The position numbers and the translations under genes are program-made. From NCBI RefSeq assembly GCF_017963645.1, contig NZ_JAGMWN010000002.1, forward strand, positions 62,001 through 126,000: 64,000 bases of DNA, written 5' to 3'. Source of the stretch: Marivibrio halodurans. Its GTDB lineage: Bacteria; Pseudomonadota; Alphaproteobacteria; UBA8366; Aestuariispiraceae. Under the pieces are notes generated by a model that was not told where the DNA came from, did no database searches, and was given only the letters and a program-made list of their open reading frames with translations. Below, piece by piece: positions 1 through 64,000 of the stretch (its first letter is position 1; each line of letters begins with the position of its first letter).

Positions 1-796
1 CATAGAAGATGGTGACGCCCTGATCCTTGAGAATCGCGCAGACCGATTTCGGGTCCGGCGGCCCCTCCAGCAGCACCGCCGTCGCGCCGACCGCCATCGG
101 GAAGGTCAGGCCGTTGCCCAGGCCATAGGCGAAGAACAGCTTGGCCGCGGAGAAGACGATATCGTCCTCCCGGATGCCGAGGATCGGCAGGGCATAGAGC
201 TCGGCCGTATCGGACAGATGGCTGTGCAGATGCACGGCGCCCTTCGGCTTGCCCGTGGTGCCGGAGGTATAGAGCCAGAAGCAGATATCGTCGGCCCGCG
301 TCGGGGCGGTTTCGAACGTCGCCGGCTGGTCCGCCAGCGCGTCGGAGAGCAGGATATGCCCGCCCGCATCCGCGCCGGAGACGATCACCGTCTCCAGATA
401 GCGATGGGTGCCGATATGGCTCTCGAACTGCGGCAGCAACGGCTCGGAGACGATCAGCGCGCGCGCCCGGCTGTCCTCCAGCATGAAGTCGTAATCCTCG
501 GCCGTCAGCCGTGTATTGACCGGGATCGGCACGATACCGGCCTTGATCGCGCCGAGGAAGGCCGCGGGAAAATCCACCGTGTCCGTCATGCACATCAGGA
601 CCCGGTCGTCGGCCCGGATACCGCGCGCCGTCAGGAGATTGGCGACCCGGCAGGCGCGTGCCTCCAGATCGGCATAGCTATGGGGGCCGTCCTTGTCGAT
701 GAAGGCAGTCTTGTCGCCGCGGCCGGCCTTCAGGTTGCGGCCGATCAGGTCGTCGGCGGCGTTGTAGGGGGCGCCGACGCTTTGTTCACTCGCCAT
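1..796 (-). CDS. Benzoate-CoA ligase (N-terminal part, cut by window edge)
   Basis: An ANL-superfamily ligase that activates an aryl acid, most likely benzoate, to its CoA thioester with ATP; this would be the entry step for the box pathway. About 265 residues are visible from the ATG at 796. The AMP-binding loop YTSGTTGKPKG lies at residues 176-186, and the stretch KLFFAYGLGNGLTFP is typical of benzoate-CoA ligases. The C-terminal half lies beyond position 1. It is followed upstream by DUF4863 and flavodoxin genes on the same strand, and the divergent neighbours are boxR-boxC-boxB, which supports benzoate as substrate. 4-Hydroxybenzoate or another benzoate analogue cannot be excluded. Confidence 0.88.
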   Translation of the reverse strand, partial: MASEQSVGAPYNAADDLIGRNLKAGRGDKTAFIDKDGPHSYADLEARACRVANLLTARGIRADDRVLMCMTDTVDFPAAFLGAIKAGIVPIPVNTRLTAEDYDFMLEDSRARALIVSEPLLPQFESHIGTHRYLETVIVSGADAGGHILLSDALADQPATFETAPTRADDICFWLYTSGTTGKPKGAVHLHSHLSDTAELYALPILGIREDDIVFSAAKLFFAYGLGNGLTFPMAVGATAVLLEGPPDPKSVCAILKDQGVTIFY

Positions 797-999
797 GGGG
801 TCGTTTCCTGCTTCTCTCTTGATATCCCTCGCCAAGCGGAATGGCGCCTGCCCCGTTCTCGGGGCGGCGGGTGCGCCATCCGTCCCAGGCGGCCTTGGTC
901 CGTGCGGTCTTGGCGGCGATGTCGCGCCGGGACCGTTCTTATGATCTTGGAGGGCGTGGCGGGGTCCCCCGTCCGTCCCCGGGTCGCCGTGCGGCGCGG

Positions 1000-1485
1000 T
1001 TACTTGCCCTTGGTGAAGGCGATCTCGCCTTCGGGCAGAAGATAGAGGACGATCGCCTCGCCCTCGGAAATCGTCGGATGATGCGCCGTGCCGGGCTCAT
1101 AGACCAGCCAGCCCTCGCCCCGGCCGTCGAACTTGGCGTCCGGCTCCAACGGCACGATCATGTCGATCTCGCCCTTGGGGTGGCCATGATGCGGGCCGGC
1201 CAAATCGCGATAGCGCACGACGTCGACGGAGAAACCGTGCGTTTCCGGCCCCGGCTTCACCGGCCGGCCGAAGCGAATACCGCCCATCTCGCGCTCGCCC
1301 AGCCAGCCTTCGTCCATGCCCCGCCGGCAGGTGTCGGCGAGGCGCTGGAAGGTCTCGCTTCCCGGCGGGAAGGTATCGTTCAGGAACCGGTCGAGATCGG
1401 CGTCGAGCGGCTTGTCCGCGATCCGCGCCGTGATCTCCGCGACCGTCGATTTAAGGGTTTCCGCCGCGGCGGTTCCGGTCGTCAT
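1000..1485 (-). CDS. DUF4863 (PnbB-like) family protein
   Basis: A 161-residue soluble protein matching the DUF4863 family, whose studied member PnbB is a p-hydroxylaminobenzoate lyase. Visible family-like features are an N-terminal helical part, the His-rich stretch GPHHGHPKGEIDMIVPL (about residues 97-113) and a cupin-like C-terminal part with EPGTAHHPTISEG. It lies between the benzoate-CoA ligase and the flavodoxin on the same strand. I infer an accessory role in aromatic-acid metabolism; its reaction here is unknown, because nothing else in the cluster points to nitroaromatic substrates. Confidence 0.75.
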   Translation of the reverse strand: MTTGTAAAETLKSTVAEITARIADKPLDADLDRFLNDTFPPGSETFQRLADTCRRGMDEGWLGEREMGGIRFGRPVKPGPETHGFSVDVVRYRDLAGPHHGHPKGEIDMIVPLEPDAKFDGRGEGWLVYEPGTAHHPTISEGEAIVLYLLPEGEIAFTKGK

Positions 1486-1546
1486 GCGTTCATCCTCCTG
1501 TTCCGGTTCGGGCGGCGCGGGATGAGGGGGCGGAAGGTACGGGCGT

Positions 1547-2011
1547 TCACGCCGCTTCCATCAGCGTATCGTACCATTCGGCCGCCCAGTCGGCCGCCAC
1601 GTCCTCCGGCAGCGTGCCTTCGGAGGCGTTGTGCTTCATCACCTCCCCGATCCGCCGCGCGCCGAGCTTCGACAGCATCTCGTCGAATTGCTTGCCGCCA
1701 AAGCAGAAGGTCTGCGCATAGGTCATGTCGCCCAGCGCGAACACGCCATAGCGCACGGCGCTCAGGTCCGGGGCGTCCTTGTCCAGCGATTCGATGAAGG
1801 CATGGCCGTTGTCCGGTACGTCGCCGCTGCCATAGGTGGAGGTGCAGATGATGAAGGTGCCGCCGCCGGAGAGCGCGGCCGAATCGAGATCGTCCATCAG
1901 TTCGATTTCCGCCTCCAGGCCCTTGTCGTTCAGGACCTCGGCGATCTCGTCCGCCACCAACTCGGCCGTTCCGGTCATCGTACCGACCAAAATCGTTACC
2001 TTATCCGACAT
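1547..2011 (-). CDS. Flavodoxin (MioC/CysJ-type)
   Basis: A single-domain FMN flavodoxin of 154 residues, presumably an electron carrier. The FMN phosphate loop is GTMTGTAE near the N-terminus, followed by TSTYGSGDVPDNG and by FALGDMTYAQTFCFGGKQFD, the three FMN-contacting loops of MioC and sulfite-reductase-type flavodoxins. I start at the ATG at 2011, preceded by GGAGACTTGGACGGG; an in-frame TTG lies three codons upstream. It is divergent from boxR, and the BoxR-type site at 2079-2092 sits in the shared intergenic region. With the reductase at 6529 it could supply electrons to BoxB in place of BoxA (inference). Confidence 0.85.
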   Translation of the reverse strand: MSDKVTILVGTMTGTAELVADEIAEVLNDKGLEAEIELMDDLDSAALSGGGTFIICTSTYGSGDVPDNGHAFIESLDKDAPDLSAVRYGVFALGDMTYAQTFCFGGKQFDEMLSKLGARRIGEVMKHNASEGTLPEDVAADWAAEWYDTLMEAA

Positions 2012-2060
2012 CCCGTCCAAGTCTCCGCTTGTTCAAAATAACGGCGCCCGGCCGCTATCG

Positions 2061-2092
2061 TGGGCAGGGCATTGGGTGTGCAATATAATGCA
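2061..2092 (+). promoter_or_regulatory. boxR promoter with BoxR/BzdR-type operator
   Basis: TGCA-ATATAA-TGCA at 2079-2092 matches the TGCA repeats spaced by 6 bp described for BzdR/BoxR operators. A perfect -10 box TATAAT (2084-2089) lies inside it, with a weak -35 TGGGCA at 2061-2066 and a 17-bp spacer. Binding would block the promoter. Transcription would start near 2096, downstream of the ATG at 2092, so that ATG cannot be the boxR start on this promoter. Confidence 0.7.
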
Positions 2093-2169
2093 TGTCACCC
2101 GTTCTGAAAAGCACCATACTGCACAAGCTCTCTTGCGCGGCGCGACGATTCGCTGCACCGTGCCGCCCC

Positions 2170-3069
2170 ATGAGCGAACGGCGTGTCAAGGACGAGGCGG
2201 ACAGCGAGCTCGCCGATTATCTGGCCAAGCTCGGCGCGCGCGTTCGCGATGCCCGGGCGAAGCGGGGCATGGCGCGTCGTATTCTGGCACGGGATTCCGG
2301 CGTTTCCGAACGATATCTGGCGCAGTTGGAAGGGGGGACCGGCAATCCCTCCATCGCGGTGCTGCGCCAGATCGCGTCGGCCGTCGATTATCCGCTGGCC
2401 GACCTGATCGCCGGCACGGTGACGGCGGAAGGCGCGCTGGGGGAGATCGTCGATCTTCTCCAGGGTGTGGAGCCCGCGCGCCTGCCTGGCATCCGCGCGG
2501 CGATCGAGCGCCACCTGGAAGGCGGGGAACAGGCGAACAAGCGCCAGCGGATCGCCCTGATCGGCCTGCGGGGGGCCGGAAAATCGACCCTCGGCCGGCT
2601 GCTCGCGGCGCGTCTCGACCTGCCCTTCGTCGAGCTTAACCGGATCGTGGAGCGCGACTACGGCGGCAGCATCGGGGAAATCCTGGCGCTGAGCGGCCAG
2701 CCGGCCTTCCGGCGGTACGAGCGGCGCGCGCTGGAATCCGCCCTGCGCGAGCATGACCGGGTGGTGATCTCGACCGGCGGTGGTATCGTTTCCGAGCCCG
2801 CGACCTTCGGCCTGCTGCTCGATCACTGCCATACGGTCTGGATCAAGGCGTCGCCCGAGGAGCATATGAACCGGGTGATCGATCAGGGCGACCTGCGCCC
2901 CATGGCCCGCAACGACGAGGCGATGGAGGACCTGAAGGCGATCCTGGCCGCGCGGGAATCGAGCTATCGCCGCGCCGACGCCTCGATCGACACGTCGGGT
3001 CAGACGATCGAGGAAAGCCTCGCCGCCCTCGTCGCGGCGGTGAAGCCGATGCTGGCCCGGGCGATCTAG
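2170..3069 (+). CDS. boxR: BoxR/BzdR-type transcriptional repressor (XRE HTH + shikimate-kinase-like domain)
   Basis: Repressor of benzoyl-CoA catabolic genes; family members respond to benzoyl-CoA. The 299-residue product has an XRE helix-turn-helix at about residues 20-80 (ARDSGVSERYLAQLEGG), a linker, and a shikimate-kinase-like domain starting with a Walker A motif GLRGAGKST at 132-140. This two-domain layout is diagnostic for the family. I chose the ATG at 2170 (MSERRVKDE) over the in-frame ATG at 2092, because 2092 overlaps the operator and lies upstream of the predicted transcript start. It is followed by boxC after about 225 bp that hold a second operator. Confidence 0.9.
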   Translation: MSERRVKDEADSELADYLAKLGARVRDARAKRGMARRILARDSGVSERYLAQLEGGTGNPSIAVLRQIASAVDYPLADLIAGTVTAEGALGEIVDLLQGVEPARLPGIRAAIERHLEGGEQANKRQRIALIGLRGAGKSTLGRLLAARLDLPFVELNRIVERDYGGSIGEILALSGQPAFRRYERRALESALREHDRVVISTGGGIVSEPATFGLLLDHCHTVWIKASPEEHMNRVIDQGDLRPMARNDEAMEDLKAILAARESSYRRADASIDTSGQTIEESLAALVAAVKPMLARAI

Positions 3070-3197
3070 GCTCCTCTTCTTTCCCAGGATTTGTCGGTGG
3101 GTGGCGGCCCGGTCCCGTGCGGGTTTCGGCCGCCTTCACCCCTGCCTTGTTCATGGAGAAAGGGCAGGCAAGGCGAGGGCGGTACGCACAATAATTC

Positions 3198-3229
3198 TTG
3201 AATCCGCCCAAGACATGCATTATAGTGCA
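3198..3229 (+). promoter_or_regulatory. boxC promoter with BoxR/BzdR-type operator
   Basis: TGCA-TTATAG-TGCA at 3216-3229 repeats the layout of the site before boxR. It overlaps a -10 box TATAGT (3221-3226); a -35 box TTGAAT lies at 3198-3203 with a 17-bp spacer. Two further TGCA words follow at 3254-3257 and 3259-3262. The layout implies that BoxR represses boxC and boxB and also its own gene. Confidence 0.75.
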
Positions 3230-3294
3230 TAAGGGTGAAGCCAAGGAACGGCATGCACTGCAACAGTCCGTTCCGGGAAAGAAAGGGATCGGGA

Positions 3295-4998
3295 ATGACC
3301 GCTCACGCAGCCGAGGCGCCGGCGACCGCCGCGCAGCCCGCCACCGCGAACATCGTCACCTACGACCGCGACCCGTCGGAATACCGGCATTGGTCCTATG
3401 AGGTCGACGGCGAGATCGCGACCATGAAGCTGACCGTCGACGAGGACGGCGGTATCCGCCCGGGCTACAAGCTCAAGCTCAACTCCTACGACCTGGGCGT
3501 GGATATCGAGCTCAACGACGCGCTGAACCGCATCCGGTTCGAGAATCCGACCGTCAAGACGGCGATCGTCACCTCCGGGCTGGACCGGATGTTCTGCGCG
3601 GGCGCCAACATCTACATGCTCGGCACCTCCAGCCACGGCTGGAAGGTCAATTTCTGTAAGTTCACGAACGAAACCCGCAACGGCATGGAGGACAGCTCCA
3701 AGCATGAGGGGTTGAAGTTCCTGGCGGCCTGCAACGGCACGACGGCCGGCGGCGGCTACGAACTCGCGCTCGCCTGCGACGAGATCTTCCTGATCGATGA
3801 CCGCTCCAGCGCCGTCAGCCTGCCGGAGGTGCCGCTGCTCGGCGTGCTGCCGGGCACGGGCGGCCTGACCCGCGTCACCGACAAGCGTAAGGTGCGCCGC
3901 GATCTGGCCGATGTCTTCTGCACCTCCGAGGAGGGTGTTCGCGGCAAGAAGGCGAAGGATTGGGGGCTGGTCGACGACATCGCGCCCAAGCAGAATTTCG
4001 ACGAGAAGGTCCGCGCGCGCGCCGAGGAGCTGGCCGCGACCAGCATCCGTCCCAGCGACGCGGAAGGTGTCGCCTGGACCAAGGTCGCCCGCGACATGCG
4101 CGACGACGGCTATGGCTACCGCTATGTCGACGTGACGCTGGACGAGGCGACGCGCGTCGTCACCCTGACCGTGAAGGCGCCGGAGAGCGACCCGCCCGCC
4201 GACGGCGAGGCCGCGCGGGCCCAGGGCGTGGATTTCTGGCCGCTCGCCATGGCGCGGGAGCTGGAGGACGCGATCCTCATGCTCCGCACCAATCACGAGA
4301 GCTTCGGCATGTGGCACCTCAAGACCGAGGGCGATGCCGAGAAGGTCATGGCCCATGACGCCTTCCTGGCGGAGCAGGGTCGCGATCACTGGTTCCTGCG
4401 GGAGACGCTGGGCTTCCTGCGGCGCACGCTGCAGCGGGTGGATGTGACCTCGCGCTCGCTCTTCGCGATCATCGAGGAAGGCTCCTGCTTCGCGGGCACG
4501 CTTCTGGAACTCGCGCTGGCGGCGGACCGCAGCTACATGCTCGACCTGCCGGACGACCCCGATGCCGCGCCGACGATCCGCCTCAGCGCGATGAATTTCG
4601 GGCCGCTGCCGGGTGTCGATGACCGCACGCGCCTACAGAACCGTTTCCATGAGGATGCGGATACCGTGGCCGCGCTGGAGAAGCGCGTCGGCGAGGCGAT
4701 GGCGGCCGAGGCGGCGAACGAGGCCGGTCTCGTCACCTTCATTCCCGACGATCTGGATTGGAAGGACGAGATCCGCATCGCCACCGAGGAGCGCGTCAGT
4801 CTTTCGCCCGACGCGCTGACCGGCATGGAGGCCAATCTGCGCTTCCCCACCAATGAGACCATGCTGACCCGGGTCTTCGGGCGCCTCAGCGCCTGGCAGA
4901 ACTGGATCTTCATCCGGCCGAACGCGGTCGGGGAGAAGGGCGCGTTGAAACTGTTCGGCTCGGGCTCGAAGGCCGACTTCGACTGGAAGAGGGTGTAA
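3295..4998 (+). CDS. boxC: Benzoyl-CoA-dihydrodiol lyase / 2,3-epoxybenzoyl-CoA dihydrolase
   Basis: Ring-cleaving enzyme of the aerobic benzoyl-CoA pathway: it hydrolyses 2,3-epoxybenzoyl-CoA to 3,4-dehydroadipyl-CoA semialdehyde and formate. The product is 567 residues, the usual BoxC size, with a crotonase-type N-terminal half. Recognisable stretches are SGLDRMFCAGANIYML and CNGTTAGGGYELALACDE (oxyanion-hole region), with a second crotonase-like half (CFAGTLLELALAADRSYML). I start at the ATG at 3295, preceded by the purine-rich GAAAGGGATCGGGA; an in-frame ATG at 3235 lies almost on the predicted transcript start. boxB follows after 5 bp. Confidence 0.95.
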   Translation: MTAHAAEAPATAAQPATANIVTYDRDPSEYRHWSYEVDGEIATMKLTVDEDGGIRPGYKLKLNSYDLGVDIELNDALNRIRFENPTVKTAIVTSGLDRMFCAGANIYMLGTSSHGWKVNFCKFTNETRNGMEDSSKHEGLKFLAACNGTTAGGGYELALACDEIFLIDDRSSAVSLPEVPLLGVLPGTGGLTRVTDKRKVRRDLADVFCTSEEGVRGKKAKDWGLVDDIAPKQNFDEKVRARAEELAATSIRPSDAEGVAWTKVARDMRDDGYGYRYVDVTLDEATRVVTLTVKAPESDPPADGEAARAQGVDFWPLAMARELEDAILMLRTNHESFGMWHLKTEGDAEKVMAHDAFLAEQGRDHWFLRETLGFLRRTLQRVDVTSRSLFAIIEEGSCFAGTLLELALAADRSYMLDLPDDPDAAPTIRLSAMNFGPLPGVDDRTRLQNRFHEDADTVAALEKRVGEAMAAEAANEAGLVTFIPDDLDWKDEIRIATEERVSLSPDALTGMEANLRFPTNETMLTRVFGRLSAWQNWIFIRPNAVGEKGALKLFGSGSKADFDWKRV

Positions 4999-5003
4999 GC
5001 GAC

Positions 5004-6428
5004 ATGTCGATCAACTATCAGGAACGCATCCCCAATAACGTCAATCTGTCGACGGACCGGGCCTTGCAGCGCGCGCTGGAGCATTGGCAGCCGCATTTCC
5101 TGGACTGGTGGACGGATATGGGGCCGGAAGGTTTCCAGGCGTCCGACGTCTATCTGCGTACCGCGACCTCGGTCGATGCCAAGGGCTGGGCCACCTTCGG
5201 CCATGTGAAGATGCCGGACTATCGCTGGGGCATCTTCCTGGCCGATCAGGAGAAGGACCGCGCGATCGGCTTCGGCGACGAATTCGGCAAGCCGGTCTGG
5301 CAGGACGTTCCGGGCGAGCACCGCGCGGCGCTGCGTAACCTGATCGTGACCCAGGGCGACACCGAGCCCGCCTCGGTCGAGCAGCAGCGCATGCTGGGCC
5401 AGACCTGCCCGTCGCTTTACGATCTGCGCAATCTCTTCCAGGTCAATGTGGAGGAGGGGCGTCACCTCTGGGCCATGGTCTATCTGCTGCACGCCCATTT
5501 CGGCCGCCAGGGCCGCGAGGAGGCCGAGGAGCTTCTGCACCGTCATTCCGGCGATCAGGATAACCCGCGTATCCTCGGCACCTTCAACGAGCCGATCGAC
5601 GACTGGCTCAGCTTCTTCATGTTCACCTACTTCACGGATCGCGACGGCAAGTTCCAGCTCAAGTCGCTGGCCGAAAGCTCGTTCGACCCGCTGGCGCGCA
5701 CCTGCCAGTTCATGCTGACCGAGGAAGCGCACCACATGTTCGTGGGCGAGACCGGCATCGGCCGCATCATCAAGCGTGCGCTGGAGGTGATGAAGGAAGC
5801 CGGCACCGACGATCCGGAGGCCGTGCGCAAGGCGGGGGCGATCGATCTGCCGTTGCTTCAGCGCTATGTGAACTTCTGGTTCTCCAGCTGCATGGATCTG
5901 TTCGGTTCGGAGAAGTCGTCGAACGCGGCCGCGTATTTCGCCAGCGGCCTCAAGGGCCGGCCGGACGAGGCCAGCTTCGAGGATCATGTCCTTCTCGACG
6001 CGACCTACGACCTGACCGTTCCCGACGGCAACGGCGGCGCCACGGTGGAGAGCGCGCCGGCGCGTAACGCGGTCAACGAGATGGTCCGGCAGGCCTATGT
6101 GAAGGACTGCATGATGGGCGTCATCCGCTGGAACCGCCTGATCAAGAAGGCCGGCTTCGACTTCGAGATCACGCTGCCCTCGACCCGTTTCCGCCGGTCG
6201 GTCGGCCCCTGGCAGGGGCATACGACGGATCCGGAGGGCAATCCGATCGCGGACGAGCAGTTCGAGCGGATGCGCACCACGTGGCTGCCGACCGAATCCG
6301 ACCGGGCCTATGTGAAAAGCCTGATGCATCAGGTGATCGAGCCCGGCAAGATGGCGGGGTGGATCGCGCCGCCGGATCGCGGTATCGACTCCAAGCCGGT
6401 CGATTACGAATATGTGCGGATCAACTGA
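5004..6428 (+). CDS. boxB: Benzoyl-CoA 2,3-epoxidase, oxygenase subunit BoxB
   Basis: Diiron oxygenase that epoxidises benzoyl-CoA. The 474-residue length is that of the family. The expected iron ligands can be placed: E121, E151 and H154 (in EEGRHLW), D212, E241 and H244 (in TEEAHHMF), each one residue beyond the published positions of the Azoarcus enzyme as I recall them. It lies 5 bp after boxC, so the two are surely cotranscribed. The next gene is an adrenodoxin-reductase-like flavoprotein 100 bp downstream. BoxB needs a reductase partner, normally BoxA; no BoxA is visible here. A GC-rich hairpin at 6454-6484 with a nearby T4 may give partial termination. Confidence 0.95.
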   Translation: MSINYQERIPNNVNLSTDRALQRALEHWQPHFLDWWTDMGPEGFQASDVYLRTATSVDAKGWATFGHVKMPDYRWGIFLADQEKDRAIGFGDEFGKPVWQDVPGEHRAALRNLIVTQGDTEPASVEQQRMLGQTCPSLYDLRNLFQVNVEEGRHLWAMVYLLHAHFGRQGREEAEELLHRHSGDQDNPRILGTFNEPIDDWLSFFMFTYFTDRDGKFQLKSLAESSFDPLARTCQFMLTEEAHHMFVGETGIGRIIKRALEVMKEAGTDDPEAVRKAGAIDLPLLQRYVNFWFSSCMDLFGSEKSSNAAAYFASGLKGRPDEASFEDHVLLDATYDLTVPDGNGGATVESAPARNAVNEMVRQAYVKDCMMGVIRWNRLIKKAGFDFEITLPSTRFRRSVGPWQGHTTDPEGNPIADEQFERMRTTWLPTESDRAYVKSLMHQVIEPGKMAGWIAPPDRGIDSKPVDYEYVRIN

Positions 6429-6528
6429 TCGGCACGATCGTCGCTAGGGCCCTCGCCGTCCCCGGTCCGCGATCGGGGGCGGCGGTGCCTTTTCGCGATG
6501 CAGGGTTGGGTTTCGGGACGTAACGCGC

Positions 6529-7818
6529 ATGTCTTCCCTAAAAATCGCCATCGTCGGCAGCGGCCCAGCCGGCTGCTATGTCGCCGAGCGTCTCGGCCGC
6601 AAGGCCAAGGGCGCGGTGGAGGTCGATCTGTTCGACCGCCTGCCGACCCCTTTCGGCCTCGTCCGTTCGGGCGTGGCGCCGGATCATCAGACGACCAAGG
6701 CGGCCAATCGCGTGATGGCCAAGGCGTTGGAGAAGCCGGAGGTGCGCTTCCTCGGTAATGTCGCCATCGGTCGCGATCTGTCGCTGGACGATCTGCGCGC
6801 CGCCTATGACGCGGTGGTCCTGGCGACGGGCGCGGCGAGCGACCGACCGATGGGCGTGCCGGGCGAGGATTTGCCGGGTGTCATCGGCTCCGGCCGGTTC
6901 ACCCGCTGGTACAATGATCATCCCGACGCGGCGGCGGATGTGCCGGACCTGTCCACCGTGCGGCGCGTCGTCGTCGTCGGTAACGGCAATGTGGCGATCG
7001 ACGTCGCGCGGCTCTTCTCAAAGACGCCGGCGGAGTTGGAAGGCTCCGACCTTTCGCCGGAGGCGAGCCGCGCGCTTGCCGAGGCGCCGGTGGAGGAGAT
7101 CGTGATCGTCGGTCGGCGCGACGCGCTCAACGCCAAGTTCACGCCGACGGAGATCGGCGAGCTTGGCACGTTGGAAAATGCCGCCGTGCGGGTTCGCGCC
7201 GGGGACGTGGCGTCGGATGGGGAGGGCGCGCTCAATTCCCAAGCCTATGAGATACTGAAGGGCTATGCGGGCGAAACGCGCTCGGCGCCAATCACCATCC
7301 GCTTCGCCTTTCACCTTGAACCGGCGGCGGTCGTGGCGGGCGCGGACGGCCGGGTCGCGGCCATGCGTTTCCATAGAACCGAGGTTCGAGACGGTAAGGC
7401 CATGGCGACGCGGGAGACGGTCGATTTGCCCGCCGATCTGGTCGTGTCCTGCATCGGCTATGTCAGCGAGGACTGTGGTGCCGTGCCGACGACGGGCGGG
7501 CGGCTGGCGAACGAGGGCGGGCTGATCGAGCCCGGCCTCTATGTCGTCGGCTGGGCCAAGCGCGGCCCCAGCGGCACGATCGGCACCAATCGGCCGGAGG
7601 CGCACGGCGTTGCCGACCGTATCCTGGACGAGGTTTCGGCCGGGGACCGCCCCGGTCGCGCGGCGATCATCCCGCGCCTGGAGGAAGCGGGGCATGTCAC
7701 CGTCGATTTCGCGGCCTGGGGCCGTATCGACGCGGCGGAATCCGCCCGCGCCGGCGACGGACGCGTGCGGCACAAGTTCGCCGCGCTCGAGGATCTGCTG
7801 GCGGCGGCGCGCGGCTGA
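6529..7818 (+). CDS. Adrenodoxin/ferredoxin-NADP+ reductase-like flavoprotein (FprA type)
   Basis: FAD- and NADPH-binding reductase of 429 residues that would pass electrons from NADPH to a small carrier. The FAD Rossmann motif GSGPAG is at residues 10-15, followed by DRLPTPFGLVRSGVAPDH. The NADP-binding part contains VVVGNGNVAIDVARLF, and the C-terminal FAD motif is VGWAKRGPSGTIGTNRPEA; this order is that of adrenodoxin-reductase-type enzymes. It lies directly downstream of boxB and is likely its electron donor together with the flavodoxin at 1547-2011, replacing BoxA (inference). It has no iron-sulfur ferredoxin domain. Confidence 0.88.
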   Translation: MSSLKIAIVGSGPAGCYVAERLGRKAKGAVEVDLFDRLPTPFGLVRSGVAPDHQTTKAANRVMAKALEKPEVRFLGNVAIGRDLSLDDLRAAYDAVVLATGAASDRPMGVPGEDLPGVIGSGRFTRWYNDHPDAAADVPDLSTVRRVVVVGNGNVAIDVARLFSKTPAELEGSDLSPEASRALAEAPVEEIVIVGRRDALNAKFTPTEIGELGTLENAAVRVRAGDVASDGEGALNSQAYEILKGYAGETRSAPITIRFAFHLEPAAVVAGADGRVAAMRFHRTEVRDGKAMATRETVDLPADLVVSCIGYVSEDCGAVPTTGGRLANEGGLIEPGLYVVGWAKRGPSGTIGTNRPEAHGVADRILDEVSAGDRPGRAAIIPRLEEAGHVTVDFAAWGRIDAAESARAGDGRVRHKFAALEDLLAAARG

Positions 7819-7891
7819 GGCACGTTCGCTCGACGCGCGGGGTATGGAGGGGTAGGCTGACGCTTCTCCCTCTCGTATTAGGTTCGTGACC

Positions 7892-8701
7892 ATGACAACC
7901 GCCGATCCCGGCGCGCCGACGGCTCATTTCAACGCGGATGCGGATATCGTGCCGGCGGCGCTCGCCGGGGCGGATGTGCGCATATTCCTTCAGCCGGACG
8001 AGACGGTCGAGACCCGCCGTTCCACCGAGACCTATATCGAGGCGCTGGATCTGCCGCATCTGATCATCCGTGACGGGGAGATGTGGGCGACCCAGCGCAA
8101 CGCCGTGGCCGAACCCGGGCGGCCGGGGCGGGTCGCGAAGAATTTCTTCTCCTATTTCACCGGCCTGGATATCTTCGCCAACGTTATCTACACGGACGAT
8201 TCGGCCATCGCGAAGACGGTCGAGGCGCAGATCATGTCGACCGGCCGCTACAAGCGCCTGCGCTGGGCCGCGCGCGGGCGCTTCGAGCCGGTCTATGACA
8301 GCCGGGAGCCGGAAGCCCTGGACCGCTATATCGCGGCGATCGAGAAATGCAGCCGCTTCAAGATGCGCATCGACATGGAGGACGGGACGATCCAGATTCA
8401 CCCGGTCGTTTATCCGTTCTATTTTCCGCGTTTGAACGACATCCAGGTCGATACGGAAATTCAGTATTTCCCCAGTTTCATGCGGGATAGCCGCGCCGAA
8501 TTCCTCGGCCTCCTGGACACCAACGTGGAGATGTTCCGGGATCACGCCAACCCGGCGACGCGCGAGAAGGGCGTCCAGGTTCGGGCCCCCGGTTTCTGCG
8601 CCTTCTATCGGATGCGGAAAGGGGCGATGGGGCGTCGAATATACGATATTCCCAGCCGCCCCGAACGCCGGTTCGAGCGGATTATCGTCTTCGCCGAATA
8701 G
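7892..8701 (+). CDS. Hypothetical protein at end of box cluster
   Basis: A 269-residue soluble protein that I do not recognise. It has no signal peptide or membrane segment. It is rich in aromatic and charged residues (FFSYFTGLDIFANVIY; HPVVYPFYFPRLNDIQVD). I start at the ATG at 7892; an in-frame GTG is two codons upstream. It lies 73 bp after the reductase gene on the same strand, so it may belong to the box transcript, but nothing in the sequence ties it to benzoyl-CoA chemistry. Composition is like that of its neighbours and the reading frame is intact. Confidence 0.75.
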   Translation: MTTADPGAPTAHFNADADIVPAALAGADVRIFLQPDETVETRRSTETYIEALDLPHLIIRDGEMWATQRNAVAEPGRPGRVAKNFFSYFTGLDIFANVIYTDDSAIAKTVEAQIMSTGRYKRLRWAARGRFEPVYDSREPEALDRYIAAIEKCSRFKMRIDMEDGTIQIHPVVYPFYFPRLNDIQVDTEIQYFPSFMRDSRAEFLGLLDTNVEMFRDHANPATREKGVQVRAPGFCAFYRMRKGAMGRRIYDIPSRPERRFERIIVFAE

Positions 8702-8716
8702 CCGCGTGGACGACGA

Positions 8717-9088
8717 TCAACTCCGGGGTTTCGCCAGCAGCGGGCCGAGCTGTTGCCCCCCGGCGATATGAACGTGGAAGTGGGGCACCTCCTGGTTCGA
8801 ATCGCGCCCGTGATTGGCGAGGACGCGATAGCCGCTGTCCTTCAGGCCCATCTTGCGCGCGACATGGCCGACGGCGCGCACGAAGGCGGCGATCTCCGCG
8901 TCCCCGGCCTTCTCGCTGAAATCGTCGAAGGAGACATAGGCCCCCTTTGGGATCACCAGCACATGGGTCGGGGCCTGCGGGTTGATGTCGCGAAAGGCGA
9001 GGACATGCTCGTCCTCGAAAATCGTGTCGTTGGGAATCTCGCCGCGCAGAATCTTCGCGAAGATGTTCTGGTCATCATAGGTCGCCAT
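8717..9088 (-). CDS. HIT family nucleotide-binding protein (HINT-like)
   Basis: Histidine-triad protein of 123 residues, a likely purine nucleoside phosphoramidate hydrolase. It has FAKILRGEIPNDTIFEDE near the start and the signature HFHVHIAGGQ near the C-terminus with the histidine triad. I start at the ATG at 9088 (MATYDDQN); the reading frame extends 16 codons further upstream, but the family normally begins here. It converges with the unknown gene ending at 8701. Confidence 0.92.
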   Translation of the reverse strand: MATYDDQNIFAKILRGEIPNDTIFEDEHVLAFRDINPQAPTHVLVIPKGAYVSFDDFSEKAGDAEIAAFVRAVGHVARKMGLKDSGYRVLANHGRDSNQEVPHFHVHIAGGQQLGPLLAKPRS

Positions 9089-9177
9089 GGCGACTTCGTC
9101 CTCCGGTTGGTCCAGGATTTGACGGGAGGGTCGCACCCGGCATCGGTCGGTTCAAACGAAATGAGGCGGCGGCCGCT

Positions 9178-9795
9178 TCAGCGGTCCACCAACAACCGAA
9201 GGCCGAGCGCGCCGAGCAGAAGCGCCGCGCCCCGGTCGAGATGGCGCTTCGCCGCCAGATAGCGCCCGCGCACCGTCTCCGCGCCCATCGCGGCGGCGAG
9301 GACGGCATAGAAGGCGAGTTCGACCGCCAGGTGATTGCCGACGACGACGGCCATCTCCCATGGGCCGAGGCCGACGGGAAAGATCACCACCAGGACGGCG
9401 GCGGCGAACAGCACGGACTTCGGGTTCAGCAGATTGATCAGGAATCCGTCGCGGAAGGCATGACGCGCCGGGCGGGCGGGGCCGGCGATTGCGTCGCGCG
9501 CGCCCTTCCAGGTGCGATAGGCGATATGGAGGAGATAGAGCGCGCCCGCGATCTTGGCCGCCATATAGCCCCAGGGCACCAGTTGGAACAGCCCGTCCAG
9601 CCCCAGAAGCGCCAGCAGCGTCCATGTCGCCGCCATGGTGCCGAGCCCCGCACCCGTCACGAAGCCCGCCCGCCGACCGGAGGCGAGCGTCGTTCGAATC
9701 GCCACCAGCAGCGCCGGCCCGGGACTGGCGATCGCGGCCAGCAGGGTTAGGTTGAAGGCGATCAGATGGGCGAGGTCGACGGCGCCGTCCGTCAT
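9178..9795 (-). CDS. LysE/RhtB family exporter
   Basis: Inner-membrane exporter of about 205 residues, expected to pump out amino acids or related metabolites. Family features are NLTLLAAIASPGPALLVAIR near the N-terminus, the NPKSVLFAAAV segment in the middle, and about six hydrophobic segments. Substrate is unknown. Its start codon lies 9 bp from a short inverted-repeat element that fills the gap after hisE. Confidence 0.9.
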   Translation of the reverse strand: MTDGAVDLAHLIAFNLTLLAAIASPGPALLVAIRTTLASGRRAGFVTGAGLGTMAATWTLLALLGLDGLFQLVPWGYMAAKIAGALYLLHIAYRTWKGARDAIAGPARPARHAFRDGFLINLLNPKSVLFAAAVLVVIFPVGLGPWEMAVVVGNHLAVELAFYAVLAAAMGAETVRGRYLAAKRHLDRGAALLLGALGLRLLVDR

Positions 9796-9803
9796 CGTGG
9801 TTC

Positions 9804-9922
9804 ATACCAAATCTTGTTGACGATGCCCCGCATCGCTCGCGCCACCCTTCCTATCCGCCTCTGTCCGTTCGGGGGAAAGCCGAACGCGATCCGCATGGGG
9901 CATGATCAGCAAGATTTGGTAT
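9804..9922. repeat. Short inverted-repeat (MITE-like) element between lysE-type gene and hisE
   Basis: ATACCAAATCTTGTTGA at 9804-9820 is matched in inverted orientation at 9906-9922 (16 of 17 bases), with an inner pair ATGCCCC (9823-9829) and GGGGCAT (9897-9903). TA dinucleotides at both outer ends (9805-9806, 9920-9921) would fit a TA target duplication. It fills the gap between two genes and abuts the hisE stop codon. No coding capacity. Confidence 0.6.
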
Positions 9923-10254
9923 TACTCCCCGCGGCGCGCCTTCTCCTCCAGCCCGGACGTGCCGGCGCGCGCTTCCAGCTTCTCCCAGACCTCGGCGGGA
10001 TCGACCCCGGCATCGGCCCAGAGCACGCAGAGATGATAGAGCAGGTCGGCGCTCTCCGCGACCAGCCCGTCATGGTCGTCGCGGGTCGCCTCGATCACGC
10101 ACTCGACCGCTTCCTCGCCCAGCTTCTGGGCGATCTTGGCCCGCCCCTTGGCGTAGAGCTTCGCGGTATAGCTCTCGCCCGGGTCCGCGCCCTTGCGCGC
10201 CAGCACGGTGGCGTGCAGACGGTCGATGGCATGCGTCGGCGTTTCTTGCGCCAT
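9922..10254 (-). CDS. hisE: Phosphoribosyl-ATP diphosphatase
   Basis: Second step of histidine synthesis: hydrolyses phosphoribosyl-ATP to phosphoribosyl-AMP. The product is 110 residues with the MazG-like helical signature KLGEEAVECVIEATRDDHDG and ESADLLYHLCVLWADAGV. I start at the ATG at 10254 (MAQETPTHAI); hisF ends 4 bp upstream. It is the last gene of hisB-hisH-hisA-hisF-hisE. Confidence 0.95.
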   Translation of the reverse strand: MAQETPTHAIDRLHATVLARKGADPGESYTAKLYAKGRAKIAQKLGEEAVECVIEATRDDHDGLVAESADLLYHLCVLWADAGVDPAEVWEKLEARAGTSGLEEKARRGE

Positions 10255-10258
10255 GGGG

Positions 10259-11062
10259 TCAGTCTCCCTCCCTTGGCGTGGTGGGGGCCTGGCTGCCGCC
10301 ATCGACCGGCCGGATGGGCAGACCGGCGGCGGCCATGTGCGCCTTGGCCTCGGCGATGGAATATTCGCCGAAATGGAAGATGGAGGCGGCCAGAACGGCG
10401 GCGGCATGACCCTCGCGCACGCCGTCCACCAGATGGTCGAGGGTACCGACGCCGCCGGAGGCGATGACCGGCACGGTGACCGCGTCCGCGACCGCGCGGG
10501 TCAGGGCGTTGTCGAAGCCGCTCTTGGTGCCGTCGCGGTCCATCGAGGTCAGCAACAGCTCGCCCGCGCCGAGATCGACCATATGCCGCGCCCATTCCAC
10601 CGCGTCCAGGCCCGTCGGCTCCCGCCCGCCATGGGTGAAGATCTCCCACTTGCCGGGGCCGGTCGCCTTGGCGTCGAGGGCGACGACGATGCATTGGCTG
10701 CCGAAACGCTCCGCCCCCTCGCGCACGAAGTCGGGACGTTTCACCGCGGCCGTGTTGATCGACACCTTGTCGGCGCCGGCCAGCAGCAGCTTGCGGATAT
10801 CCTCCACCGCGCGAACCCCGCCGCCGACGGTGACCGGCATGAAGGCCGCCTCCGCCGTGCGGGCGACGACGTCATAGATCGTGTCGCGGTTCTCGTGGCT
10901 CGCCGTGATGTCGAGGAAGCAGAGCTCGTCCGCCCCGGCGGCGTCATAGATCCGCGCCTGTTCCACCGGGTCGCCGGCATCGCGCAGATCGACGAAGTTG
11001 ACGCCCTTGACGACGCGGCCGTCCTTGACGTCGAGGCAGGGGATGATCCGTGTCGTCAGCAT
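10259..11062 (-). CDS. hisF: Imidazole glycerol phosphate synthase, cyclase subunit
   Basis: Makes imidazole glycerol phosphate and AICAR, using ammonia from HisH. A (beta/alpha)8 barrel of 267 residues. The catalytic aspartates sit in [15 protein letters not shown] (first strand) and [13 protein letters not shown]; the phosphate-binding loops include VTVGGGVR and VIASGGVG. It lies 5 bp after hisA and 4 bp before hisE, so translation is probably coupled. Confidence 0.97.
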
Positions 11063-11067
11063 CGCGA

Positions 11068-11826
11068 TCAGTTCCCACCCGTCTGGCCGGTCGCTTGGCC
11101 GCCGGACTTGGTGAGCGCCACCGCCTCGCCGAGGTCGAGCCGCCCGTCATAGAGCGCCCGGCCGGAGATCGCGCCCGCGATCGCGCCGGTCGCCATCAGC
11201 GCCCGAATGTCCTGCAGATCCTTAACCCCGCCCGAGGCGATCACCGGGATCGAGACCGCCCGGGCAAGCGCCGCCGTCGCGTCGACATTGACCCCGCCGA
11301 GCGCGCCGTCCCGGTCGATATCGGTATAGACGATGGCCGAGACGCCGGCATCCTCGAACCGGCGGGCGAGGTCGAGCGCCTCGATCTCCGTCGCCTCGGC
11401 CCAGCCCTCGACGGCGACGCGGCCGTCGCGCGCGTCGATGCCGACGGCGACCTTGCCCGGGAATTCCCGGCAGCAGTCGTGCACGACCGCCGGGTCCTTG
11501 ACCGCGACGGTGCCGAGCACGATGCGGCTCACCCCGCGCTCGATCCAGGCGCGGGCCCCCTCTAGCGAGCGGATGCCGCCGCCGAGTTGCACCGGCATGC
11601 GCCCGCCGACGGCGGCCAGGATACGCTCCACCGCCTCCGCGTTGACGGGCTTGCCGGCGAAGGCGCCGTTGAGGTCGACCACATGCAGCCACTCCGCGCC
11701 CGCCTGATGGAAGGCGCGGGCCTGGGCGCCGGGATCGTCGTTGAAGACGGTGGCCGCCGCCATCTCGCCGCGCAGCAGGCGCACGCACTGGCCGTCCTTC
11801 AGGTCGATTGCCGGGTAGAGGATCAT
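11068..11826 (-). CDS. hisA: ProFAR isomerase
   Basis: Fourth step of histidine synthesis: an Amadori rearrangement of ProFAR to PRFAR. The (beta/alpha)8 barrel has 252 residues. Catalytic aspartates are in [15 protein letters not shown] and in [20 protein letters not shown] and VIASGGVKD are the phosphate-binding loops. It lies between hisH (30-bp gap) and hisF (5-bp gap). Confidence 0.97.
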
Positions 11827-11856
11827 CGCGTCACGGGTCCTGTGCGGTTTCGTGCT

Positions 11857-12492
11857 CTAGGGAGTCCAGGCAAGGAAATTGGCGATCAGCCGAAGGCCCG
11901 CCGCCTGGCTCTTCTCCGGGTGGAACTGGGTGCCCACCATGTTGTCGCGTCCGACGGCCGCCGTCAGCACGCGGCCGTATTCGACCGCCGCGAGGCGATG
12001 GGCCGGATCGTCCGGCGTCAGGTGATAGCCGTGGACGAAATAGGCATAGTGCCGCCCATCCCCCAGCCCGGCGAAGACCGGATGATCGGCCACGTCGGTC
12101 AGGATGTTCCACCCCATATGCGGCACCTTCAGGCTCGGGTCCGGCGGACGGATCGCCTCCACCCGTCCCGGAATCCAGCCGAGGCCCGGATGCACCCCGT
12201 GCTCCCGCCCCTCGTCGGCCATCAACTGCATGCCGACGCAGATGCCGAGGAAGGGGCGGCCCTTGTGGATCACCGCCTCCGTCAGGGCCTCCACCACGCC
12301 CGGCACGGCCGAAAGCCCGCGCATGCAGTCGCCGAAAGCGCCCACGCCGGGCAGCACGATGCGGTCGGCCGCGCGGATACGCGCGGCATCGTCCGTCACC
12401 TCGATGGTTTCGGAGGGGCCGGCCATGCGCTCGAACGCCTTCGCGGCCGAGCGCAGATTGCCGGAGCCGTAATCGACGATCGCGACACTCAT
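11857..12492 (-). CDS. hisH: Imidazole glycerol phosphate synthase, glutaminase subunit
   Basis: Class I glutamine amidotransferase that feeds ammonia to HisF. The product is 211 residues. The nucleophile is in [16 protein letters not shown], and the catalytic His and Glu are in [10 protein letters not shown]. An N-terminal [18 protein letters not shown] is typical of HisH. It is flanked by hisB and hisA in one operon. Confidence 0.97.
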
Positions 12493-12525
12493 CGACGCGC
12501 TGTTCCCATTACCAAGGGTGAGATA

Positions 12526-13155
12526 TCAGGAGCGCGCGGCCGGCGCCGCCGCCATGCCGGCGACCCCGCCGAGCGCGCCCTTGGTCGAGGGCACCTGATC
12601 GGCCTTGCGCGGGTCGATCGCCACCGCCGCCTTGAGCGCGCGGGCGAGGCCCTTGAAGGCGCTCTCGATCTTATGGTGGTTGTTCTCGCCGTGCAGCGTC
12701 TCGACATGGACGTTGGCGCCCAGCGCCTGGGCGAAGGCCTGGTACCATTCCTTGAACAGCTCGGTATCGAAATCGCCCAGCTTGTCCCGGGTGAAGGCGA
12801 CCTTCCACACCAGATAGGGACGGCCGGAAAGGTCGAGGGCGACGCGCGTCAGCGTCTCGTCCATCGGAATGACGGCATCGCCGAAGCGCTCGATCCCCTT
12901 GCGCTCGCCCAGCGCCTTGGCGATCGCCTCGCCGATGGCGTAGCCGGAATCCTCGGTCGTGTGGTGGAAATCGATATGCAGGTCGCCTTCCGCGCGCACG
13001 GTAAGGTCGACCAACCCGTGCCGGCCGAGTTGATCCAACATGTGATCGAGGAAACCGATCCCGGTCGCGATATCGGTCTTGCCGGTGCCGTCCAGATCGA
13101 CGGACACGGCGATCCGCGTCTCCTTCGTGACGCGCTCGACGCTGGCGGTGCGCAT
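12526..13155 (-). CDS. hisB: Imidazoleglycerol-phosphate dehydratase
   Basis: Dehydrates imidazole glycerol phosphate to imidazole acetol phosphate. The product is 209 residues and monofunctional, without the phosphatase domain of the enterobacterial fusion. Metal-binding histidines are in [13 protein letters not shown] and in DFHHTTED. A short Ala-rich tail follows the catalytic part. I start at the ATG at 13155 ([13 protein letters not shown]); the longer upstream frame adds an atypical Arg/Pro-rich leader. Confidence 0.96.
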
Positions 13156-13287
13156 GGCGAATCCCTTCTCCGTGCGGCGCGAACAGGGGCCGCAAGGCGC
13201 GGTTATACCCGCCGATAGGGCGCTTGGCCAGGGATGGCGCGCCCGATCGGCGGGACAACGCATCGGGACCGCGTCGTCCCTATCGGG

Positions 13288-14718
13288 TTAGAGGGCCGCG
13301 GCTTCTTCCGTCGTGATCCTGACATTCAGGAAGTGCAACGCATCGGCGATCGGAATGAAGAAGTTGGCGCCGACGGAGTAGCTGCCCGGCCCGTATCCCG
13401 AGACCGCGACCGCGACCACGTTGCCATTGGCGTCGAGCAGGGGGCCGCCGCTATTGCCGCCCTGAATATCGACGTCCGCCTGGATCAGTCGAAGCCCGGT
13501 TTGCTCCGACCGGCGGGTGGCGCTGACCACGCCGCGCGTCACGGTGGAGCGCAGCGCCTCCTTCAACGGGTTGCCGACGGCATAGACATCCTCGGTCACT
13601 TCCGGTTCCGCCGTGCGGATCGGGAAGGGGTTGCCGCCGGTCAACGGGACCTTGATCAGCGCGATGTCACGCTGCTTGTGGCGGCGCAGGACGGTGCCCG
13701 TCACCTCGATTCCGTTGCGCAGCACGACGGCCACCTGCTCGGCGTTCCCCGTGACGTGGTGGTTGGTCAGGATATAGCCGTCGCGCGAGATCAGGAATCC
13801 GGAGCCCAGCCCCGTCCCGGTGCGAATCGAGACCGTGGAATCCAGAACCGCGTCCAGTGTCTCGCGGATCGGCAGGGTGCGCAGCCTGTTGGCCTCGATC
13901 AGGATGGGCTCGTCCGCCAGGGGCTGGGAGCGGAAGGTCTCGGTCTCGCTGGTGGAGAGAAGGGCGGCGAAGTCGGGATCGACCGCCAGCTTTTCCGTGG
14001 CGGCGCCCCAGGCGTCGAAGAAGGCATCCGTGATTCCGGTCTGCTTCGGCTTCTTCTGGATGCCGTACCCCTTGGAGGTGAAGGTTTCGACCGGCTCCTT
14101 GCGCAGCGGGTCGTAGACGATCCAATCGACCTCGATCTGGATCTCGGCGGAGTATTTGCCAAGCGGCCGGCCGTCCCACCAATGATGTTCCTCGCACCCG
14201 TTGCCGACCATTTCGGCCAGCCGCGCGCCGAGGAGATATTGGGCCCGGTTGCGGTCGTCATCGACCTCGAACATCGCCTCCGGGTCGCCCGCCAGGTCGA
14301 AGCCCCTCTGGGCGAGGGCCTTGTGGATCATGGTGCCGACCTCTCCGTCCCAATTGCCGAGGAACTTGCCGGTCGCCCGCCATTCGTAAACGGACTCGCC
14401 CTGATGCCGGTAGTTGCACAAGGAGCCGCCCAGCCCCTCGACTCCGCCGGCGGGGAAATGCATCACGACGGTTCCATGCCGGATCGCGCTGATCGCGCTG
14501 GTGAAGGCGATCGGCTTGTACTTGCTCTCCCCGAACATCGCGGCCTGGGCGATCTCGTCCGCGTCCGCCTGGGCCTCGATCGCGGTCGGGGCGTCCGGGT
14601 CCGGACGGTCGAGCACCATCGGCGCGGTCGTGTTGCAGGCGGCCAGGACGGCCAGGACGACAAGCAGCGAGATGGACGCGCGAACGCGGGCGCACGCGCG
14701 CTGAACATGGACCGGCAT
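13288..14718 (-). CDS. Trypsin-like serine protease lipoprotein
   Basis: Envelope protease of 476 residues. A lipoprotein signal ends in the lipobox LAAC ([14 protein letters not shown]), so it is probably lipid-anchored. A long N-terminal part without a recognised domain comes first. The C-terminal trypsin-like domain has His in ILTNHHVTG, Asp in RDIALIKVP and Ser in [13 protein letters not shown], so all three catalytic residues are present. No PDZ domain is seen. It lies between hisB (132 bp) and the divergent hslV, interrupting the hisB-hslV adjacency common in alphaproteobacteria. I start at the ATG at 14718. Confidence 0.85.
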
Positions 14719-14900
14719 GATAAGGACCCTCTCCCCAACGAAACGCAATTACGACGTGCAGTTTAATCGTGGACAACCGGATATGCCATATGGAGATATG
14801 ATTTTTGCGCGGGCGGGCGTCCGGCATCCCTCCCGCCTTCCTTCGGGCCGCGTCCACTTTCCGATTGACCCCCGTCGCGCGGCATCCCATATCGCGGCGC

Positions 14901-15473
14901 ATGACGGACAAGGCGATGAACTCTCCCGCCGAGATGCATGGCACGACGATCCTGGCCGTGCGCAAGGGGGCGGATGTCGTGGTGGCCGGCGATGGGCAGG
15001 TCACCCTCGGCAATACGGTCTTCAAATCCAATGCGCGCAAGGTGCGGCGCCTCGCGAACGGGCGCGTGATCGCCGGTTTCGCGGGCGCGACGGCGGATGC
15101 CTTCACGCTGTTCGAGCGGCTGGAGGCGAAGCTGGAACAATATCCGACCCAGCTTACCCGCGCCTGCGTCGAGCTTGCCAAGGACTGGCGCACCGACCGC
15201 TATCTGCGCCGGTTGGAGGCGATGATGGCGGTGGCGGACAGCGAGGTGTCGCTGATCCTCTCCGGCACCGGCGACGTGATCGAACCGGAGGACGGGCTGA
15301 TCGGCATCGGCTCCGGAGGCGCCTACGCGCTGGCGGCGGCCCGGGCGCTCGCCGACCGGGAGGACATGGACGCGGAGGCGATCGCGCGCCGCGCCATGGA
15401 TATCGCCGCCGGCATCTGCATCTATACCAATGGCGAGATCGCGGTCGAGACGCTGAAGCCCGGCGCCGCCTGA
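14901..15473 (+). CDS. hslV: ATP-dependent protease subunit HslV
   Basis: Threonine protease of the HslVU complex. The 190-residue chain carries a short propeptide that ends before the catalytic Thr in [12 protein letters not shown]. The conserved [14 protein letters not shown] and the proteasome-type body follow. I start at the ATG at 14901; a second in-frame ATG lies at 14916. TTGACC (14865-14870) and CCATAT (14887-14892) form a possible promoter very close to the start, which would favour the second ATG or a near-leaderless message. hslU follows after 68 bp. Confidence 0.95.
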
Positions 15474-15541
15474 GGCCGGGACACGCGTCCCGCCCGATCC
15501 GCGATCCAGTTCGAGAGTCCAGTCGAAAGGCCGCTTTCCCC

Positions 15542-16852
<1,311 letters not shown>

Positions 16853-16873
16853 CGGCAGGCCGTTTCGGAGCGG

Positions 16874-17836
16874 TCATTTCGCGCCGTCGGCCAGCCAATC
16901 CTCGATCAGGCGCCGCGCGATGCTGTCCGGGCGGGGCAGCTTGAAGCTCTCGTCCTCCGGACTGGCCAACAACTCCGCGCGGCTCATCCAGCGCGCGCTT
17001 TCGATCTCGTCCTCCGCCACCCGGAGGTCGAAGCCGGTGGCGCGCGCCGTGAAGCCCAGCATGATGGAGGAGGGGAAGGGCCAGGGCTGGCTCGATTTAT
17101 AGGTGACGTCGGCGACCGGCAGGCCGACCTCCTCCATCACCTCGCGCGCGACGGCGTCCTCCAGGCTCTCACCCGGCTCGACGAAGCCGGCCAGGACCGA
17201 ATGCATGCCCGGCGGCCAGACCGGCTGGCGGCCCAGCACCGCGCGGTCGCCGCCGTCATGGATCAACATGATGACGGCCGGGTCGGTGCGCGGGAAATGC
17301 ACGGCCCCGCAGGCCGCGTTGGTGCAGCGCCGCTCATGCCCGCCCTTCGCGGCCTCCGCCGGGTGGCCGCAGGCGCCGCAGAAGCGATGGCGCCGGTCCC
17401 AATGCACCATGCCGCGCGCATAGGCCAGGATCGCGCCGGCCTCGTGGTTCAGCGCCGGGCCGGTCTTGCGCAGATCCTCGAACGCGCCGCCGAGACTCTC
17501 CGGCGCCGCCTCTCCGGTGCCCAGGTCCAGCGCGAAATAGGGCCGGCGCAGATCGTCGAGCCCCAGGAAGATGCCGACGCCGCCCCCACCGGTGGCCTCG
17601 ACCGCGACGGCCATCTCCTCGACGGAAAGGAACCGCGCCGTCACGTCGCCGTCGGTGTAATCCACCAATGTCGCCTGCTGCCAGACCGGCACGTAGCGGG
17701 CGTTCCCGGCCATGGCGAAATCGCCCAGCGCCGCCCCGTCGCGCCGCATCTCGTCCGCCCGGTCGAGCGGCCCGGAGGCGTAGCGGTTGGCGGGATGGGC
17801 GTGGTGCGGAACGGATCGGCGGGGCAGCATTTTCAT
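16874..17836 (-). CDS. nudC: NAD(+) diphosphatase / NADH pyrophosphatase
   Basis: Nudix hydrolase acting on NAD(H) and probably NAD-capped RNA. The 320-residue protein has the zinc ribbon CGACGHPAEAAKGGHERRC (with a further Cys in NAAC) and a Nudix box GFVEPGESLEDAVAREVMEE. Just after the box lies SQPWPFPSSIMLGF, the NudC signature. I start at the first ATG, 17836; an in-frame GTG is 6 codons upstream. It converges with hslU. Confidence 0.93.
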   Translation of the reverse strand: MKMLPRRSVPHHAHPANRYASGPLDRADEMRRDGAALGDFAMAGNARYVPVWQQATLVDYTDGDVTARFLSVEEMAVAVEATGGGGVGIFLGLDDLRRPYFALDLGTGEAAPESLGGAFEDLRKTGPALNHEAGAILAYARGMVHWDRRHRFCGACGHPAEAAKGGHERRCTNAACGAVHFPRTDPAVIMLIHDGGDRAVLGRQPVWPPGMHSVLAGFVEPGESLEDAVAREVMEEVGLPVADVTYKSSQPWPFPSSIMLGFTARATGFDLRVAEDEIESARWMSRAELLASPEDESFKLPRPDSIARRLIEDWLADGAK

Positions 17837-17958
17837 GATGGGGAAAAGTGGCACGGAGGGGCGGGGGCGACAATCCTATTCCCTATACGGAACCCGCCCC
17901 TAGGAATCTGGAGGAATCGGGTTGCACTCCCCCGGGGCGATCCTGATATAAGGCGCTT

Positions 17959-18056
17959 GGAAGGCCGGACGGCGGGCGGGCGCCTCGCCAACCCGGTCAG
18001 GTCCGGAAGGAAGCAGCCGTAACGAGTTTCCGCCCGGGTCGTCGCTCCGGTCTTCC
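17959..18056 (+). ncRNA. ffs: 4.5S RNA of the signal recognition particle (small bacterial type)
   Basis: The conserved SRP core GTCAGGTCCGGAAGGAAGC and the following CAGCCGTAACGA are present at about 17997-18028. The ends GGAAGGCCGG and CCGGTCTTCC can pair to close a hairpin of about 98 nt. It lies just upstream of dnaX, the usual alphaproteobacterial position. Ends are estimated to within a few bases. Confidence 0.93.
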
Positions 18057-18151
18057 GCCGCTTTTCCCACTTTTTCCCGACCGAGACGATCCCACTCGCT
18101 GGTCCCAACAATCTGTTGGGTTCACCGCTTGGCGCCGCTATTGTCGGGGCG

Positions 18152-20416
18152 ATGAGTGCCAGCGACGACATGGACCGCGACGATGAGACCGGGGAGGACG
18201 GCGCGCCGGAGGCGCCGCCGCCCGGCCCTAATCTGTTTGGGGAGGAGACCCCGCCCCCCGAGCCCGAAGCCTCCGAACCGGAACCGCCCGAAAGCGATTC
18301 CGCCCCGGCCGAGGGCGAGGGCGCCCCAGTGAACGCCTCGGTGAACGCGCCGGTGAACTCTCCCCCGGATTCCCCGGCGGAGGCGACCTCCGCCGAGCAT
18401 CCCGCCGAACCGCCGATGGGCGAAGCCGCCGGGAAGAAATCCGACGCCTATCGCGTTCTCGCCCGGAAATACCGGCCGACCAATTTCGAGGAGTTGATCG
18501 GGCAGGAGCCGTTGGTCCGCACCCTGACCAACGCGATCAACGCCAACCGCATCGCCCAGGCCTTCGTGCTGACCGGCGTGCGCGGGGTGGGCAAGACGAC
18601 GACGGCGCGCATCATCGCCAAGGCCCTCAACTGCACCGGCCCGGACGGAACGGGCGGGCCGACGACCAGCCCCTGCGGCCGGTGCGAGAACTGCCTGGCC
18701 ATCGCCAGCGACCGCCATGTCGACGTGATCGAGATGGACGCGGCCAGCCGCACCGGGGTCAACGATATCCGCGACCTGATCGACGGCGTGCGCTACCGCC
18801 CGACATCGGCGCGCTACAAGGTCTATATCCTGGACGAGGTGCACATGCTCTCGAACCAGGCCTTCAACGCGTTGCTGAAGACGTTGGAGGAGCCGCCGGC
18901 GCATGTGAAGTTCGTCTTCGCCACGACCGAAATCCGCAAGGTCCCCGTCACCGTCCTAAGCCGGTGCCAGCGCTTCGACCTTCGCCGCGTTCCCGTGGAA
19001 CAGCTTTCCGGTCATTTCCGCCGCGTGGCGGAGGCCGAGGGGATGGGCGTCGAGGACGAGGCGCTCGCCATGATCGCGCGGGCCGCCGACGGCTCCGTGC
19101 GCGACGGGCTGTCGATCCTGGATCAGGCCATCGCCCTTTCCTCCGGCACGGTCGAGGGGGCGCGGGTGCGCGACATGCTCGGCCTCGCCGACCGGGCGCG
19201 GATCTACGATCTTTACGACGCGGTGATGAAGGGCGATGCGGCCGGCGCGCTCGACGTGCTGGGGGGGCTCTATGATGTGGGCGCGGACCCGGCGGTGGTG
19301 ATCCAGGACATGCTGGATATCACCCATTGGCTGACCCGCGCCAAGATCGTGCCGGGCCTGTTCGATCAGTCCACGACGCCTGAGTTGGAGCGCACGCGCG
19401 GCCGCGAGATGGCCGAGCGCCTCAGCATGCCGATCCTGAGCCGCGCCTGGCAGATGTTGATGAAGGGGCTGGGGGAGGTGCGCGAGGCGCCGTCCCCCAT
19501 CCAGGCGGCGGAGATGGTGCTGATTCGCCTGATCCATGCCGCCGACATGCCGCCGCCGGGCGATTTGATCAAGCAGTTGCGCGGCGCGGACGGGGGCGCG
19601 GCGTCCACGACGGGTGGCGCGGCGACGGGCGGCGCGGCCCCATCCGGTGGCGGTGCGCCGCCCGCGAGCGGTGCCGGTCCGAATGCCGTATCCCAGGCGG
19701 CGGCGCCGGGCGCCGCCGCACCGCAACAGGCCCCGACCGCCCAAGCCCGAACCACCCGCCTCCCGACCGCCCAGGCGGAGCAGGGCGGCGCCCGTACGGC
19801 CCTTCAGTCGGCGCCCCAGCCGGTCGAGACCGAGGCCCCCGCCCCGAATTCGGCGCCCGCGCTGTCCCCCGCGCTGTCCAATGATCCGATACCGCAGGAT
19901 TTTCGCGCGCTGGTCGCCCTGGCGGAGAAGCGCAAGGAATTGCGCATCGCCAGCGCGCTGCGCCGCCATGTCCATCCCGTCGCGCTGGAGCGCGGGCGGC
20001 TGGAATTCCGGCTCTCCGACAGCGCGCCGCGTGATCTGAAGGAACTGCCGGGTCAATTGACCCGCAAGCTTACCGACTGGACGGGGGAGCGCTGGATCGT
20101 CAGCCTCTCCAACGCGCCCGGCGCGCCGACGATCGTCGAGCAGGAAAAGGCGAACGAACGCGCCCGCCTGTCCCGCGCGGAGGGCGACCCGCTGGTCCAG
20201 GCGATCAAGTCCGCCTTCCCGGGGGCGGAGATCGTCCGCGTCACGGGCCGCGATACCGGAGGTGGACCGGAGGTTTCGTCCACCGGCGAAGAAAGCGGCG
20301 ATTCCGGGACCGGTCTTGATCCCGACCCCACGGCGACCCCATTTCCCGATCCGGGGCCGGAGGATGACGAGCCGCCGCCATGGGAAGACGGCGACCCCGG
20401 ACCCTTCGACCCCTGA
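18152..20416 (+). CDS. dnaX: DNA polymerase III subunit gamma/tau
   Basis: Clamp-loader ATPase of 754 residues. An acidic, Pro-rich N-terminal extension of about 100 residues precedes the AAA+ core, which starts at YRVLARKYRPTNFEELIGQE. The Walker A motif is GVRGVGKTT, and the zinc-binding CGRCENC and sensor region FVFATTEIRKVPVTVLSRCQ follow. A long Ala/Gly/Pro linker separates it from a C-terminal tau-type domain. I start at the ATG at 18152; the frame is open to a TTG at 18116. It is followed by ybaB and recR. Confidence 0.95.
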   Translation: MSASDDMDRDDETGEDGAPEAPPPGPNLFGEETPPPEPEASEPEPPESDSAPAEGEGAPVNASVNAPVNSPPDSPAEATSAEHPAEPPMGEAAGKKSDAYRVLARKYRPTNFEELIGQEPLVRTLTNAINANRIAQAFVLTGVRGVGKTTTARIIAKALNCTGPDGTGGPTTSPCGRCENCLAIASDRHVDVIEMDAASRTGVNDIRDLIDGVRYRPTSARYKVYILDEVHMLSNQAFNALLKTLEEPPAHVKFVFATTEIRKVPVTVLSRCQRFDLRRVPVEQLSGHFRRVAEAEGMGVEDEALAMIARAADGSVRDGLSILDQAIALSSGTVEGARVRDMLGLADRARIYDLYDAVMKGDAAGALDVLGGLYDVGADPAVVIQDMLDITHWLTRAKIVPGLFDQSTTPELERTRGREMAERLSMPILSRAWQMLMKGLGEVREAPSPIQAAEMVLIRLIHAADMPPPGDLIKQLRGADGGAASTTGGAATGGAAPSGGGAPPASGAGPNAVSQAAAPGAAAPQQAPTAQARTTRLPTAQAEQGGARTALQSAPQPVETEAPAPNSAPALSPALSNDPIPQDFRALVALAEKRKELRIASALRRHVHPVALERGRLEFRLSDSAPRDLKELPGQLTRKLTDWTGERWIVSLSNAPGAPTIVEQEKANERARLSRAEGDPLVQAIKSAFPGAEIVRVTGRDTGGGPEVSSTGEESGDSGTGLDPDPTATPFPDPGPEDDEPPPWEDGDPGPFDP

Positions 20417-20485
20417 GCCGCTCGCACGCCCCCTTGGGGCGCGCGCCGTGAATGACCGACAACCGTCGAGAGAGGCCGACCGCCG

Positions 20486-20809
20486 ATGAAGAACATGGCC
20501 AATATGATGAAGCAGGCGCAGGAAATGCAGCAGCGCATGCAGGAAATGCAGCAGCAGATGGAGGAGATGGAGGTCATGGGCACCGCCGGCGGCGGCATGG
20601 TCTCCGCCACCGTCACGGGCCGGTCCAAGCTGCGCCGGGTGGAGATCGACCCCTCGCTCCTCAAGGAGGACGAGAAGGAGGTGCTGGAGGATCTGCTGGT
20701 CGCGGCGGTCAACGACGCCCAGACCAAGGCCGAGGAACGCATGCAGGAGGAAACCCAGAAGCTGATGGGCGGCCTGCAACTTCCCCCCGGCATGAAGCTG
20801 CCTTTCTGA
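20486..20809 (+). CDS. Nucleoid-associated protein YbaB/EbfC family
   Basis: DNA-binding protein of 107 residues. It starts [20 protein letters not shown], the Met/Gln-rich helix of the family, and has [18 protein letters not shown] and a conserved C-terminal dimer helix. Conserved order dnaX-ybaB-recR. Confidence 0.95.
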
Positions 20810-20831
20810 TCGCCGGGCGCGACGGGTTTCG

Positions 20832-21422
20832 ATGCAGGAGATCGACCGGCTGATCCAGCTTCTGGCCCGGCTCCCGGGCCTCGGGCCGCGCTCCGCCCGG
20901 CGGGCGGCACTCGACCTCGTGCGTAAGCGCGAAAGCCTGATGCGTCCGCTGGCGACCGCGCTCGCCGAGGCGGCGGACGCGATCCGCACCTGTTCGACCT
21001 GCGGCAATCTGGATACGGCCGACCCCTGTCATATCTGCACCGACGAACGGCGCGACCCGACGCTGATCTGCGTGGTGGAGCAGGTGGGCGATCTTTGGGC
21101 GCTGGAACGCGCGGCCGGTTTCAAGGGGCGCTATCACGTATTGGGCGGGGTGCTCTCCGCCCTCGACGGGGTGGGGCCGGAGGATCTGACGATCGCGCAA
21201 TTGTTGGCCCGGGTCGGCGGCGACAGCCCGGTCACCGAGATCATTCTTGCCACGAATCTGACCGTGGACGGTCAAACCACCGCCCATTACATCACCGAAC
21301 GTCTGGCGGAAAGCGGGGTGCGCGTGACCCGCCTTGCCCACGGGGTGCCGGTGGGCGGGGAACTCGACTATCTCGACGACGGCACGTTGAGCGCCGCGCT
21401 GAAGGCGCGCCAAGCCCTCTAG
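20832..21422 (+). CDS. recR: Recombination mediator RecR
   Basis: RecFOR-pathway protein that helps load RecA at gaps. The 196-residue product has an N-terminal helix-hairpin-helix ([17 protein letters not shown]), the zinc finger [16 protein letters not shown] and a Toprim domain beginning [14 protein letters not shown]. Length is that of the family. It lies 22 bp after ybaB. Confidence 0.97.
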
Positions 21423-21453
21423 ACCACCCTTTCGGAAACAGAGTTTGCCATCC

Positions 21454-22206
21454 ATGGCGGAGCCCCTCAAACGCCTCACCTTCATCGGCCAGCTCGGCGC
21501 GCCGGGACGTTACGACCCCGCGCTGTTCGCGGACGAGCCCGGCGGCGACGACGAGACCGTCTGGTTCGAGGCGACGCTGCGCCGCGCCGGCGTGCGCGAG
21601 AGCGTGCGCTATGAGGGGCGGCGGGTCTGTCACGGCGCGCCCCTGCCCCCGATCGACGGGCCGGACGCGCCGGAAGTGGTGGTGGTCGGCGGTTCCTTCC
21701 ACAGCGTGCATGACGACCTGCCCTGGCAGCGCGCCCTGACCGACTGGCTGCGGGCGCAGCGCGCGCGGGGGGATGCGGGCCCGATCGTCCTGGGCATTTG
21801 CGGCGGTCATCAGATCATGGCCCGCGCGCTCGGCGCGCCGGTCGCGAAGGTGACGGGCGGCACCGTGGCCGCGACCCTGCCGGTCGATCTGACGGCGGCC
21901 GGGGCGGCGCATCCGCTGTTCCGCGACCTGCCGCGCCCGCCGCGGTTTCATTTCGGCAACGAGGAACATGTCGTCCAGCCGCCGGAAGGCGCCACGATCC
22001 TGGCCACGCGCGCGGAGATGCCGGCGGTTGCCCTCGATTTCGGCGGCGGCTGGTATTCCGTTCAGTTCCATCCCGAAGCCGAGGCGGCGCCCTTCGCGCG
22101 AAGCTGGGGCCGGGATGCGCTCCACTACGCGAACAACTATGTCGAGGTGCCGGAGACCGCGCGTCTTATCCGGAATTTCCTCGATCTGGAAAGGAGACCC
22201 CGATGA
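21454..22206 (+). CDS. Class I glutamine amidotransferase-like protein
   Basis: A 250-residue protein with the triad-type fold: nucleophile in IVLGICGGHQIMARALG and the His/Glu pair in SVQFHPEAEA. It resembles stand-alone GMP-synthase-like amidotransferases (GuaA N-domain type); the acceptor substrate is unknown. I start at the ATG at 21454 (MAEPLKRL). It overlaps the next gene by 4 bp (ATGA), so the two are likely translationally coupled. Confidence 0.82.
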   Translation: MAEPLKRLTFIGQLGAPGRYDPALFADEPGGDDETVWFEATLRRAGVRESVRYEGRRVCHGAPLPPIDGPDAPEVVVVGGSFHSVHDDLPWQRALTDWLRAQRARGDAGPIVLGICGGHQIMARALGAPVAKVTGGTVAATLPVDLTAAGAAHPLFRDLPRPPRFHFGNEEHVVQPPEGATILATRAEMPAVALDFGGGWYSVQFHPEAEAAPFARSWGRDALHYANNYVEVPETARLIRNFLDLERRPR

Positions 22207-23738
22207 CACCCTGTCGCGCGCGCAAACATGCTCTGCTGGCGGCCGCCGGGCTCACGGCGCTTGCCTGTCTTGTCGCCGTGCCGCGGCCCGCCGCCGCCCA
22301 ATCGGCCACCCAATCGACCGAGCAGGGAACCGCCACGGTCCCGGTCCCGGCGGCGGACGCGCACGACATCGTGCTCTATCGCGACGGCCCGGCGGAGGTG
22401 ACGGAGGCCCGGCCGCTCGCTTTGCCGGACGGCGCGCGCCGTCTGGTCGCGGACGGTCTGCCGGAGACCGCCATCGACGACAGCCTGAGCGCCGCCCTGG
22501 TCCCGTCGGAGAGCGCCGCCGCCATCCTGCCGGAGGCCGTCACCCTGCAAGCCGCCGAGACCCAGGCATATGGTCTCCTGGCGCGGTTGATCGGCCAGGA
22601 GATCACCTGGCTCGTCCCCAACCCGTCCGCCGGGCCGGGCGAACCGGCCGAACGCGCGATCACCGGCATCCTGCGCGCGGCCGGGGCGGGGGAGCCCGTG
22701 GTGGAGCGCGACGGCGGGTTGGAGGTGCTGCCGCCGGGCCGGTTGCGCCTGGACAGCATTCCGGCGGACCTCGCGCTCAACCGCTCCGCGACCGTCGAGA
22801 TCGACGCGCCGGCGGGAACCTCGACATTGTTTCTGCGCTATACCGCCGGAGGTCTCGCCTGGGATGCGCGCTACGCGGTCGAGGTGGCGCATGACGGAAC
22901 GTCCGTCCACTTCTCTGGCGACTATCTGATTGTCAATACAAGCCGCGAGGATTACGAATCCGCCCGCCTGCGTCTCGTCGCCGGGGACGTGCCGCGCATC
23001 GCGCGGCCGCGCCCGGTCCAGAAGGAGGCGATGCAGGCGATGGCCTATCGCACCATGTCGGCCTCCGATTCCGGCGGGGGACCGCCCTCGGTCGCGGCGG
23101 TGGGGGAGCGGCAGATATTCTCCGTCTCGCGCCCGGTCACCTTGGCGGGGAGCAGCACGGTGCGCCGCCCGCTTTTCAAGTCGGTGACCCTGCCGGCGGA
23201 ACGGCATTACCGGCTGACGGGACAGGGCGAGGCCTGGATCGGCCGCGCCCCGGACGAAAGCGAGCGCCTGCGCCCGCGCGTCGAGGTCACGTTCGTGAAC
23301 GACGCGGACGGCCCGCTCGCCCGGCCCCTGCCGGCGGGCGAGGTGTCGGTGCGCGCGCCGGATGACGGCGCGCTCTCCACCCTGCTGCTGGCGGAAGCGC
23401 GGATGCCGGCCACGGCGGTCGGCGAGCGCGTGGCCCTCGATCTCGGCGAGGCCTTCGATGTCGGGGCGCGGCGGCGTCTCGCCAGTTTCGAATGGCGCGG
23501 CGAACCGGACGAGCGCACCGGCCGCCGCCCCTACACGGCGCGGCACGAGATCGTGCTGACCAACGCCAAGAAGACGCCCGTCACGGTCGATATCCTGGAT
23601 CGTTTCAACGGCGAATGGCAGGTCACGGACTCAAGCCATCCGGTGACGCGCGCGGATGCCCGTACCGCCAGCTTCGAGGTCGAGGTCCCGGCCGGCGGCG
23701 AGACCACCTTCACCTATACCGTGCAGGCGGGGGGATGA
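22203..23738 (+). CDS. DUF4139 domain-containing secreted protein
   Basis: A 511-residue protein with a cleavable signal peptide (LLAAAGLTALACLVAVPRPA then AAA-Q). The body matches DUF4139: DIVLYRDGPAEVTEARPL near the start, WDARYAVEV in the middle, and a C-terminal beta-rich part with YTARHEIVLTNAKKTPVTVD and GGETTFTYTVQAGG. Function is unknown; some family members are envelope or mucoidy-related. It overlaps its neighbours by 4 bp on both sides (ATGA), indicating an operon. Confidence 0.82.
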   Translation: MTPCRARKHALLAAAGLTALACLVAVPRPAAAQSATQSTEQGTATVPVPAADAHDIVLYRDGPAEVTEARPLALPDGARRLVADGLPETAIDDSLSAALVPSESAAAILPEAVTLQAAETQAYGLLARLIGQEITWLVPNPSAGPGEPAERAITGILRAAGAGEPVVERDGGLEVLPPGRLRLDSIPADLALNRSATVEIDAPAGTSTLFLRYTAGGLAWDARYAVEVAHDGTSVHFSGDYLIVNTSREDYESARLRLVAGDVPRIARPRPVQKEAMQAMAYRTMSASDSGGGPPSVAAVGERQIFSVSRPVTLAGSSTVRRPLFKSVTLPAERHYRLTGQGEAWIGRAPDESERLRPRVEVTFVNDADGPLARPLPAGEVSVRAPDDGALSTLLLAEARMPATAVGERVALDLGEAFDVGARRRLASFEWRGEPDERTGRRPYTARHEIVLTNAKKTPVTVDILDRFNGEWQVTDSSHPVTRADARTASFEVEVPAGGETTFTYTVQAGG

Positions 23739-24211
23739 GCGCGCCCGACCCGACCCGCATTCCGCGTCCGGCGCTGATCCTGGGCGTCGGGGGGCTGCTG
23801 CCCTTCATCGTCGGGGCCGTCGGCGGATGGGTCGCGGCGCCGGGCGACGCCAGCCTCGCCCTCAACGCCATGCTGGGATACGGCGCGGTGATCCTCAGTT
23901 TCCTGGGTGGCGCCCATTGGGGACGTGCGCTCGCCCCCGATTTGGCGGCGCGGCCCGGCGGGGCGCGGCTGCTCTGGTCGGTGACGCCGGCCCTGATTGG
24001 TTGGGGCGCGATGTTCGCGGGCCAGATCTACGCCGTGCTGACACTTTATATCGCGGCCTTCCTGCTGGCCTTCATCGTCGATCGCAAGGCGGTGGCGGTG
24101 GGCATGTTTCCCCCCTGGTACGGGCGGCTGCGCCGCTATCTGACGATCGGGGTGCTGGCCTGCCTGATGGTGGGGCTGATGGCGGTGCTCGACGGTGGGC
24201 GGGGTATCTAG
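23735..24211 (+). CDS. DUF3429 family inner-membrane protein
   Basis: A 158-residue membrane protein with about five hydrophobic segments. The family signature is visible in MLGYGAVILSFLGGAHWG and in WYGRLRRYLT near the end. Function unknown. It overlaps the preceding DUF4139 gene by 4 bp and is followed after 3 bp by the BKACE gene. Confidence 0.85.
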   Translation: MSAPDPTRIPRPALILGVGGLLPFIVGAVGGWVAAPGDASLALNAMLGYGAVILSFLGGAHWGRALAPDLAARPGGARLLWSVTPALIGWGAMFAGQIYAVLTLYIAAFLLAFIVDRKAVAVGMFPPWYGRLRRYLTIGVLACLMVGLMAVLDGGRGI

Positions 24212-24214
24212 ACG

Positions 24215-25120
24215 ATGATGGGCGCGGCCGGGGAGGCGGACGCGACCTGGCTGGAGGTCGCCTTGAACGGCCCCTGGGGACCGGCGGCCCAGCCGCGAGC
24301 GCCGGTGACCGTCGCCGACTGCATCGCCGAGGGGGTCGCCTGCGCCAAGGCGGGGGCCGCCATCATCCATGTCCATGCCTTCGATCCGGAGACCGGGCGC
24401 CAGAACGACGATTGGCAAACCTATGCCCGCATCATCGAGGGCATTCGCGACGCGGTCGACGCTATCGTCTATCCGACCCTGCCCTTCAACGGCGCGGCGG
24501 GCCATGGGGGCGGCCTCGACGTCGCGGCGCGCTATGCCCATACGGTGGAACTGGCCACGCGCGGCTTGATCGAATGGTCGGTGGTCGATCCCGGCACGGT
24601 GCAGATCGCCGATTTCGACCGGATCGCGGACGATAGGCCCGGCTTCGTCTACAGCAACCCCGAGGATCATGTGCGCGAGGGGCTGCGGCTTGCCGGGCGT
24701 TACGGCTTCCATCCGGGCTATGCGATCTATGAGCCGGGCTTCCTGCGGTTCGGCGCGGCGCTCGCCCAACGCTATCCGGATGCGCCGCGCGCGCTCTACC
24801 GCTTCATGTTCTCCGATCGGTTCAGCTTCGGCTTCCCACCGCGCGAATGGGCCTTGGCGAGCTATATCGAATTGCTCAGGGAATGCGCGCCGGGCGCGCC
24901 CTGGATGGTGGCGGGGCTGCAGGTGGATATCACCGGCCTGATCCCCGCCGCGGTCGCGGCCGGCGGCCATGTGCGCGTGGGGCTGGAGGATGCGGTCCTT
25001 GGGCTGGAGCGCGGCAATATCGCGCTGGCGGAGGACGCGGCCGCCCTCATCCACCGGGCCGGCGGCCGATTGGCGGATGCCGCCACGGTCCGCCGCATGG
25101 CGCGCGGCGCCGCGGATTAG
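24215..25120 (+). CDS. BKACE family beta-keto acid cleavage enzyme
   Basis: A TIM-barrel enzyme of 301 residues in the family of 3-keto-5-aminohexanoate cleavage enzyme, which condenses a beta-keto acid with acetyl-CoA. Visible are EVALNGPWG, the zinc-binding AGAAIIHVHAFDPETG and a late VRVGLEDAVLGLERGN. It lies 3 bp after the DUF3429 gene. The true beta-keto acid substrate cannot be read from sequence; no lysine-fermentation genes are nearby. Confidence 0.88.
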   Translation: MMGAAGEADATWLEVALNGPWGPAAQPRAPVTVADCIAEGVACAKAGAAIIHVHAFDPETGRQNDDWQTYARIIEGIRDAVDAIVYPTLPFNGAAGHGGGLDVAARYAHTVELATRGLIEWSVVDPGTVQIADFDRIADDRPGFVYSNPEDHVREGLRLAGRYGFHPGYAIYEPGFLRFGAALAQRYPDAPRALYRFMFSDRFSFGFPPREWALASYIELLRECAPGAPWMVAGLQVDITGLIPAAVAAGGHVRVGLEDAVLGLERGNIALAEDAAALIHRAGGRLADAATVRRMARGAAD

Positions 25121-25153
25121 GCGCGAAACGCCGCCCCTTCCCCTCTCGGCGGA

Positions 25154-26047
25154 TTACATCGCCGGTTCGTCCACCCCATGCTGGCGGCAGCAGGCCGTTA
25201 CCGTGTTGCGCAGCAGGCAGGCGATCGTCATCGGACCGACGCCGCCCGGCACCGGCGTGATGGCGCCGGCGACTGCCTTCGCGGCTTCCGTATCCACATC
25301 GCCGACGAGGCGGGTCTTGCCGTCTTCCTTCGGGATACGGTTGATGCCGACATCGATGACGGTGGCGCCCGGCTTGATCCAGTCGCCCTGGATCATGTTG
25401 GGCCGGCCGACGGCGGCGACCAGGATATCGGCCTCGCGGCAGACGGCGGGCAGATCCTGGGTGCGGCTGTGGGCGACGGTGACGGTGCAGCTCTGTTGCA
25501 GCAGCAGGTTGAACATCGGCTTGCCGACGATATTCGACCGGCCGACGACGACCGCCTTCTTGCCCGAGAGCCCGTCCTTGCCGAAGCGGTCCTGCAACAG
25601 CAACAGGCAACCGAGCGGCGTGCAGGGCACCAGCGCCCCGGCCGATCCGGTGGAAAGCCGCCCGACATTGACGACATGGAAGCCGTCCACGTCCTTGTCC
25701 GGGTCGATGGTGGCCAGCACCTTCTCCGCGTCGATCTGATCGGGTAGCGGAAGCTGCACCAGGATGCCGTTGACGGTGGGGTCGGCGTTCAACTCCCGCA
25801 CCTTGGCGAGCAGCGTTTCCTCGTCGGTGTCGGCGTCCATGCGGAACTCGAGGCTTTCCATGCCCGCCTCGACGGTCTGCTTCGCCTTGTTGCGGACATA
25901 GACCTGGCTGGCCGGGTCCTCGCCCACCAGCACGACGGCGAGGCCGGGGGTGATCCCATGCTTATCCTTCAGCGTGGCGACCGCCGCGCCGACGCGCGCG
26001 CGCAGTCCTTCCGCGAAGGCCTTGCCGTCGATGATATCCGCCGTCAT
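25154..26047 (-). CDS. folD: Methylene-THF dehydrogenase / methenyl-THF cyclohydrolase
   Basis: Bifunctional one-carbon folate enzyme of 297 residues. Signatures: [14 protein letters not shown] with the catalytic Lys, [18 protein letters not shown], and [13 protein letters not shown] for NADP binding; the C-terminal [18 protein letters not shown] is diagnostic. It is followed upstream by yggU and yggT on the same strand. Confidence 0.97.
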
Positions 26048-26080
26048 GGGTGTCGGGTCCTTTCGCCGTGATATGCCGCT

Positions 26081-26428
26081 TTATCCGCCCTGTTCGAGGC
26101 GCGCCCTAATCCCGGCCTCCAGATCGGCGGGGTCGTCGGTCGCGATGCGCACGACCTTATTGCGGCCCGTCGCGCCGGAAACGATCGCGAGCGACGTTTT
26201 CGGCAGGCTGAGCGCCTTCGCGAGAAGCTTGACCACCGCCTTGTTCGCCGCGCCGTCCGACGGTGGCGCCGTGACGTGAAGGACGAGGCGCCGCCCCACC
26301 GTGCCGGTCTCGTCCGCCGCGTCGACCAGCCCGCCGACCCGCTCGGCCGAGGCCTTGGGCGTCACCTTCAGCGCGATCAGCAGCGCCCCCGTCTCGCGAC
26401 GGAACGGATCGGCCGGTGTGCCGGCCAT
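26081..26428 (-). CDS. DUF167 (YggU) family protein
   Basis: A 115-residue protein with the family core LKVTPKASAERVGG, VTAPPSDGAANKAVVKLLAKAL and VSGATGRNKVVRI. Function unknown in all bacteria. The adjacent yggT gene is its usual partner; the gap is 3 bp, so they are surely cotranscribed. Confidence 0.93.
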   Translation of the reverse strand: MAGTPADPFRRETGALLIALKVTPKASAERVGGLVDAADETGTVGRRLVLHVTAPPSDGAANKAVVKLLAKALSLPKTSLAIVSGATGRNKVVRIATDDPADLEAGIRARLEQGG

Positions 26429-26431
26429 ATC

Positions 26432-26737
26432 TCAGCCGTAGGCGATCTGACCGGCCAGCCGGCCGAGCACGCCCTGCAGGAACCAGATGCCCAGTACCAG
26501 GACCAGCGGCGACAGGTCGATACCGCCCAGATTGGGCAGGAAGCGCCGGATCGGACGCAGCGCGGGCTCGGTGATGCGATAGAGGAAATCGCCGATCGTG
26601 TAGACGATCTGGTTGGAGGTGTTGACCACGTTGAAAGCGACCAACCAACTCAGGATGGCCGAGATGATGATCGCCCAGACATAGATCTGGAGCGCGATCT
26701 GCACGACCTGGATCAAGGGCAGTAGAATCGTATCCAT
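26432..26737 (-). CDS. YggT family membrane protein
   Basis: A 101-residue integral membrane protein. The family signature WAIIISAILSWLVAFNVVNT and LYRITEPALRPIRRFLPNLG is clear, and two main hydrophobic segments are present. I start at the ATG at 26737; the frame continues upstream only as an unlikely Arg/Pro-rich leader. Family members affect osmotic stress or septum placement in some bacteria. Confidence 0.93.
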   Translation of the reverse strand: MDTILLPLIQVVQIALQIYVWAIIISAILSWLVAFNVVNTSNQIVYTIGDFLYRITEPALRPIRRFLPNLGGIDLSPLVLVLGIWFLQGVLGRLAGQIAYG

Positions 26738-26930
26738 GAAGCGGTGCCTTCCTCTTGCGATCCGCCGCACATTAGCCAGCCCCGCTGGGCGGGACAAGAG
26801 GCGCGGCTGGGTTTCCCCGGCTTTCCCGGGAGGATGAATCGACCGCTTGACAGGGCCGCCCAAGCTCCACATATTCGCGCCGCTTTCGCCGGGGCCCTTG
26901 GGGGTTGCCCGCCGGAAGCGGCCCGATCAA

Positions 26931-27006
<76 letters not shown>

Positions 27007-27007
27007 C

Positions 27008-27045
27008 CGACCCCCGTGCCGAGAGGCCCGGGGGTCGTTTCATTT
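27008..27045 (+). terminator. Rho-independent terminator after tRNA-Ala
   Basis: CGACCCCCG (27008-27016) pairs with CGGGGGTCG (27029-27037) and is followed by TTTCATTT. It starts one base after the tRNA CCA end. Confidence 0.85.
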
Positions 27046-27095
27046 CGATGGGGTGTTATTCGGGGGGGCCGGGGGATGATATCCGGTGGAAGGCG

Positions 27096-28016
27096 CTATT
27101 GCCTCGGGCCGCTGCGTCCGGGGCGGCCCGAATTCACGGCGTCGGCGCCACCTTCGGTTTCGGCCAGAAGGGCGGCGATCTCCGTCCGGAAGGTGGATAG
27201 CGGGACGGCGCTGTTGATCTTCGTTCCGGTCGAAAGCTGTACGTCGGCGGCGCTGTTGATCGCGACGATGCGCAGCCCGTCCTCGGTCTGGAGAGCGATC
27301 GGCGCGCCTGAATCGCCCCCCACGATGCGGCAGTGATGGCCGAGCAGGGGCGGCAGTTCCTTGGTTACCTTCAGGAATTGCTCCAACCGGCATGTCGCGT
27401 CGAGCGAGATGGCGTGCTGCCGGTCGCGCGGATAACCGGCGAGCGAGAAGTCGGACCTGCCCATCAGCGCCGTATCCGCCTCCCGCTGCACCAGCGAGCG
27501 CCAGCCGAGATAGCCGGTCTTCCGTCCGATCGGCTCCTTCAGCACGATCAGCGCCCAGTCGTTCGGCAGATTTAGGGGGCTGGCCCATTTTTCCCCATCG
27601 AAGCCGGGGGAGGCGATATAACGCTCGGCCTGGGAATGGGCGACGAATTCGCCGCGCTGATAGCCGGCGACGAAATGAACATAGTCGGGCGCGACCCATT
27701 TGCCCGTGGCGCGGAAGAACAGGCAATGGGCGGCCGTCACCACCAGACGTTCGCCGATCAGGGCGCCGGTGCAATGGCCGCGCTGACTGACCGCGACATT
27801 GACCCGGCCGACGGCGCTCCACGGATAGCGGCTGGCATCGACCACCGTGCGGTTGGCGGTGGGGGCTTCCCCCTGGGCGGCGGCCTGCTTGATGCCTTGA
27901 TCCGCGCGCACCGGCGCCACGCCTTGCGGCGCGATCAATAGCGACAGGGCCAGGAAAAGGATCGCGGCCGGCGCCGGACGTCGGCGCGCCCCGCGCGTCA
28001 TCTGGGATAACAGCAT
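27096..28016 (-). CDS. Secreted trypsin-like serine protease
   Basis: S1-family protease of 306 residues with a signal peptide (AAILFLALSLLIAPQGVAPVRA). The triad is intact: His in VVTAAHC, Asp in NDWALIVL and Ser in GGDSGAPI. Two cysteine pairs suggest a disulfide-stabilised periplasmic or secreted enzyme. It is unrelated in layout to the lipoprotein protease at 13288. Alone in its transcription unit, converging with the tRNA. Confidence 0.88.
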   Translation of the reverse strand: MLLSQMTRGARRRPAPAAILFLALSLLIAPQGVAPVRADQGIKQAAAQGEAPTANRTVVDASRYPWSAVGRVNVAVSQRGHCTGALIGERLVVTAAHCLFFRATGKWVAPDYVHFVAGYQRGEFVAHSQAERYIASPGFDGEKWASPLNLPNDWALIVLKEPIGRKTGYLGWRSLVQREADTALMGRSDFSLAGYPRDRQHAISLDATCRLEQFLKVTKELPPLLGHHCRIVGGDSGAPIALQTEDGLRIVAINSAADVQLSTGTKINSAVPLSTFRTEIAALLAETEGGADAVNSGRPGRSGPRQ

Positions 28017-28162
28017 TCGCTTCGGTCCTCACCCCTCGCGGGTCGCGTTCGGGTCGCGCGATCCCATCCCGCACGCCGATACGAACGGCGCCGCCAAGCG
28101 TGCGTTCAGCAGAGAATATCGTCCCGCGTGGGGGCGTCCAACCCCCGCGACAATAGGCGCGC

Positions 28163-28648
28163 TCAAATCAATCGCGCGGCGTCGAGGAAATTGCCGGCGA
28201 CCGCCCCGGCGGTCGGCGCGCGGTTCCCCGCCGCCTCGAATAGATCGGCGAAGGCGCTGGAGGAAAGCGGACCGGCGGCCTCCGCCGTTCCTGCTGCGCC
28301 CTCCGTGCCATCGGCGCCGTCGGCGGTGAAGGCATTGTCGAGGGAGGATGCCGTTTCCTCCGGCGCGGCGAGGGCGAGGAACGTATCGGCCCGAAGGCTG
28401 AGGCTCTCGCCGATCAATGTCGGCAGGCGCGGGGTGAAGCCGGCCTCGGCGGGCTCCGCGTCCGCCCCGGCGAGTGGGGGTGCCAGCGGGGGTGCCAGCG
28501 GGGGTGCCAGCGGGGATGAAAGCGATGATGACGCATCGCCCCTCGTGCTGGCCAAGGCTTGGGCCAGCGGCGCGCGATTCCCGGTGGCGAGCGGCCGTAG
28601 CGTTTCGAGCAGGCCGCCAGCGCTATTCGTTCCGGCGATCTCGGCCAT
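28163..28648 (-). CDS. Hypothetical low-complexity protein with APPL repeats
   Basis: A 161-residue acidic, Ala-rich protein that I do not recognise. It contains a fourfold APPL-type repeat encoded by a 12-bp tandem repeat at about 28476-28515. It has no signal peptide or membrane segment. I start at the ATG at 28648 (MAEIAGTNS); an in-frame start is also possible 5 codons upstream. It lies 67 bp after hldE on the same strand and could be the last gene of that unit. The opposite strand has a competing open frame, so confidence is moderate. Confidence 0.5.
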   Translation of the reverse strand: MAEIAGTNSAGGLLETLRPLATGNRAPLAQALASTRGDASSSLSSPLAPPLAPPLAPPLAGADAEPAEAGFTPRLPTLIGESLSLRADTFLALAAPEETASSLDNAFTADGADGTEGAAGTAEAAGPLSSSAFADLFEAAGNRAPTAGAVAGNFLDAARLI

Positions 28649-28714
28649 CTGTTGGACCTCCACCCATCGAGGTGGGGGGTATCGGCGGCGCTGTGAAGGG
28701 GAAGGTCGGGGACG

Positions 28715-30181
28715 CTATTTCTCGTCGGCCTGAAGCCGCGCGATGGTGCCGGTGGTGGAATGGCCGTCGAGCAGATCGGCCAGCACCACCCGGCCGCCCC
28801 AGTCCTCGACATCCACGGCGCCCACGACCTCCTCGCGGCGATAGTCGGCCCCCTTCACCAGCACATCGGGCTTGAGGCTTCGAATCAGGTCGAGCGGCGT
28901 GTCGTCGCCGAAGACGACGACGAGATCGACCGCCTCCAGCGAGGCGAGGACGGCGGCGCGCGCGGCCTCCGCCTGAACCGGACGTGTCGGTCCCTTGAGG
29001 CGCGCGACGGAGGCGTCGCTGTTGAGGCCGACCACCAGCCGGTCGCAGGCCGCCCGCGCCTGACGGATCAGCGAGACATGGCCCGGATGCAGCAGGTCGA
29101 AGCACCCGTTGGTGAAGCCGACGCGCTTGCCCTGCCGGCGCCAGGCGGCGACCCGGTCCTGGGCGGCGGCGGGCGGGGCGACCTTGCTTTCGCTCCCGGC
29201 CCAACTCGCCTCGTGCCAGGCGGCCAGGATCTCCGGTGGATAGGCGACGGCGGTGCCGATCTTGCCGACGACGATGCCGGCGGCCTGATTGGCGAGATGC
29301 GCGGCCTCCAGCGGCGTGACCCCGGCGGCCAGCCCGGCGGCGAGGGCCGCCACCACCGTGTCGCCGGCGCCGGCGACGTCGAAGACCTCCCGCGCGCGGG
29401 TCGGCAGTTGCGTGACATTGCCCGGCTGCCACAGCGTCATGCCCTGTTCCGAGCGGGTGGCGAGCACGCCGTCGATGCCGCAATTCTCCACCACCCAGCG
29501 ACAGGCTTGCAGCACCTGCGGGTCGGTGTCCGTCATCCGCTCGGTGGCGAGCGCCAGTTCCTGCCGGTTGGGCGTGATCCAGTGCGCGCGGCGGTATTTC
29601 GTGAAGTCCCGGCCTTTCGGGTCGCAGATGACGGGCACGCCCGCCGCGCGCGCCGCGTCGATCAACCGGCGGGCCAGATCCTTGTCGACGACCCCCTTGC
29701 CGTAGTCGGAGAGGACGAGCGCGCCCGCCCCGTCGAGCGCGGAGGTCGCCCCGGCGATAAGCGCCTCCCGCGCGTCGTCGTCGAGCGGTCCCGGCTGTTC
29801 CCGGTCGGTGCGCAGCAATTGCTGGCCGCCGGCCATGAAGCGGGTCTTGAGGGCGGTCGGCCGGTCCGCGACCTCGACCAACGACGCCGTCACGCCGTCG
29901 AGCTCGTCGAGCACCGCGCGCACCCGCCCGGCCGTGTCGTCCCGGCCGACCACGGCCAGAAGATCGGCCCGCGCGCCGAGCGCGGCCAGATTGCGGACCA
30001 CATTGCCGACGCCACCCAGCGCCTCGCGCTCCCCCTCGATGCCGAGGATGGGGATCGGCGCTTCCGGCGAGATACGCTGGACCGTGCCCTCGACGAAGCG
30101 GTCGAGCATGAGGTCGCCGACGCAGACAACCCGCGCGTCGGCCAGACGTTCGATCACCGCCGCGATGTCCGCGCCGCTCAT
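28715..30181 (-). CDS. hldE: Bifunctional heptose-7-phosphate kinase / heptose-1-phosphate adenylyltransferase
   Basis: Makes ADP-heptose precursor for the lipopolysaccharide core. The 488-residue fusion has an N-terminal ribokinase-type domain (VCVGDLMLDRFVEGTVQRISPEAP; late motif DVAGAGDTVVAALAAGL) to about residue 320. A C-terminal cytidylyltransferase-like domain follows, with GFTNGCFDLLHPGHVSLI and GLNSDASVARLKGP. Both active-site motifs look intact. Implies a heptose-containing LPS. The gene upstream on the same strand is a PPP-type phosphatase. Confidence 0.96.
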   Translation of the reverse strand: MSGADIAAVIERLADARVVCVGDLMLDRFVEGTVQRISPEAPIPILGIEGEREALGGVGNVVRNLAALGARADLLAVVGRDDTAGRVRAVLDELDGVTASLVEVADRPTALKTRFMAGGQQLLRTDREQPGPLDDDAREALIAGATSALDGAGALVLSDYGKGVVDKDLARRLIDAARAAGVPVICDPKGRDFTKYRRAHWITPNRQELALATERMTDTDPQVLQACRWVVENCGIDGVLATRSEQGMTLWQPGNVTQLPTRAREVFDVAGAGDTVVAALAAGLAAGVTPLEAAHLANQAAGIVVGKIGTAVAYPPEILAAWHEASWAGSESKVAPPAAAQDRVAAWRRQGKRVGFTNGCFDLLHPGHVSLIRQARAACDRLVVGLNSDASVARLKGPTRPVQAEAARAAVLASLEAVDLVVVFGDDTPLDLIRSLKPDVLVKGADYRREEVVGAVDVEDWGGRVVLADLLDGHSTTGTIARLQADEK

Positions 30182-30214
30182 GGTTTCACCGCCCTCCGAT
30201 GATGGCGCGGGCCG

Positions 30215-31018
30215 TCAGAAGCCGGCCCGCAGGAACCGACGCTCGGTACCCCAGAAGCAGGCGGCGGTCAATTCGCCGCCATAGCAGGCACCCGTATCGA
30301 TATCGAGGCGGTTGGGCCGTTCCTCCACCGTCGGAACAGGCGTGTGGCCATGCACGACGAAGGCGCCGAAATCGGCCGTGCTCTCCAGGAAGGGCTTGCG
30401 GATCCAGATCAGTTCCGCCGGGTCCTGGGCATCGAGCGGCACGCCCGGACGCACGCCCGCATGAACGAGGAAATAACCGCCCGCCCGGTGGCTGTAGGCG
30501 AGGGCGTCGAGGAACCGACGATGCGCCGCCGGCACGGCATGCGCCAGATCGTGGGAGGCGCGCAGCAGGTCGTCCGGATCGTCATGGCGCGCCGGCGGCT
30601 CGACATCGTAGCTCTCCAGCGTCTCCGCCCCGCCATTGATCATCCAACTGGGCGCGATGGTAAGATCGCCGATCAGGAAGCGCGTGAAATAATCCTCGTG
30701 ATTGCCCTTGAGCGTCACGACCGTCACCGGGCGGCCGTCGTCGAGGCCGTGCGGCGCCAGCCCCTCGCGGTCGAGCATCAGGATATCGTCGATCACCCCG
30801 GCGGAATCCGGCCCGCGATCGACATAGTCGCCGAGGAAGACGATGCGGATCGCCGTCTGCGCCGTGCCGGCGGCATCCGCCGCGATCCGGCCCAGCAGGA
30901 TGCGCAGATGCGCGCGGCAGCCATGCACGTCGCCGACGGCATAGAGACGCACCCCATCCGGCGCGGCGGGCGGCGCGGCGGGCGCCGTGTCGGAGAGGTG
31001 GGCGGGACGATCCATCAT
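30215..31018 (-). CDS. PPP-family metallophosphatase
   Basis: A 267-residue metallophosphoesterase of the serine/threonine phosphatase or diadenosine tetraphosphatase type. All metal-binding motifs are intact: AVGDVHG, FLGDYVDRGPDS, LKGNHED and VVHGHTP. It lies 33 bp upstream of hldE on the same strand. Substrate, protein or nucleotide, cannot be decided. It provides a useful contrast with the degenerate relative at 54242. Confidence 0.88.
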   Translation of the reverse strand: MMDRPAHLSDTAPAAPPAAPDGVRLYAVGDVHGCRAHLRILLGRIAADAAGTAQTAIRIVFLGDYVDRGPDSAGVIDDILMLDREGLAPHGLDDGRPVTVVTLKGNHEDYFTRFLIGDLTIAPSWMINGGAETLESYDVEPPARHDDPDDLLRASHDLAHAVPAAHRRFLDALAYSHRAGGYFLVHAGVRPGVPLDAQDPAELIWIRKPFLESTADFGAFVVHGHTPVPTVEERPNRLDIDTGACYGGELTAACFWGTERRFLRAGF

Positions 31019-31084
31019 GCCTCGATAGATGGCGGCCCGCCCGCGATCCGTAAAGGCGCGCGCGGGAAGGGCGGAAGCGGGGCC

Positions 31085-33238
31085 TCAATCGACGTGTTTC
31101 GGCCCGTCCTCCTCCGGCAGGTCGCCGAAGTCCTTCCACTTTTCGCGGCCGCCACGGTTGTCGAGCACATTGGCGAGCGCGACGACCACCGCGCGGTCGA
31201 ATTTCTTATTGCCCTCCTGCAGCAGGATATCGACCGCCCGGTCGAAATCCATGCCGGCGCGCCAGGCGCGGGCGGAGACCATGCCGACGAAGGCATTCGC
31301 GGCGGCCGCGATGCGGGCGGTCACCGTGATCTGGTCGCCCTTCAGCCCCTGCGGCGCGCCGGAGCCGTCGAAATTCTCCTGCAACTGCGCCAGCGTGTCG
31401 TAGACCGGACCGTCGAAATCGATGCGCTTGACCATCTCCGCGCTGGTCAACACCGATTGCTGGATCATCCGGATTTCCTCGTCGGTAAGTTGGCCCTGCT
31501 TGGTCAGGACCTCGGAAGGGACCGAGATCTTACCGAGATTCATCAGGTTTCCGGCGATGTTGGTGGTCTCGATCAGGGTGCGGTCGAGTTCCATCTCCTC
31601 CGCCACGGCGCGGGCGACCCGGCCGACGCGCGCGGAATGGTGGGCGGAATAGGGATCGCGTTGATCGACGACGGATACCAGGGTCTCCACGAGCTGGCGC
31701 ATGGCGAGCTCGCGCTTCTCGCGCTCCTTCACGCTTTCCGTGATGTCCTGGCTGACCATCAGCACGCCGGGTGGAAAATCCTCCCGCGCCGGCAGCGGGA
31801 TCAGATCGGAGCGATAGACGCGCGGACCGCCCTCGCCCAGCTCCATCTCGTGGGTGAAGCTTTGCGGCTCGCCCTTGGCCAGCGTCTCCTTGATCCAGGC
31901 GTTGATCCGCTTGCCCTCGACCGGGCCGAGCACGGCGCTGACATGCTTGTCGAACATGTCGCCCCGCTCCATCCGGGCGAGGTCGAGCGCCTTCTGGTTG
32001 AACCAGCGGAAATGCCCGTCCTCGTCCATGATGACGATGACGTTGGGCTGGCTGTCGGTCACCAGATGCATGAAGTTGCGCTGGCCCTGGAAGCGCTTGG
32101 CCAGCGTCTCGAAACGGGTCGCGGCCTCGGTCGCGCGCTTCGAGGTGCCGTAGTACCAGAGCGCTACCATGCCGCCCAGCACCAGCAGGATGATCATCCC
32201 GAAGACGATCATCAGGGTGTTCAGACGATCCTCGGATTCCGACAGCGCCTCCGACCGGTCGATCTTGTAGAGCAACGACCAGGGTACCTGCTCGAACGCG
32301 CGCGCGGTGGCCAGCACCTCCGTCCCGTCATAGTCGGTCTTCAGCGCGAAGCCGCCGGCATTCTGGATCGCCCAGGCCGCCGCGAGATCGGGCGTGTCCA
32401 TGGCGAGCTTGCTCTTGAGCGGGCCCGTGCCGTCGGCGAGCGGGGTGAGATAGGCGACCGTCTGCCCCTCCTGACGGACCAGCAGGGTCTCGGCCGTGTC
32501 CTCGCGCGCGCCGGGTTGTTCCAGCAGCGGGAAAAGCTCCTCGCCGACCTCCTTCACGCCGACGACGGTCGCGATCTGGTTGGCCGCGCTCTCGTCCGAT
32601 TGCAGCGCGAAGACCGGCATGGCGAAGGCCATGGCCGGATTGCCCGCATTGTTGAGGAACATGTCCGAGATACCGGCCGTGCCCGGCTCCAACGCCGCCA
32701 GGAAGGCCTGCAACCGGCCCTGCAAGGGCGGGAAGCCGGGGCTGGAGACCACGATCAGCCCGTCCTGCGCCACCAGCGCGAGACCGGCGACGCCGACGCG
32801 GTTGACGTTGGCGTTCACCTCCGGCCCCGAAATCTCGCCCTTGAAACCGGCACGGTCGGCGACGACGGTCAGCAGGTTCTGGAGATAGCCGAGTTCGGCG
32901 GGCGCGTCCTCGTCCTCCGCCGTCGTGCCCTCGGAATGCAGCAGTGTCATATAGAGCTGCACCGACTGATTGTCCGCGATGCCGCGCAGATCGGCGAGCT
33001 GCGCGTCGAGCCACCGGTCGATATCGGAGAAGCGGCTGTCGGCGACGATGCCCATGCGCGACTGCCAGTCGCGCAGCTCGCGCGCGCGTTCCGACTCGGT
33101 GAATTGATAGACCAGATAGAAGCCGATGGCGGCGGCGATCAGCAGCACGCCGCCGGTCACCGCCATGCGGATGGCCGCGCTCTTGCCGCCCTGTTCGGCG
33201 CCGGATGCCTTCGCCACGGCCGCGTCGCTCGTGCTCAC
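31085..33238 (-). CDS. Membrane sensor: periplasmic sensor region, PAS and degenerate HD-GYP domain
   Basis: A 717-residue sensor. A transmembrane segment (AVTGGVLLIAAAIGFYLVYQF, first 20 residues shown only in part of the helix region at about 25-45) is followed by a periplasmic dCACHE-like region to about residue 350. A second membrane helix lies near TLMIVFGMIILLVLGGMVAL. A PAS domain (VIVIMDEDGHFRWFNQKAL) follows, then an HD-GYP-like C-terminus. The usual HDIGK is replaced by MNLGK, the HHER part by QENF, and GYP by GAP, so phosphodiesterase activity is probably lost. It may still bind c-di-GMP or a partner. Divergent from the LapG-like gene at 33392. Confidence 0.8.
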   Translation of the reverse strand: MSTSDAAVAKASGAEQGGKSAAIRMAVTGGVLLIAAAIGFYLVYQFTESERARELRDWQSRMGIVADSRFSDIDRWLDAQLADLRGIADNQSVQLYMTLLHSEGTTAEDEDAPAELGYLQNLLTVVADRAGFKGEISGPEVNANVNRVGVAGLALVAQDGLIVVSSPGFPPLQGRLQAFLAALEPGTAGISDMFLNNAGNPAMAFAMPVFALQSDESAANQIATVVGVKEVGEELFPLLEQPGAREDTAETLLVRQEGQTVAYLTPLADGTGPLKSKLAMDTPDLAAAWAIQNAGGFALKTDYDGTEVLATARAFEQVPWSLLYKIDRSEALSESEDRLNTLMIVFGMIILLVLGGMVALWYYGTSKRATEAATRFETLAKRFQGQRNFMHLVTDSQPNVIVIMDEDGHFRWFNQKALDLARMERGDMFDKHVSAVLGPVEGKRINAWIKETLAKGEPQSFTHEMELGEGGPRVYRSDLIPLPAREDFPPGVLMVSQDITESVKEREKRELAMRQLVETLVSVVDQRDPYSAHHSARVGRVARAVAEEMELDRTLIETTNIAGNLMNLGKISVPSEVLTKQGQLTDEEIRMIQQSVLTSAEMVKRIDFDGPVYDTLAQLQENFDGSGAPQGLKGDQITVTARIAAAANAFVGMVSARAWRAGMDFDRAVDILLQEGNKKFDRAVVVALANVLDNRGGREKWKDFGDLPEEDGPKHVD

Positions 33239-33391
33239 GGAACCTTGTCTCCCCCTCCGCCGGCGGGCCCGTTTTCATGGCGGGCCTTGTCGCCTCTGTG
33301 ATATCGCGCACAGACTAGCGTAAGAGGACGCGGCAAACTATAGGTAACGCGAGGTCCGTTCCTTGTGTGCTTGGCAGGAAGAGTGGGTACG

Positions 33392-34075
33392 ATGCGCGCG
33401 ACGATGATGCAGCCGAAACAGCTTGTCCACCGGGCCCGCCGCGCCGGCCGTTTGTGCCTTCTGATCGCGGCGCTCGCCGCCGCCGGGGTTGCCGCGCCGG
33501 CCATGGCGGCGGGCTATAAGCTGTTCGGGACCAACGAGATACAGTCCGACTCGTTGGAGAAGTTCAACAAATGGACCGAGGCCCTGTCGCGCTACGACGA
33601 CGAAAAGGGCAATGAACTCGACGTCTGTCAGCCGAGCGCGAGCGAGAAGTGCCATGTCGCGCGCTGGCGTATCTTCCTGAAGCAGATCGCCGGCCGGCCG
33701 CCGATGGAGCAGTTGCAACTCGTCAACGAGTATCTCAACAAGTGGCTCTATGTCATCGATCCGGTGAACTACAACAAGAAGGACTATTGGGCGACGCCGC
33801 GTCAGTTCATGTACCGCAACGGTGATTGCGAGGATTACGCCTTCGCGAAATACGCCTCGCTGGTGCATCTCGGTTTCCCGAAGGACAAGATGCGCATCGT
33901 CGTGCTGAACGACCTCAACTTGAAGATCCCGCACGCGGTGCTGGTGGTCTATATGGACGAGACCGGCTATCTGCTCGACAACCAGATCGCCAAGGTGATC
34001 GAGGCCAACCGCGTCACCCACTACAAGCCGATCTTCTCGATCAACGAGCAGCATTGGTGGCTGCATCGGGGCTAG
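33392..34075 (+). CDS. Transglutaminase-like cysteine protease (BTLCP, LapG-like)
   Basis: Periplasmic cysteine protease of 227 residues with a signal peptide (LLIAALAAAGVAAPAMA). The catalytic Cys is in RNGDCEDYAFAK, His in IPHAVLVVYM and Asp in YLLDNQ, matching the DUF920/BTLCP family. Family member LapG cleaves an adhesin under control of the c-di-GMP receptor LapD. No LapD or adhesin is in view, but a membrane sensor with a degenerate c-di-GMP-type domain is divergently encoded next door. I start at the ATG at 33392. Confidence 0.87.
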   Translation: MRATMMQPKQLVHRARRAGRLCLLIAALAAAGVAAPAMAAGYKLFGTNEIQSDSLEKFNKWTEALSRYDDEKGNELDVCQPSASEKCHVARWRIFLKQIAGRPPMEQLQLVNEYLNKWLYVIDPVNYNKKDYWATPRQFMYRNGDCEDYAFAKYASLVHLGFPKDKMRIVVLNDLNLKIPHAVLVVYMDETGYLLDNQIAKVIEANRVTHYKPIFSINEQHWWLHRG

Positions 34076-34169
34076 CATCGCGGAGTAGGGCCGGATAGGC
34101 CCCGCGATCGGTCAGCGGCCCGGCGGGGCGCGCGGCGTTTCGACGCGGCCCCGATCCGATCCGCCCGCG

Positions 34170-35459
34170 CTACTCCGCCGGGGTCGGCGCCGGACGCGGC
34201 CCGTCCAGACGGCGGACCAGCGTTTCGTTCCCCTGGTCGGGGTGGCGCGGGACCATCAGCGCCAGGATCAGCGACACGCACGCCATGGCCGAGCCGATAT
34301 AGAAGACCAGCCCCGGATCGTTCAGCCAGATGAAGCCGAAGGCCGCCGGGATGCCGACCGCGGCGATATGGTTGATGGTGAAGCTGACGCCGGCGGTGGA
34401 GGCGATGTCCTTCGGATCGGCGATCTTCTGGAAATAGGTCTTGATGGCGATCGCGAAGGCGAAGAACAGATGGTCGAGGATATAGAGCCCGGCCGCCCAA
34501 TATTGGTCTTCGACGATCGCGTATCCGGCGAAGATTCCGATCAGCCCGCAATATTCGAAAATCAGCGCCGCCCGTTCGCCCAGCCGCGCGATCAGCCGGC
34601 CGACATAGGGGGCGACAAAGATGTTGGCGATCAGATTGATCATGTAGAGCAGCGTGATCGCGCTCACGTCGTAGCCGAACTTCTCCACCATCAGGAAGGC
34701 GGCGAACACCATGAAGATCTGCCGCCGCGCCCCGCCCATGAAGGTGAGCGCGTAGTAGAGCCAATAGCGCCGACGCAGGAAGAGGCTCTTGGTTTGCATC
34801 TCCGGCGCCTCGAAGCGCGGGAAGTAGATCTTGCAGAAGACCGCGATCGCGAGCGTGAACAGACCCGCGCCGACATAGAGCGGCTCGTAACCGAGCGACA
34901 GGCCCCAGCCGTCCGTCGATATGCCGATCAGATCGCCCAGCAGCGTCAAAGGCTTGTCGTCGAAGGTCAGCATGATGACGATGAAGACGGCGAGCGTCCC
35001 GGCGGAAGCGGCCATTAGCTGCTTTGAGAGATGCTGGGCCGCGTGGCGTTTCTCCACCAGTTGCAGCGTCAGCGACTGGTTCATCGTTTCGTAATAGTGA
35101 TAGCCGACCGACATGATGAAGGTCGTCCCGTAGAACAGCAGTTCGCTCGGGAAATAGCCGGTGAGCGCCGTGCCGATGCCGAGTAGCGCCAGCGAGACGA
35201 AGGCCAGGTTCTGTTCGCGGATGAAGGGCAGCAGGAAGATCGCCGCGAAGCTCAGGAAACCGGGGATTTCCCTGATCGACTGAAGGAAGCCGATCTCCTT
35301 TCCGGTGAAGGCCGCGCGTTCGACCGCGAAGTTGTTCAGCAGCGCCATCCAGCCGTTCATGCTGACGGCCATGGCGCAGGCCATGATAACCAGCATCGTC
35401 TCGGGCCGGCGCAGGAGGGACGGGCGCTCGCTCGGCGCCGATTGGGTCATTGTCTTCAT
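34170..35459 (-). CDS. MFS transporter
   Basis: A 429-residue major facilitator protein with about twelve hydrophobic segments. It begins with a short cytoplasmic tail and a first helix at LVIMACAMAVSMNGWMALL. The stretch SIREIPGFLSFAAIFLLPFI corresponds to an early loop-helix. Substrate unknown. It is divergent from an AraC-type regulator whose start is 54 bp away, so that regulator may control it. Confidence 0.85.
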   Translation of the reverse strand: MKTMTQSAPSERPSLLRRPETMLVIMACAMAVSMNGWMALLNNFAVERAAFTGKEIGFLQSIREIPGFLSFAAIFLLPFIREQNLAFVSLALLGIGTALTGYFPSELLFYGTTFIMSVGYHYYETMNQSLTLQLVEKRHAAQHLSKQLMAASAGTLAVFIVIMLTFDDKPLTLLGDLIGISTDGWGLSLGYEPLYVGAGLFTLAIAVFCKIYFPRFEAPEMQTKSLFLRRRYWLYYALTFMGGARRQIFMVFAAFLMVEKFGYDVSAITLLYMINLIANIFVAPYVGRLIARLGERAALIFEYCGLIGIFAGYAIVEDQYWAAGLYILDHLFFAFAIAIKTYFQKIADPKDIASTAGVSFTINHIAAVGIPAAFGFIWLNDPGLVFYIGSAMACVSLILALMVPRHPDQGNETLVRRLDGPRPAPTPAE

Positions 35460-35513
35460 GGCGCGGAGAATAGGCCTGACGGGGGCGGCTGTCTTACGTT
35501 ACTCTGCCATGTG

Positions 35514-36347
35514 ATGTTGCGAATCGGACAACCTCGACCCTCTGTGCCTCCCGGGCTTCCCCGGCCCGTCATGGTGCGCGCGGAAGAGCTGGAGCCCGGC
35601 TATCGCTATCCGCCGCACAATCATCCTTGGGGGCAACTTGTCTATGCGCTGGATGGTTCGCTCACGGTGGAAACCGAGGCCGGAAGCTGGCTCGCCCCGC
35701 CGCAGCGCGCGGTCTGGGTGCCGCCGAACGTCGACCATGCGGTCAGCGCCACCGGGCCGGCCTCCTTCCGCAGCCTCTATTGCGACATGGAGGCATCGGC
35801 GACCTTGCCCGACCGGGTCACGGTGCTGGAGATCGCGCCCTTGCTGCGCGAACTGATCCGTGCCTTCGCGGCGTTTCCCGAACGCTATGATCGGGAAGGG
35901 GCGGAGGGGCGGCTGGTTGCCGTGGTGCTGGACCGCTTGCGTTCGGCCGCCGCGACGCCGGCGCCGCTTCACCTGCCGCTGCCGAGTGATCGACGCCTGC
36001 ATTCCGTCACCGCGGCGCTGATCGCGGACCCGGCGGATGGGCGGGGGTTGGAGGTGCTCGCAACCGGTGCGGGGGCGAGCGTGCGGACGCTTGCCCGGCT
36101 ATTCCAGCGCGAAATGGGAATGAGCTTCGGTCAATGGCGCACGCGCCGCCGTCTGATCGCGGCGATCGAACGGCTGGCCGACGGAGTGTCGGTCACGACC
36201 GTCGCCTATGATTTGGGCTATGAAAGCCCGTCGGCCTTCGTCGCCATGTTCCGGCGCGAAACCGGACGCACGCCGGGCCAATTCCTCGACCGTCCCGCCG
36301 CCGTGTCGCGCGCGTCCGGGGTGCGCGCCGACGGGCGCCACCCCTGA
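35514..36347 (+). CDS. AraC family regulator with cupin sensor domain
   Basis: A 277-residue regulator. An N-terminal cupin has YRYPPHNHPWGQLVYAL; a C-terminal AraC DNA-binding domain has two helix-turn-helices, the second in SVTTVAYDLGYESPSAFVAM followed by FRRETGRTPGQF. The start at 35514 (MLRIGQPRP) is favoured by position. Divergent from the MFS transporter, its likely target. Confidence 0.9.
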   Translation: MLRIGQPRPSVPPGLPRPVMVRAEELEPGYRYPPHNHPWGQLVYALDGSLTVETEAGSWLAPPQRAVWVPPNVDHAVSATGPASFRSLYCDMEASATLPDRVTVLEIAPLLRELIRAFAAFPERYDREGAEGRLVAVVLDRLRSAAATPAPLHLPLPSDRRLHSVTAALIADPADGRGLEVLATGAGASVRTLARLFQREMGMSFGQWRTRRRLIAAIERLADGVSVTTVAYDLGYESPSAFVAMFRRETGRTPGQFLDRPAAVSRASGVRADGRHP

Positions 36348-36396
36348 TCGCCCCAAATCACGCATACGGGATGGCCGCTACGGAAGGTAAGGGGGA

Positions 36397-36777
36397 TCAG
36401 GCCTCGCCCGCGCGGATTTCGGCGCGCACGGCGAGCGCCCGGGCGAGCAGCCCCTCATAGCGGTCGCCCCAGGGGGCGCGCGCGGAATCGAGCCGTTCGC
36501 TTTCCAGCATCTCGATCACGGAATCGAGCGCGTCGCGCGGACCGTCTGTCTGGGCGCGCGTCAGGATTTCCTCCGTTCCCCGAAGCCGGCGCAGCGAGCA
36601 GGTCAGCCGCAGATCGCACTCGTCGAGTGCCCGCGCGATCCGCTGCGTGTATTCCGCCATCCCGTCGACGGCGATCTTGGCCCGCCGAAGGTTCGCGGAT
36701 TGCCTGTCGATGGCGGTTTCAAGCGCGCGCATGGCCGCGGCACTAGAGCGCGGCTCCCATTGGGGCGTGGGGGGCAT
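36397..36777 (-). CDS. Hypothetical small helical protein
   Basis: A 126-residue protein with no family I recognise. It is rich in Ala, Arg, Glu and Leu in a helical pattern (MRALETAIDRQSANLRRAKI; ARALDECDLRLTCSLRRLRG). No signal peptide. It converges with the AraC regulator, and its start lies 43 bp from a MITE-like element. Real gene status is likely from codon pattern but not proven. Confidence 0.55.
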   Translation of the reverse strand: MPPTPQWEPRSSAAAMRALETAIDRQSANLRRAKIAVDGMAEYTQRIARALDECDLRLTCSLRRLRGTEEILTRAQTDGPRDALDSVIEMLESERLDSARAPWGDRYEGLLARALAVRAEIRAGEA

Positions 36778-37149
36778 GACCGGTATCTCTTCTCCTGGAC
36801 GAGGGGTGTATACGGACCCTAGAGCATGATGAGATCATATGGACCCACTCGAGGTCGTTTTTCCGGGTTTCCGGCAAGAAGAGGGCGCGCGGGCGATGTG
36901 GTTCATCGTCAAGCGGCCTCGACGCGGTCCGGGGGCCCGGAAAACAGACCGAAGGCGCCGCTTGCGGCTCCCTGGTCGTCGTCGCGACGCGCTTCCGATG
37001 CCCCGCATCACCACGCGCGGCGCTCCTAGCCCAAGAAACCGAAAGCGGCGTCTCGGATGGGTCCATATGATCTCATCATGCTCTATAGCACGGGCGTCCA
37101 GATCTGCTGTGGTATCCGGGTGGCTCCGCCGCGTACGTCATGACCGGTG
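36778..37149. other. Gene-free stretch holding a MITE-like repeat
   Basis: This 372-bp gap contains the repeat copy at 36820-37085 and otherwise short flanks. No gene is seen in it. Confidence 0.7.
36820..37085 (+). repeat. MITE-like element, copy 1 (TA-flanked, perfect terminal inverted repeats)
   Basis: A 262-bp element (36822-37083) begins GAGCATGATGAGATCATATG and ends with its inverse. The two terminal repeats, 36821-36847 and 37058-37084, match over 27 bases without mismatch. TA flanks at 36820-36821 and 37084-37085 suggest a TA target duplication, as with IS630/Tc1-mariner elements. The interior has GAGGGCGCGCGGGCGATGTG and GAAGCGGC-type segments shared with copy 2. It has no open frame for a transposase. 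Confidence 0.85.
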
Positions 37150-37686
37150 TCAATTCACGCCGCAGGCACGGTTTATCGCATTGTTCGCGTCGGTGAAGCC
37201 GCGCAGGGAGTAGGTGTCCTTTGTCGCCGTCCCCCGGGAGGAGGTGCCGCGCACGACCATGTCCAACCCGGCGCGCATGGCGCGGACGATCCTGGGGTCG
37301 TCTTCCCGCCGGGCGAAGGCGCCCTCGCCGTCGGTGAAGAGTTGAAAACTCTGATCGCCGATCTGGACGGTGACGGTGCTGTTCTCCTTGATCGGATAGC
37401 CCATGACGAAGCTGACCTCGCCGATCCGCTCATCGGAGGGTCGGTGGATAACGAAGGCCCAGATGTCGCCGCGCTGGGTATAGTCTCCCTCGTCCTTCTG
37501 GGGCTTGGAGTACATCGAGCACATCTTCGCGCCGTCCTGCTCATAGGTGTGCGCGGTCCAGTCCCGGAATTGGCCGAGAACCTCGTTGGCGCGCGCTTGC
37601 GGGGCGGCCCCGGTCCATAGGGCCACGCAGAGGGCGGCTCCGGCCGCCAAGAGGCCCGTCGCGCGAATGGGGCGCGTCGCTCGCAT
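37150..37686 (-). CDS. Invasion-associated locus B (IalB) family protein
   Basis: Exported protein of 178 residues. A signal peptide (GLLAAGAALCVALWTGAAPQ) precedes a body with VSFVMGYPIKENSTVTVQIG, FQLFTDGEGAFAR and MVVRGTSSRGTATKDTYSL, the IalB hallmarks; the C-terminus has INRACGV. In Bartonella it supports host-cell invasion, but free-living alphaproteobacteria carry it too, with unknown function. I start at the ATG at 37686, preceded by AGGAGG at good spacing; an in-frame ATG at 37713 is weaker. Confidence 0.9.
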   Translation of the reverse strand: MRATRPIRATGLLAAGAALCVALWTGAAPQARANEVLGQFRDWTAHTYEQDGAKMCSMYSKPQKDEGDYTQRGDIWAFVIHRPSDERIGEVSFVMGYPIKENSTVTVQIGDQSFQLFTDGEGAFARREDDPRIVRAMRAGLDMVVRGTSSRGTATKDTYSLRGFTDANNAINRACGVN

Positions 37687-37713
37687 ACCATATCCTCCTG
37701 TCTTGCTCGTCAT

Positions 37714-38275
37714 CCGTTCCTCGTTCCGATGCGTCGGGAATATCGGCTATCGACTCGAATGGCCGCGTCCCGGCTTTCCCGGGAGTATCGGCCGCCGTAT
37801 CTAGTGCCATGATATGGGCTACGCCAGTAGATTGACGAAAAAATGGCCAATACACCATGTCCCGCCGGAATACCGGCGCCAAGGGCGCTTCCCGATTGAT
37901 CCATGCCCGATTGATCCATGATCGTGACGCCCGCGTATGATTTCCATGATGCTGGATATCATCGAACATGAACGCCGGGAAACGCGTTTCCCCACAAGGC
38001 ATGCCCGGGAAATTTCCCGGGAAGAGCCCCGCGATTTTCAGGGCGATCACCAGGGGGACCGCTGCCGGCGCGCGACCTCCGGCGATCATTTCGCGCGCGA
38101 CCCCGATCCGATCCTTGCGGTCGAGCCTTGCACTTGTCGGACATGTGGGCAAGATCGGACCGAAGGGCGCGGAAAGCTGCCGGCCGGTCATGTCTGCGAT
38201 GTTCGCGAAGCGGATGCAGAGGGCACGTCGGTCGCGGCGCCGGCGCCATCGGGGAAGTGGGCGACGCGGGCGAGG
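37714..38275. other. Gene-free stretch: ECF sigma leader and palindrome
   Basis: This 562-bp gap holds the promoter candidate at 37912-37941 and the perfect 18-bp palindrome CCCGGGAAATTTCCCGGG at 38004-38021. It leaves a leader of more than 300 nt before the sigma gene. An open frame through the leader has no family features and is probably not translated. No clear promoter for ialB was found. Confidence 0.5.
37912..37941 (+). promoter_or_regulatory. Candidate ECF (RpoE/ChrR-type) promoter
   Basis: TGATCC (37912-37917), an 18-bp spacer and TATGAT (37936-37941). This resembles the TGATCC-N18-TA pattern known for Rhodobacter-type RpoE. A second TGATCC at 37897-37902 lies in a 15-bp-offset repeat. 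Faces the sigma gene at 38276, so autoregulation is likely. Confidence 0.55.
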
Positions 38276-38902
38276 ATGAAAACGACCGGCACCGGCAACG
38301 CCGAACAGGAAACCGAGAGGGCCGCGGCCGATCGCTCCGAGCCGGTCGAACCGGGGCCGGAGGAACACGCGGCGTGGATGCGCGCGGTCGCGCAGGAGCG
38401 CTCGAAGGTCGCCTTCGCCCGGCTGTTCGACCATTTCGCTCCCCGGATCAAGGCCTATCTGGTTCGCAGCGGCTCCGACATGGGGGCGGCGGAGGAACTC
38501 GTCCAGGAAGCGATGTTGATCGTGTGGCGGCGTGCGGAAAGCTTCGATCGCGCCCAGGCTTCCGTGGCCACTTGGATGTTCACCATCGCGCGGAACAAGC
38601 GGATCGACGCCTATCGCCGAATGAGCCGGCCGGAACTCGATCCGGACGATCCGGCGCTTGCCCCCCAGCCGGAGCCGATGCAGGACGATTCGGTGGGCGC
38701 GGACGAAACCGCCCAGGCGATTCGAACGGCGATCGCGGATCTTCCGGAGGAGCAGGCGGAGATGCTGCGCCTCGCCTTCTACGAGGACCTCGCGCATAGC
38801 GAAATCGCGGAAAAGACCGGCCTACCATTGGGGACGGTGAAGTCCCGTCTCCGGCTCGCCATCGGGAAGATGCGCGGGCTCGTGGATGATGATTTGAGGT
38901 GA
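38276..38902 (+). CDS. ECF sigma factor of the RpoE/ChrR type (ECF11-like)
   Basis: A 208-residue sigma-70-family factor. Region 2 contains LFDHFAPRIKAYLVRSG and ELVQEAMLIVWRRAESFD then WMFTIARNKRIDAYRR; region 4 has LPEEQAEMLRLAFYEDLAHS and TGLPLGTVKSRLRLAIGKMR. It is followed after 7 bp by a ChrR-type anti-sigma gene, the partner of singlet-oxygen-responsive RpoE in Rhodobacter. I start at the ATG at 38276 (MKTTGTGNAEQ); the frame stays open far upstream. Confidence 0.93.
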   Translation: MKTTGTGNAEQETERAAADRSEPVEPGPEEHAAWMRAVAQERSKVAFARLFDHFAPRIKAYLVRSGSDMGAAEELVQEAMLIVWRRAESFDRAQASVATWMFTIARNKRIDAYRRMSRPELDPDDPALAPQPEPMQDDSVGADETAQAIRTAIADLPEEQAEMLRLAFYEDLAHSEIAEKTGLPLGTVKSRLRLAIGKMRGLVDDDLR

Positions 38903-38909
38903 GTTGAGA

Positions 38910-39695
38910 ATGGCGGCGACACAGTCCGATAACCGGAAGTCCGCGAACGTCGATCGAGAGGCCCCCGGCGCGGCTCCCACCCATCACTTGAGCGAGGAAC
39001 TGCTCCTGGACTACGCGGCCGGCGTGACCGACGAGGCCGTCGGCGTGCTGATCGCGACGCATCTGACGCTCTGCCCGGTCTGCCGGGCGCGCGCGGATCA
39101 ACTCGATGCGCTCGGTGGCGTGATGATGGACAGGCTGACGCCCTCGCCGCTGAGCGAGGATGCGTTCGACCGGTTGATGGCGCGTCTCGACGCGGATGCG
39201 CCGGGCGATGACGCCCCGCTGCGTCACGACATCGATATGCGGGCGCCCGGTGGCGGACGCGATGGGCGGGGCGGTGACGATGATGCGCTCATGTCCGGGG
39301 GGGGCGCATCGGATGCCGTCCTGCCGCGCGTGTTGCAACGTTATGTCCCGGCGCGGGTCGAGGATATCGATTGGACACCGATCGGCCTCGGCGTGCGACG
39401 ATTCGACCTGTCCATCACGGGACGCTCCCGCGCGACCATGCTCTATGTGCCGGCCGGCCGGGCCGTGCCGCAGCACACGCATGAGGGCAATGAATATGTT
39501 CTCGTCCTGCAAGGGGCCTTCACGGATTGCTGCGGGCACTTCGGGCGCGGGGATGTCGGGATCGCCGATTCCGACCTCGATCACCGCCCGGTGGCGGAAC
39601 TCGGACAGGATTGCATCTGCCTCGCCGTTACGGACGGTCCGCTTCGGCTGACGGGGCTTCTCGGCCGGGCCTTCAACCGTTTCGTGAAATTCTGA
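38910..39695 (+). CDS. ChrR-type anti-sigma factor
   Basis: A 261-residue zinc anti-sigma factor. An N-terminal ZAS domain has LSEELLLDYAAG and HLTLCPVCRA (H-x3-C-x2-C). A C-terminal cupin follows, with zinc-type ligands in QHTHEGNEYVLVLQGAFTD and DLDHRP. In Rhodobacter ChrR, singlet oxygen frees the sigma factor through the cupin. I start at the ATG at 38910; an in-frame TTG is 2 codons upstream. Cotranscribed with the sigma gene. Confidence 0.93.
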   Translation: MAATQSDNRKSANVDREAPGAAPTHHLSEELLLDYAAGVTDEAVGVLIATHLTLCPVCRARADQLDALGGVMMDRLTPSPLSEDAFDRLMARLDADAPGDDAPLRHDIDMRAPGGGRDGRGGDDDALMSGGGASDAVLPRVLQRYVPARVEDIDWTPIGLGVRRFDLSITGRSRATMLYVPAGRAVPQHTHEGNEYVLVLQGAFTDCCGHFGRGDVGIADSDLDHRPVAELGQDCICLAVTDGPLRLTGLLGRAFNRFVKF

Positions 39696-40026
39696 GACGA
39701 CACGCGCCGGATGCCTGCCCGGCTGGCGCATGCGCGTCCTTCCGGTGCGGGAAGCCGGTGACGTGAATCTGTTGATCCCTCCCTTGCCAAGGGGTATTGA
39801 CCCCGGGTCGGTGTCGGATGCGGGGTGTGGCGCCCTTTGATCTGGCCAAGCGCGGGACGCGCCTTATACTCATTCGCACTTACGCGTTCGAAACGCCCTC
39901 ATGCGGCGAGGCGGCGCGGGTCCCGCGGCGTGAGCGTAGCCGAAGGCCGCCTAGCCGGAGTTCCAGGCCCCATGAGGCGGGCCGGTGGTGAATGAGGTCC
40001 GGTGGCGGGTGAAGGAGGAGGAAACC
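39696..40026. other. Gene-free stretch upstream of pckA with overlapping dyads
   Basis: About 330 bp. CCCTTG-C-CAAGGG at 39781-39793 overlaps GGGG-TATTGA-CCCC at 39791-39804, a possible operator. TATACT at 39865-39870 could be a -10 box, but no well-spaced -35 is seen. No gene recognised. Confidence 0.4.
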
Positions 40027-41640
<1,614 letters not shown>

Positions 41641-41668
41641 TCCGGGCCCGTGGGGCCGTGAAAAACGA

Positions 41669-41700
41669 AGGCGGCGGTCCCGGACGGGCCGCCGCCTTTC
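41669..41700 (+). terminator. Rho-independent terminator after pckA
   Basis: GGCGGCGG-type arm (about 41670-41677) pairs with CCGCCGCC (about 41689-41696), followed by TTTC. It lies about 30 bp after the pckA stop codon. Confidence 0.7.
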
Positions 41701-41720
41701 GGTTCCGGCCCGCACCTCCG

Positions 41721-41861
41721 GTCAGAATCCTGTGCTCTGGTCAGAACCCTGTGCTCTGGTCAGAACCCTGTGCTCTGGTCAGAACCCTGTGCTCTGGTCA
41801 GAACCCCGTGCTCTGGTTAGAACCCCGTGCTCTGGTTAGAATCCCGTGCTCTGGTCAGAAC
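41721..41861. repeat. 19-bp tandem repeat, seven copies plus partial
   Basis: Unit GTCAGAACCCTGTGCTCTG repeats from 41721 to 41853 in seven copies with few substitutions, then GTCAGAAC to 41861. The last partial unit overlaps the stop codon of the dehydrogenase gene (TCA at 41855-41857 on the plus strand). Copies differ only at a C/T step in two or three places. Confidence 0.95.
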
Positions 41862-42841
41862 ATTGTCTCGATCACGCGGTCGGGTGGGTTGTGGCCGTCG
41901 ACGAAGGTCTTGATGTTGATGATGACCTTCTCGCCCATGGCGACGCGCCCCTCGATCGTGGCGGAGCCCATATGGGGCAGCAGCACCGCGTTCTCGGCCT
42001 TGAGCAGCTTGGGGTTGATCTTCGGCTCGTTCTCGAAAACGTCGAGGCCGACGCCGCCGATCCGGCCCTGGGTCAGGGCCTTGACCAGCGCGTCCTCGTC
42101 GATCACCTCGCCGCGGCTGGTGTTCACCACATAGGCATGCGGCTTCATCAGCGCCAGCCGCCGGCCGTTCAGCAGGTGAAAGGTGGCCGGCGTGTGCGGA
42201 CAATTGACCGAGATGATGTCCATATGCGCGATCATCTGGTCGAGCGAGGACCAGTAGGTCGCCTCCAGCGCCTCCTCCGTTTCCGGAGCGACGCGGTTGC
42301 GGTTATGGTAATGGATGGAGACACCGAAGCCCCGCGCGCGCCGGGCCACCGCCGTGCCGATCCGGCCCATGCCGATGATGCCGAGCCGCTTGCCCCAGAT
42401 GCGGTGGCCGAGCATGCCGGTCGGGCTCCATCCCGTCCATGCGCCGGACCGGACCAGCCGTTCCCCCTCCACCAGCCGGCGTGGCACCGCGAGCAGCAGC
42501 GCCATGGTCATGTCGGCCGTGTCCTCGGTCAGGACATCGGGGGTGTTGGTCACCATGATTCCGCGCTTCTTGGCGGACGGGAAGTCGATATGGTCGACGC
42601 CCGTGCCGAAGGACGCGATCAATTTCAATCGTTCGCCGGCCGCCGCGATCACATCGCGGTCGATCCGGTCGGTGACCGTCGGGACAAGGACGTCGGTCTC
42701 CGCGGCCGCCGCGATCAGCTCGTCCTTGCTCATCGCGCGGTCGTCGAGATTGAGCGCGCAATCGAATAGCTCCATCATCCGTGTCTCGATGATGTCGGGC
42801 AGCTTGCGGGTGACCAGAACCTTGGGTTTCCTGTAACTCAT
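41855..42841 (-). CDS. D-2-hydroxyacid dehydrogenase (glyoxylate/hydroxypyruvate reductase-like)
   Basis: NAD(P)-dependent reductase of 328 residues. The Rossmann motif is IIGMGRIGTAVARRA. Catalytic Arg is in NTSRGEVIDE, Glu in FENEPKINP and His in LPHMGSATIEG. It looks like the GyaR/GhrB group rather than SerA, as it lacks the C-terminal regulatory domains. Its stop lies in a 19-bp tandem repeat. Its neighbour at 43084 is divergent. Confidence 0.9.
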   Translation of the reverse strand: MSYRKPKVLVTRKLPDIIETRMMELFDCALNLDDRAMSKDELIAAAAETDVLVPTVTDRIDRDVIAAAGERLKLIASFGTGVDHIDFPSAKKRGIMVTNTPDVLTEDTADMTMALLLAVPRRLVEGERLVRSGAWTGWSPTGMLGHRIWGKRLGIIGMGRIGTAVARRARGFGVSIHYHNRNRVAPETEEALEATYWSSLDQMIAHMDIISVNCPHTPATFHLLNGRRLALMKPHAYVVNTSRGEVIDEDALVKALTQGRIGGVGLDVFENEPKINPKLLKAENAVLLPHMGSATIEGRVAMGEKVIINIKTFVDGHNPPDRVIETMF

Positions 42842-43083
42842 CGCCTCGTCGCTTTTTCCTCCGGGCGCGCTCCATGCGGGTCCCCCCGAGGGAACCGCGA
42901 GAAACCCGGGCTCACCGCTTGTGGAAGCGCGCGATTCGGGCCATTTTCCCAGAATGCGGCCGGGTGTCCGATCGCGCGCACGCGCCCGTTATAGGCGTTC
43001 AGGTACGCGCGAGCCAGAGGCAACCGACGGGTCGCTTGCCGCTTTCATGGCGGGTGGATCGATCGAAAGAGGGTTAACAGCCG

Positions 43084-43734
43084 ATGCGCGCCTCCGACTG
43101 GCGCCCGGCCGATCGCGACCGGGCCGAGGCATGGATGGACCGCACGCCGGGCGTGATGCCGGCCCGCCGTCGCCTGACGGCGGTCGTCTTCATGCTGGTT
43201 TTCCTGGCGGGCGGGGCGATCGGGCTCGTCTGGCTTCCGGGAGTGATCGGGCCGGGGGCGGCGGTCGCTCAGAACGCGACGCAAGACACCGGCGCCGGCA
43301 GCGATGCGAATGCGGCTGGGGCGCCGGGGGGGGCGGCGCGGCGCATGGTTTCGCTCGATTCCAGCGAGGTGAATGTTCGCACCGGCCCCGGTATCCGCTT
43401 TCCCGTGAAGTGGGTCTTCAAGCGCCGCTTCATGCCGCTGGAGGTGCTGGCGGAATACGAGACCTGGCGCAAGATTCGCGATTGGGAGGGTGCCGAGGGC
43501 TGGGTCCACCGGGCCATGCTCTCCGCCCGGCCGACGGTGCTGGTCATCAAGCCCGAGGTCACCATGCGCCGCGCGCCGGAGGAAACGGCGCCGGCCGTAG
43601 CCCGTCTCGCCGACGGGATGGTCGGCCGCCTCATCGGGTGCGGCGAGCAGGGCTGGTGCCAAATCGACGCCGCGGGCTATGAGGGCTGGGTCCGGCGCGA
43701 GGGGCTGTGGGGGGCGCTCTCCGGCAGCGGGTGA
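43084..43734 (+). CDS. Secreted SH3-domain protein
   Basis: A 216-residue protein with one N-terminal hydrophobic segment (LTAVVFMLVFLAGGAIGLVW) and two bacterial SH3-like repeats. The first is in SSEVNVRTGPGIRFPVKWVF with WRKIRDWEGAEGWVH; the second is in EVTMRRAPEETAP with GWCQIDAAGYEGWV. Probably a periplasmic cell-wall-binding protein. It commonly sits beside the 2-hydroxyacid dehydrogenase in alphaproteobacteria. Confidence 0.85.
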   Translation: MRASDWRPADRDRAEAWMDRTPGVMPARRRLTAVVFMLVFLAGGAIGLVWLPGVIGPGAAVAQNATQDTGAGSDANAAGAPGGAARRMVSLDSSEVNVRTGPGIRFPVKWVFKRRFMPLEVLAEYETWRKIRDWEGAEGWVHRAMLSARPTVLVIKPEVTMRRAPEETAPAVARLADGMVGRLIGCGEQGWCQIDAAGYEGWVRREGLWGALSGSG

Positions 43735-43800
43735 GGGGGCGTTCCCCCGCACCCGGATACGCATGGGGTTCGCCGCTTTATCTCCCGCGCATTTGCGCTT

Positions 43801-44991
43801 ATGACGGACGGCATGTCCGAAGGCCCCCTTTTCCAATATCGCCAGTTGCGCCGGGATGGCGCGATCAAGGCGGATTCCGTCCAGGAACTCGCGGCCGAGA
43901 AGCTGCAGAGCCTGCATAACGCGCTCAAGGGCTATCGCCCGGAGAAGGGCGGCGGCGGGCTGAAGGCCCGGCTCGGCCTTGCCCGCCGGCGGCAGGAGCC
44001 GCCGCAAGGCCTCTATCTCTATGGCGGGGTCGGGCGCGGCAAGTCGATGCTGATGGACCTCTTCTTCGAGGAGGCCCCGGTCGAGCGCAAGCGGCGCACC
44101 CATTTCCACGAATTCATGCTGGAGGTGCACAACGCCCTTCATGCGCGGCGCAAGGCGGGCGGCGGCAAATCCGACGACCCCCTGCCCAAGATCGCCGCCG
44201 AGGTGGCGAAGGAGACATGGCTGCTCTGCTTCGACGAATTCTTCGTCACCGACATCGCGGACGCGATGATCCTGGCCCGTCTGTTCGGGGCGCTGTTCGA
44301 CGAGGGGGTGGTCGTGGTCGCGACCTCCAACTGGCCGCCGGACGAGCTCTATAAGGACGGCTTGCAGCGGGAGCGCTTCCTGCCCTTTATCGATATCCTG
44401 AAGGAACGGCTGGATCTCCTTCACCTCTCCTCCGAGACCGACTACCGGATGCTGCGCCTCAAGGCGATCAAGACCTATTGGGCGCCGCTCGGCGCGGCCG
44501 CGTCCAAGGCACTGGCGAAGGCCTTCGCCGATCTGACCGACGGCGCCCGGGCCGAGCCCGAGACGGTCGAGGTACGCGGTCGCACGGTGGCCGTCGCCAA
44601 GGCCGCGCGTGGCGTGGCGTTGGTCGATTTCCACGAGCTGTGCCAGAAGCCGCGCGGGGCGGAGGATTATCTGGGCCTCGCGCGGGCCTATCACACCATC
44701 GTCCTCGATGGCGTGCCGCGGCTGTCGGCCGATCGGCGCAACGAGGCCAAGCGCTTCATGACGCTGATCGACGCGCTCTATGAGCACCGCTGCAATCTGA
44801 TCATGGCCGCCGACGCGGACCCGCCCGACCTCTATCGCGAGGGCACGCATGCCTTCGAGTTCGAACGCACCGTCTCCCGCCTCAACGAGATGCAATCGGC
44901 GGAATACCGCGACCTCCCCCATCGCGACGCCCCGGCACCGGGAGAGGACGCCGAAGCCGAACCGGAATCCAGGAATGAAAGCGCGGAATAG
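43801..44991 (+). CDS. zapE: Cell division protein ZapE (AFG1-like ATPase)
   Basis: P-loop ATPase of 396 residues. The Walker A motif is YGGVGRGKSMLMD and Walker B is in LLCFDEFFVTDIADAMI; the stretch VVVATSNWPPDELYKDGLQR is characteristic of the family. ZapE destabilises FtsZ rings under stress. A short acidic C-terminal tail is present. Confidence 0.93.
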   Translation: MTDGMSEGPLFQYRQLRRDGAIKADSVQELAAEKLQSLHNALKGYRPEKGGGGLKARLGLARRRQEPPQGLYLYGGVGRGKSMLMDLFFEEAPVERKRRTHFHEFMLEVHNALHARRKAGGGKSDDPLPKIAAEVAKETWLLCFDEFFVTDIADAMILARLFGALFDEGVVVVATSNWPPDELYKDGLQRERFLPFIDILKERLDLLHLSSETDYRMLRLKAIKTYWAPLGAAASKALAKAFADLTDGARAEPETVEVRGRTVAVAKAARGVALVDFHELCQKPRGAEDYLGLARAYHTIVLDGVPRLSADRRNEAKRFMTLIDALYEHRCNLIMAADADPPDLYREGTHAFEFERTVSRLNEMQSAEYRDLPHRDAPAPGEDAEAEPESRNESAE

Positions 44992-45033
44992 CGGTTGAAC
45001 CGACGCCCGCGCCGTCCTAATAACGGCACCGAG

Positions 45034-45120
45034 GCCCCTGTGGCGGAACCGGTAGACGCGGCAGACTCAAAATCTGTTTCCCGTAAGGGAGTGGGAGTTC
45101 GAGTCTCCCCGGGGGCACCA
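45034..45120 (+). tRNA. tRNA-Leu (anticodon CAA)
   Basis: An 87-nt class II tRNA with encoded CCA. The anticodon loop CTCAAAA gives CAA, reading TTG. Acceptor GCCCCTG pairs with CGGGGGC, and the long variable arm is TTCCCGTAAGGGA-like. ACTGG-CGCT-CCAGT with TTTGG downstream (about 45136-45150) may be a weak terminator. Confidence 0.96.
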
Positions 45121-45300
45121 TTTCTCCTGACGTCGAACTGGCGCTCCAGTTTTGGTTCGACATCCCTTCGGGATGGGGCACCACCTTCTCGTTCTGATCC
45201 AGGTCTTTTCCTCCTCTCCCGAATCCGGGAGCGTGCGCAGTCGTGGTCCGGGGAAGCTGGATGCCGCCTCCGGGCGCGGTTGCCGTGAGAGGAGGGAATA

Positions 45301-45531
45301 TTGCGCAAGGCACTCAAGATCCTGGTTAAGGATTTCGGTTGGATTCACCTGTCGCTAGGCCTGGGCGGCAATCTCGCCTTCTTCGTCGGCAGCGTCTTTT
45401 TCCTGCCCTCGCTGGAAGCGTTCAAGTTGGCTGGAATCTGGCTCTTCATCATCGGTTCCTTCTTCATGTTGATCGGGGCGCTGGGCGAGTTGCTGGTGCG
45501 GCTCTGGCGCGAGGAGGACGAGGGAGAATGA
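45301..45531 (+). CDS. YrhK-domain small membrane protein
   Basis: A 76-residue membrane protein with two hydrophobic hairpin segments (GGNLAFFVGSVFFLPSL and AGIWLFIIGSFFMLIGALGE), the YrhK domain. I start at TTG 45301, because AGGAGG lies just upstream and no ATG fits the frame. An N-terminal amphipathic stretch RKALKILVKDFG precedes the first helix. Function unknown. Confidence 0.75.
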   Translation: MRKALKILVKDFGWIHLSLGLGGNLAFFVGSVFFLPSLEAFKLAGIWLFIIGSFFMLIGALGELLVRLWREEDEGE

Positions 45532-45649
45532 CCCTGCCGTCCGAGGCCGCTTACATTGTCCCGCACCGCGTTCCTTTTCCGGCATGCCGATTGCCGTGCC
45601 ATGGCACGGCTGCGGGCATTGGGAGGGGCGCGGCGGGAGAGGCGCGGCC

Positions 45650-46302
45650 ATGGATGCGATGTTGGGCACCGATATCTTTACCGATCCGGTCATGAGGCCG
45701 CGCCTGAAGGCGCTCTATAACAAGCATTATGACGTGTCCATGCCCGCATCGATGCCATGGAGGCGCGCGGCGGCGCGCCACGCGCGATGACGGCGCGCAC
45801 ATTAAGCGCGGCGCGATATCGGGCGGGGATTCCGGATTTCGATTCCCGGCTCGATATACAGGCGCGGGTCTCCCCCATCGCCATGTCGGGAGCCACGGGC
45901 GACGCGATCGAGCGCGCGGAGCAGCGGATCGCGCATCTGATGGCGACCGATCCCGACCCCCGTCGAGCGTGCATTCGGTCTTTTCCGGCGGTGGTCGGAT
46001 GATGGGCTATGTCCGGGTGGACGGCACGCTGGTGACCGATGAAAGGGGCGCGCGGGAACTTGCCCGGTATTACGACGGTCTTTCGGTCAAGATCTATGAC
46101 ACGACCCCATGCCGAGCCGCCGCGCCTTCGCCGAGACGTGGTATCCCGGCCACGATGTCGGCGCGCATCATGCCGAGGCCTCGCTGGAGGCCAAGCAGGA
46201 TATGGAAAGCGCGCGCGCCATCGCGCGCAGCAGGAACGCCTCGCCGAGATGCGCGATTTCCTGTTGGGCCGGATGGAGACCGCGCGGAGCGCCGCCGGGT
46301 GA
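45650..46302 (+). pseudogene. Decayed gene with several frameshifts
   Basis: A protein of about 217 residues can be stitched only by changing frame about four times: MDAMLGTDIFTDPVMRPRLK, then TLSAARYRAGIPDFDSRLDI, then MMGYVRVDGTLVTDERGARE, then MPSRRAFAETWYPGHDVGAH, then AQQERLAEMRDFLLGRMETA before the stop at 46302. Shifts fall near 45750, 45965, 46105 and 46230. No family recognised. All other genes in the window are intact, so decay is likelier than sequencing error. An 18-bp palindrome GCCGTGCCATGGCACGGC lies just before it at 45593-45610. Confidence 0.65.
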
Positions 46303-46330
46303 CCTGTCCGGCGCGCCGCCTGGGCGGCGA

Positions 46331-47014
46331 TTATTCGCCGGGAAAGGCGACCGTCACGATATTGCGTGCGATGCGGTTCGCGTCCCAGCGCGCGGGCGTG
46401 TCCGGCATCGGTGCCTCTGGGTCGGTGATGACGATCCCGTCGCCCGGCTCATCCAACGCGATGCTGCCGCCGGCCGTCTCGATCGACACCAACCCGTCGT
46501 CGAGCAGCACGACCGAGAGCGCGCGCCCATCCTGATAGCCCCAGAAGTCCGTGCCGCGAATGCCGATCGTCGCGATCGGGGTTTCCACCCGCATGCTTCC
46601 CTGCTTGCCGAGCGCGCCGGAAACCATGCGGAAGGCGCCGTGCATGACCGTCAGCGTGGCCGCGCCGACGCCGGTGTCGGGATCGTAGATCAGGCTGTCC
46701 AGACTGACCACCGCCGCTTCGCCCAGCGTCAGCACAGACCCGTCATCGAGCCGGATCGAGGCGCGGCCGGATGGGTCGGTACGCAGGCGTTCACCGGCGT
46801 GGACGGGTGCCTCGGCTTCCAGGTCCCGGCGCTCCGTCAACGTCTCCGCCCGGACAGCGGGGTGCAGCCGCGCGACCGTTCCGATGGCCGTGTCCTCCGC
46901 CGCCGCCCGCGGCAATGCCGGAAGGCAGGTCCCGATCAAAAGGGCGGCGGTCAGGCAGATGGCGCGCGGAAGCGCCGCGCGCGCCGCCGTCATTCGATTG
47001 CAGAATGCCCTCAT
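46331..47014 (-). CDS. FecR-domain secreted protein
   Basis: A 227-residue protein with a signal peptide (ALPRAICLTAALLIGTCLPA). The FecR domain is seen in GERLRTDPSGRASIRLDDGS and VETPIATIGIRGTDFWGY. No sigma factor is adjacent and it has no N-terminal anti-sigma helix, so it is a stand-alone periplasmic FecR protein, not an iron-transport regulator. I start at the ATG at 47014; the frame extends 29 codons further. Divergent from the riboswitch-controlled gene. Confidence 0.87.
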   Translation of the reverse strand: MRAFCNRMTAARAALPRAICLTAALLIGTCLPALPRAAAEDTAIGTVARLHPAVRAETLTERRDLEAEAPVHAGERLRTDPSGRASIRLDDGSVLTLGEAAVVSLDSLIYDPDTGVGAATLTVMHGAFRMVSGALGKQGSMRVETPIATIGIRGTDFWGYQDGRALSVVLLDDGLVSIETAGGSIALDEPGDGIVITDPEAPMPDTPARWDANRIARNIVTVAFPGE

Positions 47015-47342
47015 CGCGGAAATCCCCCCATAAAACGCTTGTCGATAAAACGTCCGAAAGACCGAAAATATCGCCCCACGGCGCCACATGCCCCCGGGCA
47101 TGCCCGCCGGTCAAGCGCCGATCGCGTTCGTGACCATGCTGTGACGCCAATCACTGACGCGCGGTACCCGGTTCCTGTTGACTGGTGGTATCGAGGCGAG
47201 GGCTGGCGCCCTCGACCCGAAAGGGCAAACCGCCGGAAACGGCGGGACGCAAAGTGACCGGCCTTAGGCCGGGCGCCCCGAAAAGAGGGGGAGGGCCCGG
47301 CGATGGCGGCGGCACTGCCGAAGGAAGAGGACGACCGCCGCG
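47015..47342. other. Gene-free stretch holding a GEMM-like riboswitch
   Basis: This 328-bp gap between divergent genes contains a hairpin CGAGGGC-TGG-type at about 47192-47214, the riboswitch-like element that follows, and a GC-rich leader before 47343. TTGACT at 47178-47183 could be a -35 box, but no matching -10 is clear. Confidence 0.5.
47213..47280 (+). promoter_or_regulatory. GEMM-like cyclic di-GMP-I riboswitch
   Basis: GGGCAAACC (47223-47231) precedes a stem CCGCCG-GAAA-CGGCGG with a GNRA loop, then GGGACGCAAAG (about 47243-47253) and the hairpin CCGGCC-TTA-GGCCGG. These conserved strings and their order are those of the class I c-di-GMP riboswitch, as in Vc2. The second stem is short and lacks an obvious tetraloop receptor. 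It lies about 65 bp before the ATG at 47343. GC-rich pairing downstream may be the expression platform. Confidence 0.65.
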
Positions 47343-47834
47343 ATGCGCGCCGAATATATCATCGCCGCCACCTTGATGGGTGCCGCGTTGGCCGTGCCGG
47401 CGGTCCTGGTGGGCGTGATGGGGGATGTGATTCCCGGCCTCTCCCTTGAGGGGCGCGCGCGCGGTAATGGCGAGGCCCCGGCCCTCACGCTTACCATTCC
47501 GCCGGTCATGGTTCCCGATGCGCGCGGTGTTCGGGGGGGCGCGCCCCGTACCGTGGTGGTGGAACTGGATCTGCGCGGCCGCGATGCGGCCGACCGCGTT
47601 TGCAAGGCACATCCCCGTCTGGCCGATCGGATTCTGGAGCATATGCAGGATGACGGGCGGGGGCCGACCGGCCCGCGTGGTAACGATACGCGCCTTGCCT
47701 GGTTGCTCGACCGGACGCTCGGGGCGGTCGAGATCGAACGCGCCGCGGTTGTCGAGAGCGATGACAAGCGCCCGCGCACCTATGACCGGCCGCTCTATCG
47801 CTGCAATCAGGGCAGCGCTTGGCCAATGCCGTAG
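47343..47834 (+). CDS. Small membrane-anchored protein, possible riboswitch target
   Basis: A 163-residue protein with one N-terminal hydrophobic segment (YIIAATLMGAALAVPAVLVG), then TVVVELDLRGRDAADRVCKA and RLADRILEHMQDDGRG. The layout (membrane anchor plus a VVELDL and later HPRLADRIL pattern) loosely recalls FliL-type proteins, but I cannot confirm the family. It follows the riboswitch-like element, suggesting a c-di-GMP-related role (inference). Intact frame. Confidence 0.65.
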   Translation: MRAEYIIAATLMGAALAVPAVLVGVMGDVIPGLSLEGRARGNGEAPALTLTIPPVMVPDARGVRGGAPRTVVVELDLRGRDAADRVCKAHPRLADRILEHMQDDGRGPTGPRGNDTRLAWLLDRTLGAVEIERAAVVESDDKRPRTYDRPLYRCNQGSAWPMP

Positions 47835-47951
47835 CCGACTGTCCGGTATGCCCGAATATCGCGGCCCCGGTGGGGCTCGACAGCGGCCGATCGTCCCGGC
47901 ATTGTTCCCCCTTCGATCCGCTTATCCCATGCCTCCACGGGACCGACGGCC

Positions 47952-48446
47952 ATGCCAGCCGATTCGACATATGCCGACGCGCCGTCGGGCGAGGGCGATC
48001 CCGCGCCCTTCGACGGGCGGCCGGCGGCTACCGGCGCGGTTACGCGCGGGACGACGCGCCTGTTCCGGGAGCGTGGCGAGGCCTGCTTGCTGGAGGTTAT
48101 CCTCAAGACCGGCCGGCGCGCCGATATCATGGCGCTCGACCGGTCCGGCGCGGTCACTATCCTGGAGGTGAAGTCGGGTGTCGAGGATTACCGTGCCGAC
48201 GGCAAGTGGCGGGACTATCTGCCCTTCTGCGACCGGTTCTATTTCGCGGTGCCGATCGGCTTCCCGGTCGAGATCCTGCCGGACGAGGTGGGGTTGGTGG
48301 TGGCGGACGCCTATGGGGCCTCGATTGAACGCCCGGCGGCCGAGGGCACGATGAACGCCAGCCGTCGCAAGGCCCTGATGCTGCGCTATGCCCGGCAGGC
48401 GGCCGAACGGCTGATGCGGATCGGCGATCCGTCGGCCGGGCTCTGA
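47952..48446 (+). CDS. mmcB: MmcB family DNA repair protein
   Basis: A 164-residue putative nuclease of the MmcB (DUF1052) family, linked in Caulobacter to mitomycin C resistance. It has ILKTGRRADIMALDRSGAV, VTILEVKSGVEDYRADGKW and FCDRFYFAVPIGFPVEILP; the D...ExK pattern resembles restriction-type nuclease centres. It lies 117 bp after the small membrane protein gene. Confidence 0.88.
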   Translation: MPADSTYADAPSGEGDPAPFDGRPAATGAVTRGTTRLFRERGEACLLEVILKTGRRADIMALDRSGAVTILEVKSGVEDYRADGKWRDYLPFCDRFYFAVPIGFPVEILPDEVGLVVADAYGASIERPAAEGTMNASRRKALMLRYARQAAERLMRIGDPSAGL

Positions 48447-48477
48447 ATCGCGGCATCTCCGTTGGGAAAAGGGTGGG

Positions 48478-49284
48478 TCAATCCGCCTGCGGTGCCGTTA
48501 TGCGCGGATGGTCGCCGCACAGCGGACACTCGGGATCGCGGCGCGTGCGGATCGTGCGGAAGGTCTGGTCGAGCGCGTCGAACAGCAACAGCCGCCCGGC
48601 CATGCCGGTGCCGAGTCCCAGCAGTTCCTTCAACGCCTCCACCGCCTGCAAGGTCCCCATCACGCCGGCCACCGCGCCGAAGATGCCGACGGTGTCGCAG
48701 CGCAGCACCAGGTTCGGGTCCGGCGGCGTGGGGAAGAGGCAGCGATAGCAAGGAAAATTCTCTCCCTCCGCGTTCGCCGCATAGGCCTTGTAGGTGGAAA
48801 GCTGCCCTTCGAAGCGCACCAGCGCCGCGCTGACCAGCGGCTTGCGCGCGAGATAGCAGGCATCGTTCGTCAGATAGCGCGCGGCGAAATTGTCGGAACC
48901 GTCGACCACCAGGTCATAGTCGGAGACGAGGTCCATCGCGTTCGCGGCGGTGAAGCGCGCGCGATGCTCGATCACCTCGATCTCGGGGTTGAGGGACTCG
49001 ATGCGTTCGGCCGCGCTGCGCACCTTGGCCTCGCCGACCGTATCGTCCGCATGGATGATCTGGCGTTGCAGGTTGGTGACGTCGACCACGTCGTGATCGA
49101 CGATGCCAAGCGTTCCGACCCCCGCAGCCGCCAGATAGAGCAGCGCCGGCGAGCCCAGCCCGCCCGCGCCGATCACCAGAACCCGGCTGGCGAGCAGCTT
49201 GAGCTGCCCTTCTTCCCCGACCTCGTCCAGGATGACGTGGCGGGCATAGCGTTCCAGTTGCGCGTCGCTCAGATCGTTCGTCAT
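48478..49284 (-). CDS. moeB: MoeB/ThiF-type adenylyltransferase
   Basis: E1-like enzyme of 268 residues that adenylates the C-terminus of MoaD or a similar sulfur carrier. The ATP loop is VIGAGGLGSPALLYLAAAGV and the catalytic Arg is in NLQRQIIH. Two zinc Cys pairs are in CYRCLF and CPLCGDH. It lacks a rhodanese domain. I start at the ATG at 49284 (MTNDLSDAQ). cysK lies 23 bp upstream, so both may serve sulfur metabolism. Confidence 0.9.
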   Translation of the reverse strand: MTNDLSDAQLERYARHVILDEVGEEGQLKLLASRVLVIGAGGLGSPALLYLAAAGVGTLGIVDHDVVDVTNLQRQIIHADDTVGEAKVRSAAERIESLNPEIEVIEHRARFTAANAMDLVSDYDLVVDGSDNFAARYLTNDACYLARKPLVSAALVRFEGQLSTYKAYAANAEGENFPCYRCLFPTPPDPNLVLRCDTVGIFGAVAGVMGTLQAVEALKELLGLGTGMAGRLLLFDALDQTFRTIRTRRDPECPLCGDHPRITAPQAD

Positions 49285-49307
49285 GCCTGCCTCGCCGGCT
49301 TGCGCCC

Positions 49308-50273
49308 TCACACGCCCTCGAACAGGGCGGTGGAGAGATAGCGCTCGGCGAAGCTCGCCAGGACGACGACGATGCGCTTGTCCTTCATGTCGGGGCGCTC
49401 CGCCACCTCCAGCGCGGCGGCGAGCGCGGCGCCGGACGAGATGCCGCAGGCCAGCCCCTCCAGCCGGGCCGCGCGCCGGGCGGTTGCGAAGGCGGTCTCG
49501 TTGGCGATGCGCAGAACCTCGGTGATGACGCCTGTATTGAGGATCTGGGGAATGAACCCGGCACCGATGCCCTGAATCTTGTGCGGGCCGGGCTGTCCGC
49601 CGGAGAGGACGGGGCTGTCCTCCGGCTCGACCGCGACGACGCGCAGATAGGGATTGCGTTCCTTCAGCACTTCTCCGACGCCGGTGATCGTGCCCCCGGT
49701 GCCGACCCCGGCGACCAGCACATCGACCTTGCCGTCGCAGTCGGTCCAGATTTCCTCCGCCGTGGTGCGGCGGTGAATCTCGGGGTTGGCGGGATTGACG
49801 AACTGCTGCGGCATGACCGCGCCGTCGATTTCCCCGATCAGCGCCTCGGCGCGCGCGATGGCGCCCTTCATGCCCTTCTCCGCCGGGGTGAGGTCGATTT
49901 CGGCGCCGAGCAGCTTCAGCATCTTCTGCCGCTCGACCGACATGCTCTCCGGCATGGTCAGGATCAGCCGATAGCCCTTGGCCGCGGCGACGAAGGCCAG
50001 CGCGATGCCGGTATTCCCCGAAGTCGGCTCCACCAGGACCGTCCGGCCGGGGGTGGCGAGACCGCGCTCCTCCAGCTCCTCGATCATGGCCAGCCCGATC
50101 CGGTCCTTCACGCTCGACAGCGGATTGAAGAATTCGAGCTTGGCGACGATGTCCGCCTCGACGCCCGCGTCCTTCGCCAGCCGGTCGAGACGCACCATTG
50201 GCGTGCCGCCGATCGTCTCCAGAATGGTGTCGTGGATATGCCCGCGCGCGGGCGCCGCCTTGCCTGCCGTCAT
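49308..50273 (-). CDS. cysK: Cysteine synthase A
   Basis: O-acetylserine sulfhydrylase, PLP-dependent, 321 residues. PLP-Lys is in [30 protein letters not shown] and [14 protein letters not shown] are the substrate and phosphate loops. I start at the ATG at 50273 ([11 protein letters not shown]); the frame extends 93 codons further but without family features. Upstream of moeB on the same strand. Confidence 0.95.
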
Positions 50274-50352
50274 GGGATGTTCGGTCCGTTTCCTTCGTCG
50301 CGTTTCCGCCCTGCCCGGACTGTACGCCCTTTGCTCCGCGCGGCAAGACGGC

Positions 50353-51756
50353 TCATGCCGAAAGCGCGGCCTCGCGCCGGTCCAAATAGGCCTCGATCGC
50401 GTCGAACAGCGGGTCGTTCCCTTCCGTCTCCCGCAGGGTGGCGAGGTCCGCGCGCGCGGCCGGCAGGGTGGTCCAAGGGACCTCCGCCGCCTCCACCAAG
50501 CGCTCGCGTTTCCAGGCGTCGAGCTTCGCCACCGTTCCCGCCGGCAGCGCATGGGGGCTGTCGAAATAGACGATGCGCCGGGCGAAGCTGGCGAGGCGCT
50601 TATCCTCGAACTGGCCGATCAGTTCCTGGCGTTCCTCCGGCGGGGCGTCGCGGAAGCGCGCCATCAGCGGTTCGTCATGCCGGGGGATGAAGCCGTCATA
50701 AAGCCGTTCCTCCACATGCGGGCTCGGCTCCCGGTCAGCGAAACGCTTGCTCATCGCCTCCAGGATCTTCTGGCGCAGCCGCCCATTCGCGGCGAGGCGC
50801 GCGGCCCGGCGATGCCATTCCGCCTTATCGAGGGTCGGCAGCCGCGCGAAATAATCCTCCGACGCCACGTCCAGCGGCACGGCATAGGGTTGCGCGTTGA
50901 GGCGCATCGGCTTGATCGGCTGGGCCGGGTCGGTGCCGATCAGGCCGATCAATTCTTCTAGGGGGTGGGCGGCCAGATCATCCGGGTCGGTGCCGAGGTC
51001 GAGGACCGCGGCCTCCGACTGGAACGTGCCGATCAGACTGCCGGCCCATGCGGACAGCGTGTTGAAGCGGTCGACATGGCCGGCGGCGAAAACCGGGTTG
51101 TCGCGCATCAGACGCTCCGCGTTCTGCTTCGCCGTGTTGTCGAGCATGGCATGCCAGACGGCGGGCGATCGTTCGCGGATCATGGCGGCGAGCTCGGCCG
51201 TCTTCTCCACGTCGTAGAGCGCGTCATGCGCGTCGGCCGCATCGAAGGCGATGCCGTTGGCTGCCGCCAGGGGGCCGAGCTTGAAGCTGGGCCTGCCCGA
51301 ATCCGTCATCGGCAGGTCGATCTCTCCCGGACGGAATAGCCAGACCGCACGGGCGAACCGCATCGTATCGCCGCGCCGGTTGCCGTGCTTGTTGGTCAGA
51401 TAGGGATCGAGCAGGCTCTGGAAGCGCGCATGGCGCAGCACGCTCTCGTCGAAGCCGAGGGAGTTGTGACCGATGAAGATAGCGGGGCCGTACCGGCTCG
51501 CGAACCGCTCGAAATCCGCCATCAGGTCCCAGTGCCGCGTCTCCGGCTCGTCGAGCCGGTCGGGATGGAGATGGGTCACGTAAAGCGCGGTCGGGGAAGG
51601 GACGACATGCGGCATCAACCGGCAGCGCGCGTTCATCCGCGCGTCCGGCACGGGTCTCAGATCCGGGTCGCACGCGACGGCGCCGATCTGCAGCACCTGG
51701 TCGAAGCCGATGGCGAGGCCCGAGGTCTCGAAATCATAGAACAGGAAATGGGTCAT
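50353..51756 (-). CDS. sbcB: Exodeoxyribonuclease I
   Basis: 3' to 5' single-strand exonuclease of 467 residues. The DEDDh motifs include [38 protein letters not shown] and [19 protein letters not shown]. The SH3-like and helical C-terminal part typical of ExoI follows ([12 protein letters not shown]-type region). I start at the ATG at 51756, which overlaps the stop of the next gene by 4 bp. Confidence 0.93.
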
Positions 51757-52439
51757 CGGCGGAAGACGACGATCAGGTTGTTGGCCGGCATGGGCACGAC
51801 GGCGGCGAGGGCGAGGCCGGCTGCCTCGGCCTCCGGCGCGACCTCCCCCTCCAGGTCGCGGACGCCCCAGGCCGGGTTCCGCTCGCGCAGGGATTCGTCG
51901 AAGGCCTCGTTGGTGTCCGCCGTGTGACGGCCCTCGCGGCGATAAGGACCGTAGAGGATCAGCGGCGCCCCCGCCGGCAGCAACCGGCCGGCGCCCGCCA
52001 TCAATCCCCGTGTCGCCGCGAAGGGGGCGATATGGATCATGTTGGCGCAGAAAATCGCGGCGACATCGCCGGGAAGCTCCGACCACCACGCGTCCCGCGT
52101 CACGTCGACCAGAAGCGCGGGCGCGATGCGCGCGCAGCCGGTGTCGCGGGCATGGGCATCGATCGACGCGCGCGCCCCGTCATCCAGATCGCTCGGCTGC
52201 CAGCGCAGGCCCTCATTCAGGATCGGGGCGAAATGGGCCGCGTGTTCGCCACTGCCGCTGGCGATTTCCAGTACGGTGCCGTGCGTCGGAAGCTCACGCG
52301 TCAGGACAGGCAGGATGGCATCGCGGTTGCGCAGGGCCGCGGGCGCGTGTCGGCGCGGGTTCGGGGCGTCGGGATCGGGGGCTTTCACGCGTGTGAACTC
52401 CTTGCAGTCGCTGTCGTCGCGGGGTGCTGAATGCCGCAT
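51753..52439 (-). CDS. DUF938 family methyltransferase-like protein
   Basis: A 228-residue protein with a class I SAM-methyltransferase-like fold: VLEIASGSGEHAAHFAPI is motif I, and VAAIFCANMIHIAPFAATRG follows. The family start is in RHAPAALRNRDAILPVL, so a start at about 52388 (a GTG in KAPDPDAPNP) is as likely as the ATG at 52439. Function unknown. Overlaps sbcB by 4 bp. Confidence 0.85.
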   Translation of the reverse strand: MRHSAPRDDSDCKEFTRVKAPDPDAPNPRRHAPAALRNRDAILPVLTRELPTHGTVLEIASGSGEHAAHFAPILNEGLRWQPSDLDDGARASIDAHARDTGCARIAPALLVDVTRDAWWSELPGDVAAIFCANMIHIAPFAATRGLMAGAGRLLPAGAPLILYGPYRREGRHTADTNEAFDESLRERNPAWGVRDLEGEVAPEAEAAGLALAAVVPMPANNLIVVFRR

Positions 52440-52600
52440 TGCGGCGAAAAACGTTGCGTCGCACCCTGGGCATTACTACAAACCCACCGGTGCCGTGCGG
52501 TAAAGTCCGGTGCTTGTTTTTCGTCGTGCGTACCCGGCCGGCATCCGGATTATCCCGCAGCGCACCATGTTGATCGCCCGCGTTCGGAGGATCGTCATTC

Positions 52601-52939
52601 ATGACCTATGTCGTTACCGAAGCCTGCATCAAGTGCAAGTATCAGGACTGCATCGAGGTCTGCCCCGTCGATTGTTTCTACGAGGGCGAGAACATGCTGG
52701 TGATCCATCCCGACGAATGCATCGATTGCGGTGTGTGCGAACCCGAATGTCCGGCGGAGGCGATCCTGCCCGATACCGAGCCCGAGGCCGAGAAGTGGCT
52801 GGAACTCAATCGGGACTACTCCGAGAAATGGCCGAATATCACGCGGAAAGGCGAACCGCCGGCCGATGCCGAGGAATGGGACGGCGTGAACGGCAAGTTC
52901 GAGAACCATTTCAGCGCCAATCCGGGTAAGGGAGACTGA
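52601..52939 (+). CDS. fdxA: 7Fe-8S ferredoxin FdxA
   Basis: Ferredoxin of 112 residues with one [3Fe-4S] and one [4Fe-4S] cluster. Cysteines are in [18 protein letters not shown] and [13 protein letters not shown] long acidic C-terminal tail is typical of FdxA. It lies upstream of carD, a conserved alphaproteobacterial pairing. It could also be an electron carrier for other oxygenases, though no link to the box cluster is shown. Confidence 0.95.
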
Positions 52940-53475
52940 CCTTTCCCGGATGCCGCGGTGCCCCCGCGGGTCGTCCCGGTACCTGTCGGAACGCGATGTC
53001 GGGTTAAGCTTCGCTTTTTATATCAAAAGCTTGCGGGCCAGGTTCCACGTGTCTGGCCAGGATTCCGCGTGTGCGAAGTTTCGCTGGGAAATCGGCGAAT
53101 TTTATGTTACATTATTACCCATAAATCGAAGCGGCGTCCGGCCACACACATATCCGTCCCCGGGGAAATCCCTGGGCGATGGTGAAATGGCGGACGGCGC
53201 GCTTTCAGGCGACCGAATATCCCGCGCCTGGCTGTCGATCCACCGGGCCCGTCCCGGAGGTCGTGCCGGGTCGGGGGAAAATCGCGTCAGGCGCCGGCGG
53301 GTAACCGTCCTACGGGCGTCGGGCGCCATCGGCCGGGTGCTTCCGATCGTCGGCCCGCGATCGACCGATCCCGACCGGAGACCGAAATATAGGATCGCAG
53401 GGCCCGGTGCCCGGTGGGCCGGGTGAAGCCGCGGACGGTTCGACCCGATGCGGCATACTGGTAACGAGGAATGGA
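52940..53475. other. Gene-free stretch between fdxA and carD
   Basis: About 536 bp. An AT-rich part at about 53095-53130 (TTTTATGTTACATTATTACC) may carry a promoter for carD. Near-identical 19-20-bp segments GCCAGGTTCCACGTGTCTG (53037-53055) and GCCAGGATTCCGCGTGTGCG (53056-53075) stand in tandem. A 158-codon open frame covers part of it but shows no family features. Confidence 0.45.
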
Positions 53476-53994
53476 ATGGCTAGCAAGTCTTCGGCGAACA
53501 AGGCGGGATACCGCAAGGGTGATTTCGTGGTGTATCCGACGCATGGCGTCGGCAAGGTTCTGGGAATCGAGGATCAGGAAATCGCGGGTCAGAAGCTCGA
53601 GCTCATCATCATCGAATTCGACAAGGACCGCATGACGCTGCGCGTCCCGGTTGCCAAGGCCGATCAGTCGGGCCTGCGCAAGCTGTCCTCTCCCGATCAG
53701 ATGAAGACGGCGCTGAAGACCCTCAAGGGTAAGAGCCGCGTGCGCCGGACCATGTGGTCGCGCCGCGCCCAGGAATACGAGGCGAAGATCAATTCCGGCG
53801 ATCCGGTCGCCATCGCGGAGGTCGTGCGCGACCTGTTCCGCAACGCCAATCAGCCGGATCAGTCCTATAGCGAGCGTCAGCTCTATCAGGCGGCGCTCGA
53901 CCGGCTCGCGCGCGAGTTCGCGGCCGTCGAGGCGATCGACGAAACCTCCGCCGCCGATCGGTTGGAGCAGATGCTGCAGAAGGCGGCGGCCTAG
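53476..53994 (+). CDS. carD: CarD family transcription regulator
   Basis: RNA-polymerase-binding regulator of 172 residues. The N-terminal Tudor-like domain has GDFVVYPTHGVGKVLGIEDQ and the C-terminal part is helical (TMWSRRAQEYEAKINSGD). It stabilises promoter complexes, especially at rRNA promoters, in the family. I start at the ATG at 53476 (MASKSSANK). Ends at a strong terminator. Confidence 0.94.
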   Translation: MASKSSANKAGYRKGDFVVYPTHGVGKVLGIEDQEIAGQKLELIIIEFDKDRMTLRVPVAKADQSGLRKLSSPDQMKTALKTLKGKSRVRRTMWSRRAQEYEAKINSGDPVAIAEVVRDLFRNANQPDQSYSERQLYQAALDRLAREFAAVEAIDETSAADRLEQMLQKAAA

Positions 53995-54031
53995 GCTTTC
54001 CTCCCGTCGGGAAGAAGCAGGACGGGCGGGA

Positions 54032-54066
54032 AAAGGCGGGCGAACCTCGGGGGCGCCCGCCTTTCC
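54032..54066 (+). terminator. Rho-independent terminator after carD
   Basis: AAAGGCGGGCG (54032-54042) pairs with CGCCCGCCTTT (54054-54064), with the T-rich side continuing as TTTCCC. It lies 38 bp after the carD stop. Confidence 0.82.
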
Positions 54067-54241
54067 CTTGCCCGGTCGCGACGCGCCGTGTCTTTCTGGT
54101 GGTTCCATTTGCCCGGAAAGCCCTCTAAAGAGGATGCGGGAGGGACGATCCACCGCGCGCCGGCGGCCGTCCGCGAACAGTCGCCCATATGTGCGAAGGC
54201 GCGACAGATCAAGGCGACCGGGAGGACCACGGGCGAAACCC

Positions 54242-55060
54242 ATGGCGGATAGTCGGACGATCATTCCCCTGCGGTCCGCCGCGCGGATATGGGCCGTGGC
54301 CGCGATCCACGGCGAGGCGGAACGCCTCGCGGCCCTGCATGACCGCATGGCGGAGGAAATCGATAGCGGCGACCGGATCGTCTATCTCGGCAATTATTTC
54401 GGCTATGGGCCCGATGGCCGCGAGGTGCTGGACGAATTGATCCGTTTCCGGCGCTGGTTCCTCTCCTTTCCGCCCTATATGGACGGCGACGACATCGTCT
54501 TTCTGCGTGGCGCGCAGGAGGAGATGTGGGTGAAACTGGTGCAACTTCAGTTCGCGACCGAGCCGGCGGCGGTCCTCGACTTCATGGCCGCGCGCGGTAT
54601 GGGCGAGGCGTTGGCCGCCTTCGGCGCCGATTTGGAGGAGGCGCGCCGCGCCGCGCGCGACGGCACGCTGGCGCTGACCTATTGGTGCAATCGGTTGCGC
54701 GACCGGTTACGTGCCATCCCGGGGCACGAGGCGTTCATCGCCGCGCTGGCCCGCGCCGCGCTGGTCGCCCCGGCGGGGGAGCGCGGCGGCATGCTTCTCG
54801 TTCATTGCGGTCTTGATCCGGAAAAACCGCTCGATGCCCAGGCGGATGCCTTCTGGTGGGCGCCGCGTGGATTCGAGCGCTTGGATACCGCCTTCCAGGG
54901 GTCGATTACCCGCGTCGTGCGCGGGTTCGACCCGGAGGCCGCCGGCGTCGTCGACCGTGCGCTCACCCTCTCCATCGACGCGGGCGCGGGGCGCGGTGGG
55001 CCGTTGACCGCCGTGCGGCTCTCCCCGACGGGGAAGCTTGAGAAGCGCTACACCGTCTGA
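54242..55060 (+). CDS. PPP-like phosphoesterase with degenerate catalytic motifs
   Basis: A 272-residue protein whose fold matches PPP phosphatases, but whose metal-binding motifs are altered. GDxHG is AAIHG, GDYVDRG is GNYFGYG and GNHE is GAQEE. LLVHCGLDPEKPLDAQADAF is retained near the end. I infer that it is inactive or uses different chemistry, perhaps a regulatory pseudo-phosphatase. It lies between carD and rpoH. A canonical relative is at 30215. Confidence 0.8.
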   Translation: MADSRTIIPLRSAARIWAVAAIHGEAERLAALHDRMAEEIDSGDRIVYLGNYFGYGPDGREVLDELIRFRRWFLSFPPYMDGDDIVFLRGAQEEMWVKLVQLQFATEPAAVLDFMAARGMGEALAAFGADLEEARRAARDGTLALTYWCNRLRDRLRAIPGHEAFIAALARAALVAPAGERGGMLLVHCGLDPEKPLDAQADAFWWAPRGFERLDTAFQGSITRVVRGFDPEAAGVVDRALTLSIDAGAGRGGPLTAVRLSPTGKLEKRYTV

Positions 55061-55152
55061 CCCCAGATCTCTTCCCTTCGGCCTTTTTCCCACCTGTCGT
55101 TCGCTGCGAATGCATCGCGAGCGGAAAGATGATATATTTCGGCTCGCGAAAG

Positions 55153-55182
55153 TGATCCGTTTTCCCACGGTCGACGTATTAC
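55153..55182 (+). promoter_or_regulatory. Candidate ECF (RpoE/ChrR-type) promoter before rpoH
   Basis: TGATCC (55153-55158), an 18-bp spacer and TATTAC (55177-55182). Same -35 and spacing as the site before the ECF sigma gene at 37912. It lies about 67 bp before the rpoH start codon. Confidence 0.5.
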
Positions 55183-55248
55183 CTCATGCAAGAACGCGCG
55201 CGCTGCCCGCAAGGACCGGCCACGCCGCAAGCGAGAGGGATCAGGGAC

Positions 55249-56136
55249 ATGGCCTATATCGATGATCCGGAGACCCAACGGGCGAATCTGCGCTTCATCA
55301 AGGCGTCGATGAAGCAGCCGCTCCTCACCCGCGAACGCGAGATGGAATTGGCCCGTCTCTGGCGCGAGACGGGGGACGAGGCGGCGTTGCACGAGATGGT
55401 CTCGGCCTATACGCGCCTTGTCGTCTCGATGGCGTCCAAGTTTCGCAATTACGGCCTGCCGGTCGGCGATTTGGTTCAGGAAGGCTCGGTCGGTCTGATG
55501 CAGGCCGCCGCGCGGTTCGAACCGGAGCGCGATATCCGTTTCTCCACCTATGCCAGTTGGTGGATCCGTTCGGCCATGCAGGATTACGTGCTGCGCAATT
55601 GGTCGATCGTGCGTACCGGCACGACGGCGGCGCAGAAATCCCTGTTCTTCAACCTGCGTCGACTGCGCGCCAGGATCGCGGATGCCTCCGCGACCCAGCT
55701 TACCCCGCAGCAGCGCGCCGCCATCGCGGCGGAACTTAAGGTCAATCCGCGCGACGTGGAGAGCATGGAAAGCCGCCTCGCCGCGGGCGACCAGTCGCTC
55801 AACGCGCCGGTCGGCGAGGAGGAGGACGGCGGCAACTGGCTCGACTTCCTGCGCGACGACCGGGCCAGCCCGGAGGAGGTGGTCTCCGGCCTGCGCGACA
55901 GCGAGACGCGCTCGCGCTGGCTCGCCGAGGCGATCGGCGAGTTGAGCGCGCGCGAACAGACCATCATCCGTCGCCGCCGGCTGGTCGAGGAAGGCGCGAC
56001 GCTGGAGGAGCTGGGCCGCGAACTCGGCGTCAGCAAGGAGCGCGTCCGGCAGTTGGAGCATCGCGCCCTCGGCAAGTTGCGCAAGAGCCTCGAAAGCTGC
56101 GCGGAACGGCCCGGCGACCTGCTGGTCGAGGCCTGA
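55249..56136 (+). CDS. rpoH: RNA polymerase sigma factor RpoH
   Basis: Heat-shock-type sigma factor of 295 residues. Region 2 has LVVSMASKFRNYGLPVGDLV, RFSTYASWWIRSAMQDYV and RNWSIVRTGTTAAQKSLFFN; the last is the RpoH box region. Region 4 has LEELGRELGVSKERVRQLEH. I start at the ATG at 55249 (MAYIDDPETQ). The promoter candidate upstream and the carD-side location suggest an RpoHII-type, oxidative-stress paralogue, but this cannot be settled from one copy. Confidence 0.92.
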   Translation: MAYIDDPETQRANLRFIKASMKQPLLTREREMELARLWRETGDEAALHEMVSAYTRLVVSMASKFRNYGLPVGDLVQEGSVGLMQAAARFEPERDIRFSTYASWWIRSAMQDYVLRNWSIVRTGTTAAQKSLFFNLRRLRARIADASATQLTPQQRAAIAAELKVNPRDVESMESRLAAGDQSLNAPVGEEEDGGNWLDFLRDDRASPEEVVSGLRDSETRSRWLAEAIGELSAREQTIIRRRRLVEEGATLEELGRELGVSKERVRQLEHRALGKLRKSLESCAERPGDLLVEA

Positions 56137-56180
56137 ACGCACGACATTCGACCTCCCCCAAGATCGGTTTCGATCGACCT

Positions 56181-56209
56181 CGCCCGGGCTTTGGTCCGGG
56201 CGTTTTTTT
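56181..56209 (+). terminator. Rho-independent terminator after rpoH
   Basis: CGCCCGG (56181-56187) pairs with CCGGGCG (56196-56202), followed by T7 (56203-56209). A small 12-bp-type repeat of ATGTTCGG(C/T)CCC follows at about 56214-56244. Confidence 0.92.
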
Positions 56210-56310
56210 GTTTGGTCCCATGTTCGGCCCCATGTTCGGTCCCGGAGTCTGGAGCCTTCGGGGCGCGCATGGCACCCTGCGCCCGCGCGGCGGCAGGATG
56301 AAGGAGAAGA

Positions 56311-57333
56311 ATGATGAAGGCCATGCGGCTCGAGGAGGATTTCGGGCTGGAGAATATCCGCTATCGCGACCTGCCCGATCCGGAACCCGGCCCGGGCGAG
56401 GTGGTGATCGCGATCGAGGCGGTGGCGATCAATCCGCGCGACCGACTGATGATGCTGGGCGGCTATGGTCGGATGGGCGGTCGGCCGCCGCTGATTCCGC
56501 TGTGCGACGGGGCGGGGCGGATCGCGGCCGTCGGCCCGGGGGTCGATGGGGTCCGGGAAGGTGATTTCGTCTTTCCCCATTATAGCCGGACATGGCCGCG
56601 CGGGCTGCCCGACCCCTCCGCCCACGGGGGCGCGCATGGCGGACCGCTGGATGGGACGATGCGCGCGCTGATGCCGGTGCCGGCCACGGCCGTGGTCCAG
56701 GCGCCCGTCCATCTGACGGCGGCGGAGGCGGCGGCGTTGCCCTGTGCCGGGGTCACCGCCTGGTCGGCCGTGGTGGAACAGGCGCGGATCAAGACCGGTC
56801 AGCGGGTACTGATTCAGGGGACGGGCGCGATTTCCCTCTTCGCCCTGCAATTCGCGAAGCTTCAGGGGGCGGAGGTCGTCCTGATCTCCTCCAGCGACGA
56901 GAAGCTGGAACGCGCCCGCGCGCTCGGCGCCGATCACCTGATCAATTATCGCGACGTTCCGGATTGGCATAAGCCGGTGCGGGAGATGACGGCGGGGTTG
57001 GGCGTCGACCATGTGGTGGATGTCGGCGGGGCGGCGACGCTCGAAAACTCCATCGGGGCCGTGCGTACCAGCGGGTCGATCAGCCTGATCGGCGTGCTGG
57101 GCGGCTCGCGGCCGCCCTTCGATCTCGGCCGCGTCGTCACCCGCAATATCCGCCTTCAAGGTGTCACCGTCGGCGGCCGGGACATGGCGGAGCGCATGGC
57201 GGCCGCCGTCGCGTTCCACCGCATGCGCCCGGCATTGGAGGAAAAGCGCTTTGCCTTCCGGGACCTGGCCGGGGCATTGGATGCGCTGCCGGAGGGGCGG
57301 CATTTCGGCAAGGTCGTGTGCGAGGATTTCTGA
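56311..57333 (+). CDS. Medium-chain NAD(P)-dependent dehydrogenase/reductase
   Basis: A 340-residue MDR protein. It starts with an N-terminal GroES-like part (VVIAIEAVAINPRDRLMM) and has a Rossmann region with GTGAISLFALQFAKLQGAEV. The zinc-binding GHE motif is not evident, so it is more like quinone reductases or zinc-free alcohol dehydrogenases. Substrate unknown. It lies between rpoH and trpS. Confidence 0.85.
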   Translation: MMKAMRLEEDFGLENIRYRDLPDPEPGPGEVVIAIEAVAINPRDRLMMLGGYGRMGGRPPLIPLCDGAGRIAAVGPGVDGVREGDFVFPHYSRTWPRGLPDPSAHGGAHGGPLDGTMRALMPVPATAVVQAPVHLTAAEAAALPCAGVTAWSAVVEQARIKTGQRVLIQGTGAISLFALQFAKLQGAEVVLISSSDEKLERARALGADHLINYRDVPDWHKPVREMTAGLGVDHVVDVGGAATLENSIGAVRTSGSISLIGVLGGSRPPFDLGRVVTRNIRLQGVTVGGRDMAERMAAAVAFHRMRPALEEKRFAFRDLAGALDALPEGRHFGKVVCEDF

Positions 57334-57345
57334 ATCCGGCATCCT

Positions 57346-57470
57346 CGTGACGCCCGCCCGCCGCGCCTTGCGTGACGCCCGCCCGCCGCGCCTTGCGTGA
57401 CGCCCGCCCGCCGCGCCTTGCGTGACGCCCGCCCGCCGGGCACTTGCTTGACGCCCGCCCGCCGCCCGGC
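57346..57470. repeat. 25-bp tandem repeat upstream of trpS
   Basis: Unit CGTGACGCCCGCCCGCCGCG (first 20 bases; unit ends CCTTG) occurs three times exactly at 57346-57420, followed by two diverged units to about 57470. It starts 13 bp after the dehydrogenase stop. Adjacent copies have no unique spacers. Confidence 0.93.
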
Positions 57471-57539
57471 GATAAGGCGGGCGACCGCAGCCGATCCATC
57501 CTGATCAATCGCAATGACGCCTCGGGGAGTCCACATCCC

Positions 57540-58574
57540 ATGACCGGTAAGAGCTATCCCGCCGCCCCCACCGCCCGCGTCTTCTCGGGCATCCAGCCGA
57601 CGGGGCACCTGACGCTGGGCAATTATCTGGGCGCGATCCGCAATTGGGTGCCGTTGCAGCGGGAGTTCGAATGCCTCTACTGCATCGTCGATCTGCATGC
57701 GATCACGATGTTCCAGGAACCGGCGGCCCTGCACGCCGCGACCCGTCAGGTCGCGGCGGCGCTGATCGCCTGCGGTATCGACCCGACGCGCCATATCCTC
57801 TTCAACCAGTCGCTGAACCCGGATCACGCGGAGCTTGCCTGGTACTTCAACTGCGTGGCGCGGATGGGCTGGCTCTCCCGCATGACCCAGTTCAAGGAGA
57901 AGGCGGGCAAGGACCGGGAGCGCGCCTCGGCCGGCCTCTTCGTCTATCCGAACCTGATGGCGGCGGACATTCTGGCCTATCGCGCGAACCGCGTGCCGGT
58001 GGGCGAGGACCAGAAGCAGCATCTGGAACTCGCCAACTCGATCGCGGACAAGTTCAATCACGATTGGGAGGTTCCGGGCTATTTCCCCGAGATCGACCCC
58101 CTGATCCTGGGCGAGGCGACGCGGGTGATGTCGCTGCGCGACGGCACCAAGAAGATGTCGAAGTCCGACCCCTCGGACATGAGCCGCATCAACCTGACCG
58201 ATACGGCCGACCAGATCGCCCAGAAAATCCGCAAGGCGAAGACCGATCCGGAACCCCTGCCGACCGAGGCCGCCGGTTTCGAGAATCGACCGGAGGCCCG
58301 CAATCTGGTGACGATCTATGCCGCCTTGACCGACAAATCGGTGGCCGATGCGCTGGCGGAAGTCGGCGGCCAGGGGTTCGGCGATTTCAAGAAGCAACTG
58401 GCGGACGCGGCGGTCGCCCATCTCTCCCCGATCACGGAGGAAATGAACCGCCTGCTGGCCGATCCGGCGGAGATCGACGCCACCCTCTTCAAGGGGGGCG
58501 AAAAGGCGCGTGCCCTATCCCGACCGGTCCTGGCCCAGGTTCGTGATATACTGGGGTTCGTGCATTCGGGATGA
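57540..58574 (+). CDS. trpS: Tryptophanyl-tRNA synthetase
   Basis: Class I aminoacyl-tRNA synthetase of 344 residues. The HIGH-type motif is [15 protein letters not shown] and the KMSKS motif is [28 protein letters not shown] is also typical. I start at the ATG at 57540 ([10 protein letters not shown]); the upstream frame runs into the tandem repeat. Essential housekeeping gene. Confidence 0.97.
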
Positions 58575-58630
58575 GGCGCGAGGCCCGATCCGGATAGGAC
58601 CATGACCCGTCGAGAGCGGGAGGATATAGG

Positions 58631-58894
58631 GTGACACGGGACGAGGCGATCGGATGGCTGCGCCTGCTCGGGGATGCGCTGGAGGAACAGCGCGTCGAAG
58701 TGGAATTGCTGCGTCGCCAGTCCGAACGCCTGATCGAGGAATGCGAGGCGTTGCGGGCCAGTCTCGCGCGGTATGGCGCGTCCTGGACGCCTGTTCTGAG
58801 CGACCTTGATCGTCTGAGGAACCATGTCGTCCGAACCGGCGCGTTCGCCACGGCCGGAAGCCCCGACGGCGATATCCGGACGCGTTCCCTTTAG
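58631..58894 (+). CDS. Hypothetical protein truncated or ended by a MITE-like element
   Basis: An 87-residue protein with a GTG start and helical, Glu-rich sequence (LLGDALEEQRVEVELLRRQS). No family recognised. Its stop codon TAG at 58892-58894 is made of the TA target dinucleotide and the first G of the repeat copy 2, so the native gene may have been longer. Confidence 0.5.
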   Translation: MTRDEAIGWLRLLGDALEEQRVEVELLRRQSERLIEECEALRASLARYGASWTPVLSDLDRLRNHVVRTGAFATAGSPDGDIRTRSL

Positions 58895-59115
58895 AGCATG
58901 ATGATATGACATGGACCTATCCGGGACGCCCTTTCGGTTTCCTGGCTAGGAGCGCGGCGTGACGCTGTCCCCCTTATGATCCTGGGGGGGGCCGAACCGC
59001 GTCGAGGCCGCTTCACGATGAACCACATCGCCCGCGCGCCCTCTCCCCATGGGGCCGTGGGCCGGAAACCCGGAAAACGATCTCGGATGGGTCCATGTCA
59101 TATCATCATGCTCTA
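58892..59115 (-). repeat. MITE-like element, copy 2 (inverted relative to copy 1)
   Basis: A 220-bp element (58894-59113) flanked by TA at 58892-58893 and 59114-59115. Its ends read GAGCATGATGATATGACATG and its inverse. Interior segments such as GATGTGGTTCATCGT and CGGCCTCGACGCGGT are shared with copy 1 but on the other strand. It is about 40 bp shorter. No transposase. Both ends give a TAG stop to the flanking genes. Confidence 0.85.
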
Positions 59116-59865
59116 GAAGGAAAGCAGCGCCGATAGTCGGTCTCCGACCAACGACAACCCCGCCACCGCCAGCATGACCAGAACATAGCGCCGGAATTGC
59201 GCGCTGCTGGCCCGGCGATAGAGCCATAGCCCCCCGATCGCGCCGATCACGGCGAGGCCCGTCACCATCGCCACCAGCCACGCGTCCGACAACGCCACGC
59301 GGCCGCTGGCGTAATGGCCGATGGCCGCGGTCAGCAGCACCATCAGATTGAAGGGCTGGTAGACGCCGCGCTGTTCGTCCTTCGGCCAACCGCGCAGGCC
59401 CGCCCAGATCGTCGGCAAGGGCCCGGACAGGCTGAGCAACCCGCCGAAGAAACCGCCGCCCACGCCGACGGCCGCGTCCGCGGCCCGTCCGCCCCAGCGC
59501 ACCACCGGCGGCACCCGAACCAGCAGCCCATAGGCGGCATAGGCGACGAGGAAGATGCCGAGGCCGAGCTTCACGGCCTCCCGGTCCAGGACCGGCAGCA
59601 GGAATACCCCGATCGGCATGCCGATGACCCCGCCCGCCAGGAAAGGCAGCAGCCGGGGCCAATGGATGCCGTGGCGCACGAAGGTCAGCGTGGTGATATG
59701 CGCGGCCACCGCGATGGTGGCCCCCAGCGGTACGACGAAGGTCGGGCTGGCCACATGAATCCAGATGCTGAGCGAGATCAGCCCGGTGCCGAGACCGGTC
59801 AGGCCCGAGACGAAACCGGCGACGAGTGCGCCGCCCGCCATGACGGAAAGGAACAGGATGTCCAT
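59113..59865 (-). CDS. TSUP (TauE/SafE) family permease
   Basis: A 250-residue membrane protein of the sulfite/organosulfonate exporter family. The N-terminal VAGFVSGLTGLGTGLISLSI and the internal repeat VGVGGGFFGGLLSLSGPLP are typical. About eight hydrophobic segments. Substrate unknown. I start at the ATG at 59865 (MDILFLSVMAGG). Its stop TAG is formed with the end of the MITE-like element. Confidence 0.88.
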   Translation of the reverse strand: MDILFLSVMAGGALVAGFVSGLTGLGTGLISLSIWIHVASPTFVVPLGATIAVAAHITTLTFVRHGIHWPRLLPFLAGGVIGMPIGVFLLPVLDREAVKLGLGIFLVAYAAYGLLVRVPPVVRWGGRAADAAVGVGGGFFGGLLSLSGPLPTIWAGLRGWPKDEQRGVYQPFNLMVLLTAAIGHYASGRVALSDAWLVAMVTGLAVIGAIGGLWLYRRASSAQFRRYVLVMLAVAGLSLVGDRLSALLSF

Positions 59866-60011
59866 GATGGTCTCTTGTCGCGAGCCTCTTTCGGTCGCGG
59901 ACGGGCCGGGCACGGCCGTCCGCCTTGCGTGGGGGGATGGCGGGTGGTTCGATGGAACTTCTCTAGGCCATGCCCGCGCCAATTGAAAGCAGTCCGGACG
60001 GAAAGACACTC

Positions 60012-60803
60012 ATGCCGCTCACGCTCGCGACGACCGACCTGTCGACGGATCGATCGGAAACGCCCCTCGTCATCCTGCACGGCCTGTTCGGGCAGCGGAA
60101 GAACTGGACCAGTTTGCAGAAGCAATTCGCGCGTAGCCGCCCCGCGATCGCCGCGGATCTGCGCAACCATGGGGAAAGTCCCTGGGACGACGCCATGGAT
60201 TATCCGGCGATGGCGGCCGATGTCGCCGCCCTGATCGAGGGGGTGCCGGGCGGTGGTCCCGCCGACGTCCTGGGTCATTCCATGGGGGGTAAGGTGGCGA
60301 TGATGCTGGCGCTCACCCGGCCGGAGTTGGTCGCGCGCCTGATCGTGGTCGATATCGCGCCCGCGCCCTCGACCGCCGGGGGGCTCGCCGCCTATGCGGA
60401 GGCGATGCGCGCCCTCGACCTTTCCGGGGTGACTCGCCGGGGCGATGCCGATTCGATGCTGGCCGACGCGGTGCCGGATCAATCCGTGCGCGCCTTTCTT
60501 CTGACCAACCTCGCGCGCGAGGGGGAGGGCTATGGCTGGCAGCCGAATCTCGACGTGCTGGCGGCGCGCATGGATGATATCGAGGGTTTTCCGGAGCCGG
60601 AGGACGGCGCGACGCCCTATGAGGGGGAAACCCTCTTCATCGCCGGCGGAAAATCGGATTATGTCGGCCCGCAGCATCAGGCGGCGATCGACCGCCTCTT
60701 CCCCCGCGCCCGGATCGATACCATTCCCAGCGCCGGCCATTGGGTCCATGCGGAGGCCCCCCGGCCGTTCATGGAGACGGCCCTGGGCTTCTTGGACGAT
60801 TAA
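60012..60803 (+). CDS. Alpha/beta hydrolase (YbfF-like esterase)
   Basis: A 263-residue esterase. It has VILHGLFGQRKNW (oxyanion region), the nucleophile in LGHSMGGKVAMM and His in SAGHWVHAEAP; the acid is probably the Asp in GGKSDYVG. I start at the ATG at 60012 (MPLTLATT), preceded by GGACGGAAAG; an in-frame ATG at 59970 would add 14 residues. Divergent from the TSUP gene. Confidence 0.88.
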   Translation: MPLTLATTDLSTDRSETPLVILHGLFGQRKNWTSLQKQFARSRPAIAADLRNHGESPWDDAMDYPAMAADVAALIEGVPGGGPADVLGHSMGGKVAMMLALTRPELVARLIVVDIAPAPSTAGGLAAYAEAMRALDLSGVTRRGDADSMLADAVPDQSVRAFLLTNLAREGEGYGWQPNLDVLAARMDDIEGFPEPEDGATPYEGETLFIAGGKSDYVGPQHQAAIDRLFPRARIDTIPSAGHWVHAEAPRPFMETALGFLDD

Positions 60804-60812
60804 GTCCGGCCG

Positions 60813-61310
60813 TCAGTCCAGATCCTCGTCCGGCCGTTCCGGGTCGATCGGCACGCCCACGTCGCGCTTGGAGGTGCGGATGCCGATGGCGGAGCGCACA
60901 TGGCTGACATTCGGCGCGGCGGTCAGTTCGTTCGTCAGGAAGCGGTTATAGCTGTCGAGATCCCGGGCCACGACCTTCAACAGGAAGTCGGTCTCGCCCT
61001 GGAGCATGTGGCATTCGCGCACGAGCGGCCAGCGCCCGACCCGTTTCTCGAACTCCACCAGATCGCTTTCCGCCTGGCTTTCCAGGCCGACGAAGGCGAA
61101 GACGGTGACGCCGTAGCCGAGCTGTTCCTCGTCCAGGTCCGCATGATAACCGCGGATGAAACCGGCCTCCTCCAGCGCGCGCACGCGGCGCAGGCAGGGC
61201 GGGGCCGAGATGCCCGCGTTCTTGGCGAGTTCGACATTCGTGATCCGGCCATTGGCCTGCAGATCGCGCAGGATCTTGCGGTCGATCTTGTCGAGTTTGG
61301 TGCGGCGCAT
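60813..61310 (-). CDS. Lrp/AsnC family transcription regulator
   Basis: A 165-residue regulator. The N-terminal helix-turn-helix has LDKIDRKILRDLQANGRITN and NAGISAPPCLRRVRALEEAG; the C-terminal RAM domain has ECHMLQGETDFLLKVVARDL. I start at the ATG at 61310 (MRRTKLDK). Effector unknown. Converges with the esterase gene, 9 bp from its stop. Confidence 0.94.
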   Translation of the reverse strand: MRRTKLDKIDRKILRDLQANGRITNVELAKNAGISAPPCLRRVRALEEAGFIRGYHADLDEEQLGYGVTVFAFVGLESQAESDLVEFEKRVGRWPLVRECHMLQGETDFLLKVVARDLDSYNRFLTNELTAAPNVSHVRSAIGIRTSKRDVGVPIDPERPDEDLD

Positions 61311-61513
61311 GAGGCTCACTTTCCATCGCGGGAAGTCGCGCATGCCTTACCGCGAACCGAGGGTAAAGCGCAACATTGTTAGCGCATCCGCGAAGGGCAC
61401 GCGATCGGGTGGAGGGGAAGCTTGCCCGGTTGGGAGCGTATCGGCATAGTCCCGCGCGATTCGGGCCGAGGTGGCCCGCGCGAAGGTTCTCACGACAAGA
61501 CAGTTGGAGCGCG

Positions 61514-62497
61514 ATGCAGCCGGTTGACGAGTTCTGCTGGGTCCTGACCGACGGCAAGGCCGGGATGGAGGCGCAAGCGCTTGGCCTGGCGGAAGCCGTC
61601 GGCCTGCCCGTTACGATGAAACGGTTGCGCGGCGGCTTCCCCTGGCGCTTCCTGCCGGCCGCTTGCTGGCCGCCGGGCGTCATGGGCTTGAGCCCGCGCA
61701 GCGATCAATTGGTCCCGCCCTGGCCGCGTCTCGTGATCTCCTGCGGCCGCCATGCGGTCGGCCCGGCGCTGGCGGTGCGCCGGCGCAGCCGGGGGGCGAC
61801 GGTCGTGGTGCATGTCCAGCACCCGCATGTGCCGCTCTCGCGCTTCGATCTGGTGGTCGCCCCGCGTCACGATCGCGTGAACGGCCCGAATGTCGAGGTG
61901 ACGACCGGCTCCGTTCACCGAATCACCCGGGCGCGTCTCGACGAGGCCGCGGCCGCGATGGCCGAGGATTTCAAGTATCTGCCCCGGCCGTTGATCGCGG
62001 TGCTGATCGGCGGCACCAACGGGGCCTATCGCCTCGACGAGGTGGAGAGCGCGCGCCTCGCCCATCAGCTCAAGGATCTCTCGGCGAAGACACGGGGCAG
62101 CCTGTTGGTCACGCCCTCGCGCCGCACGGGCGAGGAAAATATCCGCATCCTGCGCCGCGCGCTTCACGCGGTGCCCAGCAAGGTCTGGGACATGCAGGGG
62201 GAGAATCCCTATTTCGGCTGGCTGGGCGCCGCCGACGCGGTGCTGGTGACGGGCGATTCGGTCAATATGGTCTCGGAGGCGACGGCGACCGGCAAGCCGG
62301 TCTATCGCCTCGACCTTCCGACCGTGGGCCGGGTCGAGAAGTTCAAGCGCTTCCACGCGGCGATGGAGGAGCTCGACGCCGTCCGCCCCTTCGAGGGCCG
62401 GATCGATCTGGACTGGACGCCGGGCACGGTGGATGACACGCCGCGCGCGGCCGCGCGGGTGAAGGCGCTGCTGGCCGAACGCCGGGCCGACGCCTGA
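61514..62497 (+). CDS. ELM1/DUF1022 family protein
   Basis: A 327-residue glycosyltransferase-like protein of the mitochondrial fission ELM1 family. It has WVLTDGKAGMEAQALGLAEA, VHVQHPHVPLSRFDLVVAPR, VLIGGTNGAYRLDEVE and VTGDSVNMVSEATATGKPVY. Role in bacteria unknown; envelope sugar transfer is plausible. I start at the ATG at 61514. Open frame extends upstream to 61376. Confidence 0.88.
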   Translation: MQPVDEFCWVLTDGKAGMEAQALGLAEAVGLPVTMKRLRGGFPWRFLPAACWPPGVMGLSPRSDQLVPPWPRLVISCGRHAVGPALAVRRRSRGATVVVHVQHPHVPLSRFDLVVAPRHDRVNGPNVEVTTGSVHRITRARLDEAAAAMAEDFKYLPRPLIAVLIGGTNGAYRLDEVESARLAHQLKDLSAKTRGSLLVTPSRRTGEENIRILRRALHAVPSKVWDMQGENPYFGWLGAADAVLVTGDSVNMVSEATATGKPVYRLDLPTVGRVEKFKRFHAAMEELDAVRPFEGRIDLDWTPGTVDDTPRAAARVKALLAERRADA

Positions 62498-62507
62498 GCG
62501 CCGGCGC

Positions 62508-63122
62508 CTAAGCCGCGATCAGCGGCTCCCGCGCGCCGGGTCGCAGGACCGCTTCCGCCCAAACGGGCCGGGCGAAGACCTCCCGCACCATCGGCGCGAA
62601 ATGGGAAAGCGGCAGCGTCTCGTAATCCGGATCGAAGGATGTCTGGTCCCACCGCTCGCAGAAGGTGACCGCGGCGTCATAATGCGGGCTGTCGGCATAT
62701 TTCCGCCGCGCCTGCGGATCGGCGCCGATCTTGTCGCCGTAATAGGCGAGTTGGAAGATGCCGTGATGGCGCACGACCCAAGTCACCTCCTCGCGCACAT
62801 AGGGGGCGAGGATATCGGCGGCCAGGCTGTCGTGATTGAAGGGGGCCAGCCCGTCGCCGATATCGTGCAGCAGGGCGGCGACGATCCAGTCGGTATCCGC
62901 GCCGTCCCGTTCCGCGCGCGTCGCCGATTGCAGCGAATGGTCCAGCCGGCTGATCCGGTAGCCGGACAAGCCTTCCTCCAAGGTTTCGAGCTGCGTCAGA
63001 AGCCGATCGGCCAGCCCGGCGGCATAGCGTTCCTCCAGCCGGTGCAGCAGGGCGTATTCGGCCTCCGTGCCGTCCTGCATGCGGGTGAAGCCGACGGTCC
63101 CGTCCGCGTTGGGTTCGTTCAT
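62508..63122 (-). CDS. HD-domain mixed-valent diiron oxygenase, TmpB-like
   Basis: A 204-residue HD-domain protein. It has SRLDHSLQSATRAERDGADT, ALLHDIGDGLAPFNHD and VVRHHGIFQLAYYGDK, close to TmpB/PhnZ-type oxygenases that cleave C-P bonds. TmpB releases glycine betaine from hydroxylated trimethylaminoethylphosphonate. It is followed upstream, 57 bp away, by a TmpA-like gene on the same strand. Substrate inferred from this pairing. Confidence 0.8.
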   Translation of the reverse strand: MNEPNADGTVGFTRMQDGTEAEYALLHRLEERYAAGLADRLLTQLETLEEGLSGYRISRLDHSLQSATRAERDGADTDWIVAALLHDIGDGLAPFNHDSLAADILAPYVREEVTWVVRHHGIFQLAYYGDKIGADPQARRKYADSPHYDAAVTFCERWDQTSFDPDYETLPLSHFAPMVREVFARPVWAEAVLRPGAREPLIAA

Positions 63123-63179
63123 TCTCCTCGTCTCCCTCGTCTCGTATCGCCTCGCCTTGCCACGTCTTGCCCCATCGGG

Positions 63180-64000
63180 TCACGCGACTTCGCGGCCGAC
63201 CTCCGTCGCCATGCCGCCGCGCGCCAGCACGCGATAGAGGCTTTCCGGCCCGTCATGATCGATATAGCAGCCCTGAAGATGCCGGAAACCGCCGGCGCTG
63301 TCGAAGGCCGTGCGGCCGTGCAGCAGGCGGTGATTGTCCATCATCATCAACATGCCCGGCTCCAGCCGGAATTCGATCCGGAAGGCGGGATCGCGCGCCA
63401 GGTCGTGCAGCCGCCGGCGCCCGCGATAGAACAGCGTCAGTCTTTCCGTCTCCACCGGGGGGACATAGTCGAGGCGCGGGCTGAAGCGCAGGGTCTTGAG
63501 CCGCCCGTCCGGCCAGCGCTCGATCATCGGCACCCGGGTCTCCAGGCTGGAATAGGTGGAATCATAGACGAAGCGCACCGGCATGGTTTCCAGCACGCGG
63601 ACCGCCTCCGGCATCTCCTCCTCCAGCGCCGCGACCAACGCCTCGCCGTCGACCAGGGTGGAGCGCCCGCCCTCGACCGTCGTCTCCAGGCAATGCAGCA
63701 TCTGGATGCCCGGCACCGGCCGGCGATAGGGATTGTCCGCATGCGCGGCCAGCGCGTTTCCGGTATAGGCGAGGTCGATCGGGTCCGGCTTGGTCCTGAC
63801 GTCGAACAGCGGGCCGAAATTCGTCTCGCGCAGGTACCCGAAGCGCGCGGCGATCCGAAGCAGCGACCCCGGCTCGCGCGGGGTTTCGTTCAGGATACAG
63901 AAGCCGGTGCGGAAGAAGCCTTCGAGCATCGTCCTCAACGCCGCCGGATCATCCAGCGAGTCCCATCGCGCATCCGTGCGCGCGACCGTCGCGGCCGTCC
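63180..64000 (-). CDS. 2-oxoglutarate-dependent dioxygenase, TmpA-like (5' end outside window)
   Basis: The C-terminal 273 residues of an Fe(II)/2OG dioxygenase of the gamma-butyrobetaine hydroxylase type. The iron site is HADNPYRRPVPGIQMLHC, with distal His in HRLLHGRTAF; a further conserved stretch is GGRSTLVDGEALVAALE. The frame stays open to the window edge (ARTDARWDSLDDPAALR near the edge). TmpA hydroxylates 2-trimethylaminoethylphosphonate before TmpB acts. Carnitine-pathway hydroxylase is the alternative, but the tmpB-like neighbour argues for phosphonate. Confidence 0.8.
   Translation of the reverse strand, partial: TAATVARTDARWDSLDDPAALRTMLEGFFRTGFCILNETPREPGSLLRIAARFGYLRETNFGPLFDVRTKPDPIDLAYTGNALAAHADNPYRRPVPGIQMLHCLETTVEGGRSTLVDGEALVAALEEEMPEAVRVLETMPVRFVYDSTYSSLETRVPMIERWPDGRLKTLRFSPRLDYVPPVETERLTLFYRGRRRLHDLARDPAFRIEFRLEPGMLMMMDNHRLLHGRTAFDSAGGFRHLQGCYIDHDGPESLYRVLARGGMATEVGREVA

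Follow-up and report, generated by a model that had tools for sequence, protein, structure and literature searches.

A GEMM-I (c-di-GMP-I) riboswitch is paired with a gene for a diverged FliL-like membrane protein in Marivibrio halodurans and its family

A structured RNA leader in Marivibrio halodurans stands directly before a gene for a membrane protein that carries no annotation, raising the question of which ligand the RNA senses, in which direction it acts and what the protein downstream does. We analysed a window of 64,000 nucleotides (contig NZ_JAGMWN010000002.1, positions 62,001 to 126,000; all coordinates below are positions within this window). The original prediction, made from the letters alone, was of a class I c-di-GMP riboswitch, and a covariance search supports it with a full-model match: cmscan places RF01051 (GEMM-I/c-di-GMP-I) at 47214-47322 (+) with 62.5 bits compared to a gathering score of 35, and with an E-value of 7.8e-10 when all 64 kb are searched with 4227 families. 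The match covers positions 1-87 of the 87 of the model without a marked non-standard pair in the displayed part, and it is the only one in the 4.18 Mb genome. Elsewhere in the window a Bacterial small SRP RNA is found at 17962-18056 (+) with 62.8 bits. The locus contains the following features:

47141-47154, no strand assigned: CRP-type palindrome GTGA-N6-TCAC, upstream of the leader
47197-47214, + strand: upstream hairpin CGAGGGC-UGGC-GCCCUCG, predicted by folding
47210-47219, + strand: P1 5' strand (CCUC 47210-47213, then CC and CG), predicted by folding
47214-47322, + strand: GEMM-I/c-di-GMP-I aptamer (RF01051), full-model covariance match
47224-47226, + strand: equivalents of Vc2 G20, G21 and C22, from the model alignment (numbering as in PMC7288161, mapping ours)
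47230-47245, + strand: P2 stem with GAAA tetraloop (47236-47239), from the sequence and the pairing in relatives
47253-47316, + strand: P3 with its insertion-bearing outer stem, from model alignment and folding
47253-47256 and 47313-47316, + strand: base of P3, AGUG paired with CACU
47262-47267 and 47302-47306, + strand: receptor-like internal loop CCUUAG/GAUGG inside P3, found by eye and by folding
47323-47330, + strand: Shine-Dalgarno-like GGAAGAGG, from folding
47343-47834, + strand: FliL-like single-pass protein of 163 aa, the presumed controlled gene, from the ORF, its homologues and a predicted model

The window RNA is a complete, ordinary GEMM-I aptamer of a known class. The strings GGGCAAACC (from 47223) and GGGACGCAAAG (from 47244), named beforehand as flanking a GAAA-capped stem, are present together with P2 at 47230-47245. 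A CCGGCC-TTA-GGCCGG hairpin had also been assigned to the riboswitch core; the string CCGGCCTTAGGCCGG exists, but the hairpin of the model is not made of it, its bases forming the 5' side of P3. The second stem, thought to be shortened, is in fact lengthened, as the outer part of P3 carries a 25-nt insertion and the 3' partner strand follows only ~20-50 nt further on. With all 87/87 model positions matched and P3 enlarged, the suggestion of a minimal, shortened aptamer is rejected. The GAAA tetraloop receptor has the sequence CCUAAG/UAUGG, and the CCUUAG/GAUGG loop in P3, two changes away from it, is one we take to be GAAA-receptor-like. In the family alignment a GAAA loop on P2 goes with CCU (4/4) and other GNRA loops go with CCC (7/7), a link that is weaker beyond the family (16/28 versus 14/54, Fisher p 0.008, 3 of the 85 cores being dropped from this count).

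The switch is conserved within the family of the organism (Aestuariispiraceae), whose genomes include Pacificispira spongiicola and a Hwanghaeella MAG placed there by the NCBI taxonomy. RF01051 is found in 11/14 family genomes, in single copy in each; at order level 14/43 genomes carry it, the three carriers outside the family having two to four copies. The statement that this type is not common in alphaproteobacteria was roughly right, given 33/385 sampled genomes of the class, yet the carriers are widely scattered. The proposed check for the same pairing in relatives gave a positive result for the P2 and P3 helices, the P1 columns being left out of the count: standard pairing is kept in 97.7% of 132 pair cells (12 pairs in 11 family sequences), and the three unpaired cells all belong to one P3 pair. 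Changes on both sides of a pair were seen in 7 cells compared to a shuffled mean of 1.6, with 0/500 shuffles as high. Counted by pairs, a double change occurs in 3, which is only weakly above chance (44/500 shuffles reach it), and the 7 further pair types are not above chance in these 11 sequences, as 422/500 shuffles reach that count.

Other GEMM-I loci of the class show further downstream genes, as observed in 83 unique alphaproteobacterial cores (85 less 2 with too short a downstream sequence; 11 of the 83 are of the family of the window, and the set is not a random sample). A ParA-type ATPase gene is a frequent neighbour: a ParA-type Walker A motif lies within 900 nt downstream of 16/83 cores by a motif-based assignment (L019, L025, L027, L031, L032, L033, L034, L035, L038, L042, L044, L092, L096, L118, L128 and L134), a Flp pilin-like gene follows 2 and a GDCEDFA-type cysteine peptidase-like gene 3, and 51 were left unclassified by their downstream gene. 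Two sister-family genomes contain pairs of GEMM-I matches on the same strand ~350 nt apart (G019:C648:7315-7423 and 7662-7763; G018:C416:1917-2023 and 2267-2370), which are possibly tandem switches.

The aptamer of the window is followed by the predicted 163-aa reading frame with one membrane segment; we confirmed the frame at 47343-47834 with a predicted N-terminal hydrophobic helix at residues 3-29 and found homologues. One and the same protein family, here termed A1, is encoded by the nearest conserved frame downstream of the aptamer in 11/11 switch loci. Its members comprise 154-183 aa as aligned, have one N-terminal hydrophobic segment and share the invariant residues P19, L50, C87, D95 and C154 in 12 aligned members, i.e. 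the 11 proteins of the switch loci and that of G003. An alternative start at ATG 47303 was rejected, as this codon lies within P3 (in GAUGG) and its reading frame is not that of the conserved protein. A profile of A1 finds the gene in 12/13 sampled family genomes, and it is present in G005, outside that sample, too. G003 and G006 keep the FliL-like gene without an RF01051 match. Downstream of the locus, G004 (L003 2192-2707) and G005 (L006 2159-2659) contain a second, more diverged FliL-like copy close by. An mmcB-like gene is located near the locus in 5/9 stretches read by eye, the one of the window being confirmed by Pfam, and a heptose kinase-like gene likewise in 5/9 by eye; these recurring neighbours fit vertical descent of one locus.

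We rejected a direct family annotation of the protein, as Pfam, NCBIfam and PDB sequence searches gave nothing firm. The window protein matches 0 Pfam families at E<=1, and none of the 12 family proteins matches the Pfam FliL family at E<=5; over all 12 members Pfam returns only DUF587 (2, best E 0.017), fvmX3 (0.21) and DUF7096 (1). NCBIfam returns two matches, one member each of the 12 hitting FliL NF005435 (E 0.073) and UpsB (E 0.1), and the PDB gave no sequence match at E<=5. In a genome search Pfam FliL (PF03748, cut-off 24.6 bits) weakly finds the G003 member with 12.1 bits and E 0.69, below the cut-off. The loosely FliL-like character ascribed to the protein is nevertheless borne out by profile comparison, by scanning 385 genomes with a profile and by predicted structures. 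Aligned with hhalign, A1 matches a second FliL-like family from the same genomes (A4) with E 3.8e-6 and a probability of 87%, and true FliL (A3) with E 5.5e-4 and a probability of 30%; the real scores of 41.4 (A4) and 29.8 (A3) are not reached by any of 100 column-shuffled profiles, the best of which score 22.9 and 21.0. When A1 was run over the 385 genomes sampled from the class, 10 had a match, namely four family genomes (of five sampled) and six outside the family. Of these six outside matches, five score 61.0 to 79.0 bits with Pfam FliL, above its cut-off, and for the sixth, L148, FliL is the only Pfam match, below the cut-off at 16.8 bits and E 0.01. A FliM N-terminal motif is found nearby in 4/6 and is absent near L148 and L151. 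At order level the sole match outside the family, L085, is of the FliL type, and a FliM-like frame comes after its gene.

The predicted structures point in the same direction. In the AlphaFold model of the window protein (mean pLDDT 74.6, 12 sequences) FliL entries rank top by VIA-align (Z 8.3, 8.3 and 7.9; rmsd 2.8-3.6 over 94 residues), stomatin being next with Z 6.5, and Foldseek gives FliL with E 0.1; the aligned FliL domain comprises residues 45-140. For the member from G012 (pLDDT 79.6) three FliL entries come first (Z 7.5, 7.5 and 7.2; rmsd 3.6-4.4 over 92-94 residues), followed by prohibitin with Z 6.3, and in plain Foldseek FliL is seventh with E 2.8. As VIA-align Z scores of 7-8 may reflect a common arrangement, we put the weight on the profile-profile comparison and the class-wide scan. 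Prediction thus supports a FliL/stomatin fold of the periplasmic domain, and together with the profile evidence this makes the protein a FliL relative that has diverged and carries two invariant cysteines. A true FliL over the Pfam cut-off is present in 14/14 family genomes, showing the riboswitch gene to be a diverged paralogue and not FliL itself; in the organism of the window the true fliL gene is on another contig before a FliM-like frame, and the window gene lies outside the flagellar operon. A further FliL-like protein, L066 (G000:C11:470849-471130), scores 21.0 bits with PF03748, below the cut-off, and aligns with L065, L069 and L070 of sister genomes.

According to PMC9195833, FliL surrounds the flagellar stator as a stomatin-like ring; for the paralogue we propose a role at the motor. 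It is quite possible, though, that the protein shares ancestry and fold with FliL and serves a non-flagellar membrane complex, such as a channel, a transporter, a pilus or an envelope protein, c-di-GMP control then reflecting surface life and not the motor. The position of the window gene between a FecR-domain gene and an MmcB-like gene, away from the flagellar operon, agrees with this, as do the SPFH domains of stomatin and prohibitin being the next structural matches, the distinctive pair of invariant cysteines, of which C154 lies beyond the aligned domain, and genome G009, which has a true FliL and neither the switch nor the FliL-like gene. Against it, FliL is the best Pfam match of all six outside-family proteins found by the profile, and FliL structures rank above the stomatins in both models.

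How the gene would be switched on is suggested by the palindrome upstream of the leader. Searched for within 220 nt upstream, it is perfect before 10/11 family switches and has one mismatch in G002, and its centre lies 51-81 nt before the aptamer in the 11 switch loci. Among the genomes without a switch, G006 has a perfect palindrome and the best site of G003 has two mismatches. Only one other perfect GTGA-N6-TCAC is present in the 64 kb window, at 34654, and the genome encodes four HTH_Crp_2 matches over the cut-off. In class II CRP-type promoters -10 hexamers are expected at such a distance, and by eye -10-like hexamers are similarly spaced from the palindrome in several loci (TATAGT in G013, TACTAT in G001); the locus of the window itself has no good -10 hexamer, and no sigma-70-like promoter was found there. 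A class II activated promoter would place the transcription start near 47189. The intergenic region with the palindrome is shared by a divergent gene for a FecR-domain protein (46331-47101, - strand; PF04773, E 8.8e-13), and by eye the congener G007 has a divergent FecR-like frame as well.

The direction of control was addressed by folding the leader. A hairpin at 47197-47214 competes with P1, as its 3' arm is the P1 5' strand. We compared this hairpin state with a state in which CCUC 47210-47213 pairs with GAGG 47327-47330, imposing P2 and the junction pairs in both; imposing CCUC:GAGG leads to pairing of GG 47323-47324, too. The ensemble energies of the hairpin and the CCUC:GAGG state are -91.7 and -88.7 for 47180-47360, -82.0 and -78.0 for 47190-47347, and -77.1 and -75.8 for 47197-47347, so that the hairpin is favoured by 3-4 kcal/mol in the two longer leaders and by 1.3 kcal/mol from 47197, a predicted gap that ligand binding could overcome. 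The mean unpaired probability of the Shine-Dalgarno sequence is 0.74-0.77 in the hairpin state versus 0.34 in the CCUC:GAGG state, and neither state of the longest leader leaves the start codon unpaired. A leader arm starting at ~47189 gives z -3.09, with 1.3% of shuffles as low.

Across the family the picture is mixed. Upstream hairpins are predicted in 9/11 leaders, G001 and G002 having none, and they beat shuffles (p<0.05) in 5/11, the one of the congener G007 doing no better than chance (p 0.41). The leader flanks, P1 included, prefer their own partner, with a summed duplex energy of -254 versus a permutation mean of -199 that 0/10,000 permutations bring to this level; for single loci the complementarity beats shuffles (p<0.05) in 4/11, the window having z -2.08. 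The P1-closing CG:CG pairs are possible in 11/11 leaders. Compared to free folding, imposing them alone lowers the unpaired Shine-Dalgarno fraction by >0.1 in 2/11 leaders (G007, G002), raises it by >0.1 in 2/11 (G005, G001) and changes little in 7/11, including the window (0.71 to 0.63), in which sequestration of the Shine-Dalgarno sequence needs the CCUC:GAGG pairs. As modelled, folding allows translational OFF control in the window and is not uniform across the 11 leaders. A transcription terminator platform was rejected, as a simple consensus scan found no terminator-like site within 46950-47960.

That the same aptamer acts as an ON switch appears somewhat unlikely; in this case c-di-GMP would raise the expression of the FliL-like protein, whose place of action would be sessile or surface-attached cells, e.g. 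in damping or rebuilding the motor. Both directions are known in the class according to PMC9262584, pilM being ON and Cd1 OFF; pairing of CCUC with GAGG opens the start codon in the window somewhat (AUG unpaired 0.49 versus 0.33, for 47190-47347), and P1 closure is predicted to free the Shine-Dalgarno sequence in the leaders of G005 and G001. This is opposed by the Shine-Dalgarno sequence of the window itself being able to serve as the P1 3' strand and by the scan returning no terminator-like site that the ligand could disarm. In PMC9262584 Vc2, the type member, is said to switch translation OFF, with P1 as the deciding element. This precedent, the folding of the window and the scan without a terminator-like site lead us to favour translational OFF control for the window despite the variation within the family, with a real chance of a different direction.

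The ligand was assessed from Vc2 position 20, the numbering following the contact list G14...G21 and C46-G50 given in PMC7288161. PMC9262584 treats the G20-equivalent position as a selectivity factor and not as a hard filter. The window has G at 47224 and not the A20 of the cGAMP type, from which c-di-GMP rather than cGAMP is expected, and we infer c-di-GMP as the ligand from this G20; the genome encodes 16 GGDEF matches. Sensing of 3',3'-cGAMP, another cyclic dinucleotide, is highly improbable, since, although the G20A change lets GEMM-I RNA bind cGAMP as reported in PMC7288161 and PMC6274999 and one family member (G001) has A at this position, G20 is present in the window, in 10/11 family members and in 85/86 unique GEMM-I cores compared. 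The G001 switch (L011 1501-1628) is the sole A20 case among the 86, yet the FliL-like gene behind it is the same as in the other family loci; this may be a natural change of ligand within an orthologous locus.

The explanation we prefer, tentatively and as a composite falling just short of an even chance, is that a c-di-GMP-I riboswitch turns off translation of a diverged FliL paralogue upon ligand binding, with a CRP/FNR-type promoter in front and a role of the protein at the stator. Transcription would probably start near 47189 from a CRP/FNR-type activated promoter. With c-di-GMP being scarce, the hairpin at 47197-47214 would form and occupy the P1 5' strand, leaving GGAAGAGG largely free and allowing the protein to be made. 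Binding of c-di-GMP to the P1/P2/P3 junction would close P1, pairing the GG and GAGG of the Shine-Dalgarno sequence with CC and CCUC and thereby reducing translation. The protein would be anchored in the inner membrane, present its predicted FliL/stomatin-fold domain to the periplasm and act at membrane complexes, most plausibly the flagellar stators, in motile cells with low c-di-GMP; both the OFF direction and the stator role are what we infer here. A more far-reaching variant, which we regard as unlikely, has the CRP-type promoter and the c-di-GMP riboswitch setting the level of a second, cysteine-clamped FliL-type ring protein that competes with or caps the stator FliL ring, resulting in family-wide stator tuning by translation.

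Compared to GEMM-I switches of the Vc2 type, the window shares the full covariance match, the conserved core, the GNRA-capped P2, G20 and a P1 close to the ribosome-binding site, and differs by the P3 insertion of 25 nt with its receptor-like CCUUAG/GAUGG loop, by the competing hairpin just upstream and by the dedicated FliL-like target. Cd1 of Clostridioides difficile belongs to the same c-di-GMP-I class and controls flagellar proteins; it is described in PMC9262584 as a transcriptional OFF switch with a terminator, whereas here the scan found no terminator-like site and the target is a FliL-like paralogue. With FliL (PF03748) the window protein has in common the single N-terminal membrane segment, the predicted periplasmic FliL/SPFH fold and a profile similarity resistant to shuffling, and it differs in scoring below the Pfam cut-off, in being encoded outside the flagellar operon behind a riboswitch, and in its two invariant cysteines and a C-terminal part beyond the FliL domain.

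What is new is the fixed pairing of the switch with a FliL-like paralogue in one family, with a conserved CRP-type site in front. In the literature on FliL, GEMM-I and c-di-GMP, as far as the titles and abstract openings of the matches listed go, no c-di-GMP riboswitch before a fliL-like gene is described, and one survey reports most of the GEMM-I regulon as being of no known function (PMC3766115). With one switch per carrier genome, always before this gene, c-di-GMP is linked to a protein of a stator-associated fold in a clean way that can be tested, and the hitherto unannotated protein family gains a candidate function. The conserved pairing suggests a direct route from c-di-GMP to the level of a motor-like membrane protein, and, if the motor role holds true, c-di-GMP would act on the motor through translation as well as through the protein effectors already known.
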